From assembly GCA_944387095.1 (NCBI GenBank), contig CALXDP010000005.1:39015-103014 (forward strand): a stretch of 64,000 bases of DNA, written 5' to 3'. Below are positions 1-64,000 of the stretch, one piece after another. The notes below the pieces were generated by a model that ran no database searches, had not been told where the DNA came from, and was given only the letters and a program-made list of their open reading frames with translations. This stretch comes from an uncultured Oscillospiraceae bacterium (GTDB lineage: Bacteria; Bacillota; Clostridia; Oscillospirales; Oscillospiraceae). The stretch's first letter is position 1, and the number at the start of each line of letters is the position of its first letter. The translations under genes were made by a program, and so were the position numbers.

Positions 1-231
1 GAAGCAGGAGGCTTTCACCAGATTGCGGCGCCCAAAGGCAGGGTGCGCAACTCCGTGGGGGCGGGAGACTCCATGGTGGCCGGTTTCCTGGCGGGCTACC
101 TCCAGTCCGGCAGCTATGACCAGGCCCTGCGGATGGGCGCCGCCACCGGCAGCGCCACCGCCTTCTCCGACGGTCTGGCCACCCGGGAGACGGTGGACGG
201 GCTGCTCAGACAGCTGGAAGAAAAAGATTAA
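1..231 (+). CDS. fruK: 1-phosphofructokinase, C-terminal part (cut by window edge)
   Basis: The reading frame is open from the first base and ends at a TAA. The PfkB-family ATP-binding signature VGAGDSMVAGF is present; its Asp is the catalytic base in this family. The kinase turns fructose-1-phosphate into fructose-1,6-bisphosphate in the cytoplasm. The 1-phosphofructokinase call, rather than another PfkB sugar kinase, rests on the fructose PTS gene that follows in the same direction; the family assignment itself is firm. The start and substrate-binding half lie outside the window. Confidence 0.82.
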   Translation, partial: EAGGFHQIAAPKGRVRNSVGAGDSMVAGFLAGYLQSGSYDQALRMGAATGSATAFSDGLATRETVDGLLRQLEEKD

Positions 232-306
232 GTTTTAGGCGGCGCAGCGAATGGATCGCCGGAAATTCAGGCATATTTTAAGGGAAAGACGGAAAGGATG
301 AAGATT

Positions 307-2235
307 ATGCGTATCAAAGATCTTCTGCGGGCGGAAGGGATTCAGCTCCACGCCGCGCCCGTGGACAGGGATCAGGCTATCGACCTGCTGGTAAGCCTTC
401 AGGACAAGGCGGGCAACTTGACCGACCCGGAGCAGTACAGGCGGGATATCCTGGCCCGGGAGGAGCAGGGGAGCACCGCCATCGGCAATGGCATCGCGGT
501 GCCCCACGCCAAGAGCGCGGCGGTGCGCCGGCCCGGCCTGGCGGCCATCACGGTGCCCGCCGGCGTGGACTACAACGCTCCGGATGCCCAGCCCTCCACC
601 CTGTTCTTCATGATCGCCGCCCCCAAGGACGGGGGGGACACCCACCTGGAGATCCTCTCCCGGATGATGGTGATGCTCATGGATGAGGAGTTTTGCAAGG
701 CCCTGATGGAGGCCGGGACGGCGGAGGAATTTTTGACCTGCATCGACCGGCAGGAGCGGGAGAAGTACCCTGAGGAGAGCGGGGAGATCCTGCCCCCCGC
801 TCAAGAGGAGAAGAAGCCCCAGAGTTACCGCGTCCTGGCGGTGACCGCCTGCCCCACCGGCATTGCCCATACCTATATGGCCGCCGAGGCGCTGGAGAAG
901 AAGGGGCAGGAGCTGGGCATTCCCGTCAAGGCGGAGACCCAGGGCTCCGGGGGGGCGAAGAATGTGCTCACCCGGGCGGAGATCAAGGCGGCGGACGCCA
1001 TCATCATTGCCGCGGATAAGGATGTGGATCTGGCCCGATTTGACGGCAAACGCGTGCTCCGGGTGCCGGTGTCCGAAGGTATCCACCGCCCTGAAGAGCT
1101 CATCCGCACCGCGCCCGACGCGCCGGTCTATCACTACACCGGTGAGGTGGCCCGGGAGGAGGAAGGGGAGAGCTTTGGCCGGCAGCTCTATAAGCAGCTG
1201 ATGAACGGCGTCAGCCACATGCTGCCCTTCGTCATCGGCGGCGGCATCCTCATCGCCCTGGCCTTCCTGCTGGATGACGCCTCCATCGACTATGCCAACT
1301 TCGGCACCAACACCCCGGTAGCCGCCTGGTTCCGGAACATCGGCAACGCGGCCTTCAATGTGATGCTGCCCATCCTGGCGGCCTATATCGCCATGGCCAT
1401 CGCTGACCGGCCCGGCCTGATGGTGGGCTTTGTGGGCGGCGCCCTGGCGGTATCCGGGGCCACCTTTGCCGCCCCGGCGGGGGACTCGGGTTCCGTGTCC
1501 GGCTTTCTGGGGGCTCTCATCGCCGGTTTTGTAGCCGGCTACCTGATGCTGGGGCTGCGGACGCTGTGCGACAAGCTGCCCCGGGCCCTAGAGGGCATCA
1601 AGCCGGTGCTGATCTATCCGGTGGTGGGGCTGCTGCTCATTGGCCTGTTCATGTGCGTGATCAATCCCTTTGTGGGCATGCTCAACAGCGCCCTTTACTC
1701 CGGTCTATCCGCCATGGGCAGCGGCAGCAAAATTCTGCTGGGCTTTGTGGTGGCAGCCATGATGGCCATTGACATGGGCGGTCCCTTCAACAAAGCGGCT
1801 TACCTCTTCGGCACCTCCACCCTGGCTACCGCGGACATCGCCGCCGGTGGGTCCGACGTGATGGCCGCGGTAATGATCGGTGGCATGGTGCCCCCCATCG
1901 CCATCGCCCTGGCCACCACCTTCTTTAAAAATCGTTTCACCCAGGAGGAGCGCAAGTCCGGTCCGGTGAACTATGTCATGGGCCTGTGCTTCATCACCGA
2001 GGGGGCCATCCCCTTCGCCGCGGCAGATCCCTGGCGGGTGATCCTGTCCTGCGCCCTGGGCTCCGGTGTGGCCGGCGCGCTGTCCATGCTCTTCGGTTGT
2101 GCCTCCCCCGCCCCCCACGGCGGCCTGTTTGTCTTCCCGGTGATGCACAACGTGCTGGGCTATGTGGCCGCCCTGGCCATCGGCTCCCTGGTGGGCATGA
2201 TCCTGCTGGCCGTGCTGAAAAAGAAGAAGTCCTGA
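307..2235 (+). CDS. fruA: PTS fructose transporter, fused IIA-IIB-IIC
   Basis: A single polypeptide imports fructose and phosphorylates it to fructose-1-phosphate. Numbering from the upstream ATG at 298, the IIA domain (about 1-150) has the phospho-His in GIAVPHAKS (His70), and the IIB domain (about 175-275) has the phospho-Cys in VTACPTGIAHT (Cys185). The IIC membrane domain runs from about 300 to the end, with many hydrophobic segments and GGPFNKAAY. Two starts are possible. GGAAAGG directly abuts the ATG at 298 but sits 9 nt from the ATG at 307, and the family usually begins MRIKDLL, so 307 is preferred. The gene lies between fruK and ptsH, fitting a fructose operon. Confidence 0.95.
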   Translation: MRIKDLLRAEGIQLHAAPVDRDQAIDLLVSLQDKAGNLTDPEQYRRDILAREEQGSTAIGNGIAVPHAKSAAVRRPGLAAITVPAGVDYNAPDAQPSTLFFMIAAPKDGGDTHLEILSRMMVMLMDEEFCKALMEAGTAEEFLTCIDRQEREKYPEESGEILPPAQEEKKPQSYRVLAVTACPTGIAHTYMAAEALEKKGQELGIPVKAETQGSGGAKNVLTRAEIKAADAIIIAADKDVDLARFDGKRVLRVPVSEGIHRPEELIRTAPDAPVYHYTGEVAREEEGESFGRQLYKQLMNGVSHMLPFVIGGGILIALAFLLDDASIDYANFGTNTPVAAWFRNIGNAAFNVMLPILAAYIAMAIADRPGLMVGFVGGALAVSGATFAAPAGDSGSVSGFLGALIAGFVAGYLMLGLRTLCDKLPRALEGIKPVLIYPVVGLLLIGLFMCVINPFVGMLNSALYSGLSAMGSGSKILLGFVVAAMMAIDMGGPFNKAAYLFGTSTLATADIAAGGSDVMAAVMIGGMVPPIAIALATTFFKNRFTQEERKSGPVNYVMGLCFITEGAIPFAAADPWRVILSCALGSGVAGALSMLFGCASPAPHGGLFVFPVMHNVLGYVAALAIGSLVGMILLAVLKKKKS

Positions 2236-2252
2236 GGGACGAGACCGCGCCC

Positions 2253-2287
2253 CGGTCTGGCCCGGCGGGCCGCCGGGCCGGGACCGG
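2253..2287 (+). other. Intercistronic hairpin between fruA and ptsH
   Basis: CCGGTC pairs with GACCGG outside GGCCCGGC/GCCGGGCC, giving a nested GC-rich stem. No T-run follows, so it is more likely an mRNA stability or partial processing element than a terminator. Confidence 0.45.
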
Positions 2288-2332
2288 TCAGCGACAGCAA
2301 TCAACTGCAACAGGAAAGGAAGCGTTTCAAAT

Positions 2333-2596
2333 ATGGTATCCGCTAAGACCAAGATCGTCAATCCCATGGGCATGCACATGCGCCCCGCCCAGCTCTTTGT
2401 GAAGGCGGTCACGCCCTTCCCCTGCCATGTGACCCTGGTGTTCAACGGCAAGGAGATCAACGGCAAGAGCATCATGAACCTGATGGCCGCCTGCATCAAG
2501 CAGGGCGCCGAGATCGAGATCCGCTGCGACGGGGACCAGGAGGCCGAGTGCCTCCAGGCCGCCGTGGACCTGGTGGACTCCGGCCTGGGTGAGTGA
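2333..2596 (+). CDS. ptsH: Phosphocarrier protein HPr
   Basis: 87 residues, the normal HPr length. It carries phosphate from enzyme I to the sugar-specific IIA domains. The active-site histidine is exactly His15 (PMGMHMRPAQ), and the regulatory serine for HPr kinase is exactly Ser46 (NGKSIMNLM). It can therefore be expected to act in CcpA-type catabolite control as well as transport, as is known for Firmicute HPr. The gene sits between fruA and ptsI, so the general PTS proteins are expressed with the fructose system. Confidence 0.96.
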   Translation: MVSAKTKIVNPMGMHMRPAQLFVKAVTPFPCHVTLVFNGKEINGKSIMNLMAACIKQGAEIEIRCDGDQEAECLQAAVDLVDSGLGE

Positions 2597-2630
2597 ACAG
2601 AATGCGGCCGGGAAAGGACGGGACGGAACA

Positions 2631-4343
2631 ATGAAGCTGCACGGAATTGGCGCCTCTGACGGCATTGGGATCGGCACCGTGGTATGTGTCCGGGATCGGG
2701 ATCTGGACTACGGCAAGGTGCCTTATTCAGGGGCACAACAGGAGAAGGTCCGTCTGCATCAAGCGGTGGAGGCCTTCATCGCCCGTACCCAGGCGATGGC
2801 CGACCAGGTCAAAGCCCGGGTGGGGGAGAAGGAGTCTGAGATTCTCAGCGGGCAGATCACCATGCTGGAGGACCCCTATATGATCTCCCAGATGGAGCAG
2901 GCCATTGAGGACGGCAGCTGCGCCGAGGCGGCGGTGGACACGGTGTGCCGGACGTTCATGGAGATATTTGACGCCGCGGAGGACGAGCTGATGCGCCAGC
3001 GCGCCACTGACATCGGAGACATCCGCACCCGGATGTTGGGCCTCCTGCTGGGGGTGGAGGAGGTGGACCTGTCCGCCCTGCCCGCCGGCACGGTGCTGGC
3101 GGCCCATGACCTGACTCCCTCTATGACCATCGGGCTGGATAAGGAGCATGTGGTAGGCATCCTCACCGAGACCGGGGGGAAGACCAGCCATTCCGCCATT
3201 CTGGCCCGGGCGCTGGAGGTGCCGGCGGTGCTCAGCGTGCCCGACGTGCTGGAGATCGTGAAGGACGGCATGACCGCGGTGGTGGACGGCGGAGAAGGGG
3301 CGGTCATCCTGTCGCCGGAACAGGCCCAGCTAGAGGACTACCAGGCCCGGCGGGCCAAATGGCTGGGAGAGCGGGAGTTGCTCCAGATCTACCGGGATCG
3401 GGAGACCCGCACCGCCGACGGCCGCCAGGTGGCGCTGTACGCCAACATCGGCGGAATAGCGGACGCTCAGGCCGCTGTCCATGCCGGGGCTGAGGGCATC
3501 GGACTGTTCCGCACGGAGTTTTTGTTCATGGACCGTTCCGCCCTGCCCGGCGAGGAGGAGCAGTACGAGGTCTACCGTCAGGTGTCCCAGCTGATGGCAG
3601 GTAAAGAGGTCATCATCCGCACCCTGGACGTGGGGGGCGACAAGGGCATCGCCTACCTGGGCATGGAGGCCGAGGAGAACCCCTTCCTGGGCCACCGGGC
3701 CATCCGGTACTGTCTGGATCACCCGGAAATTTACAAGGTTCAGCTCCGGGCCCTGCTGCGGGCGGGAGCGGAGCACCGCAACCTGAAGATCATGCTTCCC
3801 CTGGTCACCGGCGTGGAGGAGATCCGGGGCGCCCGGGCTCTGCTGGAGACCTGTAAGGCGGAATTGGGGGCGGAGGGGAAGGCCTACGACGGGGAGATCG
3901 CTCTGGGTGTGATGATCGAGACCCCAGCCGCCGCCCTTATCGCCGACCTGCTGGCCCAGGAGTCCGATTTCTTTTCCATCGGCACCAACGACCTGACCCA
4001 GTACACCATTGCGGTGGACCGGGGCAATGCTCAGGTGGCCAAACTGTATGCGGTGTTCCACCCGGCGGTGCTGCGCTCCATCCGGCAGGTGATCGCCGCA
4101 GGCAAGGCGGCGGGCATCCCGGTGGGCATGTGCGGCGAGGCCGCCGCCGATCCCGCCCTGATTCCCCTGCTGCTCGCCTTCGGCCTGGATGAGTTCAGTG
4201 TCAGTCCCACCTCGGTGCTGTCCGCCCGCAAGCACATCGCCGACTGGAAGGAGGAGGACGCCGCCCGGGTGACCCAGGGGGCCATGGAATTGCCCACCGC
4301 CGCCCAGGTGGAGGCGTACCTCAAGGGTGTGCAGGGAAAATAA
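2631..4343 (+). CDS. ptsI: PTS enzyme I (phosphoenolpyruvate-protein phosphotransferase)
   Basis: 570 residues, typical for the family. It transfers phosphate from PEP to HPr. The phospho-histidine motif GGKTSHSAILAR places the active His at residue 187 (189 in E. coli). The C-terminal PEP-binding barrel is visible in LFRTEFLFMDR, in GTNDLTQYT and in the catalytic-Cys motif GMCGEAA. The frame is open 42 nt further upstream, but that extension overlaps ptsH, whereas the ATG at 2631 has a GGACGG site in front and gives the family N-terminus MKLHGIGAS. It is the last gene of the operon. Confidence 0.95.
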   Translation: MKLHGIGASDGIGIGTVVCVRDRDLDYGKVPYSGAQQEKVRLHQAVEAFIARTQAMADQVKARVGEKESEILSGQITMLEDPYMISQMEQAIEDGSCAEAAVDTVCRTFMEIFDAAEDELMRQRATDIGDIRTRMLGLLLGVEEVDLSALPAGTVLAAHDLTPSMTIGLDKEHVVGILTETGGKTSHSAILARALEVPAVLSVPDVLEIVKDGMTAVVDGGEGAVILSPEQAQLEDYQARRAKWLGERELLQIYRDRETRTADGRQVALYANIGGIADAQAAVHAGAEGIGLFRTEFLFMDRSALPGEEEQYEVYRQVSQLMAGKEVIIRTLDVGGDKGIAYLGMEAEENPFLGHRAIRYCLDHPEIYKVQLRALLRAGAEHRNLKIMLPLVTGVEEIRGARALLETCKAELGAEGKAYDGEIALGVMIETPAAALIADLLAQESDFFSIGTNDLTQYTIAVDRGNAQVAKLYAVFHPAVLRSIRQVIAAGKAAGIPVGMCGEAAADPALIPLLLAFGLDEFSVSPTSVLSARKHIADWKEEDAARVTQGAMELPTAAQVEAYLKGVQGK

Positions 4344-4361
4344 TCGGGATAAATAGAATCA

Positions 4362-4402
4362 CAGCGCCCCCCGGCGCGGCCAAGCCGCGCCGGGGGGCGC
4401 TG
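4362..4402 (+). terminator. Hairpin after ptsI
   Basis: A perfect 19-bp inverted repeat (arms 4362-4380 and 4384-4402) with a 3-nt loop, immediately after ptsI. No T-tract follows, so it is an unusually strong stem but an atypical intrinsic terminator. Confidence 0.6.
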
Positions 4403-4494
4403 TGCGGCGTTTGTGGCGGGAAGGGGGAAAGGGCGTGCCTTTTCCCCAGGATTATGATAAAATGAGGGGGAGAAAGCCGCCCTCCCTATCAATC

Positions 4495-4518
4495 CTGAAA
4501 AATTTTCAGCCGGGCTGA
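4495..4518. promoter_or_regulatory. Palindromic candidate operator before the secreted-protein gene
   Basis: CTGAAAAATTTTCAG (4495-4509) is a perfect 15-nt palindrome about a central A. It overlaps a second palindrome, TTCAGCCGGGCTGAA (4504-4518). Both lie about 80-100 nt upstream of the secreted-protein start, where an operator or an alternative-sigma promoter would sit. No protein can be assigned to it. Confidence 0.3.
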
Positions 4519-4593
4519 ATGGATCCTGGGACCTGCGTCGTATTAGAAATGAACCTGGAAACAGGGGAACGAACTGGTATGGAGGGAACGATT

Positions 4594-5067
4594 ATGAAAA
4601 AAGTGTTTGCAGGAATACTGGGCGCAGCGCTGGTCCTGTCCGCGGCTGCTGCCCCCGCCTTCGCCGCGGTGGGCGGCCCCGTCGGGAAGGGCGTACGGAA
4701 TCTGGAAACAGTTGGCCGGTACGCAGGCAGCTGCGATGGTATGGAAAGCCGGGGGAAAGGGCTGGGCGCTGGACTTGCCATGGAGCGCTCCGGCAGCGAA
4801 CCCGGCGGGGTGCAGGCCACGGAAACGGCGCAGACCGTGGCCGCTACGGACCTGTCCATCGCTCCGGTCGGCTGGGGCTCCGGATATGTAGATGAGGACG
4901 GAGACGGTGTGTGTGACAACTTGGGCACCGGCGGCTGGGGTCCCGGATACGTGGATGAGGACGGAGACGGTGTGTGTGATAACCTGGGCACCGGCGCCCG
5001 TCCTCAGGACGGCACCGGGTACCGGCACGGTGGCGGCCGCGGGGGTCGTGGGGGCCGCTGGCGATAA
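4594..5067 (+). CDS. Secreted protein with two Ca-binding-type DxDxDG repeats
   Basis: 157 residues starting at an ATG behind GGAGGG. The N-terminus is a signal peptide (MKK, hydrophobic core, AFA-AV cleavage). A linker follows, then two near-identical 21-residue repeats (4870-4932 and 4933-4995) with the core YVDEDGDGVCDN, then a Gly/Arg-rich tail. DxDxDG is the calcium-binding loop seen in EF-hands, dockerins and thrombospondin type 3 repeats; calcium binding here is inferred. Each repeat has one Cys, so a disulfide between repeats is possible. It lies 29 nt before the sigma factor gene and may be cotranscribed with it. The function is unknown. Confidence 0.72.
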   Translation: MKKVFAGILGAALVLSAAAAPAFAAVGGPVGKGVRNLETVGRYAGSCDGMESRGKGLGAGLAMERSGSEPGGVQATETAQTVAATDLSIAPVGWGSGYVDEDGDGVCDNLGTGGWGPGYVDEDGDGVCDNLGTGARPQDGTGYRHGGGRGGRGGRWR

Positions 5068-5096
5068 GATCATGCAGGAAATGAGGTCATGCAGGG

Positions 5097-5582
5097 ATGC
5101 GCAGCGAACAGGAGGTCAGCGAAGCCATCGGGCGGCATGCCGATACCGTGCGGCGTCTATGCCTGATCCGGCTGAAAAATGAAGCTGATACCGAGGACAT
5201 CTTTCAGAACGTGTTTCTGAAATATGCCCTGAGCTGTGTAGACTTTGAAAGCGCGGAACATGAGAAGGCCTGGTTTATCCGGGTGACCATCAACGCCTGC
5301 AAGGACCTGCTTAAGAGCTTTTTTCGCAGCCGCACAGTGCCTTTGGACGAGCTGCTGGAGCAGCCGGAGCAGGAGACGCCGGATTATGCCTATGTGCTGG
5401 AGGCGGTGCTGGCTCTGCCGCAGAAATACCGGGATGTGGTGTACCTGCACTACTATGAGGGATACCCGGCGCCGGAGATTGGCCAACTTCTGGGGAAAAA
5501 TGTAAATACCATATATACGCTGCTGACCCGGGCCAAGAAGCTGCTGCGGGAAAAACTGGGAGGTGACTGGTATGAGGGATGA
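5097..5582 (+). CDS. ECF-type RNA polymerase sigma factor
   Basis: 161 residues with sigma-70 region 2 (about 10-75, including EADTEDIFQNVFLKY) and region 4 (about 100-155, including LPQKYRDVVYLHYYEGY and a helix-turn-helix EIGQLLGKNVNTIYTLLTRA). There is no region 1 or 3, so it is a small group-4 (ECF) factor. It should redirect RNA polymerase to a small regulon, probably including its own operon. It overlaps the downstream anti-sigma gene by 11 bp, the usual arrangement for sigma/anti-sigma partners. Whether it is SigI-like or another ECF class cannot be settled by eye. Confidence 0.9.
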   Translation: MRSEQEVSEAIGRHADTVRRLCLIRLKNEADTEDIFQNVFLKYALSCVDFESAEHEKAWFIRVTINACKDLLKSFFRSRTVPLDELLEQPEQETPDYAYVLEAVLALPQKYRDVVYLHYYEGYPAPEIGQLLGKNVNTIYTLLTRAKKLLREKLGGDWYEG

Positions 5583-6396
5583 GCTGAGAAAGGCCTTCGA
5601 CAGCGTCCATGCCTCCCGGGAGCTGAAGGAGCGCACTCTGGAGCGGATCCGGGCATACCAGGAGGAGAGGAAGCCCCGCCCTGTCCCCGGGCGGCGCCGA
5701 GGACTGGCGGCAGCCGCAGCCTGCCTGGTGCTGGCCCTGGCGGGGTGGGGCGGCTATTGGCTGTATTTTACTCCCACGGTGGCCATCAGCATTGATGTGA
5801 ACCCGTCCCTGGAATTGGGGGTCAACCGCTTTGACCGGGTTGTATCGGTGGAGGGATACAACGAGGATGGTCAGGCTCTGGCCGCCCAGCTGTCCGTTAC
5901 CCACCTGCCCTATGAGCAGGCGGTGGAGCAGATTCTGGATACCCAGGAGATCGCGGCGCTACTGGCCCAGAAGGAGATCATGACCATCACAGTGACCGGT
6001 TCCGACGAGGGGCAGTGCGGCCGGATCCTGTCCTGCGTGGAGGCGGAGACGGCACAAAGCCCCAACATCCACTGCCAAAGCGCCCGGCGGGAAGAGGTGG
6101 AGGCGGCCCATGACCTTGGGCTCTCCTACGGAAAATACCGGGCCTATCTGGAGGTGCTGGCGCTGGATCCCACCGTTACCCCGGAGGAAATTCAGGGGAT
6201 GACTATGCGGGAGATCCGGGAGATGATTCAGGCGCTGTCCAGCGGCCAGCAGCCGTCCCAGAGCGGCGGCCAGGGCCAGAACCAGGGCCATGGCAGCGGA
6301 AACAGCCAGGGCAACGGCAATGGTCATGGCAATGGCAACGGCAACGGCCAGGGCGGCGGACACGGTTCTGGCCCCGGCTGGGGAGGCAGGGAATGA
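5572..6396 (+). CDS. Membrane anti-sigma factor, RsgI-like
   Basis: 274 residues. The start is the ATG at 5572, 8 nt after GGGAGG and inside the end of the sigma gene. A cytoplasmic N-terminus (about 1-42) with a DELRKAFDSV helix should bind the sigma factor; one membrane helix (about 43-65) follows. The extracellular domain begins VAISIDVNPSLELGVNRFD, the signature of the RsgI periplasmic domain, with Asn77-Pro78 at the place where RsgI proteins are known to cleave themselves. The C-terminus (from about residue 225) is a low-complexity Gly/Asn/Gln/His tail rather than a carbohydrate-binding module. Signalling by regulated proteolysis is inferred from the family. Confidence 0.85.
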   Translation: MRDELRKAFDSVHASRELKERTLERIRAYQEERKPRPVPGRRRGLAAAAACLVLALAGWGGYWLYFTPTVAISIDVNPSLELGVNRFDRVVSVEGYNEDGQALAAQLSVTHLPYEQAVEQILDTQEIAALLAQKEIMTITVTGSDEGQCGRILSCVEAETAQSPNIHCQSARREEVEAAHDLGLSYGKYRAYLEVLALDPTVTPEEIQGMTMREIREMIQALSSGQQPSQSGGQGQNQGHGSGNSQGNGNGHGNGNGNGQGGGHGSGPGWGGRE

Positions 6397-6405
6397 GAAA
6401 AGGAA

Positions 6406-6453
6406 AAAGGATGCGCCCCGGGTAAACCTGGGGCGCATCCTTTCTTCTTTTTT
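6406..6453. terminator. Bidirectional terminator, anti-sigma gene / aldo-keto reductase gene
   Basis: Arms 6406-6422 and 6427-6443 form a 17-bp stem with one G-T pair. TTTCTTCTTTTTT follows on the plus strand, and T-rich sequence also follows on the minus strand. The flanking genes converge here. Confidence 0.9.
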
Positions 6454-6459
6454 GCAGAT

Positions 6460-7557
6460 TCAACCGGCAAAGTACCGGGAGATCTCCCCCATGCGGGAGA
6501 CCTGGTCCACATGGAAGGGGCAGCGGCGGTTGCAGTGGCCGCAGGCGATGCAGGCGTCCGCGTGGACACGCAGGCTGCGGTAGTGGTCGGCGGCCAGGCT
6601 GTCTCCCGCCAGGGTCAGGTCATAGTATTTGTTGATCAGGCCGATGTCCAGACCGGCGGGGCAGGGTTGGCAGTGGTTGCAGTAGACGCACGTCCCTTCC
6701 ATATCCGCCGGGGTCAGGCCGCTGATGACGGAGTAGTCCCGGGCCTGGGGCGAAGCGTCCAGATAGCCCAAAATACGGCGCACATCCTCCCTGCTGCGCA
6801 CGCCGGGCAACACGGTGAGCACGCCGGGCTTGTCCAGGGCGTACTGGATACACTGGTATTCGCTCAGGGCTGCGCCAAAGGGAGACGTTTTCGCGTCCAG
6901 CAGCTGGCCGCCGGAGAAGGGCTTCATCACGGAAATGCCGATCCCATCCGCCTCACAGCGGCGGTAGAGCGCCATGCGCTCGGCGCTGCTGCCGTTGGCA
7001 AACTCCCCGTGTTGGTAGTCATAGGCGGGGTTGATGCTGAACATGAGCATATCCACCAATCCGGTATCCAGCACCTGCTGTATGGTTTCGGGGGTGTGGG
7101 AGGACAGGCCGATGTGCCGCACCACCCCCTGGTCCCGGAGCTGGAGCAGATAGTCCAGCGCCCCGTTTTTCTGATACTGGGTCCAGTCGTCCGGCTCATC
7201 CAGGCAGTGGATAAAACCGTAGTCGATGTAATCGGTGCCCAGCGCCTTGAGCTGCCAATCCACGCTGCGTCGGATGGCGTCCAGATCGGTGGTCCAGCTG
7301 TAGCTTTTGCCGTCGGCGTACACCGCGCCGAAATGAATCTGGTAAAAAACCCGGTCCCGGACAGCGGAAAAAGCGGCGCGAAACAGCGGGAAAGTGTCCG
7401 ACTCTGCGGTGGCCAGATCGAAATAGTTGATACCCTGCTCAAAGGCCAGCTGAAGGGCGGCAATCCCCTCCTGGGTTCCGGCGCCGGCAAGGGAGCTGGT
7501 GCCCAGGCCGATGACGCTGATCTTATCTCCGGTGCGGCGGTTGACGCGATATTCCAT
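6460..7557 (-). CDS. Aldo/keto reductase with C-terminal 4Fe-4S domain
   Basis: 365 residues. Residues 1 to about 280 form an aldo/keto reductase barrel (IGLGTSSLAG, INYFDLATAESD, YIDYGFIHCLD, VRHIGLSSH). The C-terminal part has two cysteine clusters, CVYCNHCQPC and CIACGHCNRRCPF, which should bind iron-sulfur clusters. Fused proteins of this kind are common in anaerobes and are predicted oxidoreductases of unknown substrate. The classical AKR catalytic Tyr is not obvious at the usual place (DLATAESD), so NADPH reductase chemistry should not be assumed. It lies 13 nt after the LysR gene in the same direction and is probably its cotranscribed target. Confidence 0.85.
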   Translation of the reverse strand: MEYRVNRRTGDKISVIGLGTSSLAGAGTQEGIAALQLAFEQGINYFDLATAESDTFPLFRAAFSAVRDRVFYQIHFGAVYADGKSYSWTTDLDAIRRSVDWQLKALGTDYIDYGFIHCLDEPDDWTQYQKNGALDYLLQLRDQGVVRHIGLSSHTPETIQQVLDTGLVDMLMFSINPAYDYQHGEFANGSSAERMALYRRCEADGIGISVMKPFSGGQLLDAKTSPFGAALSEYQCIQYALDKPGVLTVLPGVRSREDVRRILGYLDASPQARDYSVISGLTPADMEGTCVYCNHCQPCPAGLDIGLINKYYDLTLAGDSLAADHYRSLRVHADACIACGHCNRRCPFHVDQVSRMGEISRYFAG

Positions 7558-7570
7558 GTGGGATCTCCTC

Positions 7571-8476
7571 CTATTGGTTTTGTGTTGGGGCCGACAGAGC
7601 GCGCAGGCGCTCTGACAGCAGCCGGAAAAAGGCCTGGGTGACTTTGGATCTCACCTGGTACTTGGGCCAGACCAGGCTCATGCCGCACTCCAGGGTGGGG
7701 AACAGGGGACGGAAGCACACTGCGCTGTCCTGGCCGGTGTTGATCAGATGGTTCAGGGTGAGGGCGTACCCCACCCCGGCCTCCACGAGCAGCGCGGCGT
7801 TGTAGATCAGGTTATAGCTGGCCACCACGCGCAGCGCGGAGAAGTCATAGCCCAGCCACGGGGAGAGCTCAGCCTCCACATGGGACTGCCGGGAGATCAG
7901 CAGGGGCAGTTCCCGCAGGATTTCCGGGGTGATGTATTCCTGGCCGGCCAGCGGGTTATCCTTGGGAATCACCAGGCCCCAGTGATTTTTTGCCGGCAGG
8001 CGCAGGGAGTCATATTTCCCGGGAATGGTGGACCCCAGGATCAGGCCAAAGTCCAGTAGGCCCTTTTCCATGCGATCCAGCAGGTCGTCGGCATTGGCGC
8101 TGAACAGATGGAAGCGGACCTGGGGATACCGGGCTTGAAAGCGCTGCACCGCATCGGCGATTAGCGCCATGCCGTCGGTCTCTCCGCCGCCGATGTAGAT
8201 ATCCCCGGTGGTGATCAGCTCAGTCTCCCGCAGTTCCGACTGGGTCTTTTCCACCAGATCCAGGATCTCGTTGGCCCGCTTGCGCAGCAGGATGCCGTCC
8301 TCCGTCAGGGTGACGTGGCGGCTGCCCCGGACAAGCAGCGGCTTCCCGATCTCCTCTTCCAGGGCCATCAGCTGACGGGACAGGGTGGGCTGGGAGAGGT
8401 GGAGAGCCTGGGCTGCGCCGGAGATGCTCTCCTCCCGGGCCACGGTGAGAAAATACCGCAGGACGCGAAGTTCCAT
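7571..8476 (-). CDS. LysR-family transcriptional regulator
   Basis: 301 residues, standard LysR length. The N-terminal winged helix-turn-helix (about 1-60) reads MELRVLRYFLTVAREESI then SQPTLSRQLMALEEEIGKPL. The rest is a periplasmic-binding-protein-like effector domain (GDIYIGGGETDG onward). GGGAGGG precedes two adjacent ATGs (8479 and 8476); the second gives the family start MELRVLRYF. It is cotranscribed with the aldo/keto reductase and divergent from an amino acid ABC operon, so either or both could be its targets. The effector is unknown. Confidence 0.92.
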   Translation of the reverse strand: MELRVLRYFLTVAREESISGAAQALHLSQPTLSRQLMALEEEIGKPLLVRGSRHVTLTEDGILLRKRANEILDLVEKTQSELRETELITTGDIYIGGGETDGMALIADAVQRFQARYPQVRFHLFSANADDLLDRMEKGLLDFGLILGSTIPGKYDSLRLPAKNHWGLVIPKDNPLAGQEYITPEILRELPLLISRQSHVEAELSPWLGYDFSALRVVASYNLIYNAALLVEAGVGYALTLNHLINTGQDSAVCFRPLFPTLECGMSLVWPKYQVRSKVTQAFFRLLSERLRALSAPTQNQ

Positions 8477-8510
8477 CATAAATCCCTCCCACTGGGTTTC
8501 GTACGGGCAA

Positions 8511-8539
8511 AGCATAGCACCCCAGGACAGCGCTGTCAA
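8511..8539 (-). promoter_or_regulatory. Sigma-A promoter of the LysR gene
   Basis: On the minus strand TTGACA (8534-8539), 17 bp, TATGCT (8511-8516), about 35 bp before the chosen start. Confidence 0.8.
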
Positions 8540-8569
8540 CCCCAAATCCATGCTTTTTAGGCATATAAA

Positions 8570-8595
8570 AATATCCAATATAGGTATTTGATATT
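8570..8595. promoter_or_regulatory. Candidate LysR operator
   Basis: Inverted repeat AATATC (8570-8575) / GATATT (8590-8595) lies between the divergent promoters. The right arm overlaps the -35 box of the ABC operon, a position suited to a LysR-type regulator. Only the repeat is seen; binding is inferred. Confidence 0.35.
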
Positions 8596-8616
8596 TCGAT
8601 TGCAGGAGATTATAAT
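8588..8616 (+). promoter_or_regulatory. Sigma-A promoter of the first amino acid ABC operon
   Basis: TTGATA (8588-8593), 17 bp, TATAAT (8611-8616), followed by an untranslated leader of about 85 nt. Confidence 0.82.
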
Positions 8617-8705
8617 CTGGAACGGATCGGAAGGGCTGTCCCCTGAACTGGGGCGCTCAAACGTGAAAAACCTGCGGGAAACCGGGGAAGGGGCGAGGAG
8701 AGCAT

Positions 8706-9383
8706 ATGATCAGTGAACGGCTCATGGAGATTATCCTGGACTCATTCTGGCAGATTCTGTTGCCCGGCCTGGCCGTGACCATCCCCCTGACGGCGGTATC
8801 CTTTTTCTTTGCCATGATCATCGCGGTGATCACCGCCATGGTACAGTTCGCCAAAATCCCGGTGCTGCGCCACATCGCCCGGTTCTACATCTGGGTGGCC
8901 CGGGGCACGCCCCTTCTGGTGCAGCTGTTTGTGGTGTTCTACGGCCTGCCCGACCTGGGCATTATCCTGGAGCCCATCCCGGCGGCTGTCATCGTCTTCT
9001 CCCTCAATGAGGGAGCCTACTGCGCCGAAACGGTGCGGGCCTCCCTGGAGGCGGTGCCGGCGGGCCAGATGGAGGCGGGGCGGTGCGTAGGCATGAGCTA
9101 TTTGCAGGTCATGGGGCGTATCGTGTTGCCTCAGGCCATGCGCATTGCCTTCCCCTCCCTGTCCAATTCTCTGATCGCCATGGTGAAGGACACCTCGCTG
9201 GCCTCCAACATCACGGTGACCGAGATGTTCATGGAGACCCAGCGCATTGCCTCCCGCTACACAGAGTTCCTGCCCCTGTATATCGAGGTGGGCCTGATCT
9301 ACCTGCTGTTCTGTACGGTGCTCACCAAGGTGCAGCATGTGGTGGAGAAACGGCTGAGCACATATGGCGGAAAGGGGGGCTGA
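8706..9383 (+). CDS. Polar amino acid ABC transporter, permease
   Basis: 225 residues with about five membrane segments and the HisM/GlnP-type fold. ARGTPLLVQLFVVFYGLP and the EAA loop EAVPAGQMEAGRCVGMS, which contacts the ATPase, are both present. It forms the membrane channel for an amino acid with the ATPase and lipoprotein encoded just downstream. Only one permease gene is present, so a homodimer is expected. The substrate cannot be told from sequence; unlike the operon at 14.5-17.6 kb there is no riboswitch to reveal it. Confidence 0.92.
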   Translation: MISERLMEIILDSFWQILLPGLAVTIPLTAVSFFFAMIIAVITAMVQFAKIPVLRHIARFYIWVARGTPLLVQLFVVFYGLPDLGIILEPIPAAVIVFSLNEGAYCAETVRASLEAVPAGQMEAGRCVGMSYLQVMGRIVLPQAMRIAFPSLSNSLIAMVKDTSLASNITVTEMFMETQRIASRYTEFLPLYIEVGLIYLLFCTVLTKVQHVVEKRLSTYGGKGG

Positions 9384-9387
9384 AGGC

Positions 9388-10140
9388 GTGTTGGAGATCC
9401 GCGGTTTGAAGAAATCCTTCGGCAGCCTGGAAGTGCTGCGGGGCATTGACCTGACCGTCAACAAGGGAGATGTGGTGGCCATTTTGGGCAGCAGCGGCTC
9501 GGGCAAGACCACGCTGCTGCGGTGCCTGAACTTTTTGGAGGCCAGCGATGAGGGGACCATGGTCTTTGACGGTGAGACCTTCCAGATGGCCCAGATGAGG
9601 AAAAAGGACGTCGCCCGGCTGCGGGCCAAGACCGCCTTTGTCTTTCAGGACTATAACCTGTTTCTCAATAAAACGGCATTGCAGAATGTGACCGAAGGGC
9701 TGATCGTAGCCCGGAGGATGCCCAAGGATCAGGCGGTGGAGCTGGGCCGGCGGATGCTGGCCAAGGTGGGCCTGTCTGACCGGGAGGGGCACTATCCCAG
9801 CCAGCTGTCCGGTGGGCAGCAGCAGCGGGTGGCCATCGCCCGGGCCCTGGCCACCGACCCGGAGATCATCTACTTTGACGAGCCCACCTCCGCCCTGGAT
9901 CCGGAGCTGACAGGAGAGGTGCTCTCCGTCATGCGCAACCTGGCGGAGGAGGGGCGCACCATGCTGGTGGTCACCCACGAGATGGGCTTTGCCCGGCATG
10001 TGTCCAACCGGGTGGTCTTTATGGCAGAAGGGGACGTGGTGGAGTCCGGCGCGTCCCAGGATGTCTTTGACCACCCGCAGCAGGAGCGGACCCGGGCGTT
10101 CCTGCGCAATATTTACCAGGCCGGCGTGCCGGCCGACTGA
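9388..10140 (+). CDS. Polar amino acid ABC transporter, ATP-binding protein
   Basis: 250 residues from the GTG at 9388. Walker A GSSGSGKT (34-41), ABC signature LSGGQQQR, Walker [13 protein letters not shown] and switch histidine in VVTHEMGF are all present. An ATG 24 nt upstream would overlap the permease but has a poor ribosome site, whereas GGGGGG sits 8 nt before the GTG and gives the usual start LEIRGLKKSFG. It energises import through the adjacent permease. Confidence 0.93.
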   Translation: MLEIRGLKKSFGSLEVLRGIDLTVNKGDVVAILGSSGSGKTTLLRCLNFLEASDEGTMVFDGETFQMAQMRKKDVARLRAKTAFVFQDYNLFLNKTALQNVTEGLIVARRMPKDQAVELGRRMLAKVGLSDREGHYPSQLSGGQQQRVAIARALATDPEIIYFDEPTSALDPELTGEVLSVMRNLAEEGRTMLVVTHEMGFARHVSNRVVFMAEGDVVESGASQDVFDHPQQERTRAFLRNIYQAGVPAD

Positions 10141-10172
10141 TATGAATGGGAGGAAAGAACGGAGTGAAAAGC

Positions 10173-10988
10173 ATGAAAAAGAAAAAGATTGCGGCGCTGG
10201 TTTTGGTGGGCGCCCTGAGCGCGCTGGCCCTGGCCGGCTGCTCCAACAGCGAAAATCAAGACCAGGCGGAGGGGGATCAGCTGGCCCGGATCCAGCAGAG
10301 CGGTGAGATCGTCATCGCCCTGGAAGGCACCTGGGCCCCCTGGAGTTTCCACGATGAGGAAGATAACCTCACCGGCTATGACGTGGAGGTGGGCCGGCTG
10401 ATCGCCGAGCAGCTGGGGGTGGAGGCCACCTTCGTGGAGGGGAGCTGGGACGGCCTGTTCGCCGGGCTGGACTCCAGCCGGTACGACATTGTGATCAACG
10501 GAGTGGGCGTGACCGAGGACCGGGCGGAAAAGTACGATTTCTCCACCCCCTACGCCTACAACCGCACGGTGGTCATCGTCCGGGGGGATAACGAGGACAT
10601 CCAGTCCATGGAGGACCTGGAGGGCAAGACCACGGCCAACACCCTGGCCAGCACCTACGCCACGCTGGCGGAGGGCTACGGGGCCACCAACACTGGCGTG
10701 GACGATTTGCTCCAGACCATCGAGCTGCTGGAGGCCGGTCGTATCGACGCCACCCTGAACGCCGAGGGTACCTATGCCTTCTACATGAGCCAGCACCCAG
10801 ACGCCGACATCAAGATCGCGGCCTATGCCGACCAGACGGAGGAGATCGCCATCCCCTTCCGCAAGGGAGAGGACTCGGCCAGTCTGCGGGAAGCGGTGAA
10901 CGAGGCCCTGGATGAGCTGAGCCAGTCCGGGCAGCTGGCCCAGCTGTCCCAGCAGTTCTTCGGCATCGACATCTCCCAGGAGCCGTAA
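10173..10988 (+). CDS. Amino acid ABC transporter, substrate-binding lipoprotein
   Basis: 271 residues. A lipoprotein signal (MKKKK, hydrophobic core, lipobox LAGC) anchors it to the outer face of the membrane. The mature part is a family-3 solute-binding protein (IVIALEGTWAPWSFHDE, LTGYDVEVGRLIAEQL, DIVINGVGVTEDRAEKYDFS). GGAG lies 8 nt before the ATG at 10173; a GTG 9 nt upstream is possible but adds nothing to the signal peptide. The aromatic-rich GTWAPWSFHD pocket and the acidic residues fit a polar amino acid such as cystine or glutamine, but this is a guess. Confidence 0.93.
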   Translation: MKKKKIAALVLVGALSALALAGCSNSENQDQAEGDQLARIQQSGEIVIALEGTWAPWSFHDEEDNLTGYDVEVGRLIAEQLGVEATFVEGSWDGLFAGLDSSRYDIVINGVGVTEDRAEKYDFSTPYAYNRTVVIVRGDNEDIQSMEDLEGKTTANTLASTYATLAEGYGATNTGVDDLLQTIELLEAGRIDATLNAEGTYAFYMSQHPDADIKIAAYADQTEEIAIPFRKGEDSASLREAVNEALDELSQSGQLAQLSQQFFGIDISQEP

Positions 10989-11033
10989 CGCATCAGCGGC
11001 GCGCCGGCTGGGCAGAAGAAAGGCGGAAGCGAT

Positions 11034-11321
11034 ATGTGGAAAGATCCATTGTCACCGGAGTCGGTGGAGCAGAACCTGAAGGACGCGGGCTGCCCTGGGA
11101 AATTTGTGGAGCGTTTCCTGGCCTGCTATGGCGACTGCACGCCGGAGGAACAGCTCCAGCTGCTCTACGGACAGCGCAAAGAGCTGCTGCGGCAGGTCCA
11201 TGACTGCCAGAAAAAACTGGACTGCCTGGACTACCTGCGGGATCAGATCCGGAAGCGCGAGGCCGGGCGGGAGAAAAAAGCCGGCGCAGAGCCCAAAAAG
11301 GAAAAGGAAGAGGAAGAATAA
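11034..11321 (+). CDS. Small conserved-type protein, function unknown
   Basis: 95 residues with good ribosome site spacing. The N-terminal part is a compact helical region (PLSPESVEQNLKDAGCPGKF, then EEQLQLLYGQRKELLRQVHD). A coiled-coil stretch follows (QKKLDCLDYLRDQI), then a Lys/Glu tail. The KLDCLDYL heptads resemble the dimerisation helix of MerR-type regulators, but no DNA-binding domain is present. It may be cotranscribed with the transporter 46 nt upstream. I cannot assign a function. Confidence 0.7.
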   Translation: MWKDPLSPESVEQNLKDAGCPGKFVERFLACYGDCTPEEQLQLLYGQRKELLRQVHDCQKKLDCLDYLRDQIRKREAGREKKAGAEPKKEKEEEE

Positions 11322-11361
11322 GAATAAAGGGCCGGCTCCCCGGCGGAAATGAGAACAGATG

Positions 11362-11400
11362 AAAAGCATCCCCACGGCACGCCGCCGTGGGGATGCTTTT
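11362..11400. terminator. Bidirectional terminator before rhaD
   Basis: A perfect 17-bp stem (11362-11378 and 11384-11400) with a 5-nt loop. The arms carry AAAA and TTTT at their ends, and the flanking genes converge. Confidence 0.85.
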
Positions 11401-11412
11401 ATCTGGTTCTGC

Positions 11413-12225
11413 TCAGTCCAGGTATCCGGGCCGGACCTTCAGGCCAAATCGGGCTGCCACCTGGCGGAGCTGCTGGTCGGTGATGGCCTGCTTCCAGGGC
11501 AAATGGGCGATCTTCATGTAAATTCCGGCGCCCTTTTCCGCCGTTTCAATCAGGCCGAAGGCCTCGTCCAGACTGGCGCCGGCGGCGTAAATGCCGTGGT
11601 GGGCCCAGACTGCCAGGCGGGACAGGCGCATCTTTTCCGCGGTGGCCAGGCCAATCTCCCGGGTGCCGCACACCATCCAGGGCAGCACGCCCACCCCGTC
11701 GGGAAAGACCATGACGCACTCGGTACACATCCGCCACAGGGTGCGGGTGAAGGCCCGCTCGTCCAGATCATGGACAAAGGTCATGGCCAGCAGGTTATCC
11801 GGGTGGCAGTGCAGAACGACCCGGTGGGCGGGATCTACCTGCAGACGGGCCATGTGGCTCATCAGATGGGCGGGCAGTTCGCTGGTAAAGCTGCCCCCGT
11901 CGGAGTAGCCCCACAGGAGCTGGGCGGCGTCACCATCATCGTTCAGCCGGAAAATGCCCAGATTGGCCTCTGGGTCGTCCGGGATATTTTTGAAGTATTT
12001 TCCCGTTCCTGTGACCAGGAAGCAGCGCCCGGCCAGGGCGGGGGCCTGGAAGCCGGTGGGAATCTCCCGCAGGACGTGGCCACGGTCCAGATAGGGGGCG
12101 AGGGTTTCTTCGTCCAGCAGCAGGCTGATGTTGCCGGCGTTGCGCTCGTCCCAGCCAAGGCGGTACATATTCGTGGCAGTGCGTGCCATTTCAGTTAGAA
12201 ACGGCGCGGTCAGAATATCTTTCAT
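11413..12225 (-). CDS. rhaD: Rhamnulose-1-phosphate aldolase
   Basis: 270 residues. A class II zinc aldolase that splits rhamnulose-1-phosphate into dihydroxyacetone phosphate and lactaldehyde. The phosphate-binding NAGNIS (29-33), Glu116, and His139 and His141 in LHCHPDN with His210 in WAHHG match the catalytic and zinc positions of E. coli RhaD (Glu117, His141, His143, His212). The stretch TECVMVFPDGVGVLPWMV is also RhaD-like. The start is the ATG at 12225, behind GGAG. No rhamnose kinase, isomerase or transporter is nearby; it follows a dipeptidase gene by 40 nt. A related sugar phosphate substrate is possible. Confidence 0.88.
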   Translation of the reverse strand: MKDILTAPFLTEMARTATNMYRLGWDERNAGNISLLLDEETLAPYLDRGHVLREIPTGFQAPALAGRCFLVTGTGKYFKNIPDDPEANLGIFRLNDDGDAAQLLWGYSDGGSFTSELPAHLMSHMARLQVDPAHRVVLHCHPDNLLAMTFVHDLDERAFTRTLWRMCTECVMVFPDGVGVLPWMVCGTREIGLATAEKMRLSRLAVWAHHGIYAAGASLDEAFGLIETAEKGAGIYMKIAHLPWKQAITDQQLRQVAARFGLKVRPGYLD

Positions 12226-12265
12226 CGTACTCCGCACCTCTCTTCCCTGGGCTGGTTGGGACGGC

Positions 12266-13666
12266 TCAGCCACACAGATCGATGATGATATGGGTAAACA
12301 GCTTGGCGGACAGCATCAGATCCTGGATGCGCACCCGCTCGTCCGCGCCGTGAAGGTGGGTGTCAAAACCGGGCAGGGTGCAGCCGAAGGCCACGCCGCC
12401 GGGAATGTCGTGGACATAGGTGCCGCCGCCGGTGGACAGGCATTCCCCCTTCAGCCCGGTGTACTGCTCATACCGCTTGAGCAGCGTCCGGACAAAGGGG
12501 CTGTCGGCAGGAGTGTGATGGGGCTTGTCCTGCTCCCCCCGGAAGGAAAAGCCCCGCGTCTCAAAGGCGGCCTTGGCCACCTGCAGGCAGTTTTCCTCGG
12601 TGGCGCACAGGGGGACCCGGCTGTCAAACTGGCCCTCCAGGCCGGTGTCCGTCACCTCCAGCAGCGTAAAGGCCACCGTGAGGGGGCCGGCCACCGGCTC
12701 CTCCTGGGCAATGCCCAGCGCACGGCCTAAGTAGTCGCCATGGGGCAGCAAGGCGTTCAGATCCTTCAGGGCGTCCTTGCAGGGGCCATCCGCCAGAGGC
12801 AGGGCACACAGCAGGGCCAGCAGACCGGTGATGGCATTGTTTCCGCCCTCCGGCCAGGCGGCGTGGGAGCCCTCGCCCTTGGCCCGGATGACGGTGAGGC
12901 TGCCCTCGTGGGAGAAGGTGAACATGATGCCAGTGCGGGCGGTGATGTCCCGGGCAAAGGGCTGGATGTCATACATGCTCAGCCCTTCCACCGCGGCGGA
13001 TGCCTCCCCGGGCAGCACATTGATGCGCAAACCGCCGTGGAGCCAGCGCAGCCGGGGCAGCTGCTCCTGAAGGGGCCAGGCCCTGGAAAACACAGGCTTA
13101 AAGCCGCCCTTCTCTGTGTTGATGACCGGGAACCCAGCGTCGGGGGAGAAGGTGGCGGGGGCAAAGGGATTACGGGCGAAATACCAGGCGATGTCGGCGG
13201 AGCCGGACTCCTCGTTGGTGCCAAGGATCAACCGGCAGTTGGATTTCAGGGGGATGTCCAGGTCCTTGACCGCCTTCATGGCCAGCAGGCAGGCGGCGGC
13301 TGGCCCTTTGTCATCATCGGTGCCCCGGCCGAAGATCATGCCGTCCACCACCTTGGGGGAGAAGGGCTGGGTGACGCTCCAGCCCTCGCCGGGGGCCACC
13401 ACGTCCAAGTGACATAGCAGGTGCAGGGCGTCCGGATGAGTGTTCAGGTCGGCGGTGCCCACATAGCCCTCGTGATTCTGTGTGGCCAGCCCCCACTCAG
13501 CGGCCAGCTTCAGCGCCTCATCCAGGGCCGCTGCCGGGCCGGGGCCAAATGGCGCGCCGGGGGCGGGGTCACCCTCCACGCTGTCAATGGACACCAGGCG
13601 GCTCACGGCATCCACCAGAAGCGGCTCCTTGTCGGAAAAATAAGATTCGATCTGTTCCTTGTACAT
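12266..13666 (-). CDS. pepV: Sapep/PepV-like M20 dipeptidase
   Basis: 466 residues. A zinc metallopeptidase of family M20 that cleaves dipeptides in the cytoplasm. The first metal motif is LLCHLDVV (His86, Asp88), the bridging Asp is in GRGTDDDKGP (118 or 119), and the Glu pair is in GTNEESGSAD (152-153). The C-terminus has GFDTHLHGADERV with a late metal histidine. The start at 13666 follows GGAG with 10 nt spacing and gives MYKEQIESYF, a PepV-like N-terminus. The operon continues into rhaD. Sapep family members may prefer beta-Ala or other unusual dipeptides. Confidence 0.88.
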   Translation of the reverse strand: MYKEQIESYFSDKEPLLVDAVSRLVSIDSVEGDPAPGAPFGPGPAAALDEALKLAAEWGLATQNHEGYVGTADLNTHPDALHLLCHLDVVAPGEGWSVTQPFSPKVVDGMIFGRGTDDDKGPAAACLLAMKAVKDLDIPLKSNCRLILGTNEESGSADIAWYFARNPFAPATFSPDAGFPVINTEKGGFKPVFSRAWPLQEQLPRLRWLHGGLRINVLPGEASAAVEGLSMYDIQPFARDITARTGIMFTFSHEGSLTVIRAKGEGSHAAWPEGGNNAITGLLALLCALPLADGPCKDALKDLNALLPHGDYLGRALGIAQEEPVAGPLTVAFTLLEVTDTGLEGQFDSRVPLCATEENCLQVAKAAFETRGFSFRGEQDKPHHTPADSPFVRTLLKRYEQYTGLKGECLSTGGGTYVHDIPGGVAFGCTLPGFDTHLHGADERVRIQDLMLSAKLFTHIIIDLCG

Positions 13667-13701
13667 GGGTTCATATCTCCTTCGGAAAGGGATCGGTACA
13701 T

Positions 13702-13731
13702 CATGGGTGGGACGCCTTTGCCCCACCCATG
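13702..13731. promoter_or_regulatory. Palindrome in the pepV leader
   Basis: CATGGGTGGG (13702-13711) and CCCACCCATG (13722-13731) form a perfect 10-bp inverted repeat, starting about 15 nt downstream of the predicted transcription start. It lacks a T-run, so it may be an operator, possibly for the neighbouring DauR-like regulator, or an RNA hairpin. Confidence 0.4.
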
Positions 13732-13752
13732 AAAGGGATATTGCGCTTTCTT

Positions 13753-13781
13753 ATTGTATCGGCTCGCTGTGTAAAAAGCAA
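13753..13781 (-). promoter_or_regulatory. Sigma-A promoter of pepV-rhaD
   Basis: On the minus strand TTGCTT (13776-13781), 17 bp, TACAAT (13753-13758), just upstream of the leader palindrome. Confidence 0.7.
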
Positions 13782-13815
13782 GGGGAAACAGGGGAAAAAG
13801 AACGGGAAAGGAAAA

Positions 13816-14454
13816 TTATTCCTCTCCCGCGGAACCGGAGATCTCCCCCAAATACTTGTAGATGGTGTAGCGGGAGACCCCAAGATGTTTGGCCACATAG
13901 GGCACCGACTTCCGGTAGGAGAAGGCGTTGCGCTGCTCCAGCATGGCCACCAGACGGGTGCGGTCCCGTTTGGTCAGCGCCTCCACCGGCTTGCCCAGGC
14001 TGGTCAGGCACTGCTCGAACAGATCGGCCAGCTGCCGGGAATCCCCCTCCTGCCAGAGCGCGGACTGCAAGTCGGACTGGGCGCTCATCAAGTCCACCAG
14101 GATGCGGTTGGCAAATACCAGGGAGGTATAGTCGAAGTTGATGCCCAGAGCCAGGTTATAGTCCTCCCCGATCATGTGGAAGGTGGAGGACTTGGTCTGA
14201 CGGCCGTCCGGGGTGGTGGCGGCCAGGTTGACCTGGTCGGTGGTGGCGGCCTGCTCGTCCAGGGCCAGGCCGATGCCCATGATGTCCATGGTGGAGCCAA
14301 CCTCCCGGCCAGAGACATGGCCGTTGTAGATGGACAGGATGGGGTGGGTGGGCACCCCCATGTCGTGGACCAGCGTCTCACAGGAGGAGCCGAACATCTC
14401 GGCGATCCCCCGGGCGGTACGGTCTAAAAACTCAAAAGCCTGGTCGCGGTTCAT
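13816..14454 (-). CDS. YheO/DauR-like transcriptional regulator
   Basis: 212 residues with two parts. The N-terminal YheO-like PAS domain (about 10-125) includes GSSCETLVHDM, ILSIYNGHVSGREVG and INFDYTSL. A C-terminal helix-turn-helix (about 165-205) reads YVAKHLGVSRYTIYKYL. DauR of this family controls D-amino acid catabolism, so a ligand linked to amino acid or peptide metabolism is plausible beside the dipeptidase gene and the lysine transporter. Its own sigma-A promoter lies just upstream. Confidence 0.88.
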   Translation of the reverse strand: MNRDQAFEFLDRTARGIAEMFGSSCETLVHDMGVPTHPILSIYNGHVSGREVGSTMDIMGIGLALDEQAATTDQVNLAATTPDGRQTKSSTFHMIGEDYNLALGINFDYTSLVFANRILVDLMSAQSDLQSALWQEGDSRQLADLFEQCLTSLGKPVEALTKRDRTRLVAMLEQRNAFSYRKSVPYVAKHLGVSRYTIYKYLGEISGSAGEE

Positions 14455-14488
14455 GGCGGCACATCCTTTTCAACAAATTGTCAACCTC

Positions 14489-14517
14489 AGTATAGCGCGT
14501 TTCCCGGGAAATGACAA
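14489..14517 (-). promoter_or_regulatory. Sigma-A promoter of the YheO-like regulator
   Basis: On the minus strand TTGTCA (14512-14517), 17 bp, TATACT (14489-14494). It directly follows the terminator of the lysine transporter operon. Confidence 0.78.
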
Positions 14518-14518
14518 G

Positions 14519-14552
14519 AAAAACCTCCTGGGCGGAGCCCGCCGCCCAGGAG
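14519..14552 (-). terminator. Terminator of the lysine transporter operon
   Basis: An 11-bp stem (14525-14535 and 14542-14552) followed on the minus strand by a GGTTTTTC run. Confidence 0.88.
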
Positions 14553-14563
14553 AGGGGAAGAGT

Positions 14564-15304
14564 CTATTGTGCCATAAACCGGGCGAGAAAATCCCGGGTG
14601 CGCGGTTGGGTGGGGTGGGTGAGCACCTGCTGGGGATCCCCTTGCTCGCAGATGACCCCGTCTGCCATGAACACCACATGGCTGGACACATCCCGGGCAA
14701 AGGCCATTTCGTGGGTGACCACTAGCATGGTCATGCCATGGTTGGCCAGGTCCCGCATGACGGAGAGCACCTCACCCACCATTTCCGGGTCCAGGGCGGA
14801 GGTGGGCTCGTCAAAGAGCAGCACCTCCGGCTCCATGGCCAGGGCCCGGGCAATGGCCACCCGCTGCTTCTGACCGCCGGAGATCTGCCGGGGCTTGGCG
14901 TTGATGTAGGGGGCCATGCCCACCTGGTGCAGGTACTTCATGGCGTTTTCCCGGGCCTCGGCCCTGGACTTTTTCAATACCTTCACCTGGCCCACCACGC
15001 AGTTGTCCAACACGGTCATGTTGTTGAACAGGTTGAAGGACTGGAACACCATGCCAACCTTGGAGCGGTACCGGGAGGGGTTGACCCCCTTGCCGGTGAC
15101 GTCCTGTCCGTGGAAGAGGATCTGACCGCTGGTGGGGATCTCCAGCAGGTTGATACACCGCAGCAGGGTGGACTTGCCCGAGCCGGAGGTCCCGATGATG
15201 CTGGTCACATCCCCAGGGCTAACGGTGAAGTCGATGTCACGGAGCACCTCGTGGCCGCCAAAGGATTTGGAGAGATGCCGCACTTCCAAAATCGCGCCGC
15301 TCAT
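14564..15304 (-). CDS. Amino acid (lysine) ABC transporter, ATP-binding protein
   Basis: 246 residues with Walker [12 protein letters not shown] signature ISGGQKQR, Walker [13 protein letters not shown] and the switch His in VVTHEMAF. It is the last gene of the three-gene transporter operon, and its ATG overlaps the permease stop by one base (TAATG), indicating translational coupling. The lysine assignment comes only from the riboswitch at the head of the operon; family members also move arginine, histidine or glutamine. Confidence 0.93.
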
Positions 15305-16188
15305 TATCGCTCCCCCCTGTTCCGTCCGTGTTTCAGCGCCTGCCGGGTGCGCTCCCGCTCTTCCGTGCTGCGCTCGTCAAAGGGGGTGCCCCGACTGGGA
15401 TGATTGTAGGTGCCGGCGGTCATGGTCAGCGCGTCGCCCTGCACCAGCTGGTAGCTGCTGCTGCCGTCCAGATGCCGCTCCAGCAGCCGCAGCAGGAAGG
15501 AGGCGATGAGGGTCATGGTGAGATAGCCGATCATCTCGATGGCGGCGGATTGGAAATACATGTTGTTGTTGCCCACGATGTTCCGGTGCTGGCCGAAGAA
15601 CTCGATAAAGCCGATGACGAACATCACCGAGGTGTCCTTGATGTTGATGATGAAGTTGTTGCCGATCTGGGGAAGGATGTTCCGGAAGGCCTGGGGCAGA
15701 ATGACGTTGGTCATGGCCTGCACGTGGGTCATGCCGATGGCCTTGGCCCCCTCGGTCTGGCCCGGGTCGATGGAGATGATGCCCCCCCGCACCGACTCGG
15801 CCATGTAGGCGCCGGTGTTGATGGATACCACGATGATGGCGGCCAGCCACAGCCCGCTGTTGCCCCGGAACATGATCTGCTGGTCGGTGAAGTAGGGCAG
15901 GCCGTAGTAGATGAACACCGCCTGAAGCACCATGGGGGTGCCCCGGAATACCTCTACATAGATCCGCACGATCACCCGGATGAACTTGAGCACAAAGCGC
16001 TTGAGGAGGGGATCGTTTTTGGTGTAGGGGATGGTGTTCAGGATGCCGCACAGCAGGCCGATGAGGCAGCCAATGACGGTGGCTGCCACCGCCAGGATCA
16101 GGGTGCTGCGGATGCCCACCAAGTACCGGTCCCAGTACTGCATCCAGAGGGCGGCCATGTCCTGGCCCAGTTCAATGAATTTATCCAT
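15304..16188 (-). CDS. Amino acid (lysine) ABC transporter, permease
   Basis: 294 residues. It has the HisM-type fold with [20 protein letters not shown] and the ATPase-contact loop [22 protein letters not shown]-terminal extension of about 45 mostly polar, charged residues (from about 250) follows the last membrane segment and is longer than the usual permease tail; its role is unknown. The gene starts 82 nt after the binding-protein gene, across a stable hairpin. Confidence 0.92.
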
Positions 16189-16218
16189 GGGGGAGACGCG
16201 CTCCTTTCTGACACAAGG

Positions 16219-16250
16219 CCCTCCACCCGGCGCTCAGGCCAGGTGGAGGG
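16219..16250 (-). other. Hairpin between binding-protein and permease genes
   Basis: CCCTCCACC (16219-16227) pairs with GGTGGAGGG (16242-16250). There is no T-run. It probably protects the 3' end of the binding-protein mRNA so that this component is made in excess. Confidence 0.55.
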
Positions 16251-16269
16251 TGTGCGGTGGTGTGAAAGC

Positions 16270-17253
16270 TCAGATCTCGGGCTGGACGGCGATGGCCTCG
16301 GCCATGATGGCGTTGAACTGCTCCTCGTTCAGCTCGCCGATGACGGTGTTCAGGGTATCCAGCAGCTGGGTGTTGCCCTTGACCACAGACATGCCGATGT
16401 TCACGTTTTCCGCCCGCTCCTCTTCGCTGGCGAACTGGAAATCCCCGTCGGTGCCGGAGAAGTTCAGGATGACCAGATTGCCGTTCTTGGCCACGGCGGC
16501 GGTGGCGGTGGGCATATCGGTGCAGATGAAATCCACGGTGCCGCTCTCCAGGGCCATGATCATGGCCGGGGCGGTGTCTGCGGGGGCTTGGACCTGGGCG
16601 TCGGGGATCTGGGGCAGGCAGGAGGTGTACCAGATGGTGCCGGACTGAGCGGTGCACAGGCCGCCGGACAGGTCGTCAATGGAGGTGGCGGAGGCGTACT
16701 GGCTGTCCTTGGTGGTGACGCACACGATGGTGGCGTAGTAGTAGGGGCCCGCCATGTCCACCTCTTCCAGGCGGTCAGCGGTCATGGACTGGCCGGCGAT
16801 GGCCACGTCGATGACGCCGCTCTGCAGCCCGGCGGTAAGGCCGCCCCACTCCAGGGCCATGACCTCCAGCTCCCAACCATAGGCGTCGCAGATGCGCTGG
16901 GCCATCATCACGTCATAGCCGTTGGCGTAGGAGCCGGGGTTGTTGACGATGGGCACCGCGCCGTTGGAGTCGTCGGTCTGGGTCCAGTTATAGGGGGCGT
17001 AGGCGCACTCCATGCCCACGGTGAGCACCCCGTCCTCCACGCCGGGGATGGCGCTGGTGTCCACACCGGTGAGGTCCGCCACCGGGGGGATCTCCACGGC
17101 GGGGGCCTCAGACTCCACAGGCGCTTCGGAGCCGACGGCGGGGGGTTCAGAGCTGTCGGCGGGGGGCTGGGAGGTGCCGGCATCGCCGCCGCAGGCGGCC
17201 AGGGTGAGGGCCATCACGGCGGACAGCAGCAGGGTAAGGGTTCTTCTCTTCAT
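16270..17253 (-). CDS. Amino acid (lysine) ABC transporter, substrate-binding lipoprotein
   Basis: 327 residues starting MKRRT after GGAAAGAGGAAAC. The lipoprotein signal ends in lipobox LAAC, followed by a Pro/Ser/Glu/Ala-rich linker (about 22-70). The family-3 solute-binding fold includes VGMECAYAPYNWTQ, GYDVMMAQRICDAYG and VDVAIAGQSMTADR. The frame stays open about 126 nt further upstream, but that part is the riboswitch terminator and aptamer and is not coding. Lysine as substrate is inferred from the riboswitch. Confidence 0.93.
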   Translation of the reverse strand: MKRRTLTLLLSAVMALTLAACGGDAGTSQPPADSSEPPAVGSEAPVESEAPAVEIPPVADLTGVDTSAIPGVEDGVLTVGMECAYAPYNWTQTDDSNGAVPIVNNPGSYANGYDVMMAQRICDAYGWELEVMALEWGGLTAGLQSGVIDVAIAGQSMTADRLEEVDMAGPYYYATIVCVTTKDSQYASATSIDDLSGGLCTAQSGTIWYTSCLPQIPDAQVQAPADTAPAMIMALESGTVDFICTDMPTATAAVAKNGNLVILNFSGTDGDFQFASEEERAENVNIGMSVVKGNTQLLDTLNTVIGELNEEQFNAIMAEAIAVQPEI

Positions 17254-17303
17254 GTTCGTTTCCTCTTTCCTTTGTTGATTTTTTTCTTTTTCCGTTTTGC
17301 GGG

Positions 17304-17340
17304 AAAAAGAAAAACCATGAACCGCAGATGCGATCATGGT
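17304..17340 (-). terminator. Riboswitch-controlled terminator
   Basis: On the minus strand CCATGA...TCATGG forms the outer stem, with a short inner CGCA/TGCG pairing, followed by TTTTTCTTTTT. The 5' arm ACCATGAT (17333-17340) is complementary to ATCATGGT (17375-17382), which overlaps the 3' strand of the aptamer P1 stem. P1 and the antiterminator are therefore mutually exclusive. Confidence 0.88.
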
Positions 17341-17377
17341 CAACCAATGCCCGCCGGGAAAGAGGCCTGTTTCCACC

Positions 17378-17539
17378 ATGATAGCGCTTCACACGACGGT
17401 GTGACAGTCCGCCGGGTATTTCCCGTCGGCCCAGGCAACATGGAACTGGACCCGCTCCACGCCCTTCGGCGGTACGGCCTTTCGCCGGAGGCAGTCGTCC
17501 ATGCCCTCCGGGTACTGATCGGTACCGCGCCTCTATCAT
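17378..17539 (-). promoter_or_regulatory. Lysine riboswitch aptamer
   Basis: The transcript read from the minus strand carries the conserved lysine (L-box) blocks in order: AGAGGCGCG, AGUA, GGAGG, CGAAAGG, CGCCGAAG, CUGGG, GGACUGUCAC and GUGUGAAGCGCUAUC. The closing stem P1 is ATGATAG (17533-17539) with CTATCAT (17378-17384). It sits between a sigma-A promoter and the transporter genes, with a terminator behind it, and should shut the operon off when lysine is plentiful. Confidence 0.95.
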
Positions 17540-17556
17540 TGGTTCAATTTGTGAGT

Positions 17557-17585
17557 ATTATAGCCCTGCGGCTGCAATCTGTCAA
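17557..17585 (-). promoter_or_regulatory. Sigma-A promoter of the lysine transporter operon
   Basis: A perfect consensus on the minus strand: TTGACA (17580-17585), 17 bp, TATAAT (17557-17562). Transcription would start just before the aptamer and give a leader of about 300 nt. Confidence 0.93.
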
Positions 17586-17728
17586 CAGGAACGTGTAAAT
17601 TTTGGGTATTTGCGTGAAAAATACGGGCGATAGGCCGGGATTTATGCCAAAAAGAGAGAAAGAGCGCCGACAGAAAACCTGCAAAAAGAGAAAAAGCGAA
17701 AGAAACCCTGAAAAAACTGCAACGCCTC

Positions 17729-17757
17729 TTGCAAACTGGGGGCGGTTGCAGTATACT
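17729..17757 (+). promoter_or_regulatory. Sigma-A promoter of the YitT-like gene
   Basis: TTGCAA (17729-17734), 17 bp, TATACT (17752-17757), about 95 nt before the start codon. The remaining sequence between this and the divergent promoter at 17557-17585 shows nothing else. Confidence 0.82.
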
Positions 17758-17856
17758 CATTGCGCCCCGTGGAAAACAGCGGGGCCGCCGGAGGCAAACC
17801 CGGCGAACCGTGGGGGGAGGAGCGCCCTGAAGCGCAGCACGGGGCGAAAAAGAGAG

Positions 17857-18714
17857 ATGAAGCGTCTGTTGAATCGGAACGCCTGGCTGGAGTATCTTTG
17901 GGTTACCCTGGGCGCGGTTCTGGTGGCGGGGGGCGTGTACTTTTTCAAGTTCCCCAACAACTTCAGCTTTGGCGGAGTATCCGGCCTGTGTATTGTGCTG
18001 GCCCAGGTGCTCCCCTTCACGGCGGGGCAGCTGAACCTGGTGCTCAACCTGGCCCTGCTGGTGGTGGGGTGGATTGCCCTGGGCAAGCGCTTTGCGGTAA
18101 AGACGGCTTACGCCACGCTGGTGGTGTCCGTGCTCACCGAGCGGCTGGAGGTATGGTGCCCGCTGAGCGCACCGCTCACCGACCAGCCCCTGCTGGAGCT
18201 GATTTTCGCCATCCTGCTGCCCGCCGCGGGCACGGCTATCCTGTTTCAGCACGAGTCCAGCAGCGGCGGCACGGACATCCTGGCCCTGATTATGAAGGAC
18301 CGGGCGGGGACGGACATCGGCAAGGGGCTGATTCTCAGTGACGTGGCCATCGTGGTGTGTGCCGCGCTGGTATTTGATGTGAAAACGGTGCTGTTCTCCA
18401 CGCTGGGCCTACTGGCCAAGTCCCTGGTGGTGGACGAGTTCATCAAGAATATGAATCTGAGCAAGTGCTTCATTGTCATCTGTGACGACGCGGAGCCCAT
18501 TTGCAAATACATTACAGAGGTTTTGCAGCGCAGCGCCACGGTGTCCGAAGGGCAGGGGGCCTTCACCGGGCGGCCCAAGCAGCTGGTGTTCACCGCGCTG
18601 AAGCCATCCCAGGCCTATCGCCTGCGCACCTTCATCCACAAAGAGCAGCCCCAGGCCTTCATGATGATCTCCACCAGCAGTGAGATCGTGGGCAAGGGGT
18701 TCATGAGGCAATAA
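17857..18714 (+). CDS. YitT-family membrane protein
   Basis: 285 residues. About five membrane segments come first (EYLWVTLGAVLVAGGVYFF, FGGVSGLCIVLAQVL and others), with a loop ESSSGGTDILALIM. A soluble C-terminal DUF2179 domain of about 85 residues follows (KCFIVICDDAEPICKYITEV, ending EIVGKGFM). This is the standard YitT/DUF161 plus DUF2179 arrangement; the function of the family is not established. The frame is open 255 nt upstream, but that region holds the promoter, so the ATG at 17857 behind AGAGAG is used. Confidence 0.88.
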   Translation: MKRLLNRNAWLEYLWVTLGAVLVAGGVYFFKFPNNFSFGGVSGLCIVLAQVLPFTAGQLNLVLNLALLVVGWIALGKRFAVKTAYATLVVSVLTERLEVWCPLSAPLTDQPLLELIFAILLPAAGTAILFQHESSSGGTDILALIMKDRAGTDIGKGLILSDVAIVVCAALVFDVKTVLFSTLGLLAKSLVVDEFIKNMNLSKCFIVICDDAEPICKYITEVLQRSATVSEGQGAFTGRPKQLVFTALKPSQAYRLRTFIHKEQPQAFMMISTSSEIVGKGFMRQ

Positions 18715-18738
18715 CTGCGCAACACATGAACATGGTGC

Positions 18739-18766
18739 GGGGGGCCGGAGCTTTCTCCGGCCCCCC
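18739..18766 (+). terminator. Hairpin after the YitT-like gene
   Basis: A perfect 12-bp stem GGGGGGCCGGAG/CTCCGGCCCCCC (18739-18750 and 18755-18766) with a CTTT loop. No T-run follows, so the stop may be partial. Confidence 0.6.
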
Positions 18767-18856
18767 GGTTCGTCCCGCGGCCAGGCAGGGGAACGGGAAA
18801 CGGGGATGTGGCAGCGCTCCTGTTTATTCACAATTTCCTCTTTTTTCTCCCGCGGC

Positions 18857-18870
18857 AATGTGGTATACTA
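18857..18870 (+). promoter_or_regulatory. Extended -10 promoter of secA
   Basis: AATGTGGTATACTA contains the extended -10 TGGTATACT; the -35 region 17 bp upstream is only a T-rich run. The same 14 nt occur before the metallophosphoesterase gene at 28981-28994. Confidence 0.6.
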
Positions 18871-18978
18871 TGAGATAATTGGGTCAATGCACCTACTGCC
18901 CGTCCCGGCGCCTTTGAGCGGGGCCGGAACCCGGCCGGGGGCAGGCAAAAGGACACAGGAAGAAGGGGCACAGAAGCT

Positions 18979-21768
18979 ATGGGTCTGTTTTCAAAAGTAT
19001 TCGGCTCCCGCTCCCAGCGGGAGGTCAAGGCGCTTGCGCCCTTGGTAGACAAGATTGAGGCGTTGGGGGATGAGATGAAGTCCCTCAGCGACCATGAGCT
19101 GCGGGCAAAAACCGACCAGTTCAGGGACCGGCTGGCCAAGGGGGAGACGCTGGACGACCTCCTTCCCGAGGCCTTCGCCGTCTGCCGGGAGGCGGACGAG
19201 CGGGTGCTGGGCATGCGGCCCTATCGGGTGCAGCTCATCGGCGGCATCATCCTCCACCAGGGGCGCATCGCCGAGATGAAGACCGGCGAGGGCAAAACTC
19301 TGGTGGCCACCCTGCCGGCCTACCTGAACGCCTTGGCGGGCAAGGGTGTTCACATCGTCACCACCAACGACTACCTGGCCAAGCGGGACTCGGAGTGGAT
19401 GGGAAAGGTGTACCGCTTTTTGGGCCTTACCGTGGGCCTGGCCATCCACGGGGTGGATAAAGCGGGCAAGAAGGCGGCCTACGCCGCCGACATCACCTAC
19501 GGCACCAACAATGAGTTCGGCTTTGACTACCTGCGGGACAACATGGCCATTTACGCCAGCGAGCTGGTGCAGCGGGGCCACGCCTTCGCCATTGTGGACG
19601 AGGTGGACTCCATTCTCATTGACGAGGCCCGCACCCCTCTGATTATCTCCGGCCAGGGGGAGCAGTCCACCCAGCTCTATCAACTGGTGGACAACTTCGT
19701 GACACGGCTGAAGTGCATGAAGGTGGCCGAGGTGAACGCGAAAGAGGAAGAGGCCAGCGACATTGACGCGGACTACATCGTAGACGAGAAGGCCCGCACC
19801 GCCACCCTCACCGCCCGGGGCGTGGCAAAGGCGGAGCAGCAGTTCAACATCGACAACCTCTCCGACCCGGAGAACGCCACCCTGTCCCACCACATCAACC
19901 AGGCCATCAAGGCCCATGGGGTGATGAAGCGGGACATCGACTACGTGGTGAAGGACGGCGAGGTCATCATCGTGGACGAGTTCACTGGCCGGCTGATGTA
20001 CGGCCGACGGTACAACGAGGGCCTGCACCAGGCCATCGAGGCCAAGGAGCATGTCACCGTGGCCCGGGAGTCCAAGACCCTGGCCACCATCACCTTCCAG
20101 AATTACTTCCGCCTGTACGACAAGCTCTCCGGCATGACGGGTACCGCCATGACCGAGGAGGAGGAGTTCGGGCAGATCTACAACCTGGACATTGTGGAGA
20201 TCCCCACCAACAAGCCCCTGCGGCGCAAGGACCAGCCCGACTATGTGTTTAAGACCAAGGCGGGCAAATACCGGGCCATTGTCAAGCAGATTCAGGAGTG
20301 CCATGCCAAGGGGCAGCCGGTCCTGGTGGGCACGGTGTCCATCGAGGTATCCGAGCTGGTTAGCGGGATGCTCTCCAAAGCGGGTGTGAAGCACAACGTT
20401 TTGAACGCCAAGCACCATGAGAAGGAAGCGGAGATCGTGGCCCAGGCGGGCAAGCCGGGGGCGGTCACCGTGGCCACCAACATGGCCGGCCGCGGCACCG
20501 ACATTGTGCTGGGGGGCAATGCGGAGTTTCTGGCCAAGGCCCAGCTGCGCAAGGCGGGGATGAGCGATGAGCTCATCGCCGAGTGTGACGGCCACGCCGA
20601 GACGGACAACCCGGAGATTCTGGAGGCCCGCCGGGCCTTTGCCGAGGCCGAGGGCAGGTTCAAGGAGGAGATCATGGCGGAGGCCGAGCAGGTCCGGGCC
20701 GCCGGGGGACTGTATATCCTGGGCACGGAGCGCCATGAGTCCCGCCGCATCGACAACCAGCTGCGGGGCCGCGCCGGACGTCAGGGCGACCCCGGGGAGA
20801 GCCGGTTCTTCCTGTCCCTGGAGGACGACATCCTGCGGCTGTTCGGCTCGGAGCGGATCCAGAACATGATGGAGACGCTGGGGGTGGACGAGAACACCCC
20901 CCTGGATCAGAAAATGCTGTCCAACGCCATTGAATCGGCCCAGAAGCGGGTGGAGTCCCGAAACTTCCAGACCCGAAAGACGGTGTTGGAGTACGACGAT
21001 GTAATGAACACCCAGCGGGAAGTGATCTACAAGCAGCGCCGCCAGGTGCTGGATGGAGAGGACGTCCACGGCGCCATCGAGAACATGCTGGACACCATCA
21101 TCACCAGCACCATCTCGGGCCACGCCGGAGAGCAGGGATATCTGGATGAAGAGGCGTTTAAAGAGGCCACTGCCCACCTGGCCGGCAGCGTGTTCACGTC
21201 CGGCCAGCTGTTGGACTTTCAGAGGAAGGCCCCCGCCCGCTCCGCAGAGGAGCTGGGCCAGGAGATGCTGGGGCAGGCCAAGGAGAACTACGCCCGGCGG
21301 GAAGAGGAGATCAACGACCAGATGGCGCCCCTCATGGGCAGCTCCGGCAAGGTGCCGATGCGGGAGCTGGAGCGGGTGATCCTGCTGCGGGTGGTGGACG
21401 AGTACTGGATGGATCAGATTGACGCCATGCAGGAGCTGCGCCAGGGCATTGGCCTGCGGGCCTATGGCCAGGCCGACCCGGTGGTGGAGTACAAGCGGGA
21501 AGGCTACGACATGTTCGAGCAGATGATCGCCGCCATCCAGGAGGAGACCATCCGCCGGCTGTTCACCGTCCGGCTGAAGACCAACGAGGAGATCAAGCGG
21601 GAGCGGGTGGCCAAGATCACCGGCGAGTCGGGGGCCTCCGACGGCACCACCAAGAAGCAGCCGGTGAAAAAGACCGTCAAGATCGGCCGCAATGACCCCT
21701 GCCCCTGCGGCAGCGGGCTGAAATGGAAGAAGTGTACCTGCAAGGAATATCACCCCGATCTGCACTGA
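18979..21768 (+). CDS. secA: Preprotein translocase ATPase SecA
   Basis: 929 residues. The motor drives unfolded preproteins through SecYEG. Walker A is MKTGEGKT (100-107), the DEAD-like motif and following sequence [15 protein letters not shown] are at 207-221, the preprotein cross-linking domain follows, and motif VI is [17 protein letters not shown]. The C-terminus keeps a zinc-binding tail ([14 protein letters not shown], about 908-925), which in the family binds SecB or the membrane. The spacing C-x-C ... C-x-C is slightly different from the usual CC/CH ending. A long open frame on the opposite strand is only a codon-bias shadow. Confidence 0.98.
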
Positions 21769-21903
21769 GCGGCCCAGGACGGAAGAGTGCAGGGAGAAAG
21801 AGAAAAGGGGAGTGTGGAAGCGGCCTGCAGGAAACAAGCGCCCACCGGGGCGAGCGCCGGGCAGAGCGAGTGGAAGATTCGCCCGCACGGAAAGGAGCGG
21901 CCT

Positions 21904-22716
21904 ATGAAGATCATTGAGGAAACAAAGCAAGGTGTCCCCTTCCTCCAGGCGGACGGCATCCGGGACGCCGGGGGCGCGGCCCACGGGTTTTCCACCCGGC
22001 TGGGGGGCGTATCCCAGGGGATGTGGGCGTCCCTAAACCTGGGGGTGAGCCGGGGGGACAACCCTGAGCACGTCCGGGAGAACTACCGCCGGTTTTTCTC
22101 CGCCATTGGCGCGGACGGGAGGAAACTGGTGGGTACCAATCAGGTCCACGGCGGCAAGGTCCGGGTGGTGACTGCCGCGGATTGGAAGGGCGATCCCTAT
22201 GAGCGGGTAGACTATGAGGCGGACGGCCTGATGACCGACACGCCCGGGGTGGTGCTGCTGATCTATTCCGCCGACTGTATCCCTGTACTGCTCTACGACC
22301 CGGTGCGCCGGGTGGCGGCCGCTGTCCACGCTGGGTGGCGGGGGACTGCCGCCGGGATCGCGGCCACCGCGGTGGAACGGATGAAAGAGGTATATGACTG
22401 CAGGCCGGAGGATATTTTGGCCGCGGTGGGCCCCGGCATCGGCCCATGCTGCTTTGAGACCCATGAGGATGTGCCCAACGCCATGATGGCCGCCGTGTCC
22501 TCCGCGGCGCTGCCCTATGTGAAGGTGCTGGAGAACGGGAAGTTCTCCCTGGACCTGAAGGGCATCAACACCCAGCTGCTCACTCGGGCGGGGCTGGATC
22601 CGGAGCACATTGCGGTATGCCAGGACTGCACCGCCTGCCTGGGAGAGAAGTACTGGAGCCACCGGCGCATGGGCAACAACCGGGGTTCTATGGCCGCCGC
22701 CATCCAGCTGATATGA
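21904..22716 (+). CDS. pgeF: PgeF / YfiH-family multicopper-fold protein
   Basis: 270 residues. The family has been called laccase domain protein, purine nucleoside phosphorylase and peptidoglycan editing factor. The zinc/active-site triad is visible as His82 (TNQVHGGKV), Cys125 (YSADCIPV) and His142 (AAVHAGWRGT). GGAAAGGAG precedes the ATG at 21904; a longer frame upstream has no site and lies in the gap after secA. The stop overlaps the next start (ATGA). Confidence 0.92.
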   Translation: MKIIEETKQGVPFLQADGIRDAGGAAHGFSTRLGGVSQGMWASLNLGVSRGDNPEHVRENYRRFFSAIGADGRKLVGTNQVHGGKVRVVTAADWKGDPYERVDYEADGLMTDTPGVVLLIYSADCIPVLLYDPVRRVAAAVHAGWRGTAAGIAATAVERMKEVYDCRPEDILAAVGPGIGPCCFETHEDVPNAMMAAVSSAALPYVKVLENGKFSLDLKGINTQLLTRAGLDPEHIAVCQDCTACLGEKYWSHRRMGNNRGSMAAAIQLI

Positions 22717-24239
22717 GAAAACTGGCGGCCCTATTGTTGACGGCGGCGCTGACATGGGGCCTTTGGGGCTGCGCGGCGGAAGAGGGGGAGCCCTCCCCCA
22801 GCCTGTCCCCGGAGCCGACCGCCACCCAGCAGCCCCAGGCGCAGCCCCTTGCCCTGGCCTATGACCCCCAGGCGTCTTTGCATCCCATCACCGGCCAGAG
22901 CCAGGTGAACCTGGACCTGGCCGGACTGGTCTATGAGGGGCTTTATGAGCTGGACCGCTCTTTTGCGCCCCAGCCCGCCCTGGCCCAGTCCGCCTCGGTC
23001 AGCGAGGACGGGCTGGTGTGGACCGTCACGTTGCGCGCCGGCGTGGTTTTTTCCGACGGCACGCCCCTGACCGCCGCCCATGTGGTCAGCTCCCTGAATG
23101 CCGCTCGAAACAGCACCCTGTACGGGCCGCGGCTGCGCGCTGTCACTTCGGTATCAGAGTCCGGCGGAGCGGTGGCCATCAACCTGTCCAGCCCCAACGG
23201 GGCCTTACCGGCCCTGCTGGACATCCCCATTGTGCTGGAACAGGAGAACGGGATCCCTTTGGGGACGGGCCGTTACCGTTTCGTGCAGGAGGGGGACGGC
23301 CTGAGCTTACAGATCAACGGCAACTATGCCGGGGCGGTGCCCTATGACGCCATCCCGCTGCGGGAGGTGAGCGGGGCGGATGAGCGCATTGCCGCCTTTG
23401 ACAGCGGGGAAGTGACGGCGGTGGTCACCGATTTTTCCGCTTCCTATGCCCTGGGCTATTCCGGCAGCTATGAGACCTGTGATTTTCCCACAACTACGCT
23501 GCTTTATGTGGGGTTTAAAACCACGGGGGGAGCCTGCGCTTCCCCTCAGGTGCGCCAGGCGTTTTCCAAGGCCTTTGACCGGGAGGAACTGGTGAGCTCC
23601 CTGCTGGCCGGCCATGGAGATGCGGCCAGCCTGCCCGTCTCCCCGCTGCACCAGGACTATGACCCGCAGGCGGCGGCCGCTCTGAACTATGACGCCCAGG
23701 GCGGGAGGGAACTGCTGCTGTCGGCGGGATACGTGGAAGGAGAAGATTGGCTGCTCTACCGGGGCAGCTCGCCTTTGAGTGTCACCATCGTGGTAAACAA
23801 CGATAGCACCGCCAAGCAGGCGGCGGCGGATTTCCTGGCCCGGTGCCTCACTGAGCTGGGGGTGACGGCTGCGGTGAACAAGCTGCCCTGGGAGGAGTAT
23901 CTCGGGGCCCTGTCCTCCGGCCAGTTTGACCTGTACATCGGGGAAGTGCGTATGACCGGGGACTTTGACCCCGCCGCCCTGCTGACGGGGGCGCTGAACT
24001 ATGGGGGCTATGCCAGCCAGACCATGCCGGACCTGCTGTCCGCCTGGCGGGCGGCCCGGGGCGAGGAAAGGTCCCAGGCGGCGGCCCAGCTTTGGCAGGC
24101 CTTTGCCCAGGACGCGCCCATGGCCCCCCTGTGCTTTAAGCGGGGTTCCATGCTCATCCGGTGGGGGATGGTGACCCATGTGCAGCCCACCCAGGCCGAT
24201 CCATTCTGGAACATGGAGCAGTGGCAGCTGGCGCAATAG
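22713..24239 (+). CDS. Peptide-type ABC substrate-binding lipoprotein (SBP_bac_5), orphan
   Basis: 508 residues. The lipoprotein signal (MRKLAALLLTAALTWGLWGC) ends at lipobox LWGC, followed by a Ser/Pro/Thr linker. The rest is a family-5 solute-binding protein of the OppA/DppA type (LAGLVYEGLYELD, LRAGVVFSDGTPLTAAHVV, VRQAFSKAFDREELV, EFLARCLTELG-like stretch near 390). Its ATG overlaps the pgeF stop, so the two are coupled. No oligopeptide permease or ATPase gene is in the window, so it must pair with a transporter encoded elsewhere or serve as a binding or sensing protein. Confidence 0.88.
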   Translation: MRKLAALLLTAALTWGLWGCAAEEGEPSPSLSPEPTATQQPQAQPLALAYDPQASLHPITGQSQVNLDLAGLVYEGLYELDRSFAPQPALAQSASVSEDGLVWTVTLRAGVVFSDGTPLTAAHVVSSLNAARNSTLYGPRLRAVTSVSESGGAVAINLSSPNGALPALLDIPIVLEQENGIPLGTGRYRFVQEGDGLSLQINGNYAGAVPYDAIPLREVSGADERIAAFDSGEVTAVVTDFSASYALGYSGSYETCDFPTTTLLYVGFKTTGGACASPQVRQAFSKAFDREELVSSLLAGHGDAASLPVSPLHQDYDPQAAAALNYDAQGGRELLLSAGYVEGEDWLLYRGSSPLSVTIVVNNDSTAKQAAADFLARCLTELGVTAAVNKLPWEEYLGALSSGQFDLYIGEVRMTGDFDPAALLTGALNYGGYASQTMPDLLSAWRAARGEERSQAAAQLWQAFAQDAPMAPLCFKRGSMLIRWGMVTHVQPTQADPFWNMEQWQLAQ

Positions 24240-24325
24240 AATGGCTTAAGGCCCGCCCGGCGGGCGTGAGAATAGGACAACCCGGCGCGGGAGCGATCCG
24301 GGCAAGACAAGGGAGAGAAGAGGGA

Positions 24326-27300
24326 ATGAGCCAAGTATTTCGATGCTATGTGGAGAAGCGGCCCGGGTTTGACGTGGAGGCGGAAAAAACCCTCCTAGAA
24401 CTGCGGGATCAGCTGGGGATTGCCGGGCTGACCGGCATGCGGCTGTTCAACCGCTACGACGTGGAGGGGGTGGACGAATCGGTCTACCAGGCAGCCAAGT
24501 CCACCGTGTTCTCGGAGCCCCAGTGCGACCACATCTATGACGAGCGGCTGCCCCAGCTGGCAGAGGGGACCACCCTGCTGGCGGTGGAGGCCCTGCCCGG
24601 CCAGTACGACCAGCGGGCGGACTCCTGCGCCCAGTGCATGATGCTGCTGGCCGGCGTGGCCAAGCCCACCGTGGCTAACGCCCGGGTGTACGCCATGACC
24701 GGCAGCTTGAGCCAGACGGATCTGGACAGGATCCGGGGTTATCTCATCAACCCGGTGGAGTGCCGGGAGGCGTCCATGGACAAACCGGATACCTTGGCCC
24801 GAACCTATGAGACTCCGGACCGGGTGGCGGTACTTACCGGCTTCACCGCCCTGGACGAGGCGGGGCTGGAGAGGATACTAGGTGACTACGGACTGGCCAT
24901 GGACCTGGCGGATCTGAAATTCCTCCAGGCCTATTTCCGGGACGAGGAACATCGGGATCCCACCATCACCGAGGTGCGGGTGGTGGACACCTATTGGTCC
25001 GACCACTGCCGGCACACCACCTTCTCCACCCATATCAACTCGGTGGAGATCATGGACCAGAAGGTGGCCGAGGCCTACCGCCGCTATCTGGACGCCCGGG
25101 CGGAGGTCTATGGGAGGGAGGCGGCCAGCGTCCGGCCCCAGACCCTGATGGACCTGGCCACCATCGGCGCCAAGGCCCTGAAGAAGCGGGGCCTTTTGAA
25201 GAACCTGGACGAGAGTGAGGAGATCAACGCCTGTTCCATCCGGGTCAAGGCGGCGGTGGACGGCCAAGAGGAGGACTGGCTACTCCTGTTCAAGAACGAG
25301 ACCCACAACCACCCCACGGAGATTGAGCCCTTCGGCGGCGCGGCCACCTGCATCGGCGGCTGCATCCGGGATCCCCTGTCCGGGCGGGCCTATGTGTATC
25401 AGGCCATGCGGCTGACGGGCTGCGGCGATCCCCGGGTGCCCGTGAGCCAGACGCTGGAGGGCAAGCTGCCCCAGCGCAAGCTGGCCCAGACCGCGGCGGC
25501 GGGCTACTCCTCCTACGGCAACCAGATCGGGCTGGCCACCGGTCTGGTGGACGAGGTATACCACGAGGGGTATCTGGCCAAGCACCTGGAGGTGGGCGCC
25601 GTGGTGGGCGCCGCGCCCCAGGCCAACGTGGTCCGCCAGCGCCCCGCTCCCGGCGACCTGGTCATCCTGCTGGGCGGCCGTACCGGGCGGGATGGGATCG
25701 GCGGGGCCACCGGATCCTCCAAGAGCCACAACCAGGCTTCTCTGACTGCCATGGCCAGTGAGGTGCAGAAGGGCAACGCCCCCGAGGAGCGCAAGATCCA
25801 GCGGCTGTTCCGGGATCCGACGGTGACCCGCCTGATTAAGCGGTGCAATGATTTCGGCGCCGGCGGGGTGAGCGTGGCCATTGGTGAGCTGGCCGACGGC
25901 CTGTCCATCGACCTGGACGCGGTGCGCAAAAAATATGATGGGCTGGACGGCACGGAGCTGGCCATCTCCGAGTCCCAGGAGCGTATGGCCGTGGTGGTGG
26001 CGCCTGAGGATGAGGCGGCCTTCATCGCCGCTGCCCAGAGGGAGAACCTGGAGGCCTACCGGGTGGCGCGGGTTACCGAGAGCCCCCGGATGGTCATGAC
26101 CTGGAAGGGGCAGACCATCGCCGATCTGTCCCGGGCCTTTCTGAATACCAACGGGGCGGTGAAACACACCAGCGTGTTCGTGCCCGCCCGGAAGGATGGG
26201 GTTCCCGCGCCCTTTGCTGATTTGCGGGCCATGGCGGGCAGCTTGAAATGCGGGTCCCGCCGGGGGCTTGCCGAGCGGTTTGACGGCTCCATCGGCGCGG
26301 CGTCGGTGCTCATGCCCTACGGCGGCGCCGCCCAGCGCACCCCCACTCAGGTGATGGCGGCCACCCTGCCGGTGGAGCCCGGCAAGGTGACCGAGACCTG
26401 CTCGGTAATGAGCTGGGGCTTTGACCCGGACTGGATGTCCGCCGACCCCTACGGCGGGGCCAGCGCCTCCGTGGTGCTGTCCATGGCCAAGCTGGCGGCG
26501 GCGGGGTGCGACCCGGAGACGGCCTACCTCACCTTCCAGGAGTACTTTGAAAAGCTGCGGGAAGAGCCTGAGCGCTGGGGCAAGCCCTTCCAGGCGCTGC
26601 TGGGCGCCCTGGACGCCCAGCTGGGGCTGGGCGTGGCCGCCATCGGCGGCAAGGACTCCATGTCCGGCTCCTTCCTGGATCTGGACGTGCCGCCCACACT
26701 GGTGTCCTTCGCCGTGGCCCCTGCCCTGGCCGGAGAGGTCCTTTCTCCCGAATTCAAGGCGGCGGACCACCCGGTCTACCTCTTTCCGGTGGAGCGGGCG
26801 GACGACTATGCGGGCATGAAGCGGGCCTGGGCCTGCCTGCACAGGCTGGCCCAGGCGGGCAAGGTGGCTGCGGCCTGGGCGGTGGAGGCCGGCGGCGTGG
26901 CCGAGGGCGTGATGAAAATGGCCTTGGGCAACCACATCGGCTTCCTGGCCGACGCCGGGGTGCGGGCCCCCTGGTATGGCCATATGCCCGGCGCCATCGT
27001 GGCGGAGCTGACAGAAGATGTGTATGACTGTGCCGCGGTGCGCATCGGCATGACCACGCAGAGTCCGGTGGTGGCCATCGGCAGGGACAGCGCCGGGGTG
27101 GACGAGCTGCGGGCGCTGTGGGAAGAGGTACTGGAAGAGGTCTACCCAACCGACCCGGGCACCCAGCCCACCCCGGTGGAGCCCATCTCCTATGACCGCC
27201 GCTCCCCCGCGGTGTTTTGCGGCGAGATCGCCCGGCCCCGGGCGGTAATCCCCGTGTTCCCCGGTACCAACTGCGAATACGACACCGCCTCCTCCTGCCG

Positions 27301-28033
27301 CAAATCAGGCATTGAGCCGGAGATTTTGGTCATCCGTAACCTGAGCCCTAAAGATCTGGAGGAGTCTGCCGACGCCCTGGCCGCGGCCATCGGCCGCAGC
27401 CAGATGATTGTGCTGCCCGGCGGCTTCTCCGGTGGAGATGAGCCGGACGGCTCGGCCAAGTTTATCGTGTCCTTTCTGCGCAACCCCAAGCTCGCCGACG
27501 GGGTGCACGATCTGCTGAAAAACCGGGATGGCCTGATGCTGGGCATCTGCAACGGGTTTCAGGCCCTGGTGAAGCTGGGTCTGGTGCCCTACGGGGAGAT
27601 CCGCCCCGCCACCCCGGACAGCCCTACCCTGACCTTCAACCTCATTGGCCGCCATCAGAGCCGGTATGTCACCACTCGGGTGGCCTCAGTACGCTCTCCA
27701 TGGATGCTGCTGAGTCATGTGGGCGATGTGCACGCCATCGCCATTTCCCACGGGGAGGGCCGGTTTGTGGCGCCCCAGGGTGTGGTGGACGGGCTGATCG
27801 CCAACGGCCAGGTGGCCACCCAGTACGTAAATCCCGCCACCGGCCTGCCGGACATGGGGATTGACTGCAACCCCAACGGGTCAGTGGCCTGCATTGAGGG
27901 GATCTTCTCCCCCGACGGGCGGGTGTTCGGCAAGATGGGCCACACCGAGCGCAGCGGGGTGCATATCGCCAAAAATATTCCTGGAGACAAGCTCCAGCCC
28001 ATCTTTGAGTCGGGCGCGCTGTATTTTAGGTAA
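24326..28033 (+). CDS. purL: Phosphoribosylformylglycinamidine synthase, fused PurL-PurQ type
   Basis: 1235 residues. It converts FGAR plus glutamine and ATP to FGAM in purine synthesis. The synthase part includes DTYWSDHCRHTTF, NETHNHPTEIEPFGGAATC and GGRTGRDGIGGATGSS. The C-terminal glutaminase domain (about 970-1235) has PGTNCEYDTA, LPGGFSGGDEPDG, the nucleophile Cys1075 in GICNGFQAL, and HGEGRF. The fused single chain is the form seen in many Clostridia, in place of separate PurL, PurQ and PurS. The start MSQVFRCYVEK follows AGAAGAGGGA. No other pur gene is nearby. Confidence 0.96.
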   Translation: MSQVFRCYVEKRPGFDVEAEKTLLELRDQLGIAGLTGMRLFNRYDVEGVDESVYQAAKSTVFSEPQCDHIYDERLPQLAEGTTLLAVEALPGQYDQRADSCAQCMMLLAGVAKPTVANARVYAMTGSLSQTDLDRIRGYLINPVECREASMDKPDTLARTYETPDRVAVLTGFTALDEAGLERILGDYGLAMDLADLKFLQAYFRDEEHRDPTITEVRVVDTYWSDHCRHTTFSTHINSVEIMDQKVAEAYRRYLDARAEVYGREAASVRPQTLMDLATIGAKALKKRGLLKNLDESEEINACSIRVKAAVDGQEEDWLLLFKNETHNHPTEIEPFGGAATCIGGCIRDPLSGRAYVYQAMRLTGCGDPRVPVSQTLEGKLPQRKLAQTAAAGYSSYGNQIGLATGLVDEVYHEGYLAKHLEVGAVVGAAPQANVVRQRPAPGDLVILLGGRTGRDGIGGATGSSKSHNQASLTAMASEVQKGNAPEERKIQRLFRDPTVTRLIKRCNDFGAGGVSVAIGELADGLSIDLDAVRKKYDGLDGTELAISESQERMAVVVAPEDEAAFIAAAQRENLEAYRVARVTESPRMVMTWKGQTIADLSRAFLNTNGAVKHTSVFVPARKDGVPAPFADLRAMAGSLKCGSRRGLAERFDGSIGAASVLMPYGGAAQRTPTQVMAATLPVEPGKVTETCSVMSWGFDPDWMSADPYGGASASVVLSMAKLAAAGCDPETAYLTFQEYFEKLREEPERWGKPFQALLGALDAQLGLGVAAIGGKDSMSGSFLDLDVPPTLVSFAVAPALAGEVLSPEFKAADHPVYLFPVERADDYAGMKRAWACLHRLAQAGKVAAAWAVEAGGVAEGVMKMALGNHIGFLADAGVRAPWYGHMPGAIVAELTEDVYDCAAVRIGMTTQSPVVAIGRDSAGVDELRALWEEVLEEVYPTDPGTQPTPVEPISYDRRSPAVFCGEIARPRAVIPVFPGTNCEYDTASSCRKSGIEPEILVIRNLSPKDLEESADALAAAIGRSQMIVLPGGFSGGDEPDGSAKFIVSFLRNPKLADGVHDLLKNRDGLMLGICNGFQALVKLGLVPYGEIRPATPDSPTLTFNLIGRHQSRYVTTRVASVRSPWMLLSHVGDVHAIAISHGEGRFVAPQGVVDGLIANGQVATQYVNPATGLPDMGIDCNPNGSVACIEGIFSPDGRVFGKMGHTERSGVHIAKNIPGDKLQPIFESGALYFR

Positions 28034-28043
28034 AACGGTAAAA

Positions 28044-28078
28044 AGCAACCCCCGCCGGTTTCACCGGCGGGGGTTGCT
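28044..28078. terminator. Terminator between purL and the yerC operon
   Basis: A perfect 16-bp stem (28044-28059 and 28063-28078) with a 3-nt loop. On the minus strand a TTTTT run follows, so it best serves the yerC operon; purL converges on it. Confidence 0.85.
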
Positions 28079-28093
28079 CATTGCCTTGAACTG

Positions 28094-28531
28094 CTACTTC
28101 GCCGCCCGCACCAGGGCGTCCAGCACCTCGGTCTGCTTGGGCATCATCTGCCGGCGCTTGGGATAGCGGGCGGTGTAGCCCCGCAGGATCCGGGCGGCGT
28201 CCTCCTGAGACAGGGCGTCCAGCAGGGGGAGGACATAGGACTCCGCCGCCTGGAACATCAGCTGGGAGTTGTGGTCAAAGCCCTTTGCGCCCAGCAGCAT
28301 GAACTCCACCGCTTCGGCCGCCAGAGCGGTGTCTGCCTGGCTCAGCTGGGCCACGCAGGTCTCCAACTGCTGAAGAAAGCGCTTGGCGATCACCCGCTCC
28401 CCGGCGGGGGGACCGGTGAAGAACCGGGAGATCCCCTGAAAGGCGCCCCCCTCTCGGAGCATCAGGCGGCGGTCGTCCAGATATTCCTCATAGCATTGCC
28501 GCAGAGATTGCAGCCCATCGGACAGCTCCAT
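28094..28531 (-). CDS. Hypothetical protein, cotranscribed with yerC
   Basis: 145 residues, soluble and predicted mostly helical, with no signal peptide or membrane segment. Visible stretches are LRQCYEEYLDDRRLML, AAEAVEFMLLGAKGF and ARYPKRRQMMPKQTEVLDAL. It starts 2 nt after the yerC stop, so the two are translationally linked. I recognise no domain. Confidence 0.72.
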   Translation of the reverse strand: MELSDGLQSLRQCYEEYLDDRRLMLREGGAFQGISRFFTGPPAGERVIAKRFLQQLETCVAQLSQADTALAAEAVEFMLLGAKGFDHNSQLMFQAAESYVLPLLDALSQEDAARILRGYTARYPKRRQMMPKQTEVLDALVRAAK

Positions 28532-28533
28532 AC

Positions 28534-28833
28534 TCAGGACTCCTTCTTTTCCTTGCGCCGCTGGATCATCTTCCGAAAGCCGTCGGCACCGAAGGAGAAG
28601 ATTCGGTTGACCCGGCTGATGGTGGCCGAGCTGGCCCCGGTTTTTTCCAGAATATCCGTGTAGACCATCCCCTCGTTCAGCAGAATGGCCACGTCGTAGC
28701 GCTGCTCCAGGGCCCGCAGCTCACCCACGGTGCACAGATCGTCAAAAAAGGCGCAGCACTCGTCCAGATCTCTCAGCTCCAGAATACTCTCATACAGGGC
28801 CATGCTGCGCTGCTTGTTCGATACCTTCGGCAT
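28534..28833 (-). CDS. YerC/TrpR-related DNA-binding protein
   Basis: 99 residues from MPKVSNKQRS. It matches the YerC/YecD family with a TrpR-like helix-turn-helix: VGELRALEQRYDVAILLNEG, then YTDILEKTGASSATISRVNR. The regulated genes of this family are not well known; it may be autoregulatory. The frame is open 84 nt upstream, but that includes the promoter region, and AAAGGAGGACATC precedes the chosen ATG. Confidence 0.9.
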   Translation of the reverse strand: MPKVSNKQRSMALYESILELRDLDECCAFFDDLCTVGELRALEQRYDVAILLNEGMVYTDILEKTGASSATISRVNRIFSFGADGFRKMIQRRKEKKES

Positions 28834-28924
28834 GATGTCCTCCTTTTGCAATGGCAGGCGGATCCGCCCGGGAAGATAACCGGATGGCCCGCCGCCGTAC
28901 ACTTTTATAAAATCCATCGCCTAC

Positions 28925-28953
28925 ATTCTAACAGATTGAAGCGGTAAAGTAAA
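28925..28953 (-). promoter_or_regulatory. Promoter of the yerC operon
   Basis: On the minus strand TTTACT (28948-28953), 17 bp, TAGAAT (28925-28930). The -35 box lies inside the palindrome at 28939-28959. Confidence 0.6.
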
Positions 28954-28959
28954 CCGCTT
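28939..28959. promoter_or_regulatory. Palindrome between divergent yerC and metallophosphoesterase promoters
   Basis: AAGCGGT (28939-28945) and ACCGCTT (28953-28959) are perfect inverted arms 7 nt apart, lying on the yerC -35 box. An operator, perhaps for YerC itself, is the simplest reading. Read on the plus strand the right arm runs into TTTTT, so a short terminator is the alternative. Confidence 0.4.
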
Positions 28960-28980
28960 TTTGCTTCTCAAATAGGGGGG

Positions 28981-28994
28981 AATGTGGTATACTA
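28981..28994 (+). promoter_or_regulatory. Extended -10 promoter of the metallophosphoesterase gene
   Basis: AATGTGGTATACTA, identical to 14 nt before secA, with extended -10 TGGTATACT. No convincing -35 box. Confidence 0.6.
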
Positions 28995-29050
28995 ATGGGC
29001 ACGGAAACGAAGATAATGGGGAACGATGTACAGGATAGCAGGAAGGAAGT

Positions 29051-30166
29051 GTGGGAAAGTTGGACCAGTTTGCCACCGTAATCCGGCCGGAAATTCCGGC
29101 GGGCCGCCGGGTGATCGCCATCAGCGATATCCACGGAAACCTGGCGTTTCTGAAGGGCGTGCTGGAAAAGGTAAGGTTCTCTCCGGCGGATGTGTTGGTA
29201 CTGGTGGGTGACCTGTTTGAAAAAGGGAAGGACAGCCTGGAGACCCTGCGCTATCTTTTGGAGTTGCAGCAGAGCCATACCGTATATCCCCTGTGCGGGA
29301 ACTGCGACCACATTGACCGGATTTTCCTGGAAAACCGCCCTGGGGTGGACCAGCGGCTGTGGCCGGTTTTTCGCTATTGGGGCGCGCGATCCCTGATTTT
29401 GCAGCTGACAGCCCAGCTGGACATGAAGGCGGAGGGTCCGGAGGATCTGCCAGCCATCCGCCAGGCCATTCTGGAACGCTTTCCCCGGGAGACCCGGTTT
29501 CTGTTGACGCTGCCCCACATTCTGGCGGCGGGCAACTATATCTTCGTCCATGGCGGGATTCCCCGGGAGGACCGGCTGGAGGAATTAGAGGCCTATCCCT
29601 GCATGAAAAATGATGATTTCCTGGGGCAGGGCCTGTCCTTTCACAAGTGGGTGGTGGTGGGCCACTGGCCTGTGACCCTGTATAATCCCCGTATTCCCAC
29701 CGCCCGGCCCCTGATCTGCCGGGAGCGGCACATCGTATCCATTGACGGGGGCTGTGTACTCAAACTGGACGGGCAGCTCAACGCCTTCATTATCCCGGAC
29801 ATCCATGGGGATGATATGAACTATGTGGCCTATGACGGTCTGCCGGTGGTGGTGGCCGACCAGGAGCAGCAGGCCAGCACCGATTCCATTAACATCCGCT
29901 GGAGCGACAGCGCCATTGAGATGCTCCGGGAGGAGGGAGACTGCTGTTGGTGCCGGCATTTGTCCACCGGGCGGGAGCTGTGGATCTTGAAGGAGTACAT
30001 CTATCCCCGGCGGTCTGATGGAAAGCTGCACTGTGAGGACACTACCGACTATCAGCTGCCGGTGTCCCCGGGGGACCGGCTGGCCCTGGTACGGCGCAGC
30101 AGCCGGGGGTATATGGTGAAGAAGCACGGCGTCACCGGCTGGTACCGGGGCCGCCTGCGGGAGTGA
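29051..30166 (+). CDS. Metallophosphoesterase (calcineurin-like)
   Basis: 371 residues from a GTG start behind GGAAGGA. The N-terminal half is a calcineurin-type phosphoesterase: SDIHGN (metal Asp, His), VGDLFEKGKD, CGNCDH (in place of the usual GNH/GNC-E), a C-terminal metal motif FVHGGIP, and VVGHWPV. It resembles bis(5'-nucleosyl)-tetraphosphatase and protein phosphatase PrpE relatives. The last 100 residues (from about 270) form an extra domain of unknown function. The substrate is unknown. The GTG has only 3-4 nt spacing, so the start is uncertain by a few codons. Confidence 0.85.
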   Translation: MGKLDQFATVIRPEIPAGRRVIAISDIHGNLAFLKGVLEKVRFSPADVLVLVGDLFEKGKDSLETLRYLLELQQSHTVYPLCGNCDHIDRIFLENRPGVDQRLWPVFRYWGARSLILQLTAQLDMKAEGPEDLPAIRQAILERFPRETRFLLTLPHILAAGNYIFVHGGIPREDRLEELEAYPCMKNDDFLGQGLSFHKWVVVGHWPVTLYNPRIPTARPLICRERHIVSIDGGCVLKLDGQLNAFIIPDIHGDDMNYVAYDGLPVVVADQEQQASTDSINIRWSDSAIEMLREEGDCCWCRHLSTGRELWILKEYIYPRRSDGKLHCEDTTDYQLPVSPGDRLALVRRSSRGYMVKKHGVTGWYRGRLRE

Positions 30167-30195
30167 ACCGCCAAGGAAAGGAATAGGAGACGGGT

Positions 30196-31596
30196 ATGAA
30201 CAATCACTATGACGTCATGATTCTGGGGACCGGAGAGGCGGGGATTTTCGCCGCCTACGAGTTGAGCCGGAAGTGCCCTGGGGCGAAGGTATTGGTGGTG
30301 GAGCAAGGGGCGGATATCTATCACCGCAGCTGCCCAATTGTGTCCGGCAAGGTGAAAAACTGCATCCAGTGCAAGGTGTGCGGCACCATGTGCGGCTTTG
30401 GGGGCGCGGGGGCCTTTTCCGATGGGAAGTTTAACTTCACCACCGCTTTCGGCGGCTGGCTCACCGACTTTTTGGAGCCGGCCGAAGTGATGGAGCTCAT
30501 CGACTACGTGGACGCTATCAACGTGGAGCACGGGGCCACCACCGAGGTGTACTCCACCTCCACACCCCAGGCCAAGGCCTTGGAGCGGCAGGCTTTGCAG
30601 TATGATCTGCACCTGCTCCAGGCCCGGTGCAAACACCTGGGCACGGAGAACAATCTGCGTATCCTCACCAATATCTATGAGCACATCCGGGACAGGCACA
30701 CCTTCCTGTTCCACACCGCGGTGAAGGACATCGAGGTGGACCCGGACGGGGGCTACGTCCTGATCACGGAACAGGGGGAGCGGTACACCGCCCCCTACCT
30801 CATCGCGGGACCGGGACGCTCGGGCGCGGAATGGTTTGCAAACCAGTGCAAGAAGCTGGGGCTGGAGCTGATCAACAACCAGGTGGACGTCGGCGTGCGG
30901 GTGGAGCTTCCCGCCACCATCTTTGAGCATATCACCGACGTGGTGTACGAGTCCAAGCTGGTCTATCGTACCAAGCAGTATGGGGACCAGGTGCGCACCT
31001 TCTGCATGAACCCCAACGGCCATGTGGTGGCGGAGAATGTGGAGGGGATCAACACCGTCAACGGCCACTCCTACTCCGACCCCAGCCTCCAGAGCGAAAA
31101 CACCAACTTCGCCCTGCTGGTATCCAACCGCTTTACCCAGCCCTTTAATGAGCCATACCGCTACGGCAAGCACATCGCCTCCCTGAGCAATATGCTGGCC
31201 GGCGGGGTGCTGGTGCAGCGCTTCGGAGATCTGATTTCCGGCATTCGCACCAACGACCACCGGTTGGGCAAGTCCTTCACCCGGCCCACCCTCACCGCGG
31301 CGGTGCCCGGCGACCTGTCCCTGGCCCTGCCCAAGCGGCAGCTGGACGACATCATCGAGATGATCTACGCCCTGGACAAGCTGGCCCCCGGCACGGCCAA
31401 TTACGATACCCTGCTGTACGGCGCGGAGGTGAAGTTTTACTCCGCCCGCATCAGTCTGTCCAACGAGCTGGAGACCGCCCTGCCCGGCTTTTTCGCCGTG
31501 GGCGACGGCGCGGGGGTCACCCGCGGCCTGGCCCAGGCAGGGGCCTCAGGGATCAAAGCGGCCCGGGTGGTGGCCCAGCGGCTGAATAGAGCATAG
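30196..31596 (+). CDS. FAD-dependent oxidoreductase (COG2509-like)
   Basis: 466 residues. The N-terminal dinucleotide-binding motif is ILGTGEAGIFAAYEL. An early cysteine cluster CIQCKVCGTMCG (about 56-67) could bind an Fe-S cluster or act in redox. The C-terminal FAD motif is FFAVGDGAGVTRGLAQAGASG. The family (uncharacterised FAD-dependent dehydrogenases) has no agreed substrate. The gene is 29 nt after the phosphoesterase gene with GGAGACGGGT before the ATG, probably the same operon. Confidence 0.88.
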   Translation: MNNHYDVMILGTGEAGIFAAYELSRKCPGAKVLVVEQGADIYHRSCPIVSGKVKNCIQCKVCGTMCGFGGAGAFSDGKFNFTTAFGGWLTDFLEPAEVMELIDYVDAINVEHGATTEVYSTSTPQAKALERQALQYDLHLLQARCKHLGTENNLRILTNIYEHIRDRHTFLFHTAVKDIEVDPDGGYVLITEQGERYTAPYLIAGPGRSGAEWFANQCKKLGLELINNQVDVGVRVELPATIFEHITDVVYESKLVYRTKQYGDQVRTFCMNPNGHVVAENVEGINTVNGHSYSDPSLQSENTNFALLVSNRFTQPFNEPYRYGKHIASLSNMLAGGVLVQRFGDLISGIRTNDHRLGKSFTRPTLTAAVPGDLSLALPKRQLDDIIEMIYALDKLAPGTANYDTLLYGAEVKFYSARISLSNELETALPGFFAVGDGAGVTRGLAQAGASGIKAARVVAQRLNRA

Positions 31597-31658
31597 GCCC
31601 GGTGGGCCAGGCCGCAGAAAAGAAAATCCAAATGGACCCCCCGCAGTCCCAACGGAAC

Positions 31659-31688
31659 AAAGGCTGAATGGAGTGCATCAGCCTTTTT
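31659..31688 (+). terminator. Terminator after the FAD oxidoreductase gene
   Basis: AAAGGCTGA (31659-31667) pairs with TCAGCCTTT (31678-31686), with T-run to 31688. Confidence 0.85.
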
Positions 31689-31867
31689 GCGCCTGTGCTG
31701 AGCCCTGGTCCGGAGCTGCTTCGGAAGGGGGAGGTGCTCCACAACAAGGCCGTACAGTAGACGGATAATTTTTTTGTCAGTGCTTTTGGCCTCAAAAGGT
31801 TCTGAAAAGGAAAATGGCGAAATGATACGGGACCCTCACACCCAGGCTGGACCAGCGCATTTCAACA

Positions 31868-31942
31868 GTTTCCACAGAGTTTTCCACATTGCCGTGGACG
31901 CGGGGAAGGGACAAAGTAGGTAGACATAAGAAATGTCAAGAA
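31868..31942. repeat. DnaA-box-like repeat element, copy A
   Basis: Two boxes GTTTCCACA (31868-31876) and TTTTCCACA (31880-31888) lie 3 nt apart. After 34 nt comes the block GACATAAGAAATGTCAAGAA (31923-31942), which recurs with one change in copy B at 58522-58541. The rest of the 440-bp convergent gap (31597-32035) holds only the two terminators listed; I see no gene. Confidence 0.65.
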
Positions 31943-31976
31943 TTATTTTATAGGCAATTCCCTGAAAAATTCCCGA

Positions 31977-32012
31977 AAAAAGCACCGGCGGCCCGTTCTG
32001 CGGGCCGCCGGT
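31977..32012 (-). terminator. Terminator of pepF
   Basis: A perfect 12-bp stem ACCGGCGGCCCG/CGGGCCGCCGGT (31984-31995 and 32001-32012). On the minus strand TTTTTT follows. Confidence 0.9.
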
Positions 32013-32035
32013 TTTGGCATATGGCAACGGAACAA

Positions 32036-33841
32036 TCAGTCGGCCATAAGGGCCTCCATCTCGTCCAGCAGGGCGCCGAACAGGTCCAGGGCGTCCTGAA
32101 TGGGCTTGGGGCTGGACATGTCCACGCCGGCCCCCTTGAGCAGGTCTACCGGATCCTGAGAGCAGCCTCCCGACAGGAAGCCCAGGTAGTCTTTCACCGC
32201 GCACTCGCCTTCCTTCAGGATGCGGCGGGACAGAGCGATGGCGGCAGAGTAGCCGGTGGCGTACTGATAGACGTAGTAATTGTAGTAGAAGTGGGGGATA
32301 CGGGCCCATTCCAGGGCAATTTCGTCATCGGACACCATAGCGGGGCCGTAATACTTCTCATTGAGGGCTTTGTACTCTTTGGACAGCAGGTCGGCGGTGA
32401 GGGTTTCCCCCTGGGCGTTGAGCTGGCCCATGCGCAGCTCGAACTCCGCGAACATGGTCTGGCGGTAGAGGGTGCCCTTGAACTGCTCCAGGAAGTGATT
32501 GATGAGCCAGGCCCGTTCCTTCTGATTGGTGGTTCGGCCCAGCAGATACTCCATGAGCAGGGCCTCATTGCAGGTGGAGGCCACCTCAGCCACAAAGATC
32601 ACATAGTCCCGGTAGGGGGCGGGCTGCTTCCGGTTGGACAGGTAGGAGTGGACGGCGTGGCCCATCTCATGGGCCAGGGTAAACATGCTGTCCAGGTTGT
32701 CCTTGTGGTTGAGCAGGACGTAGGGGTGGCACAGGGCCCCGGCGGAGTAGGCGCCGGAACGCTTGCCCACATTTTCCCGCACGTCGATCCAGCGGTGGTC
32801 AAAGCCCTCCTTGATGATGGCCCGATAGTCCTCGCCCAAGGGGGCCAGGGCCTCATAGACGGTTTGCTTGGCCTGGGGGAAGGAGATGACCTTGTCCGCG
32901 CCGGATACCATGGGGGCGTAGATGTCATACATGTGCAGCTGGTCCACCCCCAGCAACTTTTGGCGCAGGCGTACATAGCGGTGGAGCTTATCCAGGTTGG
33001 CGTTCACTGTGTCAATGAGGTTGTGGTACACCTGGGGCGGCACCCGGGTGCCCGCCACCGCGGCGGCCAGAGGACTTTCATATTTCCGGGCGGTGGCATA
33101 GAATTGCAGCTGCTTGACCTGGGCGGAGAGCACTGCGGCGGCGGTGTTGCGGACGGTGCCATAGGTCTTATAGTAGGTCTGGAAGGCGTTGGCCCGCAGG
33201 GTCCGGTCCTCGCTCATCTGGGTGGGGACAAAGGAGCCGTCGGACAGGGGGACGGCGTTGCCCTGTCCGTCCACAGCGTCGGGGAAGGTCAGATCCGCGT
33301 TGGTGAGTTTGCCGTAGATGTCCTGGGGAGCCTGGGCCATTTCGCCTGCGGCAGCCAGCAATTTCTCCTCCGTGTCAGACAGCACATGGGCCCGCCGGTC
33401 CTGGAGAACCTGGAAGGCGCGGCGGTACAGCTCCAGGCCGGGCTCCTGGGTATAGAACTGCTCCAAAGTCTCGGGGGCGATGCGAATCAACTCCGGAGTG
33501 GCAAAGGCGGAAGCGCTGTTCATTTCCACCAGAGCGCTCATCAGCTTGCCCTGCATGGCCTGGTACTCAGGGACCCGGGTGTCCTGGTCCCCTTTGCGGA
33601 AGGCGTAGTTGGCCAGATTATTGACGCGGGTATCCACCTCCTGATTCAGATCCATGAACTCCAGAAGGGTCTTGGCACCCTCGGCCAGGCGGCCGGCGTA
33701 GCCGGGAATACGGGCGGCCAGGGCACGGGTTTCGTCCAGGTCCTTCTGCCAGGCCTGGTCATTGGGATAGAGGTCGGCAAGGTCCCAGGTCTCTTCCACG
33801 GGGATCTCGCTACGTTCTGGAATTTTTTTAATCTCAGCCAT
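32036..33841 (-). CDS. pepF: Oligoendopeptidase F (M3 family)
   Basis: 601 residues, normal PepF length. A cytoplasmic zinc endopeptidase that trims peptides of about 7-17 residues. The zinc motif HEMGH is at 391-395 (LAHEMGHAVHSYLS), and the third ligand Glu is in EVASTCNEALLMEYLL. The N-terminal helical domain begins PVEETWDLADLYPND, typical of the family. It is a single-gene unit with its own promoter and terminator. Confidence 0.95.
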   Translation of the reverse strand: MAEIKKIPERSEIPVEETWDLADLYPNDQAWQKDLDETRALAARIPGYAGRLAEGAKTLLEFMDLNQEVDTRVNNLANYAFRKGDQDTRVPEYQAMQGKLMSALVEMNSASAFATPELIRIAPETLEQFYTQEPGLELYRRAFQVLQDRRAHVLSDTEEKLLAAAGEMAQAPQDIYGKLTNADLTFPDAVDGQGNAVPLSDGSFVPTQMSEDRTLRANAFQTYYKTYGTVRNTAAAVLSAQVKQLQFYATARKYESPLAAAVAGTRVPPQVYHNLIDTVNANLDKLHRYVRLRQKLLGVDQLHMYDIYAPMVSGADKVISFPQAKQTVYEALAPLGEDYRAIIKEGFDHRWIDVRENVGKRSGAYSAGALCHPYVLLNHKDNLDSMFTLAHEMGHAVHSYLSNRKQPAPYRDYVIFVAEVASTCNEALLMEYLLGRTTNQKERAWLINHFLEQFKGTLYRQTMFAEFELRMGQLNAQGETLTADLLSKEYKALNEKYYGPAMVSDDEIALEWARIPHFYYNYYVYQYATGYSAAIALSRRILKEGECAVKDYLGFLSGGCSQDPVDLLKGAGVDMSSPKPIQDALDLFGALLDEMEALMAD

Positions 33842-33889
33842 TGTCTTGCCTCCAATAATAAAATGGTGCTTGGGAACTTGTCATCCGTA

Positions 33890-33918
33890 ATCATAGCACA
33901 GCGGGAGGAATTGTACAA
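33890..33918 (-). promoter_or_regulatory. Sigma-A promoter of pepF
   Basis: On the minus strand TTGTAC (33913-33918), 17 bp, TATGAT (33890-33895). Confidence 0.75.
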
Positions 33919-33977
33919 GACCTAGAAACGCGGGGCGAGGGGCGGCGCTGAGAGGCTGTCACCAAATTGTCACCCTT

Positions 33978-34007
33978 TTGTGGTTGCCTTTCCCCCCCGA
34001 CTATGAT
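33978..34007 (+). promoter_or_regulatory. Promoter of the DIP1984-family gene
   Basis: TTGTGG (33978-33983), 18 bp, TATGAT (34002-34007), about 65 nt before the start codon. Two TGTCACC copies lie just upstream. Confidence 0.55.
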
Positions 34008-34071
34008 ACCCTAGAAAAAATTCTGGCGGGCCCGGGCCCAGCCGGAATAAAAACCGCAAGGAGGTGCCGCC

Positions 34072-34521
34072 ATGAAATTAGCCGAAGCACTGCAGGAGAG
34101 ATCGGACCTCAACCGTCAGATTGAGCAGTTGAAGTTCCGCCTGACCAACAACGCCATGACCCAGGAGGGGGAGGCCCCCGCCGAGGACCCCGGACAACTG
34201 CTGGAGCAGCTCAACCGGGCCATCGCCCGGCTGGAGGAGCTGATGGCCGCCATCAACCTGGCCAACTGCCGCACGGTGGTGGACGGCATGACCCTGACCC
34301 AGCTCATCGCCCGAAAGGACTGCCTGCGGCTGAAGGTGGAGGCGTACCGGGATCTGGCGGAGGCGGCCAGCCAGACTGCCCACCGGGCCACCCGCTCGGA
34401 GATCCGGATCCTCAGCGCCGTGGACGTCAAGGCCGTCCAGGCGGAGGCGGACGCCATGGCCAAGGAGTTGCGGCTGCTGGACAACAGGCTGCAGGAGACC
34501 AACTGGACCACGCAGCTGTGA
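34072..34521 (+). CDS. DIP1984-family protein
   Basis: 149 residues behind AAGGAGGTGCCGCC. It is a coiled-coil-rich helical protein: MKLAEALQERSDLNRQIEQL and FRLTNNAMTQEGEAPAEDP match the conserved opening of the DIP1984 (septicolysin-like) family, followed by AAINLANCRTVVDGMTLTQL and ALDNRLQETNW-like C-terminal heptads. The family has no confirmed activity. The transcript continues about 220 nt past the stop through a structured, non-coding region to a strong terminator, which suggests the protein and an RNA are made together. Confidence 0.85.
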   Translation: MKLAEALQERSDLNRQIEQLKFRLTNNAMTQEGEAPAEDPGQLLEQLNRAIARLEELMAAINLANCRTVVDGMTLTQLIARKDCLRLKVEAYRDLAEAASQTAHRATRSEIRILSAVDVKAVQAEADAMAKELRLLDNRLQETNWTTQL

Positions 34522-34537
34522 GCGGCGGCGGCTGGTA

Positions 34538-34699
34538 GCCGGCGGTGCGAATGTGATCTCAGCGGCTGAGAATGAGTCCGCAGGTGGCATGCGCCCAAGG
34601 GCAGGCGCCGGGTTCGAATCCCGATGGAATCGTAATGCTCCGACCGCGCACGACCGCATGGTAATTTTGACAGCGCATCACCCAGCATTGGCCGCCGGC
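34538..34699 (+). ncRNA. Candidate structured RNA with a tRNA T-arm-like hairpin
   Basis: Between the DIP1984 stop and its terminator. A closing stem GCCGGCGG (34538-34545) pairs perfectly with CCGCCGGC (34692-34699). Inside are AATG/CATT and TGAT/ATCA (50-57 with 77-89), a 6-bp hairpin TCTCAG-CGG-CTGAGA (34557-34571), a 5-bp hairpin with 8-nt loop (34591-34608) and CGGGTTCGAATCCCG (34609-34623), which has the 7-nt loop TTCGAAT of a tRNA T-arm. No acceptor stem, so not a normal tRNA. The fold is by eye only. Confidence 0.45.
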
Positions 34700-34739
34700 G
34701 AGGGCGGGCACGGGGACCCGCCGCCCGGAAGAGATAGGG

Positions 34740-34777
34740 ACAGAGCGTCTGGTTTCAACACCAGACGCTCTGTTTTG
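34740..34777 (+). terminator. Terminator of the DIP1984 / RNA transcript
   Basis: A perfect 14-bp stem (34740-34753 and 34760-34773) with a 6-nt loop, then TTTT. The opposite strand has no T-run, so it serves the plus-strand transcript. Confidence 0.9.
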
Positions 34778-34782
34778 TCTAT

Positions 34783-36402
34783 CTATTTCACCCGGAAGGT
34801 CTGAGGGGCCCGGCGGTAGACCAGGGCCAGGATGACGGCGGAGTACACCACCGTCACCGCCAGCACCAGCAGGGCGAACCAGGAGGGGGTGCTGCGGATC
34901 TGGATGCAGGCGTAGCAGGCGATGTATACCGCGAGGTTGATGCCGGAGAAGAAGGGGTTCTTCACCTGCAGGTCGGAGGTGTAGGGCTGGAACAGGTAGT
35001 ACATACCCAGGCAGTGGACGGCGAAAAACACACCCAGGCACAAAATGGCGGCCAGAAAGACCAGATATTCCCCCAGGGGCGGCCGCCCCCCGGCGCACAG
35101 GGTGAGGATAGTGAACATGACGCACACCGCTCCGGACACCGCCAGATTGACGGCACACAGCCGGGTGAACCGGAGGAGGAAGTTTTTCAGCACCACATCC
35201 CCCTGGCGGTACCAGGGGTATTTCAGCATGGCCAGGTCGCAGTTGTAGAACATGGCCTTGCAGATGCGGGTGCCCACGTTGTTGTCCATGAAGTACAGGA
35301 AAAACACGCAGTAGGGCAGGGAGAGGGGGACGATGGTAAACAGCGATTCCGTCTCCGCCCCTCGGAAGATCAGCAGGCCGGCGGCCCCCACCACCGTCAC
35401 ACCGGCCAGGATGGCCAGCACGATCTTCACCGGCCTGTAGAGCATCCGGCGGTGACGGTGAAAGAACAGGGACTGGAGGTAGGGCCAGCCGGTGAGGTGG
35501 GAGTCCCCCTCCGCCGTCAGATCGCTGTCCTTGAGCTTTACGTCGTTGAACTGGGAGCCGCTGGCCTTCTGCTTGGCCAGCTCAGGGGAGATGTTCTCCG
35601 CCTTGCAGGTGTCCAGCGCCAGGCGGTAGTAGCTGGGGAAGCGAACCATATAGACTGCGCCCAAGACCCCCAGCACAGCCAGCGCGGCTACAGCGGCGGG
35701 GTGGAGCAGCACATCCTGGGGACGGGCCTGCGGCCAAACCAGAAGGGACACGAATGCCCCGGCCATACCCAACACCACCAGCAGGATGATGTACCATACC
35801 TTATTGCCGATGCTTATCCCGGTGCGGCTGTACAGGGCCAGGTGGACGGCCTCGGCGGCCAGCCGGACAAGGGCCAGCTCCAGGCCGATGACCAGCCCCG
35901 CCCAGGCTCCCGCCCCCAGCAGGGCGGTGACGATCATGAGCAGGGGGGTGAAGCCGGCCAGCTCAGCCAAATGGTGGCCCAGACCGGCGATCATCTGGTA
36001 GCGCCAGGCGTCCATGGCCATCATGCGCACGCAAATGTACTTCAGCTGGGAGGGGGCCACGGCGTGGGGCTGGAGCATGGTGCCCACCAGGAAGCTGAAC
36101 CAGAGAAAGAGCCAGCAGAAGGGGCCGAAGTTGTCCGGGCGCAGAACGCCCTGAGCCCCGGCATTCAGGGCCAGGGAGGCGACGATGAACAGCAGCGCCG
36201 CCAGGTACAGCACCTTGCCCCCGATGGCCCTCACAACCCACCAGAGGTTCTGGATGATGAACAGAGCGAACTTGCCTTCCCCGGCGGAGTAGAGATGGTC
36301 AGTGGAAAACCGTCGGATCAGGGGCAGGCGGCCGACCCAGTAGATGAGCTTGTTGCCCCGGATGGCCCCGTTGATGCGGAAGATGGTCCAGGCGTTACCC
36401 AT
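34783..36402 (-). CDS. ABC exporter membrane protein
   Basis: 539 residues with about twelve hydrophobic segments (for example LYLAALLFIVASLAL, LLMIVTALLGAGAWAGLVIG, IPFLVFLAAILCLGV-like near the end). The soluble middle contains KAENISPELAKQKASGS. It overlaps the ATP-binding gene by 8 bp (ATGGGTAA), so the two clearly form one transporter. The sequence is like large ABC-2-type permeases of unknown cargo; drug, peptide or lipid export is possible. Confidence 0.8.
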   Translation of the reverse strand: MGNAWTIFRINGAIRGNKLIYWVGRLPLIRRFSTDHLYSAGEGKFALFIIQNLWWVVRAIGGKVLYLAALLFIVASLALNAGAQGVLRPDNFGPFCWLFLWFSFLVGTMLQPHAVAPSQLKYICVRMMAMDAWRYQMIAGLGHHLAELAGFTPLLMIVTALLGAGAWAGLVIGLELALVRLAAEAVHLALYSRTGISIGNKVWYIILLVVLGMAGAFVSLLVWPQARPQDVLLHPAAVAALAVLGVLGAVYMVRFPSYYRLALDTCKAENISPELAKQKASGSQFNDVKLKDSDLTAEGDSHLTGWPYLQSLFFHRHRRMLYRPVKIVLAILAGVTVVGAAGLLIFRGAETESLFTIVPLSLPYCVFFLYFMDNNVGTRICKAMFYNCDLAMLKYPWYRQGDVVLKNFLLRFTRLCAVNLAVSGAVCVMFTILTLCAGGRPPLGEYLVFLAAILCLGVFFAVHCLGMYYLFQPYTSDLQVKNPFFSGINLAVYIACYACIQIRSTPSWFALLVLAVTVVYSAVILALVYRRAPQTFRVK

Positions 36403-37117
36403 GTTCCTCCCCCTCCCCCTCGTCCTTCAGGATGTCCACGATGCGCTGCTCAAACTCCGGGGTGTGGATGAGGGCGGAGTCCACCCCTTCCAGCAGGCCC
36501 CGGTTGAGCACCACGATCTCGTCGCACAGGTCGGTGGCCAGCTGGAGGATGTGGGTGGAGAAGATGAGGATGTGCTCGTCCTTCATCTCCCGCAGCAGGT
36601 TCTTCATCTCCAGGGCGGCCACCACGTCGAAGGAGGTGAGCGGCTCGTCCAGCAGGATTACCGGCGGGCGGCCGATGAGGAAGCACAGCATCTGCACCTT
36701 GTTTTTCATGCCGTGGGAGTACCCCCGCATGAGCCGGTGGCGGTCGTCCGGGTCAATGCCTACCAGGGCCAGCCAGTCGTCCGGGGTACGCCCGGTATTG
36801 CCCGGGTCCCCGGTGATCTCCAGGAAGAACTTGACGAACTCGTAGCCGGTGAGAAACTCCGGCACCACCGGGGTGGACAGCACATAGCCGATGTCCCCCT
36901 GGCCCAGGGGCCGGGGTGGGGCGCCGTTCAACGCCAGCTCCACCTTGCCGCTGTCCGGGGGGTATTCCGCGGACAGGCAGTTGAACAGGGTGGTCTTGCC
37001 CGCCCCGTTGCGGCCCAGCAGGCCGTAGATGCCCTCCCTGGGGAAGGTATAGCTTGCCCCCTTGAGCACTTGCTTGGTGCCGAAGCTCTTCACCAGATCC
37101 TGTATGATCAGTTCCAT
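36395..37117 (-). CDS. ABC exporter ATP-binding protein
   Basis: 240 residues starting MELIIQDLVKSFG after GGAGGAGAGGGCT. Walker A is GRNGAGKT, Walker B VILLDEPLTSFD, switch His in IFSTHILQL. The signature region YSHGMKNKVQM is the degenerate form (SHGMKNK) seen in ABC-2 exporters of the CcmA/BcrA type. The frame opens 42 nt earlier, but there is no ribosome site there. It has its own promoter, 128 nt downstream of the NatB-like gene. Confidence 0.88.
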   Translation of the reverse strand: MELIIQDLVKSFGTKQVLKGASYTFPREGIYGLLGRNGAGKTTLFNCLSAEYPPDSGKVELALNGAPPRPLGQGDIGYVLSTPVVPEFLTGYEFVKFFLEITGDPGNTGRTPDDWLALVGIDPDDRHRLMRGYSHGMKNKVQMLCFLIGRPPVILLDEPLTSFDVVAALEMKNLLREMKDEHILIFSTHILQLATDLCDEIVVLNRGLLEGVDSALIHTPEFEQRIVDILKDEGEGEEHG

Positions 37118-37164
37118 AGCCCTCTCCTCCGAATCGGGAAAATCCCGGAAATTTCTCATCTCTC

Positions 37165-37193
37165 AGATTAACGGACTTGCGGTGCGCTGTCAA
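37165..37193 (-). promoter_or_regulatory. Sigma-A promoter of the second exporter
   Basis: On the minus strand TTGACA (37188-37193), 17 bp, TAATCT (37165-37170). It could make the exporter pair partly independent of the upstream module. Confidence 0.7.
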
Positions 37194-37245
37194 TAGTTCA
37201 CAGCATAAGATTGTTTTAAGATTGACCGGACCGGCCGCCCAGAGC

Positions 37246-38415
37246 TCACCGCTGGAACATGACCTTCTCGCTGTTGAACATCCGGGTGAGGCCCCACACC
37301 CCCATGGCGGTGTACACCAGGTTGGAGGCCACGGTGATGAGCAGGTGGGTCCAGTTCAGCTCCAGGGCAAAGACGCCCACCATGGCCTGCACGCTGCTAT
37401 AAAAGGGGATGAAGTAGGCCCACAGGCTGGCGCTGGCTCCGCCGCCAAACATGGCGGTGACCCCCACCACCATGGCCAGGATCATCAGGGGGGTGACGTA
37501 GGTTTGGGCCTCCTTGATGGTTTTGGCAAAGGCGGAGATCAGGGAGATGCAGGCCACCAGGAACAGCACCGTGGACAGGATGACCAGGCACAGGGCCAGG
37601 TAGTGGACAGGGGTGTAGGCAGCCCCCACGTTGCCCTCCATCTGCATGAGGGCGGGCATGGACAGCAGGGTGCCGATGGTACTGGACAGCCCTGAGAGCA
37701 GGGCGATGATGGACAGGGCGAAAATCTTGCCCAAAGCCAGGTCGCTGCGCTTCAGGGGGGTGATGAGCAGGGTGGCGATGGTGCCCCGCTCCTTTTCCCC
37801 GGCGATGGACTCCGGAGCGGTGGCCATACACCCGGAAAAGAGGAAGATCATCAGCAGCATGGGCATCATGGAGGACAGGAAGGTGCCGGCGGTGTCCGCG
37901 TCGGTGGCCAGGTCATAGGCCTGGCTTCCGGGGTTGACGTCGAACTTATTGGACAGGGAGGATTCGTAGCTGTCCAGCAGGGCGGACATCATCTCATAGG
38001 CGGCGGAGGAGTCCACGCTGGCGGAGTTGTAATACAGCTCCACCGCCGGGGCCGGAGCGCCGGAGGACGCGTCGTAGGCGGCCACCTGATCGTCAAAGTC
38101 TGCGGGGAACACCGCCAGAAGGTCCAGCTCCTGCCCCTCAATGAGGGCCTTGGCCTGGTCCACACCTGCGGCGGGCTGGATCTCCAGCCCCGCCTGCCCG
38201 GCCAGGGTGGACAGAGAATCGGGCAGCGCCGCGGCCTGAACCGTGGGGACAAAGTCCTCGTCCACGGAGAACTGGCTGGACAAGGCCGAGCCCATAAAGG
38301 TATATACCGCGAAGATCAGCACGCCGGGCAGCAAAATGGCGGCCAGGGCGGTGCGCTTGTCTCCGAAGAAGCGGGCCAGCTCCTTGCGGAAAATGGTGAG
38401 CATTCCGTTTTTCAT
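37246..38415 (-). CDS. NatB-like ABC exporter permease
   Basis: 389 residues. One N-terminal membrane helix (ILLPGVLIFAVYTFMGSAL) is followed by an extracytoplasmic domain of about 150 residues, then five or six helices (MLLMIFLFSGCMA to the C-terminus). The conserved ESIAGEKERGTIATLLITPL motif of ABC-2/NatB permeases is present. NatB moves sodium in B. subtilis; other relatives export antibiotics, so the cargo is uncertain. Its ATG overlaps the NatA-like stop (ATGA). Confidence 0.88.
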   Translation of the reverse strand: MKNGMLTIFRKELARFFGDKRTALAAILLPGVLIFAVYTFMGSALSSQFSVDEDFVPTVQAAALPDSLSTLAGQAGLEIQPAAGVDQAKALIEGQELDLLAVFPADFDDQVAAYDASSGAPAPAVELYYNSASVDSSAAYEMMSALLDSYESSLSNKFDVNPGSQAYDLATDADTAGTFLSSMMPMLLMIFLFSGCMATAPESIAGEKERGTIATLLITPLKRSDLALGKIFALSIIALLSGLSSTIGTLLSMPALMQMEGNVGAAYTPVHYLALCLVILSTVLFLVACISLISAFAKTIKEAQTYVTPLMILAMVVGVTAMFGGGASASLWAYFIPFYSSVQAMVGVFALELNWTHLLITVASNLVYTAMGVWGLTRMFNSEKVMFQR

Positions 38416-39191
38416 GCGTCCTTCCCCATCCTTTCCACATACAGCGCAAAAAAGCGGTCCTCCAGGCTCTTGCCCTGGCACACCTCATCCAGTGTGCCGC
38501 ACAGAGCCATGGAGCCGTCGATGATGACGCCCACCCGGTCGCACAGCTTTTCCACCAGGGAGAAGATGTGGGTGGACACCAGCACGGTCTTGCCCTGCCC
38601 CCGCAGCTCTTGGAGGAAGTCGGTGACCACCTTGGCGGTGATGACGTCCAGGCCGTTGGTGGGCTCGTCGAAGATGATGATGTCCGGGTCGTGGACGATG
38701 GAGATGACCAGGGACACCTTCTGCTTCATGCCCGTGGACAGGTCAGCTACTTTCACCTCGGCGAACTGATCGATGCCGAAGCGGGAGAACAGGGCCTGCT
38801 TCCGGGGCTTGCGTACCTCGTCGGGCACCTGGTGCAGGTCGGAGAAAAAGTCGTACAGGTAGTTGGGGGTGAAGAAGTCCTCCAGCTTCAGCTCACTGGT
38901 GAGAAAGCCGATGCGGGAGCGCACCCGCTCCGGCTGGGAAACGATGCTGGCCCCGTCCACCAGGGCGTCCCCGGCGTCGGGCTTGATGAGGGTGGCCAGC
39001 ATGCGCAATGTGGTGGTTTTTCCGGCTCCGTTGGGCCCCAGCAGGCCGAAGATCTCCCCCCGGCGGGCGGTAAAGGACAGGCCGTCCACAGCCACCTTCA
39101 CCTTCTGCTTGGTTTTCTCGATTTTCTGCTGCTTGGCGGACAGCCGGAAGGTCTTGCGCAGGCCTTGGACGTCCAGAATGAGGTCAGACAT
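38412..39191 (-). CDS. NatA-like ABC exporter ATP-binding protein
   Basis: 259 residues. Walker A GPNGAGKT, signature LSTGMKQKVS, Walker B IIIFDEPTNGLD and switch His in VSTHIFSL. An insertion after the first strand (SAKQQKIEKTKQKVKVAV) is rich in Lys and Gln. It overlaps the CPBP gene by 8 bp and the NatB-like gene by 4 bp, so all three are translationally coupled. Confidence 0.9.
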   Translation of the reverse strand: MSDLILDVQGLRKTFRLSAKQQKIEKTKQKVKVAVDGLSFTARRGEIFGLLGPNGAGKTTTLRMLATLIKPDAGDALVDGASIVSQPERVRSRIGFLTSELKLEDFFTPNYLYDFFSDLHQVPDEVRKPRKQALFSRFGIDQFAEVKVADLSTGMKQKVSLVISIVHDPDIIIFDEPTNGLDVITAKVVTDFLQELRGQGKTVLVSTHIFSLVEKLCDRVGVIIDGSMALCGTLDEVCQGKSLEDRFFALYVERMGKDA

Positions 39192-40038
39192 TGGTATCAG
39201 ACTCCTTTTCAGAGGATGGGAAGAACAGTTGGATCAGACCCTTCCGGGTGAGCAGGCAGGCCGCGGCGCCCACCAGGACGAGAACAGCCAGGACGGTCAG
39301 GCTGTTGGCCTGGGCCAGCTGGGGCAGGGTGAGGATCTGGCCGATGGCGTTGAAGACGATGTGGGTGAGGACGCTGGGCAGGATGGAGCCGGTCCGCCAG
39401 GCCATGAGGCCCAGCACCAGCCCAAGGACAAAGGCGTAGCCCATCCACACCGGCTGGCCGTGGCACAGAGCGAACAGCAGGGCGGAGAGCGCCACCGCCG
39501 GCCAGCCGGGCAGGGCCCGGGCCAGCCGGGACTGGATCAGCCCCCGGAAGACCACTTCCTCGGTGACGGGGGCGACCAGGGCCACGGACAGGAAGGGGAG
39601 CAGCCCGGTATTGCTCAGGGCGACGGAGGCCTGGGCGTAGTCCGCCATCCAGGCGGCGGGCAGGAGGGCCAGGACCAGGGTGACAACGGCGTAGAGCAGG
39701 GGAGCGGCCGAGACCGCCCCCGCCGCGGCCAGGGCGGAGACGGGGCGCAGCTGGAACTCCTGTAGGGGGTGCTTCCGGCGGATCAGGAAGAAGAGCAGCA
39801 GAAACGCCAGGGTAATCAGGTTGGAGATCAGGGTCATCGGGAGGGCATAGGACGTGAGCAGTTCCACCATCTGGAGCAGATCCATCGTCCCGGTCTCCAG
39901 AATCACGGTGAGGGCGGCGCTGATGGAAAAGCAGAGGGCCACTAGGGTCTGACTGCCCAGGAACAGGGCCAGATAGGCCACCGCCTTGCCCAGTGCGGTC
40001 AGGATCTGGACGGCGCGGCTGGAATTGGTTTCGTTCAT
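39184..40038 (-). CDS. CPBP-family intramembrane metalloprotease
   Basis: 284 residues with about eight membrane segments. The three motifs of the family (Abi/CPBP, formerly CAAX protease) are present: EEVVFRGLIQSRL, then FALCHGQP and HIVFNAIGQ. Members process prenylated or other peptides and often act in bacteriocin maturation or self-immunity. GGAGG lies 7 nt before the ATG at 40038; a GTG one codon earlier is less likely. It is fused in an operon with DUF3169 and NatAB-like genes. Confidence 0.92.
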   Translation of the reverse strand: MNETNSSRAVQILTALGKAVAYLALFLGSQTLVALCFSISAALTVILETGTMDLLQMVELLTSYALPMTLISNLITLAFLLLFFLIRRKHPLQEFQLRPVSALAAAGAVSAAPLLYAVVTLVLALLPAAWMADYAQASVALSNTGLLPFLSVALVAPVTEEVVFRGLIQSRLARALPGWPAVALSALLFALCHGQPVWMGYAFVLGLVLGLMAWRTGSILPSVLTHIVFNAIGQILTLPQLAQANSLTVLAVLVLVGAAACLLTRKGLIQLFFPSSEKESDTNV

Positions 40039-40050
40039 CACAAGACCTCC

Positions 40051-40842
40051 TTAGAGAACTCCGGTCCCGGGCTGAGACAGCCGGATGGACCAATAACTGT
40101 ATGCACACTGTCCCACGCCCCAGATAAGGCACACCGCCAGGATGGGCAGGAACCCGGTGCTGAAGAACAGGGCGGACAGGGTAAATATCAGCCACAGGGC
40201 CAGACAGGCTGTGGAAATGGCGCAGTAGGCTTTGTAGGCGCACTGGCCGATGAAGAGCTTCTCCGCCTCGTCGCAGCTTTCAAACCACTTCTTCTGGAAG
40301 CGCATGTCGTAGATGGAGCCCTTTTTCTCCGGTGCCATGCGTTTAGAAAGATCCACCACCCGCTGCTGAATCAGCAGGGTCTCCGCCAAGACGGCGAGGA
40401 AGGAGAGCAGGACGACGAGAAACCACACAAGATAGCGGTCATCCTGCATGATGGGCCCCGCGTAGGCCGCCCCCATGAGAAAGAGGGCCAGCAGGGTGAA
40501 CACGCCACCCAGCCACAGGGCAATGGACAACGTGCGCTCCACCTGGTTGGGAACCTCTTCATCCTCCCCGTCCCAGGCGGTAAACCGCTTTTTGGCGCGG
40601 CGGTACAGGGGAACGGACAAAATGGGCTGGAGCACCGCGCAGGCCAGCAGCAGCCAGGGGGCGACATGCAGGGAAAAGAACTCCCCCGCCTGCTTCAGCC
40701 CACCGGCCAGTCCGTCTAGGCCAAAGGCCGCGGCACAGTAGCCGAAGGCGCCCCCCACCAGGGCAGCGCAGAACAGGATGAGCAGGAATTTGGGCAGGGC
40801 TTTCCGGTTGGCCTGCCGGATGGCGTCGTCAGGCGTCTTCAT
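40051..40842 (-). CDS. DUF3169-family membrane protein
   Basis: 263 residues from MKTPDDAIRQAN behind GGAGGAGG. Six predicted membrane segments, including FLLILFCAALVGGAFGYC and WFLVVLLSFLAVLAETLL, with a cytoplasmic charged loop KRMAPEKKGSIYDMRFQKKW. This matches the DUF3169 family by layout and by its constant neighbour, an XRE regulator. The function is unknown. Its start overlaps the end of the XRE gene by 14 bp. Confidence 0.8.
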   Translation of the reverse strand: MKTPDDAIRQANRKALPKFLLILFCAALVGGAFGYCAAAFGLDGLAGGLKQAGEFFSLHVAPWLLLACAVLQPILSVPLYRRAKKRFTAWDGEDEEVPNQVERTLSIALWLGGVFTLLALFLMGAAYAGPIMQDDRYLVWFLVVLLSFLAVLAETLLIQQRVVDLSKRMAPEKKGSIYDMRFQKKWFESCDEAEKLFIGQCAYKAYCAISTACLALWLIFTLSALFFSTGFLPILAVCLIWGVGQCAYSYWSIRLSQPGTGVL

Positions 40843-41050
40843 GGGGATCGTCCTCCTCCAGGATAAAGATATCTTCCACTCGGGCACGGCAGATCTTGGC
40901 CAGCTTGAGGGCCAGGGCCACCGACGGAGAGTAGTCTCCCCGCTCGATGAGGCTGATGGTCTGGCGGGACACCCCCGCCAGATGGCCCAGCTCCTGCTGG
41001 TTCACATTCAGCGCCGCCCGGTATTCCTTGAGACGGTTTCTCAGCGCCAT
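40829..41050 (-). CDS. XRE-family transcriptional regulator
   Basis: 73 residues, essentially a single helix-turn-helix: RLKEYRAALNVNQQELGHLA, VSRQTISLIERGDYSPSVAL and LALKLAKICRARVEDIFIL. This short form is typical of regulators encoded with a membrane protein partner. A TTGTCA/TGACAA repeat array overlaps its operon promoter, consistent with autoregulation. Confidence 0.9.
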   Translation of the reverse strand: MALRNRLKEYRAALNVNQQELGHLAGVSRQTISLIERGDYSPSVALALKLAKICRARVEDIFILEEDDPHEDA

Positions 41051-41054
41051 CTTT

Positions 41055-41156
41055 TCATCCCTTTCCCTCCCGGTCATCCTCATCCCTGCCCTGTTTTCCC
41101 AGGGAGTAGAAGATGAGGAACATGGCAATCATGGCGATCCAAACGGCAATGGGCAT
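41055..41156 (-). CDS. 33-residue single-span membrane protein
   Basis: MPIAVWIAMIAMFLIFYSLG forms one membrane helix, followed by a charged tail KQGRDEDDREGKG. GGAGGG stands 6 nt before the ATG, the best ribosome site in the area. It is the first gene of the XRE-DUF3169-CPBP-NatAB operon and ends 4 nt before the XRE start. It is short enough to be missed by gene finders. The role is unknown; a regulatory or toxin-like peptide are both possible. Confidence 0.62.
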   Translation of the reverse strand: MPIAVWIAMIAMFLIFYSLGKQGRDEDDREGKG

Positions 41157-41184
41157 ATGCGTCCCTCCAAATTGACAGCCTTTC

Positions 41185-41212
41185 TTGTCATATTGACAAT
41201 TATACTTGTCAA
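41185..41212. promoter_or_regulatory. Operator repeats of the XRE operon
   Basis: TTGTCA-TAT-TGACAA (41185-41199) and TTGACAA-N6-TTGTCAA (41193-41212) are overlapping perfect inverted repeats, with further TTGACA/TTGTCA copies near 41172, 41228 and 41240. They surround the promoter and the transcript start, as expected for a repressor that binds cooperatively. Confidence 0.6.
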
Positions 41213-41217
41213 AATGC

Positions 41218-41246
41218 AATATATCATTGTCATGCCGCCTTGTCAA
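41218..41246 (-). promoter_or_regulatory. Sigma-A promoter of the XRE operon
   Basis: On the minus strand TTGACA (41241-41246), 17 bp, TATATT (41218-41223). The -35 box is itself a copy of the operator repeat. Confidence 0.82.
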
Positions 41247-41312
41247 GTAAAAATTCAAAAAACATGGGAGCAGGGCTGAAAGAGCGCAGATAAAGAAATT
41301 TGGCGAAAAGGG

Positions 41313-41341
41313 TTGTCAGAAGGGACGATATTATGTAAAAT
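41313..41341 (+). promoter_or_regulatory. Sigma-A promoter of the SLH-GH25 gene
   Basis: TTGTCA (41313-41318), 17 bp, TAAAAT (41336-41341), about 46 nt before the start codon. Confidence 0.75.
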
Positions 41342-41387
41342 AAAACGGTATAGTTTGTGCTGCCCAGAACAGAAAAAGGAGAGAGTC

Positions 41388-42716
41388 ATGAAGAAAAGAA
41401 CCATCGCGCTGTTGCTCACCGTTGCCCTGGCGATATCCATGCTGGTGCTGCCCGGTACGGGGGCTCCCCCCAACCGGGTGATGGACTTTACCGATGTCTC
41501 GGAGGAGAACTGGTATTATGATTATGTGAAGGATTTGTACGAGGCCGATATTATCGACGGCTACGGCAACGGCATTTTTGCCGGCGATCTCACCGTCACC
41601 TGGGGACAGGCGTTCAAACTGATTACCCTGGCCATCGGCTGCCGGCCCCCCGCCTCGGTGCCGGGAGAGAGTTGGGCCTACCCCTACATTGAGCTGGCCA
41701 TCGACAACCGCTTGGTATATACCTTCGATGAGGACTATCTCGCCGACAGCCCCACCCGCCTTCAGGTGGCCCACATGGTCGCCCGGGCGCTGGATTTGCT
41801 GAGCATCCCCCAGGGGGAGAGCCCCTTTGTGGACTGCGATGACGGCTATGTGACCCATCTGTATGAGAAGGAGATCCTGTGGGGCGCGGGGGAGGACAGC
41901 TTTGCGCCGGATTCCCCCATCACCCGCGCCGAAATGGCCGCCATCATCTGGCGCGTGTACAACCTGGAAGTGAGCGAGGGTATGTTCCGCCACAGCAACT
42001 ACTGGGTGGAGCCCTTCAGCGCGGACGAGGTGGAGCCCTTTGGCTATGACACGTCTCTGTTCTCTCTGGATGGGGAGTTCATGACCTACGGGGATGAAAC
42101 GGCGGTGTACGAGATCGGTGTGGATGTCTCCGAGCACAAGCTGGAGATCGACTGGCAGGCGGTGGCCGACTCCGGGGTGGACTTTGCCATTCTTCGGGTG
42201 GGCGGACGCTTCATGCAGTCCGGTGGCCTGTATGAGGACGCGTATTTCCGGGAAAATCTGGAGGGGGCCAAGGCCGCCGGACTGAAGGTGGGCGTGTACT
42301 TCTTCTCCCAGGCTATCAACGCCGAAGAGGGACTGGAGGAGGCGGAGTTCGTGCTGGAGCTGCTGGACGGCGCCCAGCTGGACTATCCGGTGATCTGCGA
42401 CTGGGAGTACCTGGGGGGCAGCACCGCCCGCACCTACGGGGTGGAGCCTGCCGATATCACAGCCGCCATTGACGCCTTCTGCTCCCGGGTGGAGGAAGAG
42501 GGCTACCAGGGGATGCTGTATTTCAACGCCTACTGCGGCTATATCAAGATGGACCTGCGGGATCTGGACCAGTACGATTTTTGGTATGCCCAGTACAGCA
42601 CCCAGCCCAGCTACCGCTACCATTTCCAGATGTGGCAGTACACCTCCACCGGCAGTGTGCCCGGCATCAACGGCAACGTGGATATGAATATCAGCTTTGT
42701 GCCCTATGGCAGCTGA
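41388..42716 (+). CDS. S-layer-homology protein with GH25 muramidase domain
   Basis: 442 residues. Signal peptide (about 1-25), then three SLH motifs (about 32-190: FTDVSEENWYYDYVKDLYEA, PYIELAIDNRLV, FVDCDDGYVTHLYEKEILWG with ITRAEMAAIIWRVY). A GH25 lysozyme-type barrel takes the C-terminal half: VYEIGVDVSEHKLEIDWQAV, FAILRVGGRF, and the catalytic acid region VICDWEYLGG. SLH motifs hold the protein on secondary cell-wall polymer, so a muramidase is placed on the wall itself. A role in wall turnover is inferred. Confidence 0.92.
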   Translation: MKKRTIALLLTVALAISMLVLPGTGAPPNRVMDFTDVSEENWYYDYVKDLYEADIIDGYGNGIFAGDLTVTWGQAFKLITLAIGCRPPASVPGESWAYPYIELAIDNRLVYTFDEDYLADSPTRLQVAHMVARALDLLSIPQGESPFVDCDDGYVTHLYEKEILWGAGEDSFAPDSPITRAEMAAIIWRVYNLEVSEGMFRHSNYWVEPFSADEVEPFGYDTSLFSLDGEFMTYGDETAVYEIGVDVSEHKLEIDWQAVADSGVDFAILRVGGRFMQSGGLYEDAYFRENLEGAKAAGLKVGVYFFSQAINAEEGLEEAEFVLELLDGAQLDYPVICDWEYLGGSTARTYGVEPADITAAIDAFCSRVEEEGYQGMLYFNAYCGYIKMDLRDLDQYDFWYAQYSTQPSYRYHFQMWQYTSTGSVPGINGNVDMNISFVPYGS

Positions 42717-42727
42717 GCAGGACAAGA

Positions 42728-42768
42728 AAAAATCAGCCCTCTCCCGCGGGAGAGGGCTGATTTCTTAT
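42728..42768. terminator. Bidirectional terminator between SLH-GH25 and obgE
   Basis: AAATCAGCCCTCTCCC pairs with GGGAGAGGGCTGATTT. A-rich and T-rich ends on both sides serve both converging genes. Confidence 0.88.
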
Positions 42769-42795
42769 AACAAAATGAAAAAGTAAACAGAAGAT

Positions 42796-44079
42796 CTACT
42801 TTCTGTATTCAAACTCTAGGTTGTACAGGCAGACCAGATCGCCGTCCTGAACCCCCTGATCCTCCATCTGCTGGAACACCCCGGCCTCTCGCAGCCGCTT
42901 GTCAAACCAGTTGCGGCTCTCGTAGTCGGAGAAGTTGACGTTGGCCATGAGCTGCCGCAGCCAGGGCCCGTCCACCAGCCAGGTGCCGTCCTCGTCCTGG
43001 GTGATGTCCAGAGGGGCGGAGGTATCCACCTGGGGGGGGCGCTCCACATAGGTGGGTTCATACACCAGAATGGGGGGCAGCTGGGCCAGCAGGGCGGCGG
43101 CGGCATACATCAGCTCCCGGGTGCCCTGGTGGGTGGCGGCGGAGATCTCGTACAGGGTACAGCCCTTGGTTTCCACATGGGCTCGCAGCCGCTCCAGCAG
43201 ATCCGGGTCCTCCATGATATCCACCTTGTTGGCGGCCACCAGCATGGTACGGCTGGCCAGCTCTGGGGACCACCGTTCCAGCTCGGCGCAGATGGCGTCG
43301 AAGTCGGACACCGGGTCCCGGCCCTCGCTGCCCGACACGTCCACCACATGGATGAGCAGGCGGCAGCGGTCGATGTGCCGGAGGAAGTCATGGCCCAGGC
43401 CAGCGCCGTCGGCAGCCCCCTCAATGATACCGGGGATGTCGGCCAGCACGAAGGACTGCCCGTCCTCCATGGGCACTACCCCCAGGTTGGGGGACAGAGT
43501 GGTAAAGTGGTAGTTGGCGATCTTGGGCTGGGCGCGGGTGACCACGCTCAGGAGGGTGGACTTGCCCACGTTGGGAAAGCCCACCAGCCCCACGTCAGCC
43601 AGCAGTTTCAGCTCCAGAAGGACCTCCCGGCTCTGGCCGGGCAGGCCCGCCTTGGCAAATCGGGGGACCTGCCGGGTGGGGGTGGCGAAATGCTTGTTGC
43701 CCCAGCCGCCGTTGCCCCCCTTGGCCAGGACGAAGTCCCCGTCCCCGGACATGTCGCAGATGATCTCCTTCGTCTCCAGGTCACGGACGACGGTGCCCCG
43801 GGGGACCTTGATGACCAGGTCGGCGCCGTCCTTGCCGGAGCACCGCTTACCCATGCCGTCCTGGCCGTTTTCCGCGGTATATTTGCGCTTATACCGGAAG
43901 TCCATCAGGGTGGACATGTGGGGGTCTACCCGCAGAACGATGTCGCCTCCCCGGCCGCCGTCGCCCCCGTCAGGGCCGCCGGCGGCCACATATTTTTCCC
44001 GGTGGAAAGAGACGGCGCCGCCGCCCCCATTGCCTGCTTTGACCACAATGCGGGCGGTGTCGATAAATTGATTGGCCAT
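42796..44079 (-). CDS. obgE: GTPase Obg/CgtA
   Basis: 427 residues. An essential GTPase for late 50S ribosome assembly and stress responses. The glycine-rich Obg fold is at 1-158, with G1 GFPNVGKS (167-174), G3 DIPGII, G4 NKVD and a C-terminal OCT domain of about 80 residues. MANQFIDTARIVVKAGNGGGG is the family start, after GGAGGTATT. It follows a lipoprotein gene by 47 nt rather than directly following rpmA as in many Firmicutes. Confidence 0.96.
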   Translation of the reverse strand: MANQFIDTARIVVKAGNGGGGAVSFHREKYVAAGGPDGGDGGRGGDIVLRVDPHMSTLMDFRYKRKYTAENGQDGMGKRCSGKDGADLVIKVPRGTVVRDLETKEIICDMSGDGDFVLAKGGNGGWGNKHFATPTRQVPRFAKAGLPGQSREVLLELKLLADVGLVGFPNVGKSTLLSVVTRAQPKIANYHFTTLSPNLGVVPMEDGQSFVLADIPGIIEGAADGAGLGHDFLRHIDRCRLLIHVVDVSGSEGRDPVSDFDAICAELERWSPELASRTMLVAANKVDIMEDPDLLERLRAHVETKGCTLYEISAATHQGTRELMYAAAALLAQLPPILVYEPTYVERPPQVDTSAPLDITQDEDGTWLVDGPWLRQLMANVNFSDYESRNWFDKRLREAGVFQQMEDQGVQDGDLVCLYNLEFEYRK

Positions 44080-44126
44080 AATACCTCCAGTCAAAAGGGG
44101 CCCGGCGGAAGCCGGGAAGGGGGGAA

Positions 44127-44864
44127 TTAAAATTGGTCGGGGGCATCCTCATAGAGAAAGCCGCCGCTGCCGGCATCCCATCGGAGCGTGCCCCGGGCCG
44201 TTAGGATATGATCCATTCCGGCCCCCTCGTTGAGCGTGCCGGTGACGGAAAATACCAACAGGGTATCCGGAGTATGTCCGGGGACGCAGTAGGTGAATGT
44301 CTCCGTATAGCTTTCCCTGTCGTATTGGTAGGGAAACCACCAGGTGGGGTCCAGCGGCTGGGACTGCCACTGCCTGGCGTCAATCAGGAACAGCTCCTGG
44401 GTCTGGGTCCATGCCCCGGCGCCCTCGGTATCGCACAGGACAAAGACCCGGCAGCGACCGTCCCCCTGGGTGGGGAACACATGGACGGACACCCGGTCCC
44501 CAGCGAGGCTGCGCTGGGAGAGAAGCTGGAGAGTCTCCCGGTCATAGAGGGCGGCGATAGCGTGATCGTACCCGGCGCCGTGGGGCGGGGTGTCCTGAAA
44601 GCGGTACAGGATCAAAACCTCATCCGCGCCGGCCTGGGTAAAGCTGCCGTAAAAGAGCTCGGAGGGGATCAGCGCCTCCTGTAAATCCTGCCCATTGCCA
44701 AGGGCCTGGGCCAGGGCGTCGTCCGCCTGGGGGTCCAGCTGTTCCAGCAGGTCTGCGTGCGGACTTGTCTCAGAAGCGGGAGGGGTCTGCGCGGCGGTAC
44801 AGCCGGCGGTAAGCGTCAAAAAAAGGGCCAGCGCGAAGAACCGGCGCAGGATTTGTAATTTCAT
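44127..44864 (-). CDS. Putative lipoprotein, function unknown
   Basis: 245 residues from MKLQILRRFF. The lipobox LTAGC gives a lipid-anchored extracellular protein. Visible stretches are DALAQALGNGQDLQEALIPS, ADEVLILYRFQDTPPHGAG and DPTWWFPYQYDRESYTETF. I recognise no domain. It is probably cotranscribed with obgE, 47 nt downstream, and separated from rpmA by a strong terminator. Confidence 0.75.
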   Translation of the reverse strand: MKLQILRRFFALALFLTLTAGCTAAQTPPASETSPHADLLEQLDPQADDALAQALGNGQDLQEALIPSELFYGSFTQAGADEVLILYRFQDTPPHGAGYDHAIAALYDRETLQLLSQRSLAGDRVSVHVFPTQGDGRCRVFVLCDTEGAGAWTQTQELFLIDARQWQSQPLDPTWWFPYQYDRESYTETFTYCVPGHTPDTLLVFSVTGTLNEGAGMDHILTARGTLRWDAGSGGFLYEDAPDQF

Positions 44865-45101
44865 AGCAGCACGTCCTCTCCGGAAGATCCTTTTGGAAGC
44901 GCAGGACTCATGGTAGTATAACCGCAGACAGTACATGCAGAATGGGGATTCTTGTTAGAAAAAATATGATGCGAAATCATACATATACACTGCCCAGAAA
45001 ACAAAAGAACATCAAGTGAAATCAATCTATTGACAACCCAATTTTACATCAAATTACAGGAAAATGCAAGAAAAACAGCAATTTCGGAAATCTGCCGCGG
45101 C
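44865..45101. other. AT-rich gap, no gene seen
   Basis: With the terminator that follows, this is part of a 308-bp gap between the lipoprotein gene and rpmA. A possible weak -10 TATACT for the lipoprotein lies at 44915-44920 on the minus strand without a good -35. I see nothing else. Confidence 0.5.
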
Positions 45102-45147
45102 AAAAATGATGGAGAATTGCATTCTGAGCAATTCTCCATCATTTTTT
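45102..45147 (-). terminator. Terminator of the rplU-prp-rpmA operon
   Basis: A perfect 19-bp stem (45102-45120 and 45128-45146) with a 7-nt loop, A-rich and T-rich at its ends on both strands. Confidence 0.92.
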
Positions 45148-45172
45148 GCAATATAGGGGAGAAACGGCTGAC

Positions 45173-45457
45173 TTACTGAGCGATCTCGTACACGGAGACC
45201 TTCTTGCGGTCCTTGCCCATGCGCTCAAATTTCACGGTGCCGTCCACCTTGGCGAACAGGGTGTCGTCGCTGCCCTTGCCCACATTGGCGCCGGGGTGAA
45301 TGTGAGTGCCGCGCTGCCGCACCAGGATGTTGCCGGCCAGCACGAACTGACCGTCGGCCCGCTTGACGCCCAGGCGCTTGGCCTCGGAGTCGCGGCCGTT
45401 CTTGGTGGAGCCGCCGCCCTTCTTGTGGGCGAAGAACTGAATGCTGATCTTCATCAT
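45173..45457 (-). CDS. rpmA: 50S ribosomal protein L27
   Basis: 94 residues including the Firmicute N-terminal extension MMKISIQFF before [16 protein letters not shown]. In this phylum the extension is cut after QFF by Prp to expose the functional N-terminus near the peptidyl transferase centre; the protease gene is directly upstream. GGACGG is 8 nt before the first ATG. Confidence 0.96.
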
Positions 45458-45496
45458 GGTCTTTTCCGTCCTTTCTGTCAAAGGTTGCAGGAGGCC

Positions 45497-45844
45497 TTAC
45501 GCCTCCTCGTCATCGTCGTCCAGCCGGACGGCGAGATGTTCGGGGTATTCCCCGGCAAGGGATTCCAGGTAGACCATCAGGCCGGCCAGAAGGGTCTGAC
45601 AGGTGGCCTCGTTGGTTTGCCCCAGCCCACCGGGGAGCCTGAGAGAGAGAAAGCCCGCCCGCTGGCGCATCTTCACCGGGGCGGCCAGGCCCAGCACCTC
45701 ATTGACGGTGCATTCCACCAGACCTACGGCGGCGGAGATGGCGGCGCAGACGATGTCGCTGCCCTCGCTTGCGTATCCGCTGTGTCCTTCCACGGCAAAA
45801 CCGTCCAAACGGTTGTGGGCGCGGTGGAACGTAACGGTGGTCAT
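45497..45844 (-). CDS. prp: Ribosomal-processing cysteine protease Prp
   Basis: 115 residues. The YsxB-like fold has the catalytic His in VEGHSGYASEG and Cys in SDIVCAAISA, both present. It removes the N-terminal extension of L27. The ATG at 45844 is 11 nt after the rplU stop; a longer open frame across rplU is not coding. An acidic tail (LDDDDEEA) ends the protein. Confidence 0.94.
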   Translation of the reverse strand: MTTVTFHRAHNRLDGFAVEGHSGYASEGSDIVCAAISAAVGLVECTVNEVLGLAAPVKMRQRAGFLSLRLPGGLGQTNEATCQTLLAGLMVYLESLAGEYPEHLAVRLDDDDEEA

Positions 45845-45855
45845 TGGCCTGTCCC

Positions 45856-46167
45856 TCAGGCGTTGACCTTGGTGATCTCCACCTTGGTGTAGGGCTGACG
45901 ATGGCCCTGGCGGCGGCGGTAGTTCTTCTTGGGCTTGTACTTGAACACCAGCACCTTCTTGCCCTTGCCGTTCTTCACCACGTTGGCGGTGACGGAGGCA
46001 CCCTCCACGGTGGGAGCGCCAAACTTGGCGGTCTCGCCGTCCAAAACGGCCAGGACCTTGTCGAAAGTGATGGAGCTGCCGGCCTCGGCGTCCAGTTTCT
46101 CGATGTAGAGGACGTCGCCCTCGGTCACCTTGTACTGCTTGCCGCCGGTTTCGATGATTGCGTGCAT
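45856..46167 (-). CDS. rplU: 50S ribosomal protein L21
   Basis: 103 residues starting [14 protein letters not shown], with the C-terminal [20 protein letters not shown] typical of L21. It binds 23S rRNA. First gene of rplU-prp-rpmA. Confidence 0.97.
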
Positions 46168-46418
46168 TGCTTGCACCTGCCTTTCCTTTATCACGGGCTC
46201 GCTGTCGGGGGAGGGGCCAAAGGCCCGCTTGTGGAAGCGGCATCCAGGCTGTTCGCGACGGCCTCGCGTTTCTCGGCTGTCACGCTGCGGATTGGGTGCA
46301 TGGCTGGGTCGCTTTCGCTGTGCCTCGGACAAATGCAAATTTGCCTTGCAAATTGCGGCATTTGTCCTCGCTGCGCTCCGAGCGCCCCTCCGCGCTTCTC
46401 TGTCCCATTCAAAGCGGC
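46168..46418 (-). promoter_or_regulatory. Long, structured leader of rplU
   Basis: About 250 nt between the promoter and L21. It contains a large hairpin (46327-46367, GACAAATGC.../...GCATTTGTC) and several GC-rich stems. L21 leaders that autoregulate this operon are known in Firmicutes; I cannot confirm the consensus by eye, so only the length, position and stems are claimed. Confidence 0.4.
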
Positions 46419-46424
46419 TTTGAC

Positions 46425-46453
46425 AGTATATCAGTGAGAGAGGCAAAAGTCAA
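46425..46453 (-). promoter_or_regulatory. Sigma-A promoter of rplU-prp-rpmA
   Basis: On the minus strand TTGACT (46448-46453), 17 bp, TATACT (46425-46430). Confidence 0.85.
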
Positions 46454-46486
46454 GGGCTTTTTCCCCGTTTTCGCAAAAAGCGGCCG

Positions 46487-47977
46487 TCAGCGCTGCTGCG
46501 CCAGCTGCTGCTGGAAACAGACCGCTTTCCCCATATGGGCGGTCAGCTTGTCCGCCGATTCCAGATACTCTTTGGGGTATTTGGGGTTGGACAGGCGGAC
46601 GATCTTTCCGGTATCCGGGTCAACCAGCTTGGTGATCCCCCCCGCTCCCAGGGAGAGGACGGTCTGGAGCTCCTCCATCATAATAACATTGTAGTCACAC
46701 CGGGTTCCCGGCAGGCACCAACCCACATTTTCAAAGGAGCCGGACATATATTTCTGCCGGTAGAGATAGTAGGGCTGGTATCCCGCTGCGGACAGCCGGC
46801 CGCGGGCGGCAAGGAGCATGTCCGACACAGAGTCCGGAGTGCACAGGGCGCCTTGCTCCCGTTTCAGTTGGGCGCCCTTCTTCAGGGCCAAGGTGTGGAC
46901 GGTGATGTTAGCGGGGGCCATGGCCAGCACTTCCTCCAGGGTGCGGGTGAAACCAGCCGGGTCGTCTCCCGGCAGGCCGGCGATAAGGTCCATGTTCACC
47001 AGGCCGCCGAAGTGGGCCCGGGCCAGCTCCATGGCCTGGCGAATCTGTCCGGCGGTGTGGGCACGGCCCATGGCCCGCAGCACGCGGTCCTCCATGGTTT
47101 GGGGGTTGATGGAGATGCGCTGGACACCGTGATCCCGCAGGACCTTCAGCTTGTCCTCCGTGATGGTGTCCGGACGGCCTGCCTCCACTGTAAACTCCCG
47201 GCAGCGGCCCATGGGCAGGCGCCGCTCCACAGCGGACAACACCCGGTCCAGCTGGGATGGGGACAGGGTGGTGGGGGTGCCGCCCCCCATATAGGCGGTG
47301 GAGATGGAGAGCCCGGCCGCGGCCAGCTTCTCTCCGGCCAGGGCGATCTCCCGGCACAAGGCGTCCACATAAGGCTCCACCAGGGCCAGCGCCCCCCGCA
47401 CGTCGGAGGAGATGAAGGAGCAGTAGGCGCACCGGGTGGGGCAGAAGGGGATGCCCAGATAGAGGGAGAGCTCATCCCGTCCCAGGCTCTGCCTTACGTC
47501 CAGAGCGGTTTGGGCGCAGGTGGTGGCCAGCCGGGCCCGGTCGTGGCTGACGCGGTACTCCCGGGTGAGCAGCTCCTCGGCCTGCTGAGGGCAGGCGCCG
47601 GAGGCCAGTATCCGAGTGGGCAGCTTTACCGGGCGCACGCCGGTGAGGGCGCCCCAGGGAGGCTGGACGCCCAGGGCCTGGACCCCCGCGTCGTAAAAGG
47701 CCAGCCGGACGGTGCGCTGCTCCATCCGCCGCCGGGCCAGTTCATCGGCGCATGCTGCAAGCGCGGCAGTATGGCTGGCGGCATAGCGCCGGTTTTCCCA
47801 CCAGAGCGTGGCCCGGGCCGTCAGGCTGTCCCCGGACCGCTCCAGGCAGACCAGGGCGGAAGGGGAGGACCCATCCGGCTCCCCCTGGGGATAGCGGGGC
47901 AGCTGGCCGGGAAACAGGACCATCATGGTCTGCTCCACGGCGTAGCGGTAGTCATGGCCCCGGAGATACAGGTTCAT
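46487..47977 (-). CDS. hemZ: Coproporphyrinogen dehydrogenase HemZ
   Basis: 496 residues. A radical SAM enzyme of the HemN/HemZ type. The cluster motif CPTRCAYC gives Cys179, Cys183 and Cys186, followed by GGGTPTTL. The N-terminal about 165 residues are the HemZ-specific region (WGALTGVRP is characteristic). In B. subtilis HemZ is linked to oxygen-independent haem synthesis; true activity has been questioned for several members. It starts 2 nt after the hydrolase gene. Confidence 0.93.
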   Translation of the reverse strand: MNLYLRGHDYRYAVEQTMMVLFPGQLPRYPQGEPDGSSPSALVCLERSGDSLTARATLWWENRRYAASHTAALAACADELARRRMEQRTVRLAFYDAGVQALGVQPPWGALTGVRPVKLPTRILASGACPQQAEELLTREYRVSHDRARLATTCAQTALDVRQSLGRDELSLYLGIPFCPTRCAYCSFISSDVRGALALVEPYVDALCREIALAGEKLAAAGLSISTAYMGGGTPTTLSPSQLDRVLSAVERRLPMGRCREFTVEAGRPDTITEDKLKVLRDHGVQRISINPQTMEDRVLRAMGRAHTAGQIRQAMELARAHFGGLVNMDLIAGLPGDDPAGFTRTLEEVLAMAPANITVHTLALKKGAQLKREQGALCTPDSVSDMLLAARGRLSAAGYQPYYLYRQKYMSGSFENVGWCLPGTRCDYNVIMMEELQTVLSLGAGGITKLVDPDTGKIVRLSNPKYPKEYLESADKLTAHMGKAVCFQQQLAQQR

Positions 47978-47979
47978 GC

Positions 47980-48612
47980 TTAGCCTTCCATGGCCTGGAG
48001 CAGATAGTAATTGCTCCGGCGCTCCTCGTCCAGGGTGGACGTCCCCTCATGGCCGGGGCACACCTGGTAGTCTCCCGGCAGGGCGGCCAGCTTCCGCAGG
48101 GAGCGCATGATCTGCTCGTAGCTGCCCCCCTCCAGGTCAGTGCGGCCGATGGAGCCCCGGAATAGGGTGTCGCCGGTGAACAGCACGTTTTCCCCCTTCA
48201 GGGTCACCGAGCCGGGGGTGTGGCCCGGGGTTTCCAACACCTCCAGGGTGATGGGACCGACAGACACCTTGTCGCCCTCCCCATAGAAGCGCAGGTTGCC
48301 GAAGGAGCTGACGGCGGGGAAGGTGGAGCCGAACATGCGCACTGTCTTCTGGGTGCTGTCCACATCGGCGCGGTGGCAGTAGATGGGAAGTTCCGGCCAC
48401 CGCTCCCGCAGGCCGGGGATGCCCAAGATATGGTCGAAGTGGCTGTGGGTGAGCAGGATAGCCTGGGGTTCCAGCCCCTGACCCTGGAGGTAGGCGGCCA
48501 CCTGTTCGCCGTTGTCGCCGGGATCCACGATGCCGCAGTGGCTGTCGCCCTCCTCCCAGAAAATGTAGCAGTTGGTGCCGATCATGCCCAGGGGCATCAC
48601 TTTGATCTTCAT
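47980..48612 (-). CDS. MBL-fold metallohydrolase (glyoxalase II-like)
   Basis: 210 residues. The zinc motif THSHFDH gives His56, His58, Asp60 and His61; further metal ligands lie in LETPGHTPGS, LFTGDTLF and CPGHEGTST. It most resembles the hydroxyacylglutathione hydrolase-like group encoded beside hemZ in Clostridia. The substrate is unknown. Confidence 0.9.
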   Translation of the reverse strand: MKIKVMPLGMIGTNCYIFWEEGDSHCGIVDPGDNGEQVAAYLQGQGLEPQAILLTHSHFDHILGIPGLRERWPELPIYCHRADVDSTQKTVRMFGSTFPAVSSFGNLRFYGEGDKVSVGPITLEVLETPGHTPGSVTLKGENVLFTGDTLFRGSIGRTDLEGGSYEQIMRSLRKLAALPGDYQVCPGHEGTSTLDEERRSNYYLLQAMEG

Positions 48613-48706
48613 AGGATTCCTCCGTTCCAAGATGGGTGGGGTGTGGTTTGAGGTTATTTTACCCTGTTAAAGGCCGGTTGTAAAGCGGGCGTTTCCAAAA
48701 GGGAAA

Positions 48707-48731
48707 GCGCCCGGGCGGGGAGCCCGGGCGC
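48707..48731 (-). terminator. Terminator of cysK-arginase operon
   Basis: GCGCCCGGGC pairs with GCCCGGGCGC around a GGGGA loop. On the minus strand CTTTCCCTTTT follows. Confidence 0.7.
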
Positions 48732-48762
48732 GAGGGTCTGGGATCTGCCCATGGGGGCGGGC

Positions 48763-49641
48763 TCAAAGCCCGGCCAGGGTGCGATCCACCAGCCGGAACA
48801 CCTCCAACAGGGCGGCCAGGTCCCGCCCGTCCAGGTCCAGGGTGGGATTGTACTCCACGCACTCAAAGGAGCAGGCCAGGCCGGTGTCCAGGACGGACCG
48901 GATGATGGTATGGACCTGGGCCAGGGTTAGGCCGTTGGGGATCTGGTAGCCGGTGGAGGCAAACTGGCTGGGGTCCAGGCTGTCCACGTCAAAGCTGATG
49001 TGGACCTTTTTGCCCGCGAGGGCGGGGAGAAGCTCAGAGAGGACCTCTTCCAGCCCGTCTCCGGACAGCCGCTCCGGGGGATAGAGGTGCGCGCCCTGTT
49101 GGGCCAGGATGCCGTATTCCGGCGGATCGATGCTCCGCCCGCCCAAAATGTACAGGTTTTTCCCCAGCAGGTTCACCTTCTGCCGGCCCACGGTGAGCGC
49201 GTCACAGCACAGCCCGCAGGCGGCGGCCAGATCCATGCCGTGGATGCAGCCGGTGACAGAGGTCTGCTCCGTGTTGATGTCGGCATGGGCGTCAATGTAC
49301 ACAACGGCGAGGTTTTCCGCCCCATAGGTTTCCCCCAGGGCGGCCAGAGAGCCCATGGCGATGGAGTGGTCCCCGCCGATGATGACAGGGTACTGCCCCC
49401 GCTCCAGGGCGGTGAGCAGGTTGGCCCGCAGCGTCCGGCTGACCGCCATCACGGTGTCCAGGTGCAGCAGATGGGGAGGATAGTGGGGGCAGGGGGCCAG
49501 CTTCTCCATGGGGTAGCAGGCCGCGTTCCCCAGCAGGGCGGGCAGGCCCGCCCGGACCAGGGCGTCATAGGCAAGTTCCGTACCCCGGGTGGGAGAGCCG
49601 CAGGAGACGGCGGCCTCCAGCAGCGCGTATGGTTGCTCCAT
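48763..49641 (-). CDS. Arginase-family ureohydrolase
   Basis: 292 residues. All manganese ligands are present: His92 in GGDHS, Asp117, His119 and Asp121 in YIDAHADINT, and Asp218 and Asp220 in SFDVDSLDP. HGMDLAAACG follows the loop that contacts substrate in arginases. Arginase (arginine to ornithine plus urea) is the best call by these motifs; agmatinase or formimidoglutamase remain possible. It is 35 nt after cysK in the same operon. Confidence 0.88.
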   Translation of the reverse strand: MEQPYALLEAAVSCGSPTRGTELAYDALVRAGLPALLGNAACYPMEKLAPCPHYPPHLLHLDTVMAVSRTLRANLLTALERGQYPVIIGGDHSIAMGSLAALGETYGAENLAVVYIDAHADINTEQTSVTGCIHGMDLAAACGLCCDALTVGRQKVNLLGKNLYILGGRSIDPPEYGILAQQGAHLYPPERLSGDGLEEVLSELLPALAGKKVHISFDVDSLDPSQFASTGYQIPNGLTLAQVHTIIRSVLDTGLACSFECVEYNPTLDLDGRDLAALLEVFRLVDRTLAGL

Positions 49642-49676
49642 TGCAGTTAAATCCTTCGTCGTAGAATGATATATGA

Positions 49677-50618
49677 TTAGGGGGTGTCCTCCTGGAACAG
49701 CGGGGTGGAGAGGTAGCGCTCCCCCCCGTCGGGAAGCAGGACCACGATGGTCTTGCCCTCACAGGCCTCCCGCCGGGCCAGGACCATGGCGGCCCACAGG
49801 GCGGCGCCGGAGGAGATGCCCACCAGAAGCCCTTCCCGGCTGCGCAGCAGCCGGGCCGCGGCATAGGCGTCATGCTCGGTGATCGGGATGATCTCGTCCG
49901 GAATCGCGGCATCCAGCGCGCCGGGGAGGAAATTGGGTCCGATGCCCTGGAGCCCGTGGGGGCCGGTGCGCCCCTGGCTGAGCAGGGGAGAGGCGGCGGG
50001 CTCCACCGCCACAACACGGAGGGAGGGATTCTTCTGCTTCAGATAGCCTCCCGCCCCGGTGATGGTGCCGCCGGTGCCCACTCCGGCCACAAAGACGTCC
50101 ACCTGCCCGCCGGCGTCCTCCCAGATCTCCGGCCCGGTGGCCTCCCGGTGGGCCTGGGGATTGGCATGGTTGTTGAACTGGTCGGGGATAAAGCTGCCTG
50201 GGATCTCCTGGGCCAGCGCCCGGGCCCGGTCCACCGCCCCCTGCATACCCAGGGCGCCGGGGGTGAGCACCACTTGGGCGCCGTAGGCGGCCATGAGCTG
50301 GCGGCGCTCCACGCTCATGGTGTCCGGCATGACAATGACCGCCTTGTAGCCCCGGACGGCGGCCACCCAGGCAAGGCCGATGCCGGTGTTGCCCGAGGTG
50401 GGCTCGATGATGGTGCCGCCGGGGGAAAGAAGACCCCGGCGCTCCGCGTCCTGAACCATGGCCAGGGCGGCCCGGTCCTTGACGGACCCGGCGGGGTTAA
50501 AAAATTCCAGCTTGGCCAGCAGCCGGGCGGCAAAGTGCTCCCCGGCCGCCAGGCGTTTGAGTTCCAGCAGCGGCGTATGTCCCACCAGCTGTTCTGTGCA
50601 GGTATAGAGGTGTCCCAT
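49677..50618 (-). CDS. cysK: Cysteine synthase (O-acetylserine sulfhydrylase)
   Basis: 313 residues. PLP Lys47 is in NPAGSVKDRAAL, PTSGNTGIG is the substrate loop, and GTGGTITG binds the PLP phosphate. It makes cysteine from O-acetylserine and sulfide. Such proteins can also work on homocysteine or cystathionine, but the residues here fit CysK. First gene of the cysK-arginase operon. Confidence 0.93.
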   Translation of the reverse strand: MGHLYTCTEQLVGHTPLLELKRLAAGEHFAARLLAKLEFFNPAGSVKDRAALAMVQDAERRGLLSPGGTIIEPTSGNTGIGLAWVAAVRGYKAVIVMPDTMSVERRQLMAAYGAQVVLTPGALGMQGAVDRARALAQEIPGSFIPDQFNNHANPQAHREATGPEIWEDAGGQVDVFVAGVGTGGTITGAGGYLKQKNPSLRVVAVEPAASPLLSQGRTGPHGLQGIGPNFLPGALDAAIPDEIIPITEHDAYAAARLLRSREGLLVGISSGAALWAAMVLARREACEGKTIVVLLPDGGERYLSTPLFQEDTP

Positions 50619-50662
50619 GGCGTTCCCTCCCGGCCGTCGGTATAACGGCGATAGTACCCTTT

Positions 50663-50692
50663 ATTATAAAGTGTGGGGATGGACGCTGTCAA
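50663..50692 (-). promoter_or_regulatory. Sigma-A promoter of cysK
   Basis: On the minus strand TTGACA (50687-50692), 18 bp, TATAAT (50663-50668). Confidence 0.85.
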
Positions 50693-50730
50693 GGAGTGGA
50701 ATGGATCGAAAAGCCGGGCCCGGAAAAGGA

Positions 50731-50757
50731 AAAACCCGCCTGCACGGAGCAGACGGG
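50731..50757 (-). terminator. Terminator of rpsT
   Basis: A 9-bp stem with one G-T pair (50735-50743 and 50749-50757), then TTTTT on the minus strand. Confidence 0.88.
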
Positions 50758-50772
50758 CTCACTTACTTACGC

Positions 50773-51036
50773 TCAGGCCAGCTTGTTCAGCTTCAGGGTC
50801 ATGGCGCTCTTCTTGTTGGCGGCATTGTTGCGGTGGAGCAGACCCTTGGCGGCAGCCTGATCCACAGCCTTGACGGCCACCTTATAAGCGGCATCGGCCT
50901 CGCTGCGGTTGCCACCGGCCACCGCGGCCTCAAACTTCTTCAGATCGGTCTTCAGCGCGGACTTTTGAGCCTTGTTCTGCGCGGCCTTGGTGGCGTTCAC
51001 CAGGACACGCTTTTTGGCAGACTTGATATTGGGCAA
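50773..51036 (-). CDS. rpsT: 30S ribosomal protein S20
   Basis: 87 residues from a TTG start at 51036, giving PNIKSAKKRV after the initiator, the standard S20 opening. GGAGG lies 7 nt before this TTG. A GTG 9 nt further upstream almost touches the GGAGG and would add three residues foreign to the family, so it is rejected. S20 binds 16S rRNA; a poor start codon is common in autoregulated S20 genes. Confidence 0.95.
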   Translation of the reverse strand: MPNIKSAKKRVLVNATKAAQNKAQKSALKTDLKKFEAAVAGGNRSEADAAYKVAVKAVDQAAAKGLLHRNNAANKKSAMTLKLNKLA

Positions 51037-51097
51037 ACCAAACACCTCCTCCGATGATTAAGATAATTTCAACATGGTTTTTCCATAGCAGATATGT

Positions 51098-51126
51098 ATT
51101 CTAACACCAAAAAGGGGAAAATGCAA
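51098..51126 (-). promoter_or_regulatory. Sigma-A promoter of rpsT
   Basis: On the minus strand TTGCAT (51121-51126), 17 bp, TAGAAT (51098-51103). Confidence 0.75.
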
Positions 51127-51223
51127 CCCTAATTTTTCTTTTTCCGCATAGAAAATTTTATCTCGCAAAAGCTAGACCAGTATCGGAAAAACTCCACAAC
51201 ATCTTGGGGAAGGAGCGGAGGAC

Positions 51224-52105
51224 GTGGGACAGCAGCGGACAGACCTGGCCATGGAGGCCCACGCGCTGTGGCAGGAGCGGGCGGGGGCGGGACAACGGCT
51301 GCGGGGCGTGCGCTCGGTGGCGGACCGGATTGAGGGCTTTGAGAGCCATGTGGTGGATGTGCTGGACGAGCAGGGGGCGAAGGCCTTGGGAAAGCCCCGG
51401 GGACGGTATATCACTCTGGAGCTGGACGGACTGCTGCGCCGGGAGGAGGATTCCTTTGCTCGGGCGGTGCAGGCGGTGGCCCGGCTGCTGGGGCCCATGC
51501 TGCCGGAGCAGGGCGAGGCCCTGGTGGTGGGGCTGGGCAACCGGGCCATTACGCCGGACCTGGTGGGGCCGCTGGCGGTGGAGCATACCCTGGTGACCCG
51601 GCATCTGGTGGGGCGGCTGGAGATGTTCGGCCATCTGCGGCCAGTGGCGGCCCTGGCCGCGGGGGTGTTGGCCACCACGGGGGTGGAGAGCGGCCAACTC
51701 ATTCAGGCGATGGTGCAGCGGTTGAAACCGGCCTGCGTCATCGCGATTGACGCCTTGGCCTCCCGATCCGTGGAACGGCTGTGCCGGACGGTGCAGCTGT
51801 CCGACTCGGGTATTGTGCCGGGGTCTGGGGTGGGCAACCACCGCATGGCCCTCGACACGCACACCTTGGGGGTGCCGGTGCTGGCGGTGGGGGTGCCCAC
51901 GGTGGTGGAGGCGTCCACCCTCATCCTGGATCTGCTGGGGGGGGAGAACGAGAATATGGAAAATCTGCCCGGCGGCCAGCTGTTCGTCACCCCTCGGGAG
52001 GTGGACAGCCGGGTGGCGGATTTGGCCCGGGTCATCGGCTACGGGGTGAGCCTGGCCCTCAACCCGGAGCTGAGCGTGGAGGAGCTGATTATGCTGGTGG
52101 AGTGA
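51224..52105 (+). CDS. gpr: Germination protease GPR
   Basis: 293 residues from a GTG behind GGAGGA. GPR degrades small acid-soluble spore proteins at germination. The N-terminal RTDLAMEA resembles the self-cleavage and SASP sequence recognised by the enzyme, GLGNRAITPDLVGPL and ACVIAIDALASRS are family blocks. Its presence, divergent from rpsT as in other spore formers, shows a sporulation-competent lineage. A sigma-G promoter could not be identified with confidence. Confidence 0.95.
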   Translation: MGQQRTDLAMEAHALWQERAGAGQRLRGVRSVADRIEGFESHVVDVLDEQGAKALGKPRGRYITLELDGLLRREEDSFARAVQAVARLLGPMLPEQGEALVVGLGNRAITPDLVGPLAVEHTLVTRHLVGRLEMFGHLRPVAALAAGVLATTGVESGQLIQAMVQRLKPACVIAIDALASRSVERLCRTVQLSDSGIVPGSGVGNHRMALDTHTLGVPVLAVGVPTVVEASTLILDLLGGENENMENLPGGQLFVTPREVDSRVADLARVIGYGVSLALNPELSVEELIMLVE

Positions 52106-52150
52106 CCCTCTGGGCCGAAACCGGAGGAATGGCCTCGACAAAACTTTCGG

Positions 52151-52179
52151 TTGTCCTTTCCCAAGGGGTCTGCTATACT
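52151..52179 (+). promoter_or_regulatory. Sigma-A promoter of the BrkB-like gene
   Basis: TTGTCC (52151-52156), 17 bp, TATACT (52174-52179). It rules out start codons upstream of about 52186 for this transcript. Confidence 0.8.
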
Positions 52180-52221
52180 GAGATCATCCCGGGATCGTGG
52201 GAAGGAAAGGCGGGGGATGGG

Positions 52222-53100
52222 GTGAAACGCATTTTGAAGAAAGCCGGGCAGATCGCGGCGGTGCGGTATGTTACTGAGATGGTCGGGCTCTATTTCAGCA
52301 AGCGGGTCAGCCGGGCCGCGGCCGAGTTGGCCTATTTCCTGATCCTGACCTTTTTCCCCATTCTCATCTGCCTGTCCGCCTTTTTGAAACAGCTCAATCT
52401 GGACCTGGCGACGATGCTGGAGGAGGCCAACTACCTTCTGCCGGACAGCGTGATCGCCATTTTCCGGGACTACCTGAATTATCTCAATGGGAACCAGTCG
52501 GTGGCCATGTTTCTAACCGGAATTTTTCTCGCTGTTCTGTTTGCCTCCGCGGCCATGCGGGGGCTGATGAACATTATGCACGAGATCTATGGCAGGGCTA
52601 CGTTTCTGGGGCTGCGCCAGATTGGGGCCAGCGTCCTGTTTTCTGTGCTGCTGCTGGTCACGGTGTACCTCTCCCTGGCGGTGGTGGTCACCGGGAACTG
52701 GTTTTTCCACCTGTTGGGACAGGTGCTCCGGCTGGAAAATCTGGTGGAACGATTTGGGACCTGGCAGTGGGTGAAATATGTGCTGCTCATCGCCATGGTG
52801 TTCCTGTTCATTCTGCTGCTCTACCGGTTTACCGCCCCCTGGGACAAGCCCCGGCCGCCGGTGGTACCCGGGGCGGTGGGCGCGGCTGTCGCCCTGGCCG
52901 TGGCGTCTATGATCTTTTCTGACATTATGGGCAATTCCGCCCGGTACTCTCTGGTGTACGGGTCGCTGACCTCGGTAATCATCCTGCTGATCTGGCTGTA
53001 CCTGTGCGGCAATGTGGTGATCATGGGCAATGTGGTCAACTATGTCATCTACCGGCACCGGAAACAGAGGCGGCAGCGGGAGAAAGACCCGGCGGATTAG
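52222..53100 (+). CDS. YihY/BrkB-family membrane protein
   Basis: 292 residues with about six membrane segments. AAAELAYFLILTFFPILICL is the family's opening motif, and SLVYGSLTSVIILLIWLYL the closing one. The family was wrongly called ribonuclease BN in the past; its function is still unclear. An ATG at 52129 in the same frame lies before the promoter, so the GTG at 52222 with GGGGGATGG in front is chosen. Confidence 0.88.
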   Translation: MKRILKKAGQIAAVRYVTEMVGLYFSKRVSRAAAELAYFLILTFFPILICLSAFLKQLNLDLATMLEEANYLLPDSVIAIFRDYLNYLNGNQSVAMFLTGIFLAVLFASAAMRGLMNIMHEIYGRATFLGLRQIGASVLFSVLLLVTVYLSLAVVVTGNWFFHLLGQVLRLENLVERFGTWQWVKYVLLIAMVFLFILLLYRFTAPWDKPRPPVVPGAVGAAVALAVASMIFSDIMGNSARYSLVYGSLTSVIILLIWLYLCGNVVIMGNVVNYVIYRHRKQRRQREKDPAD

Positions 53101-53112
53101 AAGCCTGTCAAG

Positions 53113-53141
53113 CGCCTGGGATCGCCACCCAGGCGTTTTTT
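53113..53141 (+). terminator. Terminator of the BrkB-like gene
   Basis: CGCCTGGG (53113-53120) pairs with CCCAGGCG (53128-53135), followed by TTTTTT. Confidence 0.88.
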
Positions 53142-53218
53142 AGCCCTTACGGGCTCCGGCGCAGTGCATAAACCGCCCCAGAGAATGCCAGACTATATCC
53201 GATCAAGGGGGCGGAAGC

Positions 53219-53689
53219 ATGTGGCAGATCGGTGTTTGGGAACAGAATGAAGGGCTGGCGGAGCGGGTGGCCGCGCTGGCTCCGGGCGGGGCCGCCCTGG
53301 TACGGGCCTGCCGCCATCCGGCCCTGCTGGCAGGGCTGAAGCTGGACCTGCTGGTGGTGTCGCCGGCGGCTACAGGGTGGGCTGGAGCCCCCGCCCTGTC
53401 CTGCCGCACGGCGCTGCTGCCCGGGGGGCTGTCTGCCCTGACCCGGGCGCTGCCGGCGGAGACGGTGGTGAGCTACGGCTCTGCCAGCCGCAACACCTTG
53501 ACCTTATCCAGCCTGGAGGAGCGCCGGGCGGCGGTGGCGGTCCAGCGGGAGTTTATCGCCCTGGACGGCCGGGCGGTGGAACGGCAGGAACTGGTGCTGC
53601 CCTATGACGGTACCGTCCCGGACCTGTTTCTGGTGCTGGCCGGCGCGGCCCTTCTCCTGGGCGGGATCCCGGGCGGGGCGTATGGATAG
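53219..53689 (+). CDS. Conserved-type hypothetical protein
   Basis: 156 residues with ATG behind GGGGGCGG. Visible stretches are LDLLVVSPAATGW, VVSYGSASRNTLTLSSLEER and VAVQREFIALDGRAVERQEL; the last 20 residues are hydrophobic (FLVLAGAALLLGGIPGG). The VSYG...TLSS...QRE pattern looks like a small conserved Clostridial family, but I cannot name a function. Confidence 0.72.
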   Translation: MWQIGVWEQNEGLAERVAALAPGGAALVRACRHPALLAGLKLDLLVVSPAATGWAGAPALSCRTALLPGGLSALTRALPAETVVSYGSASRNTLTLSSLEERRAAVAVQREFIALDGRAVERQELVLPYDGTVPDLFLVLAGAALLLGGIPGGAYG

Positions 53690-53719
53690 CTGGAGAGGGC
53701 GCTCTTCGGAGGGGGCGGG

Positions 53720-54106
53720 TCAGACGGTCAGCTCGATCTGGTTGCCCTCCAGATCCAGAATGCAGCTCTCATAGTACCCATCCCCTGTGGTCCGGGGGCC
53801 GCTGACCACCGCGAACCCCGCGTTTCGCAGCCTCTGCGTCAGGGCGTCCACCCGCTGCCTGCTCCCGACGCTGAAGGCCACGTGGGCGTACCCGGTTTGA
53901 GCAGGGGGTGTTTCCCCCCGCACCAGAAGGCCGGGGCGGGTCATAAGTTCCAGTCTGGCCCCGCCGTCAAAGGAGATAAAATAGGAGCGCAGCCCGGTTT
54001 TCGGGTTGTGGTAGCCTGCGCCTGGCCTGCCGTCCAGATAGTCTACGAAGAACTGCTTTGCCCGGTCCAGGTCGGATACATAGATGGCCACATGCTCAAT
54101 CTTCAC
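53720..54106 (-). CDS. VOC-family protein (glyoxalase/dioxygenase-like)
   Basis: 128 residues from a GTG behind GGAGGGG. Two beta-alpha-beta-beta-beta units of the vicinal oxygen chelate fold: IEHVAIYVSDLDRAKQFFVD with ISFDGGARLELMTRPG, then AHVAFSVGSRQRVDAL with YYESCILDLEGNQIELTV. Metal ligand positions His, Glu, His and Glu are filled. Substrate unknown; relatives include lactoylglutathione lyases and resistance proteins. Confidence 0.88.
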   Translation of the reverse strand: MKIEHVAIYVSDLDRAKQFFVDYLDGRPGAGYHNPKTGLRSYFISFDGGARLELMTRPGLLVRGETPPAQTGYAHVAFSVGSRQRVDALTQRLRNAGFAVVSGPRTTGDGYYESCILDLEGNQIELTV

Positions 54107-54185
54107 CCGGTTCCCCTCCAAACACATTTATGATACCGCCATTATACCGCGGCCGGCGGCGTTTGAAAAGGGTGGGCAAGCCGTC

Positions 54186-54214
54186 TTGTTTTGTTCATAA
54201 TTTCATGGTATAGT
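54186..54214 (+). promoter_or_regulatory. Sigma-A promoter of miaB-mreD-mrdA
   Basis: TTGTTT (54186-54191), 17 bp, TATAGT (54209-54214). It excludes the apparent start at 54213 and supports the TTG at 54267. Confidence 0.78.
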
Positions 54215-54266
54215 GGGGAAAAATCACCGGCGGCCGTGCCGCCTGTTCCTATGGAGGGATTGTACA

Positions 54267-55679
54267 TTGAACCGAACCACCCCTGTGATACCCCAGGAGG
54301 ACATTCAGCGCCAGCGGGAATACTGCGCGGAAATCCGCGCCTACAACAGCCAGCTGGCCGGAGCGCCCACCGCCTACGTGGACACCTATGGATGCCAACA
54401 GAACGAGGCGGACTCGGAGCTGATCCGGGGCATGTTGACGGAAATGGGCTATGAGATGACGGACACGGACAAGGACGCCGACGTCATCGTGATCAACACC
54501 TGCGCCATCCGGGAGCACGCCGAGCAGCGGGTGCTGGGCAACGTGGGCGCCCTGGTCCACGGGAAACGGCGCAAGCCCAGCCAGATAATCTGTCTGTGCG
54601 GGTGCATGGCCCAGGAGGCCCATGTGGCGGAGAAGCTGCGAAAGTCCTACCGCCATGTGGACCTGGTGTTCGGCCCTCACGCGCTGTGGAAGTTCCCCGA
54701 GCTGCTGCGGCGGGTGTACCTGCGCCGGGGCCGGGTATTTGAGACGGAAAATTCTGATGGGGCCATCGCCGAGGGCCTGCCGGTGCGCCGCTCGGGGAAG
54801 GTGAAAGCCTGGGTGTCCATCATGTACGGGTGCAATAACTTCTGCACCTACTGCATCGTGCCTTATGTGCGGGGCCGGGAGCGCAGCCGGGAACCGGAGG
54901 TTATTGTAGAGGAAATCCGCCAGCTGGTGGCGGAGGGCTATAAAGACATCACTCTGCTGGGACAGAATGTGAACTCCTACGGCAAAGACCTGGGGGAGGG
55001 CCTGGAATTCCCTGATCTGCTGGAACGGGCGGCGGCCATCCCGGGGGAATTTCTCCTGCGGTTTATGACCAGCCATCCAAAGGACGCCACCGAGAAGCTC
55101 TTTGACGTGATGGCCCGGTGCGAAAAGGTGGCCCCGGTGATTCACCTGCCCTTCCAGTCGGGCAACACCCGGGTCTTACAGGCCATGAACCGCCGGTATA
55201 CCCGGGAGCAGTACCTGGACAAGGTGCGGGTTCTGCGGGAGCGCATCCCTGACGTGGTGCTCACCAGCGATGTGATCGTGGGATTTCCGGGAGAGACCAC
55301 CCAGGAATTTGAGGACACCCTCTCCTTAATCGAAGAGGTGCGCTTTGATGCGCTGTTTACCTTTCTCTATTCCCCCCGAAAGGGGACTCCGGCCGCCGAG
55401 ATGCCAGATCCCATGCCGAAGGAGGAGAAGTCGGCCAACTTCAACCGCCTGGTGGAGACGCAAAATCTCATCTCCCTGGAAAAGCACCAAGCCTACATCG
55501 GCACGGTGCAGCGCTGTCTGGTAGACGGGGAGAGCGAGGACCCCCGCAACAACCTCAATGCCCGCACCCCCGGCGGCCGACTGGTCCATTTAAAGGGTGA
55601 TCCGGCGCTGGTGGGGCGTTTTGTGGACGTGAAGATTGTGGACTGCTCCACCTGGGCATTGTTCGGAGAGCTGCTATGA
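54267..55679 (+). CDS. miaB: tRNA-2-methylthio-N6-isopentenyladenosine-37 synthase MiaB
   Basis: 470 residues from a TTG 8 nt after GGAGGG. The enzyme adds the methylthio group to i6A37 of tRNAs reading UNN codons. Auxiliary cluster cysteines are Cys43 (TYGCQQNEAD), Cys79 (INTCAIR) and Cys113 (CGCMAQ); radical SAM cysteines are Cys189, Cys193 and Cys196 (GCNNFCTYC). A TRAM domain is at the C-terminus (about 400-470). Its stop overlaps the next ATG (ATGA). Confidence 0.96.
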   Translation: MNRTTPVIPQEDIQRQREYCAEIRAYNSQLAGAPTAYVDTYGCQQNEADSELIRGMLTEMGYEMTDTDKDADVIVINTCAIREHAEQRVLGNVGALVHGKRRKPSQIICLCGCMAQEAHVAEKLRKSYRHVDLVFGPHALWKFPELLRRVYLRRGRVFETENSDGAIAEGLPVRRSGKVKAWVSIMYGCNNFCTYCIVPYVRGRERSREPEVIVEEIRQLVAEGYKDITLLGQNVNSYGKDLGEGLEFPDLLERAAAIPGEFLLRFMTSHPKDATEKLFDVMARCEKVAPVIHLPFQSGNTRVLQAMNRRYTREQYLDKVRVLRERIPDVVLTSDVIVGFPGETTQEFEDTLSLIEEVRFDALFTFLYSPRKGTPAAEMPDPMPKEEKSANFNRLVETQNLISLEKHQAYIGTVQRCLVDGESEDPRNNLNARTPGGRLVHLKGDPALVGRFVDVKIVDCSTWALFGELL

Positions 55680-56179
55680 CCCGGCGTGATACCATGATCA
55701 AGGTGGCGGCCTACGGTGTTTCCCTGGTCGTCCTCACCATTCTCAACTACTATGTCCTGGGGCCTCTGCCCATCTCCCAGCCGCTGTTGCTGCTGTGCGC
55801 AGCGGTGGCGGTGGGCACCCTGGAGGGGGCGCGGTTCGGCGCGGGGTTCGGCCTGGCCGCGGGGCTGGTGATGGCCACGGTGGGACATGCCAGCCTGGCC
55901 TGCATCCCCGGACTCGCCGGGATGGGGTGGGCGTCCGGCCTGATGACCCAGCATGTGTTGCGCCGGGATCTGGTGGGACATATCCTGTGTACGCTGGCCG
56001 CGCTGCTGTTGTGGGAAGCCTGGCAGGTGGGCAGCCGTCTGGCCTCCGGTGTGGCGGACATCGGCCCTCTGCTCCGGGTGGCGGGGCCGGAGCTGCTGTG
56101 GTCGTTGGTATTTGCGTTTCCCGCCTATTGGATCGGAAGGTTCTGCTGCCGGTATTACGGGAGGATCTACCATGAGTAA
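55676..56179 (+). CDS. MreD-like membrane protein
   Basis: 167 residues with about five hydrophobic segments (VVLTILNYYVLGPLPIS, LLLLCAAVAVGTLEGARFGA and others). The layout and the place directly before a class B PBP2 gene match MreD, the integral membrane partner of MreC and MreB in rod elongation. Sequence identity is low for this family, so the call rests mostly on context. mreB and mreC are not in the window. Confidence 0.75.
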   Translation: MTRRDTMIKVAAYGVSLVVLTILNYYVLGPLPISQPLLLLCAAVAVGTLEGARFGAGFGLAAGLVMATVGHASLACIPGLAGMGWASGLMTQHVLRRDLVGHILCTLAALLLWEAWQVGSRLASGVADIGPLLRVAGPELLWSLVFAFPAYWIGRFCCRYYGRIYHE

Positions 56180-58280
56180 GCTATATGATCCACACTGGGA
56201 GAAGGAGGCCCGTACCGAGGAGGAGAGCCGGAAACTTCAGGTGCGCACCGGCATGCTTGTCGGCATTTTTGGGGCGATCCTGCTGGCCTTTGTGGCGGTG
56301 TTGTACCAGACCCAGATCGTCCACGGGCAGGACTATCTGAACAGTGCCAATTACAGCGTGCAGGAGATAGAGACGGTGGACAGTGTCCGGGGGGAGATCC
56401 TGGACCGGTATGGCCGGGTGCTGGTGACCAATTCTATCCGCTATGACATCACGCTGGACACCGCCCTGATGGGAGAGGCCCGCAACCAAATTTTATCGGA
56501 TCTGCTGGAACTGTGCCGGGAGCAGGGGGTGGAGTGGAACGACTCCCTGCCCGTCAGCGCCTCTCAACCCTGGACCTACACCAAAACGGACAGCCTGTTC
56601 AGCTATGAGTGGGAGGACGAGGAGGGAAATGTCTCCGTCCGCGCCACCAACCTGGGCCGCCTGGCCCAGAGCCGGGGCTGGATTGAGGCGGCGGAGACGG
56701 CGGATGTGACCGCCGACGCGCTGCTGCGGGCCATGGCAAAGACCTTTGGTATGGAAATCGGAGAAAGTGAAGCAGTTTCCCAGACTGACCGGCAGCTCAT
56801 CGGAGTACTCTATGAACTCTATCTGCGCGCTTATGAGATTCTCACCTCGGAGTACACCTTTGCCTCGGATGTGGACATCACTTTCATCTCCGCGGTCAAG
56901 GAGCGGGACCTGACCGGGGTGTGTATTGAGACTGAGACTTCCCGGGCATACAACACCACGTCCGCCGCCCACGTGCTGGGCTATACCGGGGATATCACGC
57001 CGGAGCTGTGGCCCACCTACCAGGAGCTGGGGTATGCGATGAACGCCACCGTGGGCCGGGCCGGGGTGGAGCAGGCCTTTGAGGAATACCTGCACGGCGC
57101 CAGCGGCCGGCGGCAGATTGAGACAGATGACAACGGCAAGATCGTCGCCCAGCGGTGGCTGGAGGAGCCGGATCCCGGGGATAATGTGGTACTCACCCTG
57201 GACGCCAGCCTCCAGGCGGTGACGGAACGGTATCTGGCCGACTTTATTGAGGCGCTGGAAAATCCCGCCGGAGGGGCGGCGGTGGTTATGGACATGAGCG
57301 GTGGTGTGCTGGCCATGGCCTCCTATCCCACCTATGATCCCGGGGACTTTTGGGAGCTGTACGGGGACCTGTCGTCGGACACCAAGCGCCCCCTGGTCAA
57401 CCGGGCCACCATGGGGCTGTATGCCCCTGGGTCCACCTTCAAAATGGTGACGGCGGTGGCGGGATTGTCCAGTGGGGTGATCACCCCGATCACCCAGGTG
57501 CGGTGTACTGGCCTCTATCACTATTATGGAGCGAATCAGGCCTGCTGGGTCTATCCCGGCAACCACGGCCTGGAGAACGTGACCCAGGCCATCACCGACT
57601 CCTGCAATATTTTCTTCTATGACACCGGCGCCAACCTGGGCATTGCCACCCTTCAGGATTACGCCCGGCAGTTTGGACTGGGGGAGTATACCGGCATCGA
57701 GATCCCGGAATACCGGGGGCAGATGGCCGGGCCGGAGGCGGCGGAGGCTGTGGGCCAGACCTGGTACGGCGGCGAGGTGCTGTCCGCCGCCATCGGTCAG
57801 AGCCTGAGCCAGTTTACCCCCATCCAGCTGGCCAACTACGTGGCTACTCTGGTCAACGGCGGCAATCACTATCAGGCCCATTTGCTCAAAGAGGTCAAGT
57901 CCAGCGATTACAGCCAGGTGGTGTATGAGTATGAGCCGGAGCTGCTCAACTCCATCGCCATTGATCAGGCGGACCTGGACGCGGTGCTGAGGGGCATGTA
58001 CGATCTGTCCCAGACGGCCTCCATGGCCCGGTATTTTTCCGGGCTGCCGGTGAGCGTAGGCTGCAAGACGGGCACCGCCGAGGTGAGCGGGCAAGAGGCC
58101 ACGGCCACCTTCGTCTGCTTTGCCCCCTATGACGATCCCCAGGTGGCCATTGCCCTGGTGGCGGAGAAAGGCTCCTCCGGCGGCAATCTTGCGGAAGTAG
58201 CCGCAGGCATTTTGGCCCAGTATTTCTCCACCGAGGGCTCCCAGTCCTCCCCCACCCAGGAGAACACGCTGATCCGCTGA
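56172..58280 (+). CDS. mrdA: Penicillin-binding protein 2 (elongation transpeptidase)
   Basis: 702 residues. Short cytoplasmic N-terminus, one membrane anchor (MLVGIFGAILLAFVAVLY), dimerisation domain (SVRGEILDRYGRVLVTN), then the transpeptidase: Ser421 in STFK (421-424), SCN (477-479) and KTG (632-634). It cross-links peptidoglycan along the cell cylinder. It overlaps the mreD-like gene by 8 bp, so expression is coupled. Confidence 0.95.
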   Translation: MSKLYDPHWEKEARTEEESRKLQVRTGMLVGIFGAILLAFVAVLYQTQIVHGQDYLNSANYSVQEIETVDSVRGEILDRYGRVLVTNSIRYDITLDTALMGEARNQILSDLLELCREQGVEWNDSLPVSASQPWTYTKTDSLFSYEWEDEEGNVSVRATNLGRLAQSRGWIEAAETADVTADALLRAMAKTFGMEIGESEAVSQTDRQLIGVLYELYLRAYEILTSEYTFASDVDITFISAVKERDLTGVCIETETSRAYNTTSAAHVLGYTGDITPELWPTYQELGYAMNATVGRAGVEQAFEEYLHGASGRRQIETDDNGKIVAQRWLEEPDPGDNVVLTLDASLQAVTERYLADFIEALENPAGGAAVVMDMSGGVLAMASYPTYDPGDFWELYGDLSSDTKRPLVNRATMGLYAPGSTFKMVTAVAGLSSGVITPITQVRCTGLYHYYGANQACWVYPGNHGLENVTQAITDSCNIFFYDTGANLGIATLQDYARQFGLGEYTGIEIPEYRGQMAGPEAAEAVGQTWYGGEVLSAAIGQSLSQFTPIQLANYVATLVNGGNHYQAHLLKEVKSSDYSQVVYEYEPELLNSIAIDQADLDAVLRGMYDLSQTASMARYFSGLPVSVGCKTGTAEVSGQEATATFVCFAPYDDPQVAIALVAEKGSSGGNLAEVAAGILAQYFSTEGSQSSPTQENTLIR

Positions 58281-58295
58281 GCGCATTCTGACAGA

Positions 58296-58334
58296 CCACC
58301 CCCGGCATTCCAGCTGATGGAATGCCGGGGGTGG
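58296..58334 (+). terminator. Terminator-like hairpin after mrdA
   Basis: A perfect 16-bp stem (58296-58311 and 58319-58334) with a 7-nt loop and little T afterwards. Confidence 0.65.
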
Positions 58335-58423
58335 CGTTGCTCTATGGGGGGACAAATAATTCTCTTTGACGAATAGAATGAGAAAAAACTTGCAGGAAAT
58401 GTATCACAGCATAAAAGCCAATC

Positions 58424-58564
58424 ATTTCCACACCCTGAATTTGCAGAGCTTCCACAGCTTCCACAAAGTTTTCCACAGGCAGCGGAGTGCAACTTGGGGC
58501 CAATCCTGCAAAAATCAGGTTGACATAAGGAATGTCAAGAACTTTCTTCCCGACGATTTACACA
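58424..58564. repeat. DnaA-box-like repeat element, copy B
   Basis: Five TTNCACA-type boxes on one strand: ATTTCCACA (58424-58432), CTTCCACA (58449-58456), CTTCCACA (58458-58465), TTTTCCACA (58469-58477) and ATTTACACA (58556-58564). The block GACATAAGGAATGTCAAGAA (58522-58541) is shared with copy A. It fills most of the 407-bp convergent gap after mrdA; no gene is seen. Confidence 0.65.
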
Positions 58565-58642
58565 AAGTTGACCCGGCGGATACCGACGGGACACAAAAGC
58601 GCAGTGCCGGGCATAATTTAGAAGAGCCTGGGCGAGAAAGAG

Positions 58643-58684
58643 ACTCCCCCGGCCTCAGCGGGGAGCCACCGAAGCCGGGGGAGT
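58643..58684 (-). terminator. Terminator of the third amino acid ABC operon
   Basis: An 11-bp stem ACTCCCCCGGC/GCCGGGGGAGT (58643-58653 and 58674-58684), then CTCTTTCTC on the minus strand. Confidence 0.75.
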
Positions 58685-58687
58685 TTG

Positions 58688-59410
58688 TCACAAGACCTTG
58701 GAGAGGAAATCAACGGTGCGCTGTTCCCTGGGGTGGGCGAAGAAGGCTTGAGGTTCGTTCTGCTCCAGGATGTGCCCGCCGTCCATGAACAGCACCCGGG
58801 TGCCCACTTCCCGGGCAAAGCCCATCTCGTGGGTGACCACCACCATGGTCATGCCCTCCCGGGCCAGCTCCTTCATCACCTCCAGCACCTCGCCCACCAT
58901 CTCGGGATCCAGGGCGGAGGTGGGCTCGTCAAAAAGCATCACCTTGGGCCGCATGGCCATGGCCCGGACGATGGCGATGCGCTGCTTCTGGCCGCCGGAC
59001 AGCTGGGCGGGATAGGCGTCCGCCTTATCCTGCAGTCCCACCCGGCGCAGCAGTTTTTCCGCCTCTGCCTCTGCCTCCTCCTTCTTCATCAGGCCGGTGC
59101 GGATGGGGGCCAGGGTGATGTTGCGCCGGACGGTCATGTTGGGGAACAGGTTGAAGTGCTGGAATACCATGCCCATTTTCCGGCGCACCGAGTCGATGTC
59201 CACCTTGGGGTCGGTGATGACGGTACCGTCAAAGGTAATGGTGCCGGCGGTGGGGGTCTCCAGCAGGTTCAGGCACCGGAGAAAGGTGGATTTACCCGAG
59301 CCGGAGGGGCCGATGATGACCACCTTTTCCCCCTCCTCGATGTGCTCGGAGAGATTGTCCAGCACCAGGTGGTCCCCAAAGGACTTGGACAGGTTTTTAA
59401 CGTCGATCAC
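58688..59410 (-). CDS. Polar amino acid ABC transporter, ATP-binding protein
   Basis: 240 residues from a GTG at 59410, 10 nt after GGAGG, giving [12 protein letters not shown]. Walker A GPSGSGKS, signature LSGGQKQR, Walker [13 protein letters not shown] and switch His in VVTHEMGF. It overlaps the permease gene by 14 bp. Last gene of the operon. Confidence 0.93.
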
Positions 59411-60170
59411 TTTGACGCAGCCTCCTTTCCAGCTTGCCCAACAGCCAGCTGAAGATGATGACCAGCACCAGATAGATGCAGGCCGCCCCAAACAGAGGGA
59501 ACATCATGGCGTAGTTGCGGGTGCCGATGGCCTGGGCAAAGTACATCAGCTCCTGTCCGCTGATGACGGACAGCAGGGAGGTGTCCTTGAGCAGGATGAT
59601 GAACTCATTGCCCAGGGAGGGGAGGATGGCCTTGAAGGCCTGGGGGACCACGATGAACCGCATGGTATCCAGGTAGTTCAGGCCCAGGGAGCGCCCCGCC
59701 TCCATCTGGCCGCCGTCCACCGCCATCAGGCCGCCCCGGATGATCTCGGACACGTAGGCCCCCGAGTTGATGCCCAGGCCGAAGATACCAACCAGGGTGT
59801 ACTGCCGGCTCTTAAAGACCACAAAAGCCCAAATCAGCAGCTGGAGCATCATGGGGGTGCCCCGGATGACGGTGACGTATACCTTGAAAACCGCGTTGAC
59901 CACGCCGAGGACAGGGTTTTTCCTCCGGCCGGGGCGCTGCTGGTCGTGGGCGGTGCGCACCATAGCCACCAAAACGCCCAAAATCACCCCCATGAGCAGG
60001 GCCAGGGCGGTGGCCACCAGGGTGGTGCCCGTCCCCTCTAAGTACTGCTGCCAGCGGTCCGCCTCAATAAAAGCCTGGTAAAACTTGACGAAGAAATCCT
60101 GCCACCAGGTCAGATCTCCGCCTGAGACGGAAATCGCTTTCCATGTCTCATAGAGTTGCGCAAGATCCAT
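59397..60170 (-). CDS. Polar amino acid ABC transporter, permease
   Basis: 257 residues, HisM/GlnP type: [18 protein letters not shown] and the ATPase loop [20 protein letters not shown]. The N-terminal 45 residues before the first membrane segment are longer than average. A terminator-like hairpin separates it from the binding-protein gene, so less permease than binding protein is expected. Confidence 0.93.
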
Positions 60171-60201
60171 GCTGTTTCTCCTCTCTGTCTCGTCTCATGG
60201 C

Positions 60202-60230
60202 AAAAAAGGGCGGCTTGCGCCGCCCCTTTT
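60202..60230 (-). terminator. Intra-operon terminator after the binding-protein gene
   Basis: GGGCGGC pairs with GCCGCCC, with flanking A and T runs; on the minus strand TTTTTT follows. It probably lets only part of the transcripts reach the permease and ATPase genes. Confidence 0.85.
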
Positions 60231-60249
60231 TGCGGGATAGCCGCCAAGC

Positions 60250-61101
60250 TTACTCGGCGGTGATGTACTTGTCGATGATGGACTGGATGATGCCGTCCGC
60301 CTGGAGCTCCGCCAGGGCGGTATTGATGGCGTTGAGAAGTCCCTCGTTGCCCTTGGCCACGCCGATGGCGTAGTCCTCCACGGCATACTCGGTCTCCAGA
60401 ATGGTCAGGCCCTCGTTCTCAGACACGAATACCTCAGCGGGGCCCTGGTCGATGACCACGCAGTCCACCTGATCCTGCATCAGGGCCTGGACGGCGGTGA
60501 TGCCGTTGTCAAAGGCAGACACATGGTCGTCCCCGAATTGGTCGCTGCAGAACTGCCAGCCGGTGGTGCCGTTCTGCACGCCGATGAGCTGCTCACCCAG
60601 GTTGTCCAGAGTGACGTCGGAGCCCTCCTTGACGATGACCACCTGGATGCCGGTGGCGTAGGTGTTGGAGAAGTCCATAACGGCCAGGCGGTCCTCATTG
60701 ACGGTGACGCCAGCCATGACCATGTCGCTCATGCCCGACTGGGCGGCCTCCAGGGCGGCAGTGAACTCCATGTTGTCGATCTGCAGTTCCAGGCCCAGCT
60801 TCTCGGCGATGGCCTGGGCGATCTCCACGTCGATGCCCTCGTAGCTGCCGTCGTCAGTGGTCATCTCATAGGGTGGGAAGGCGGCGTTGGTGGACATGAT
60901 GAGCACGCCCTCTTCAATGGTGGTGAACTCACCGTAGTCACCGGTGGAGCCGCCCTCGTTGGAGGCGGCGGGTTCCTCAGACGTGGTGACGTCCTGGCTG
61001 GGGGTCTGACTGTTCTCGCTGCCATTGTTGCCGCAGGCGGCCAGGGCAAACACCAGGCCCAGGGTCAGCAGCACGGCCAAAAGTTTTTTCATAGCTTTCA
61101 T
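60250..61101 (-). CDS. Polar amino acid ABC transporter, substrate-binding lipoprotein
   Basis: 283 residues from one of three in-frame ATGs (61110, 61101 or 61092); 61101 has the best spacing. The lipobox FALAAC is followed by a Ser/Thr/Glu-rich linker and a family-3 binding protein (LIMSTNAAFPPYEMTTDDG, GIDVEIAQAIAEKLG, DMVMAGVTVNEDR). The FPPYE/DVEIA pattern fits glutamine/basic amino acid binding proteins, but the ligand is not settled. Confidence 0.93.
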   Translation of the reverse strand: MKAMKKLLAVLLTLGLVFALAACGNNGSENSQTPSQDVTTSEEPAASNEGGSTGDYGEFTTIEEGVLIMSTNAAFPPYEMTTDDGSYEGIDVEIAQAIAEKLGLELQIDNMEFTAALEAAQSGMSDMVMAGVTVNEDRLAVMDFSNTYATGIQVVIVKEGSDVTLDNLGEQLIGVQNGTTGWQFCSDQFGDDHVSAFDNGITAVQALMQDQVDCVVIDQGPAEVFVSENEGLTILETEYAVEDYAIGVAKGNEGLLNAINTALAELQADGIIQSIIDKYITAE

Positions 61102-61158
61102 TTTCCTCATATCTCCTATCCATAGATCAAAATCAACCAGATGATCTGGAGTGGGGTC

Positions 61159-61187
61159 ATTATACTTCTTGCATGAATAAAATGCAA
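61159..61187 (-). promoter_or_regulatory. Sigma-A promoter of the third amino acid ABC operon
   Basis: On the minus strand TTGCAT (61182-61187), 17 bp, TATAAT (61159-61164). The leader is about 50 nt, too short for a riboswitch. Confidence 0.87.
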
Positions 61188-61278
61188 GGGGGATTTGAAT
61201 AAAAATTGATATTTTGGGAAAAATGACGGGCATAATATGAATGTATATTCAATTTTATGCAGAATGTTTGTCTCAAAC

Positions 61279-62112
61279 TCAGTCAAAGGCCAGCCCCAGA
61301 TAGCCCCGGGGGGCCCGCCGCCAGCGGGAGGGGGAGGCGCCGTACAGCCAGCGGATGGCGCCAAAGCTCTGGCCATCCTCCTCCCAAGCGGGCAGGCGCA
61401 CCTGGGCAGGGCCTCCGCAAAGAGCTGCCGCTGCGGCCGCGCCCTGAGCCTCGTCCAGGGGGTGGCACAGAAGTTCTTTGACCACGGGGGCGCCCGGCCA
61501 GCATTCCACTGCGGCGCACCCTGGGCCGTGGTTCAGCTCCAGCCGGTACAGGCCGCTGCCGGGGTGGGGGCACAGCCGCCGCTGGACCTCCATCTGGCCC
61601 GCCCCCTGGACGACGTGGGAACAGCCAGTCAGCAGGGATTCCCGGAGCGCGTGATATTCCCCGGCGGAAAGGGAGATGGACGGGGCGGCCGCGGGTCGGG
61701 CGGCCACCCGGCGGTGATAGAAGGCGGGGGCAAAGCCGTTTTTGGCAAAAAAGGAGAACAAAGCGGGTTGGGCGGGGACGGTGAGGATGCAGTCGGCCCC
61801 CCGGTTTCGCAGCACCTGGCAGGCGTACTGGAGCAGCTGCCCGGCATACCCCCGGCCCCGGGCCTCCGGCCGGGTGGCCAGGGCGTAGACGTAGCCGCCC
61901 TTGACGCTCCAGCCGTCGGGGAAAGTCAGGGTGATCTCAGGCAGGGCCAGCATGGCCTGGACCCGCTCATCCTCGGTGAGGACTAGAGGGCCAGACAGGC
62001 CGGTAAGAGCGTAGAAATCTCGCTGAAAGACGGCATCGTCCCCAAAAACCAGGGTCCAGAGCGCCTCTGCTTGGGGCAGCTCTCCCCGGCGGGCGGCGTG
62101 TAGTTCCAGCAT
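61279..62112 (-). CDS. GNAT-family N-acetyltransferase (Eis-like)
   Basis: 277 residues from the ATG at 62112, 10 nt after GGAGG. The acetyl-CoA motif ALATRPEARGRGYAGQLL (about 80-97) is clear, with FFAKNGFAPAF further on. The C-terminal half (from about 150) looks like the second domain of Eis-type acetyltransferases. Substrate unknown. It starts 5 nt after the DUF2156 stop, so the two form one operon. Confidence 0.87.
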   Translation of the reverse strand: MLELHAARRGELPQAEALWTLVFGDDAVFQRDFYALTGLSGPLVLTEDERVQAMLALPEITLTFPDGWSVKGGYVYALATRPEARGRGYAGQLLQYACQVLRNRGADCILTVPAQPALFSFFAKNGFAPAFYHRRVAARPAAAPSISLSAGEYHALRESLLTGCSHVVQGAGQMEVQRRLCPHPGSGLYRLELNHGPGCAAVECWPGAPVVKELLCHPLDEAQGAAAAAALCGGPAQVRLPAWEEDGQSFGAIRWLYGASPSRWRRAPRGYLGLAFD

Positions 62113-62117
62113 AGCCG

Positions 62118-63029
62118 TCACACCTCCCGGGCGGTAAATTTCTCCAACAGGATGTCTGGATAGTAGGAGAGCTTGGCGCGGCGCAGCCCCTCCAGACCCA
62201 GGTCATCTTCCCGGTTGAGCCATTTTACCTGGGGGTGGCGCTCCCGGATCATCCGGGCCATCTCCCGGTTAATGACGGCGTAAGCGCCCTGGATTTCCCC
62301 GTCTGCCTTTTCAAAGTGCACGTCGAAGCACGCCGGGGTGGTGAGACTGCCCAGGGAAAAGGCCACGGGTTTGCCGCCGGCCCGGATCAGGCCGCCCTCC
62401 AGGGCAAGGGGGGCCATCTGGTAAAGGGCCTCGATGACGGCGATGGTCTCTTCCGACAGGGTTTCCGTCCCGGCATCCGGCTCATTCAGTTGCCGCCTGG
62501 CGGACCAGACTCGCTCCAGATCCAGGCATTCTGGGATGTTGGCCGGGGTGATGGGCTCAAACATCCAGTCGGGGAACCGCTCGTCAAAGCGGTGGATGTG
62601 GTTGCGCTTGGCGTGGAGCTTTTTGCCCCCCAGGTCGGCCAGCCGGTTTATGTCGTAGAGATAATCCCAACCGTCCCGGTCCTCCTGCCAGGCAAAACGG
62701 CCGGGAAACGCATCCTCCAGCTGCCGGCGCTGTTCCCCGGTGACACAGACCAGGGTGAGGGGGACGCCGTGGGCAGCGGCGTCTGCCCGCAGCGTGGCCA
62801 GGGCCGGTTCCAGGGGGCCGCTGCCGGCGGGGTACAGGTAACTGGTGCCCAGGCTGCCCTGGATCTGCACCAGGAGCCGGTCTCCCTGTCGGGCGACCTT
62901 CTGAGGGTAGGCCCGGCTCCACAGATAGATGTTGTCAAAGTTATATTCACAGCCCATACTGCCCTCGGCAGACAACAGGGGGAGGGCCCACTGCCGGTCG
63001 GAGGGCTCGGGACATCGGAAGGTATCCAT
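62118..63029 (-). CDS. DUF2156 / LPG-synthase C-like protein
   Basis: 303 residues from MDTFRCPEPS. It matches the phosphatidylglycerol lysyltransferase C-terminal domain family: CEYNFDNIYLWSRAY, KLHAKRNHIHRFDERFPDW, ALEGGLIRAGGKPVAFSLGS and INREDDLGLEGLRRAKLSYYP. These are two GNAT-like folds, without the membrane part of MprF. Small members of this kind are not proved to modify lipids. A longer frame upstream contains the promoter and is not coding. Confidence 0.85.
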   Translation of the reverse strand: MDTFRCPEPSDRQWALPLLSAEGSMGCEYNFDNIYLWSRAYPQKVARQGDRLLVQIQGSLGTSYLYPAGSGPLEPALATLRADAAAHGVPLTLVCVTGEQRRQLEDAFPGRFAWQEDRDGWDYLYDINRLADLGGKKLHAKRNHIHRFDERFPDWMFEPITPANIPECLDLERVWSARRQLNEPDAGTETLSEETIAVIEALYQMAPLALEGGLIRAGGKPVAFSLGSLTTPACFDVHFEKADGEIQGAYAVINREMARMIRERHPQVKWLNREDDLGLEGLRRAKLSYYPDILLEKFTAREV

Positions 63030-63096
63030 GCACTCAAATCCTTTTCGCTTACGGGGCACAGCCCCAGAGTAAAATGAGGGTAATTCAGCACACATA

Positions 63097-63125
63097 ATCA
63101 TAGCATATATATAGGAAAAGCGCAA
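63097..63125 (-). promoter_or_regulatory. Promoter of the DUF2156-GNAT operon
   Basis: On the minus strand TTGCGC (63120-63125), 17 bp, TATGAT (63097-63102). Confidence 0.65.
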
Positions 63126-63128
63126 CAC

Positions 63129-63160
63129 AAAAAGAGGGCCCGCTGCCTTGACAGCGGGCC
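63129..63160 (-). terminator. Terminator of rny
   Basis: GGCCCGCTG pairs with CAGCGGGCC (63137-63145 and 63152-63160), then CTTTTT on the minus strand. Confidence 0.9.
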
Positions 63161-63166
63161 TGACAC

Positions 63167-64000
63167 TCATTTGGCATATTCGATTGCCTTGGTCTCCCGG
63201 ATCAGGTTTACCTTGATCTGGCCGGGATATTCCAACTCGTCCTCAATCTTCTTGGCAATTTCCCGGGCCATAATGACCATCCGGTCCTCGGACACTTCCT
63301 CTGGCTTGACCATGATGCGTACTTCCCGGCCGGCCTGGATGGCATAGGCCTTCTCCACACCGGGGAAGGAGGAGGTGAGTTCCTCCAGCTTCTCCAGGCG
63401 CTTGATATAGTACTCCACATTCTCTTTCCGGGCGCCGGGGCGGGCGGCAGAGATGGCGTCTGCCGCCTTGACCAGGCAGGCGACAATGGTGTGGGGCTCC
63501 ACGTCCCCGTGGTGGGCCTCGATGGCGTGGATAACGCCCTCGCTCTCCTTGTACTTCCGGGCCAGCTCCACGCCGATCTGGATGTGGGAGCCCTCCACCT
63601 CGTGGTCGATGGCCTTGCCCAGGTCGTGAAGCAGTCCGCCCCGCTTGGCCTCGGCCACATTGGCGCCGATCTCAGCGGCCATCAGCCCGGCCAGATGGGC
63701 TACCTCGATGGAGTGGTTCAGGACGTTCTGGCCGTAGCTGGTGCGGTAGTGCTGGCGGCCCAGCAGTTTGATCAGTTCGGGGTGCAGGCCGTGGACGTTG
63801 GTTTCAAACACTGCCCGCTCGCCCTCGGCCTTGATGGTGGCGTCCACCTCCCGCTTGGCTTTTTCCACCATTTCCTCAATGCGGGTGGGGTGGATGCGGC
63901 CGTCCAGGATGAGCTTTTCCAGGGCCAGCCGGGCGATCTCCCGGCGCACCGGGTCGAAGCAGGACACGGTGATGGCCTCGGGGGTGTCGTCGATGATGAG
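63167..64000 (-). CDS. rny: Ribonuclease Y, C-terminal part (cut by window edge)
   Basis: The frame is open to the last base, reading [20 protein letters not shown], the sequence at the end of the KH domain in RNase Y. The HD domain follows with HSIEVAHL, the HD pair in [14 protein letters not shown], and AHHGDVEP. RNase Y is the membrane-anchored endonuclease that starts mRNA decay in Firmicutes. The membrane anchor, coiled coil and most of the KH domain lie outside the window. Confidence 0.97.

What the first reader, a model, noticed from the sequence alone, without database searches (positions are those of the whole stretch)
34072..34777. DIP1984-family gene followed by a structured RNA with a tRNA T-arm mimic
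Directly seen: after the stop codon the transcript runs about 220 nt without a gene to a 14-bp terminator. In this tail CGGGTTCGAATCCCG has the exact loop (TTCGAAT) of a tRNA T-arm, a second hairpin abuts it, and an 8-bp perfect stem 38-45/92-99 (34538-34545 with 34692-34699) closes the whole region. It lacks an acceptor stem, so it is not an ordinary tRNA. Inferred: the DIP1984 protein and this RNA form one system. tRNA-like RNAs encoded beside RNA-repair genes have been described; I cannot verify whether DIP1984 loci are among them.
Basis: partly seen in the sequence, partly recalled or inferred. Interest (0 to 1): 0.75.

Follow-up and report, generated by a model that had tools for sequence, protein, structure and literature searches.

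The report
New conserved RNA partnered with DIP1984
A small bacterial gene of unknown function is nearly always followed by the same intricately folded RNA in very different bacteria, so the two probably work together as an undescribed protein-RNA machine.

Summary
Behind the DIP1984 gene (34072-34521) lies a structured RNA of about 200 nt (34524-34725), then a hairpin. All 18 DIP1984 loci of the genus have it. My covariance model matched all 99 DIP1984 loci given to it (77 not used to build it), on the same strand, 10-182 nt from the stop codon. On 85 sequences, 33 of 35 pairs show compensatory changes (558 double-change cells against 149 in shuffles), including two pseudoknots absent from the model. 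The RNA also follows DIP1984 in Actinomycetota, Cyanobacteriota and Pseudomonadota. It was not detected in the 280 DIP1984-negative genomes of a phylum sample (strict filters). Exceptions: one RNA without the gene, one divergent gene without the RNA, one relic.

The T-arm is real (73 of 85) but optional. No Rfam threshold is passed and ARAGORN calls no tRNA. An RNA-repair link is weak: RtcB lies beside the module in Acinetobacter and in two Clostridia arrangements, but this genome lacks RtcB.

Best reading: an undescribed RNA class forming an RNP with DIP1984; binding and function are inferred. 'Septicolysin', a common label on Acinetobacter plasmids, is probably a misnomer.

The parts
34072..34521 (+). 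DIP1984-family (DUF6847) protein, 149 aa, preceded by an AAGGAGGTG ribosome-binding site
   Evidence: NF038048 176 bits over cut-off 70; PF20935 166 bits; AlphaFold2 model pLDDT 95, only PDB relative 3kdq
34524..34725 (+). Structured RNA unit (outer stem P0 to P0); model R1 matches 34534-34716
   Evidence: R1 182.6 bits (R1 includes this sequence); covariation in 85 sequences
34524..34531 (+). P0 5' strand GGCGGCGG, pairs with 34718-34725; strong in only part of the family
   Evidence: flank complementarity 13.97 vs 10.13 +/- 0.36 in permuted pairs, 58 loci
34534..34538 (+). Conserved 5' motif GGUAG (resembles the tRNA D-loop sequence; resemblance recalled)
   Evidence: GGUAG in 52 of 85, xGUAG or GGUAA in 22 more
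34538..34545 (+). P1 5' strand, pairs with 34692-34699
   Evidence: seven of the eight pairs form the main P1 helix (91.9% of cells paired); the eighth, listed as helix 1, 94.1%; every pair with double changes
34550..34554 (+). P2 5' strand AAUGU, pairs with 34685-34689
   Evidence: 99.3% of cells paired, all 5 pairs with double changes
34556..34560 (+). PK1 5' strand AUCUC, pairs into the P3 loop (34568-34573)
   Evidence: not in the R1 structure; chosen by eye from the same sequences; all 5 pairs with double changes, 70.5% and 83.2% of cells paired
34562..34581 (+). P3 hairpin with conserved loop CUGAGAAUGAGU
   Evidence: all 4 pairs with double changes, 89.5% paired; mutual information
34591..34608 (+). 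P4 hairpin; its loop GGGC (34599-34602) is the 5' strand of PK2
   Evidence: all 5 pairs with double changes, 94.5% paired
34609..34623 (+). P5, T-arm-like hairpin CGGG-UUCGAAU-CCCG
   Evidence: 99.3% of ungapped cells paired; T-loop pattern in 73 of 85
34637..34640 (+). PK2 3' strand GCUC, pairs with 34599-34602
   Evidence: not in the R1 structure; 98.5% paired; two of four pairs with double changes; A-U instead of G-C in 18 of 80 ungapped sequences at one pair
34700..34716 (+). Conserved G-rich 3' element GAGGGCGGGCACGGGGA
   Evidence: recurs in nearly all aligned members; absent in Acinetobacter and Psychrobacter loci and in L046 and L104 (Bacteroidota by title), by eye
34740..34773 (+). 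14-bp hairpin, probably a (bidirectional) terminator between convergent genes; weak U-tract
   Evidence: not reported by the terminator scan

Best explanation
The locus encodes two parts of one accessory module: the helical protein DIP1984 and, in its 3' region, a structured noncoding RNA of about 200 nt. Shown: an RNA fold kept by selection and a near-obligatory gene-RNA linkage in up to six phyla. Inferred: DIP1984 binds and stabilises the RNA once it is cut or terminated free of the mRNA, and the resulting RNP acts in trans. Speculative: where the T-loop is present, and where the module sits beside rtcB/rtcA, it serves RNA-damage or translation stress, for example as a tRNA-shaped decoy or scaffold for RNA-processing enzymes.
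For: Linkage: all 18 DIP1984-positive genomes of the genus carry the RNA beside the gene. All 99 searched DIP1984 loci (22 of them model seeds) match on the same strand 10-182 nt from the stop codon, 84 of them at 10-29 nt. All ten phylum-sample RNA hits lie in genomes with a DIP1984 match (one, G278, only a gene fragment), none in the 280 others. A relic exists in G033 (L138). Fold: 33 of 35 pairs with compensatory changes, covariation score 0.535 vs 0.194 shuffled and <= 0.088 slid. Breadth: Mycobacterium, Streptomyces, Picosynechococcus, Paracoccus by score; Acinetobacter, Psychrobacter, Enterococcus by position and P1/P2. Mobility: Acinetobacter plasmid homology blocks end at a pdif-like site just behind the RNA. 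RNA-repair context: Acinetobacter rtcB - unknown - DIP1984 - gap - rtcA; RtcB near L101, L049/L050 and L038. rtcB and the gene directly downstream are reported as 252-fold induced by tigecycline in A. baumannii (PMC7652931, passages).
Against: No expression, binding or phenotype data. DIP1984 has no recognisable RNA-binding domain and is slightly acidic by my own rough count (no call). RtcB does not co-occur: 2 of 18 DIP1984-positive vs 4 of 19 negative genus members; phylum sample 9 of 17 vs 163 of 299 overall. The RNA begins right after the stop codon, so a purely cis-acting 3'-UTR element is not excluded. A divergent RNA (39 bits) near a contig start in G377 has no DIP1984 in the 186 nt upstream and none was reported in that genome. 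Divergent homologue G443 shows no RNA. The most distant RNAs score near a chance level: the G042 hit, taken as chance, has 19.4 bits, above Acinetobacter's 16.
Confidence: 0.55

Rival explanations
1. Cis-acting 3'-UTR element: the RNA stays part of the DIP1984 mRNA and sets its stability, ending or autoregulation (DIP1984 binding its own 3' UTR), with no separate trans-acting RNA.
For: Same strand and directly downstream in 99 of 99 loci, 84 of them 10-29 nt from the stop codon; no sigma-70-like promoter found on this strand; lost together with the gene in G033.
Against: About 200 nt with two pseudoknots, an optional T-arm and often a closing stem P0 is more than a stability element needs; the RNA is tandemly duplicated in L049; one RNA appears without the gene in G377.
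Confidence: 0.22
2. Toxin-antitoxin-like pair, with the structured RNA neutralising DIP1984 (type III-like) or the reverse, maintained on plasmids and lost from chromosomes.
For: Patchy distribution (18 of 37 genus members; 17 of 299 in the phylum sample), a two-part unit, abundance on Acinetobacter plasmids (341 of 370 plasmid records with a match), block ending at a pdif-like site.
Against: DIP1984 fold matches only 3kdq, no toxin or RNase fold; no meaningful PADLOC match (best E 0.19); the RNA is usually single and downstream, unlike repeat-based type III antitoxins (recalled); G443 carries a gene without RNA.
Confidence: 0.12
3. The RNA is a catalytic RNA (self-cleaving or other) that releases or caps the transcript, with DIP1984 as protein cofactor.
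For: Compact double-pseudoknot fold with strongly conserved unpaired stretches (G-rich 3' element, GUACA region), as in complex RNAs.
Against: No match to any Rfam family at its threshold and no candidate cleavage site identified; nothing tested.
Confidence: 0.07

Closest known systems
Ro60 (Rsr) - Y RNA / YrlA
   Same: Protein gene beside a structured RNA with a tRNA-like part, in some rtcBA operons (PMC7790460, passages)
   Different: DIP1984 is not a TROVE protein; no Y RNA or YrlA among the six Rfam matches up to E 10 in the locus (that Rfam holds these families is recalled); the T-arm is optional here
OLE RNA with OapA and similar protein-linked large RNAs (recalled)
   Same: Complex conserved RNA encoded next to its presumed protein partner
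   Different: Different protein and RNA; no Rfam family matched at threshold (that OLE, GOLLD, ROOL and raiA are in Rfam is recalled)
Novel tRNA-like RNA of SPFH/Band-7 - RtcB systems (Burroughs and Aravind 2016, recalled; not held)
   Same: tRNA-like RNA beside RNA-repair genes
   Different: Partner there is SPFH/Band-7; whether DIP1984 is mentioned could not be checked
MALAT1 mascRNA/menRNA tRNA-like fold (RF01684)
   Same: Best Rfam resemblance: T-arm plus adjoining hairpin, 19.9 bits, E 0.12
   Different: Far below the gathering score 42.5; its acceptor pairing would conflict with P3, which covaries
3kdq, DIP1984 of Corynebacterium diphtheriae
   Same: Same protein family and fold (phmmer E 1.4e-22; Foldseek TM 0.87)
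   Different: Titled 'functionally unknown conserved protein'; no RNA in the title

Membership tests
DIP1984 family (NF038048 / DUF6847) | Protein score over curated cut-off | tested here: met
   176.4 vs 70 bits; 166 vs 27 bits
tRNA | Callable cloverleaf with acceptor stem and anticodon | tested here: not met
   ARAGORN 0 genes in the window and in five further loci bearing the RNA
tRNA | T-arm with UUCRANY loop | tested here: met
   Present here and in 73 of 85 aligned members; pattern absent in 12
Any Rfam 15 family | Match at gathering score | tested here: not met
   Whole window: only a lysine riboswitch elsewhere; 20 related loci: 0
Y RNA / YrlA with Ro60 | TROVE (Ro60) partner protein | tested here: not met
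   Pfam and NCBIfam give DUF6847/DIP1984 only; fold matches 3kdq only
RtcB/RtcA RNA-repair operon | rtcB in the same genome or operon | tested here: not met
   No RtcB match in the window's genome; nearby in Acinetobacter and in two Clostridia arrangements
Type III toxin-antitoxin | RNase toxin with repeat RNA antitoxin upstream (recalled) | tested here: not met
   Single RNA downstream here; helical fold matching only 3kdq
Protein-RNA complex (RNP) | Specific binding of DIP1984 to the RNA | not testable with these tools
   Needs EMSA, CLIP or co-purification
Septicolysin / thiol-activated cytolysin | Cytolysin fold or sequence similarity | tested here: not met
   No cytolysin family among Pfam/NCBIfam matches of the window protein; only 3kdq in the PDB by fold below E 0.98. 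The Acinetobacter homologues were not folded

The most novel reading that the evidence does not exclude
DIP1984 and its RNA are a new, ancient and mobile class of bacterial RNP, present in up to six phyla, in which a double-pseudoknot RNA that often carries a tRNA T-loop acts in trans during RNA or translation stress. The 'septicolysin' of Acinetobacter plasmids is its protein subunit and not a cytolysin.
Probability: 0.5. Interest if true: 0.88.

Novelty: categorically new. Interest (0 to 1): 0.8.

Why it matters
A complex RNA conserved across phyla and tied to one protein family of unknown function is rare; earlier cases (recalled: Ro-Y, OLE) opened fields. It gives DUF6847 a first functional handle and a partner to test. 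It also questions the 'septicolysin' label on Acinetobacter plasmids: 24 held papers contain the word (listing), and one of the two in which I saw passages calls it a thiol-activated cytolysin. The covariance model and structure make the RNA searchable in existing RNA-seq data, so expression and processing can be checked soon.

Tried and rejected
Ordinary tRNA or tmRNA: rejected. mascRNA-like cloverleaf: its acceptor pairing conflicts with P3, which covaries. Pairing of 5' GGUAG with 3' CUACC: dropped, because ACC stays when the 5' motif changes (by eye). GGUAG as obligatory D-loop partner of the T-loop: not supported, since GGUAG persists in several members without the T-arm (by eye). RNA-repair dependence: no co-occurrence with RtcB. 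Neighbour families: 99 of the 121 neighbouring ORFs went to Pfam; 128 families matched, 25 shown; GNAT families lead (up to 5 of 99), others shown match at most 2, RtcB 1. Viral contigs: none; phage records: 5 matches, three of them filed as Acinetobacter phage MD-2021a. Alignment A3 of 35 diverse RNAs misaligned P3 and was replaced by A4. A broader model could not be built. My first regex for the 3' element failed and was redone. The G042 hit reads like a MutS-type coding region (by eye) and was taken as chance; it scores 19.4 bits, so matches of about 16-25 bits (Acinetobacter, L118, L122, L124, L125) rest on their position behind the gene rather than on score.

Rows dropped: one search took 99 of the 129 loci then held; left out were near-duplicates, loci without DIP1984, and some distant ones, of which L119, L120, L123, L128 and L129 were not scored as loci. 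One search covered 22 further sources; L026, L027, L028 and L145 did not score and were judged by eye and by the P1 check (in which Streptomyces L143 gave only 3 bp although it scores 47.8 bits, and the search was for the best stem, so lengths are favourable). A6 holds 85 matches from 84 sources. Of 122 DIP1984 loci, one search kept 87 (23 not located by its patterns, the rest identical); one search set 7 irregular ones aside and reduced 80 to 58. PK1 and PK2 were chosen by eye from sequences that are also in A6.

Full report
What is there. ORF 34072-34521 encodes a 149-aa DIP1984-family protein (NF038048 176 bits; DUF6847 166 bits). Its only clear solved relative is 3kdq from C. diphtheriae, titled functionally unknown. 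An AlphaFold2 model from 63 sequences is confident (pLDDT 95.2) and mostly helical. Foldseek against the PDB gives 3kdq (E 8e-9) and nothing else below E 0.98.

Conservation. DIP1984 passes its cut-off in 18 of 60 relatives, all within the genus (37 genomes including the own). All 18 loci carry the same RNA downstream. A covariance model, R1, was built from 22 sequences, 11 of them from these loci. Run on the same 60 genomes, R1 found those 18 plus two weak hits. One, G033 (L138), is a relic: the last part of the RNA and the same flanking genes remain, while DIP1984 and most of the RNA are gone. The other, G042, looks like chance. R1 was run on 99 of the 129 loci then held. All 99 matched, 22 of them model seeds; 98 are at E <= 0.0011, and L091, which ends 118 nt after the gene, at E 0.12. 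The match in L118 is only 57 nt long. In all 99 the match is on the gene's strand, 10-182 nt from the first base of the stop codon, in 84 at 10-29. L049 has two tandem RNAs.

Breadth. By record titles the loci include Oscillospiraceae, Lachnospiraceae, Erysipelotrichaceae, Treponema and Bacteroidales/Paludibacteraceae bins; titles of metagenome bins can be wrong, so two of my six phyla rest on titles. Outside these, R1 scores Mycobacterium (84 bits), Streptomyces (48), Paracoccus (40) and Picosynechococcus (32 and 29). Acinetobacter rtcB-type loci reach only 16 bits (E 0.0018), less than the G042 chance hit (19.4 bits) in the same call. The Acinetobacter plasmid, Psychrobacter and Enterococcus loci do not score. 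For these the case rests on position, the shared GCGARYRC...YGA motifs and P1 stems of 6-13 bp with unrelated sequences.

Structure. On A6 (85 sequences fitted to R1), 93.5% of cells pair. 33 of 35 pairs show changes on both sides; double-change cells number 558 (shuffled mean 149, 0 of 500 as high) and the covariation score is 0.535 (shuffled 0.194; slid versions at most 0.088). P1-P5 were in the model, so the alignment leans towards them. PK1 (34556-34560 with 34568-34573) and PK2 (34599-34602 with 34637-34640) were not, although I picked them by eye from these sequences. PK2 pairs in 98.5% of cells, with A-U for G-C in 18 of 80 ungapped sequences at one pair, and mutual information ranks two of its pairs among the model helices. 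PK1 is less complete (70.5% and 83.2%). An outer stem P0 is supported overall (13.97 vs 10.13 +/- 0.36 in 200 permutations, 58 loci) but strong in only part of them.

T-arm. The T-loop pattern occurs in 73 of 85; several of the other 12 have a U-rich linker at that place. Mycobacterium and Streptomyces have a T-arm; Picosynechococcus and Acinetobacter do not (by eye). It is an optional domain.

Linkage and exceptions. Phylum sample: R1 hits in 10 of 299 genomes, all among the 19 with a DIP1984 match at E <= 0.001 (17 over cut-off; G278 has only a gene fragment), none in the other 280. That run used strict filters and missed divergent members seen in the loci (e.g. L113, L115). Class sample: R1 hits in 5 of 196, four with DIP1984 and one (G377, contig edge) without. 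Of the seven DIP1984 genomes over cut-off there, four were hit by R1, G433 has a weak match about 14 nt behind the gene (18.5 bits, E 0.018), G429 has a divergent copy by eye, and G443 has none.

RNA repair. In Acinetobacter the order is rtcB - unknown - DIP1984 - about 260 nt with the RNA - rtcA. Among the 80 named loci with up to 4 kb flanks, RtcB lies nearby in L101 and L049/L050 and in L038. L101 and L049/L050 share the surrounding genes (DUF4253 upstream, a similar 215-aa ORF behind RtcB), so they count as one arrangement. In L038 RtcB is upstream with another ORF between (crude ORF calling). I take this as above chance by rough estimate only (no call). Against it, RtcB presence does not follow DIP1984: 2 of 18 vs 4 of 19 in the genus, 9 of 17 vs 163 of 299 in the phylum sample, and the window's genome has none. 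PMC7652931 (passages) reports rtcB and the hypothetical gene directly downstream as the most tigecycline-induced genes of A. baumannii; DIP1984 is not named in those passages. In the minocycline study PMC9741440 (passages) rtcB rises 2.6-fold.

Mobility. Of 370 plasmid records with a DIP1984 match, 341 are Acinetobacter. In a nucleotide search, 26 of the 60 listed rows (of 409 records) end at query 855 or 877 and five more begin at 852 or 854. These correspond to L026 2252-2277, within a site at 2252-2278 that looks like a pdif XerC/XerD site (name recalled). Only this downstream edge was mapped. The gene and RNA thus seem to travel together. PMC5559437 (passage) lists septicolysin as a putative virulence factor and thiol-activated cytolysin; PMC13141974 (figure legend) uses the name. 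Fold and family searches of the window protein do not support a cytolysin.

Mechanism. Shown: a selected RNA fold, and linkage to one protein. Inferred: an RNP. Speculative: a role in RNA or translation stress. The cis-acting 3'-UTR rival cannot be excluded by sequence. Confidence in the RNP reading is 0.55.

Novelty. No Rfam 15 family matches at threshold; the best weak match is mascRNA, E 0.12. Literature searches for DIP1984, DUF6847/PF20935/3KDQ/NF038048, septicolysin and related terms showed no description of this RNA in the listings and passages seen; most papers of subscription journals are not in the library. Burroughs and Aravind 2016 could not be read and might mention it. I rate the RNA class as categorically new by sequence and fold; its general kind, a protein-linked structured RNA, has precedents.

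Noticed in passing
window 17374-17543 (- strand): Lysine riboswitch, 93.5 bits.
   Followed up: no
L026 2252-2278: pdif-like XerC/XerD site at the downstream edge of the DIP1984-RNA block on an Acinetobacter plasmid; homology boundaries in 31 of 60 listed rows fall there.
   Followed up: partly
L049 3566-3770 and 3834-4019: Two tandem copies of the RNA with what reads like a remnant of the DIP1984 3' end between them.
   Followed up: partly
L138 1493-1565: Relic of the RNA in a genus member that lost DIP1984.
   Followed up: yes
L160 187-383: Divergent copy of the RNA without DIP1984 in the 186 nt upstream, near a contig start.
   Followed up: partly
L002, L004, L005, L018, L078 just after the DIP1984 stop: Extra sequence with an AT-rich palindrome (TTCCTTTTTC...GAAAAAGGAA-like) between gene and RNA in several close relatives.
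   Followed up: no
L144 and L147: In two Picosynechococcus plasmids a VWA-domain gene and a MerR regulator lie upstream of DIP1984-RNA.
   Followed up: no
L101 and L049/L050: Shared Lachnospiraceae block: DUF4253 - DIP1984 - RNA - (ORF) - RtcB - 215-aa ORF.
   Followed up: partly
Acinetobacter plasmid records (e.g. H26, H64, H82, H103): DIP1984 proteins annotated as septicolysin, probably a misannotation.
   Followed up: partly
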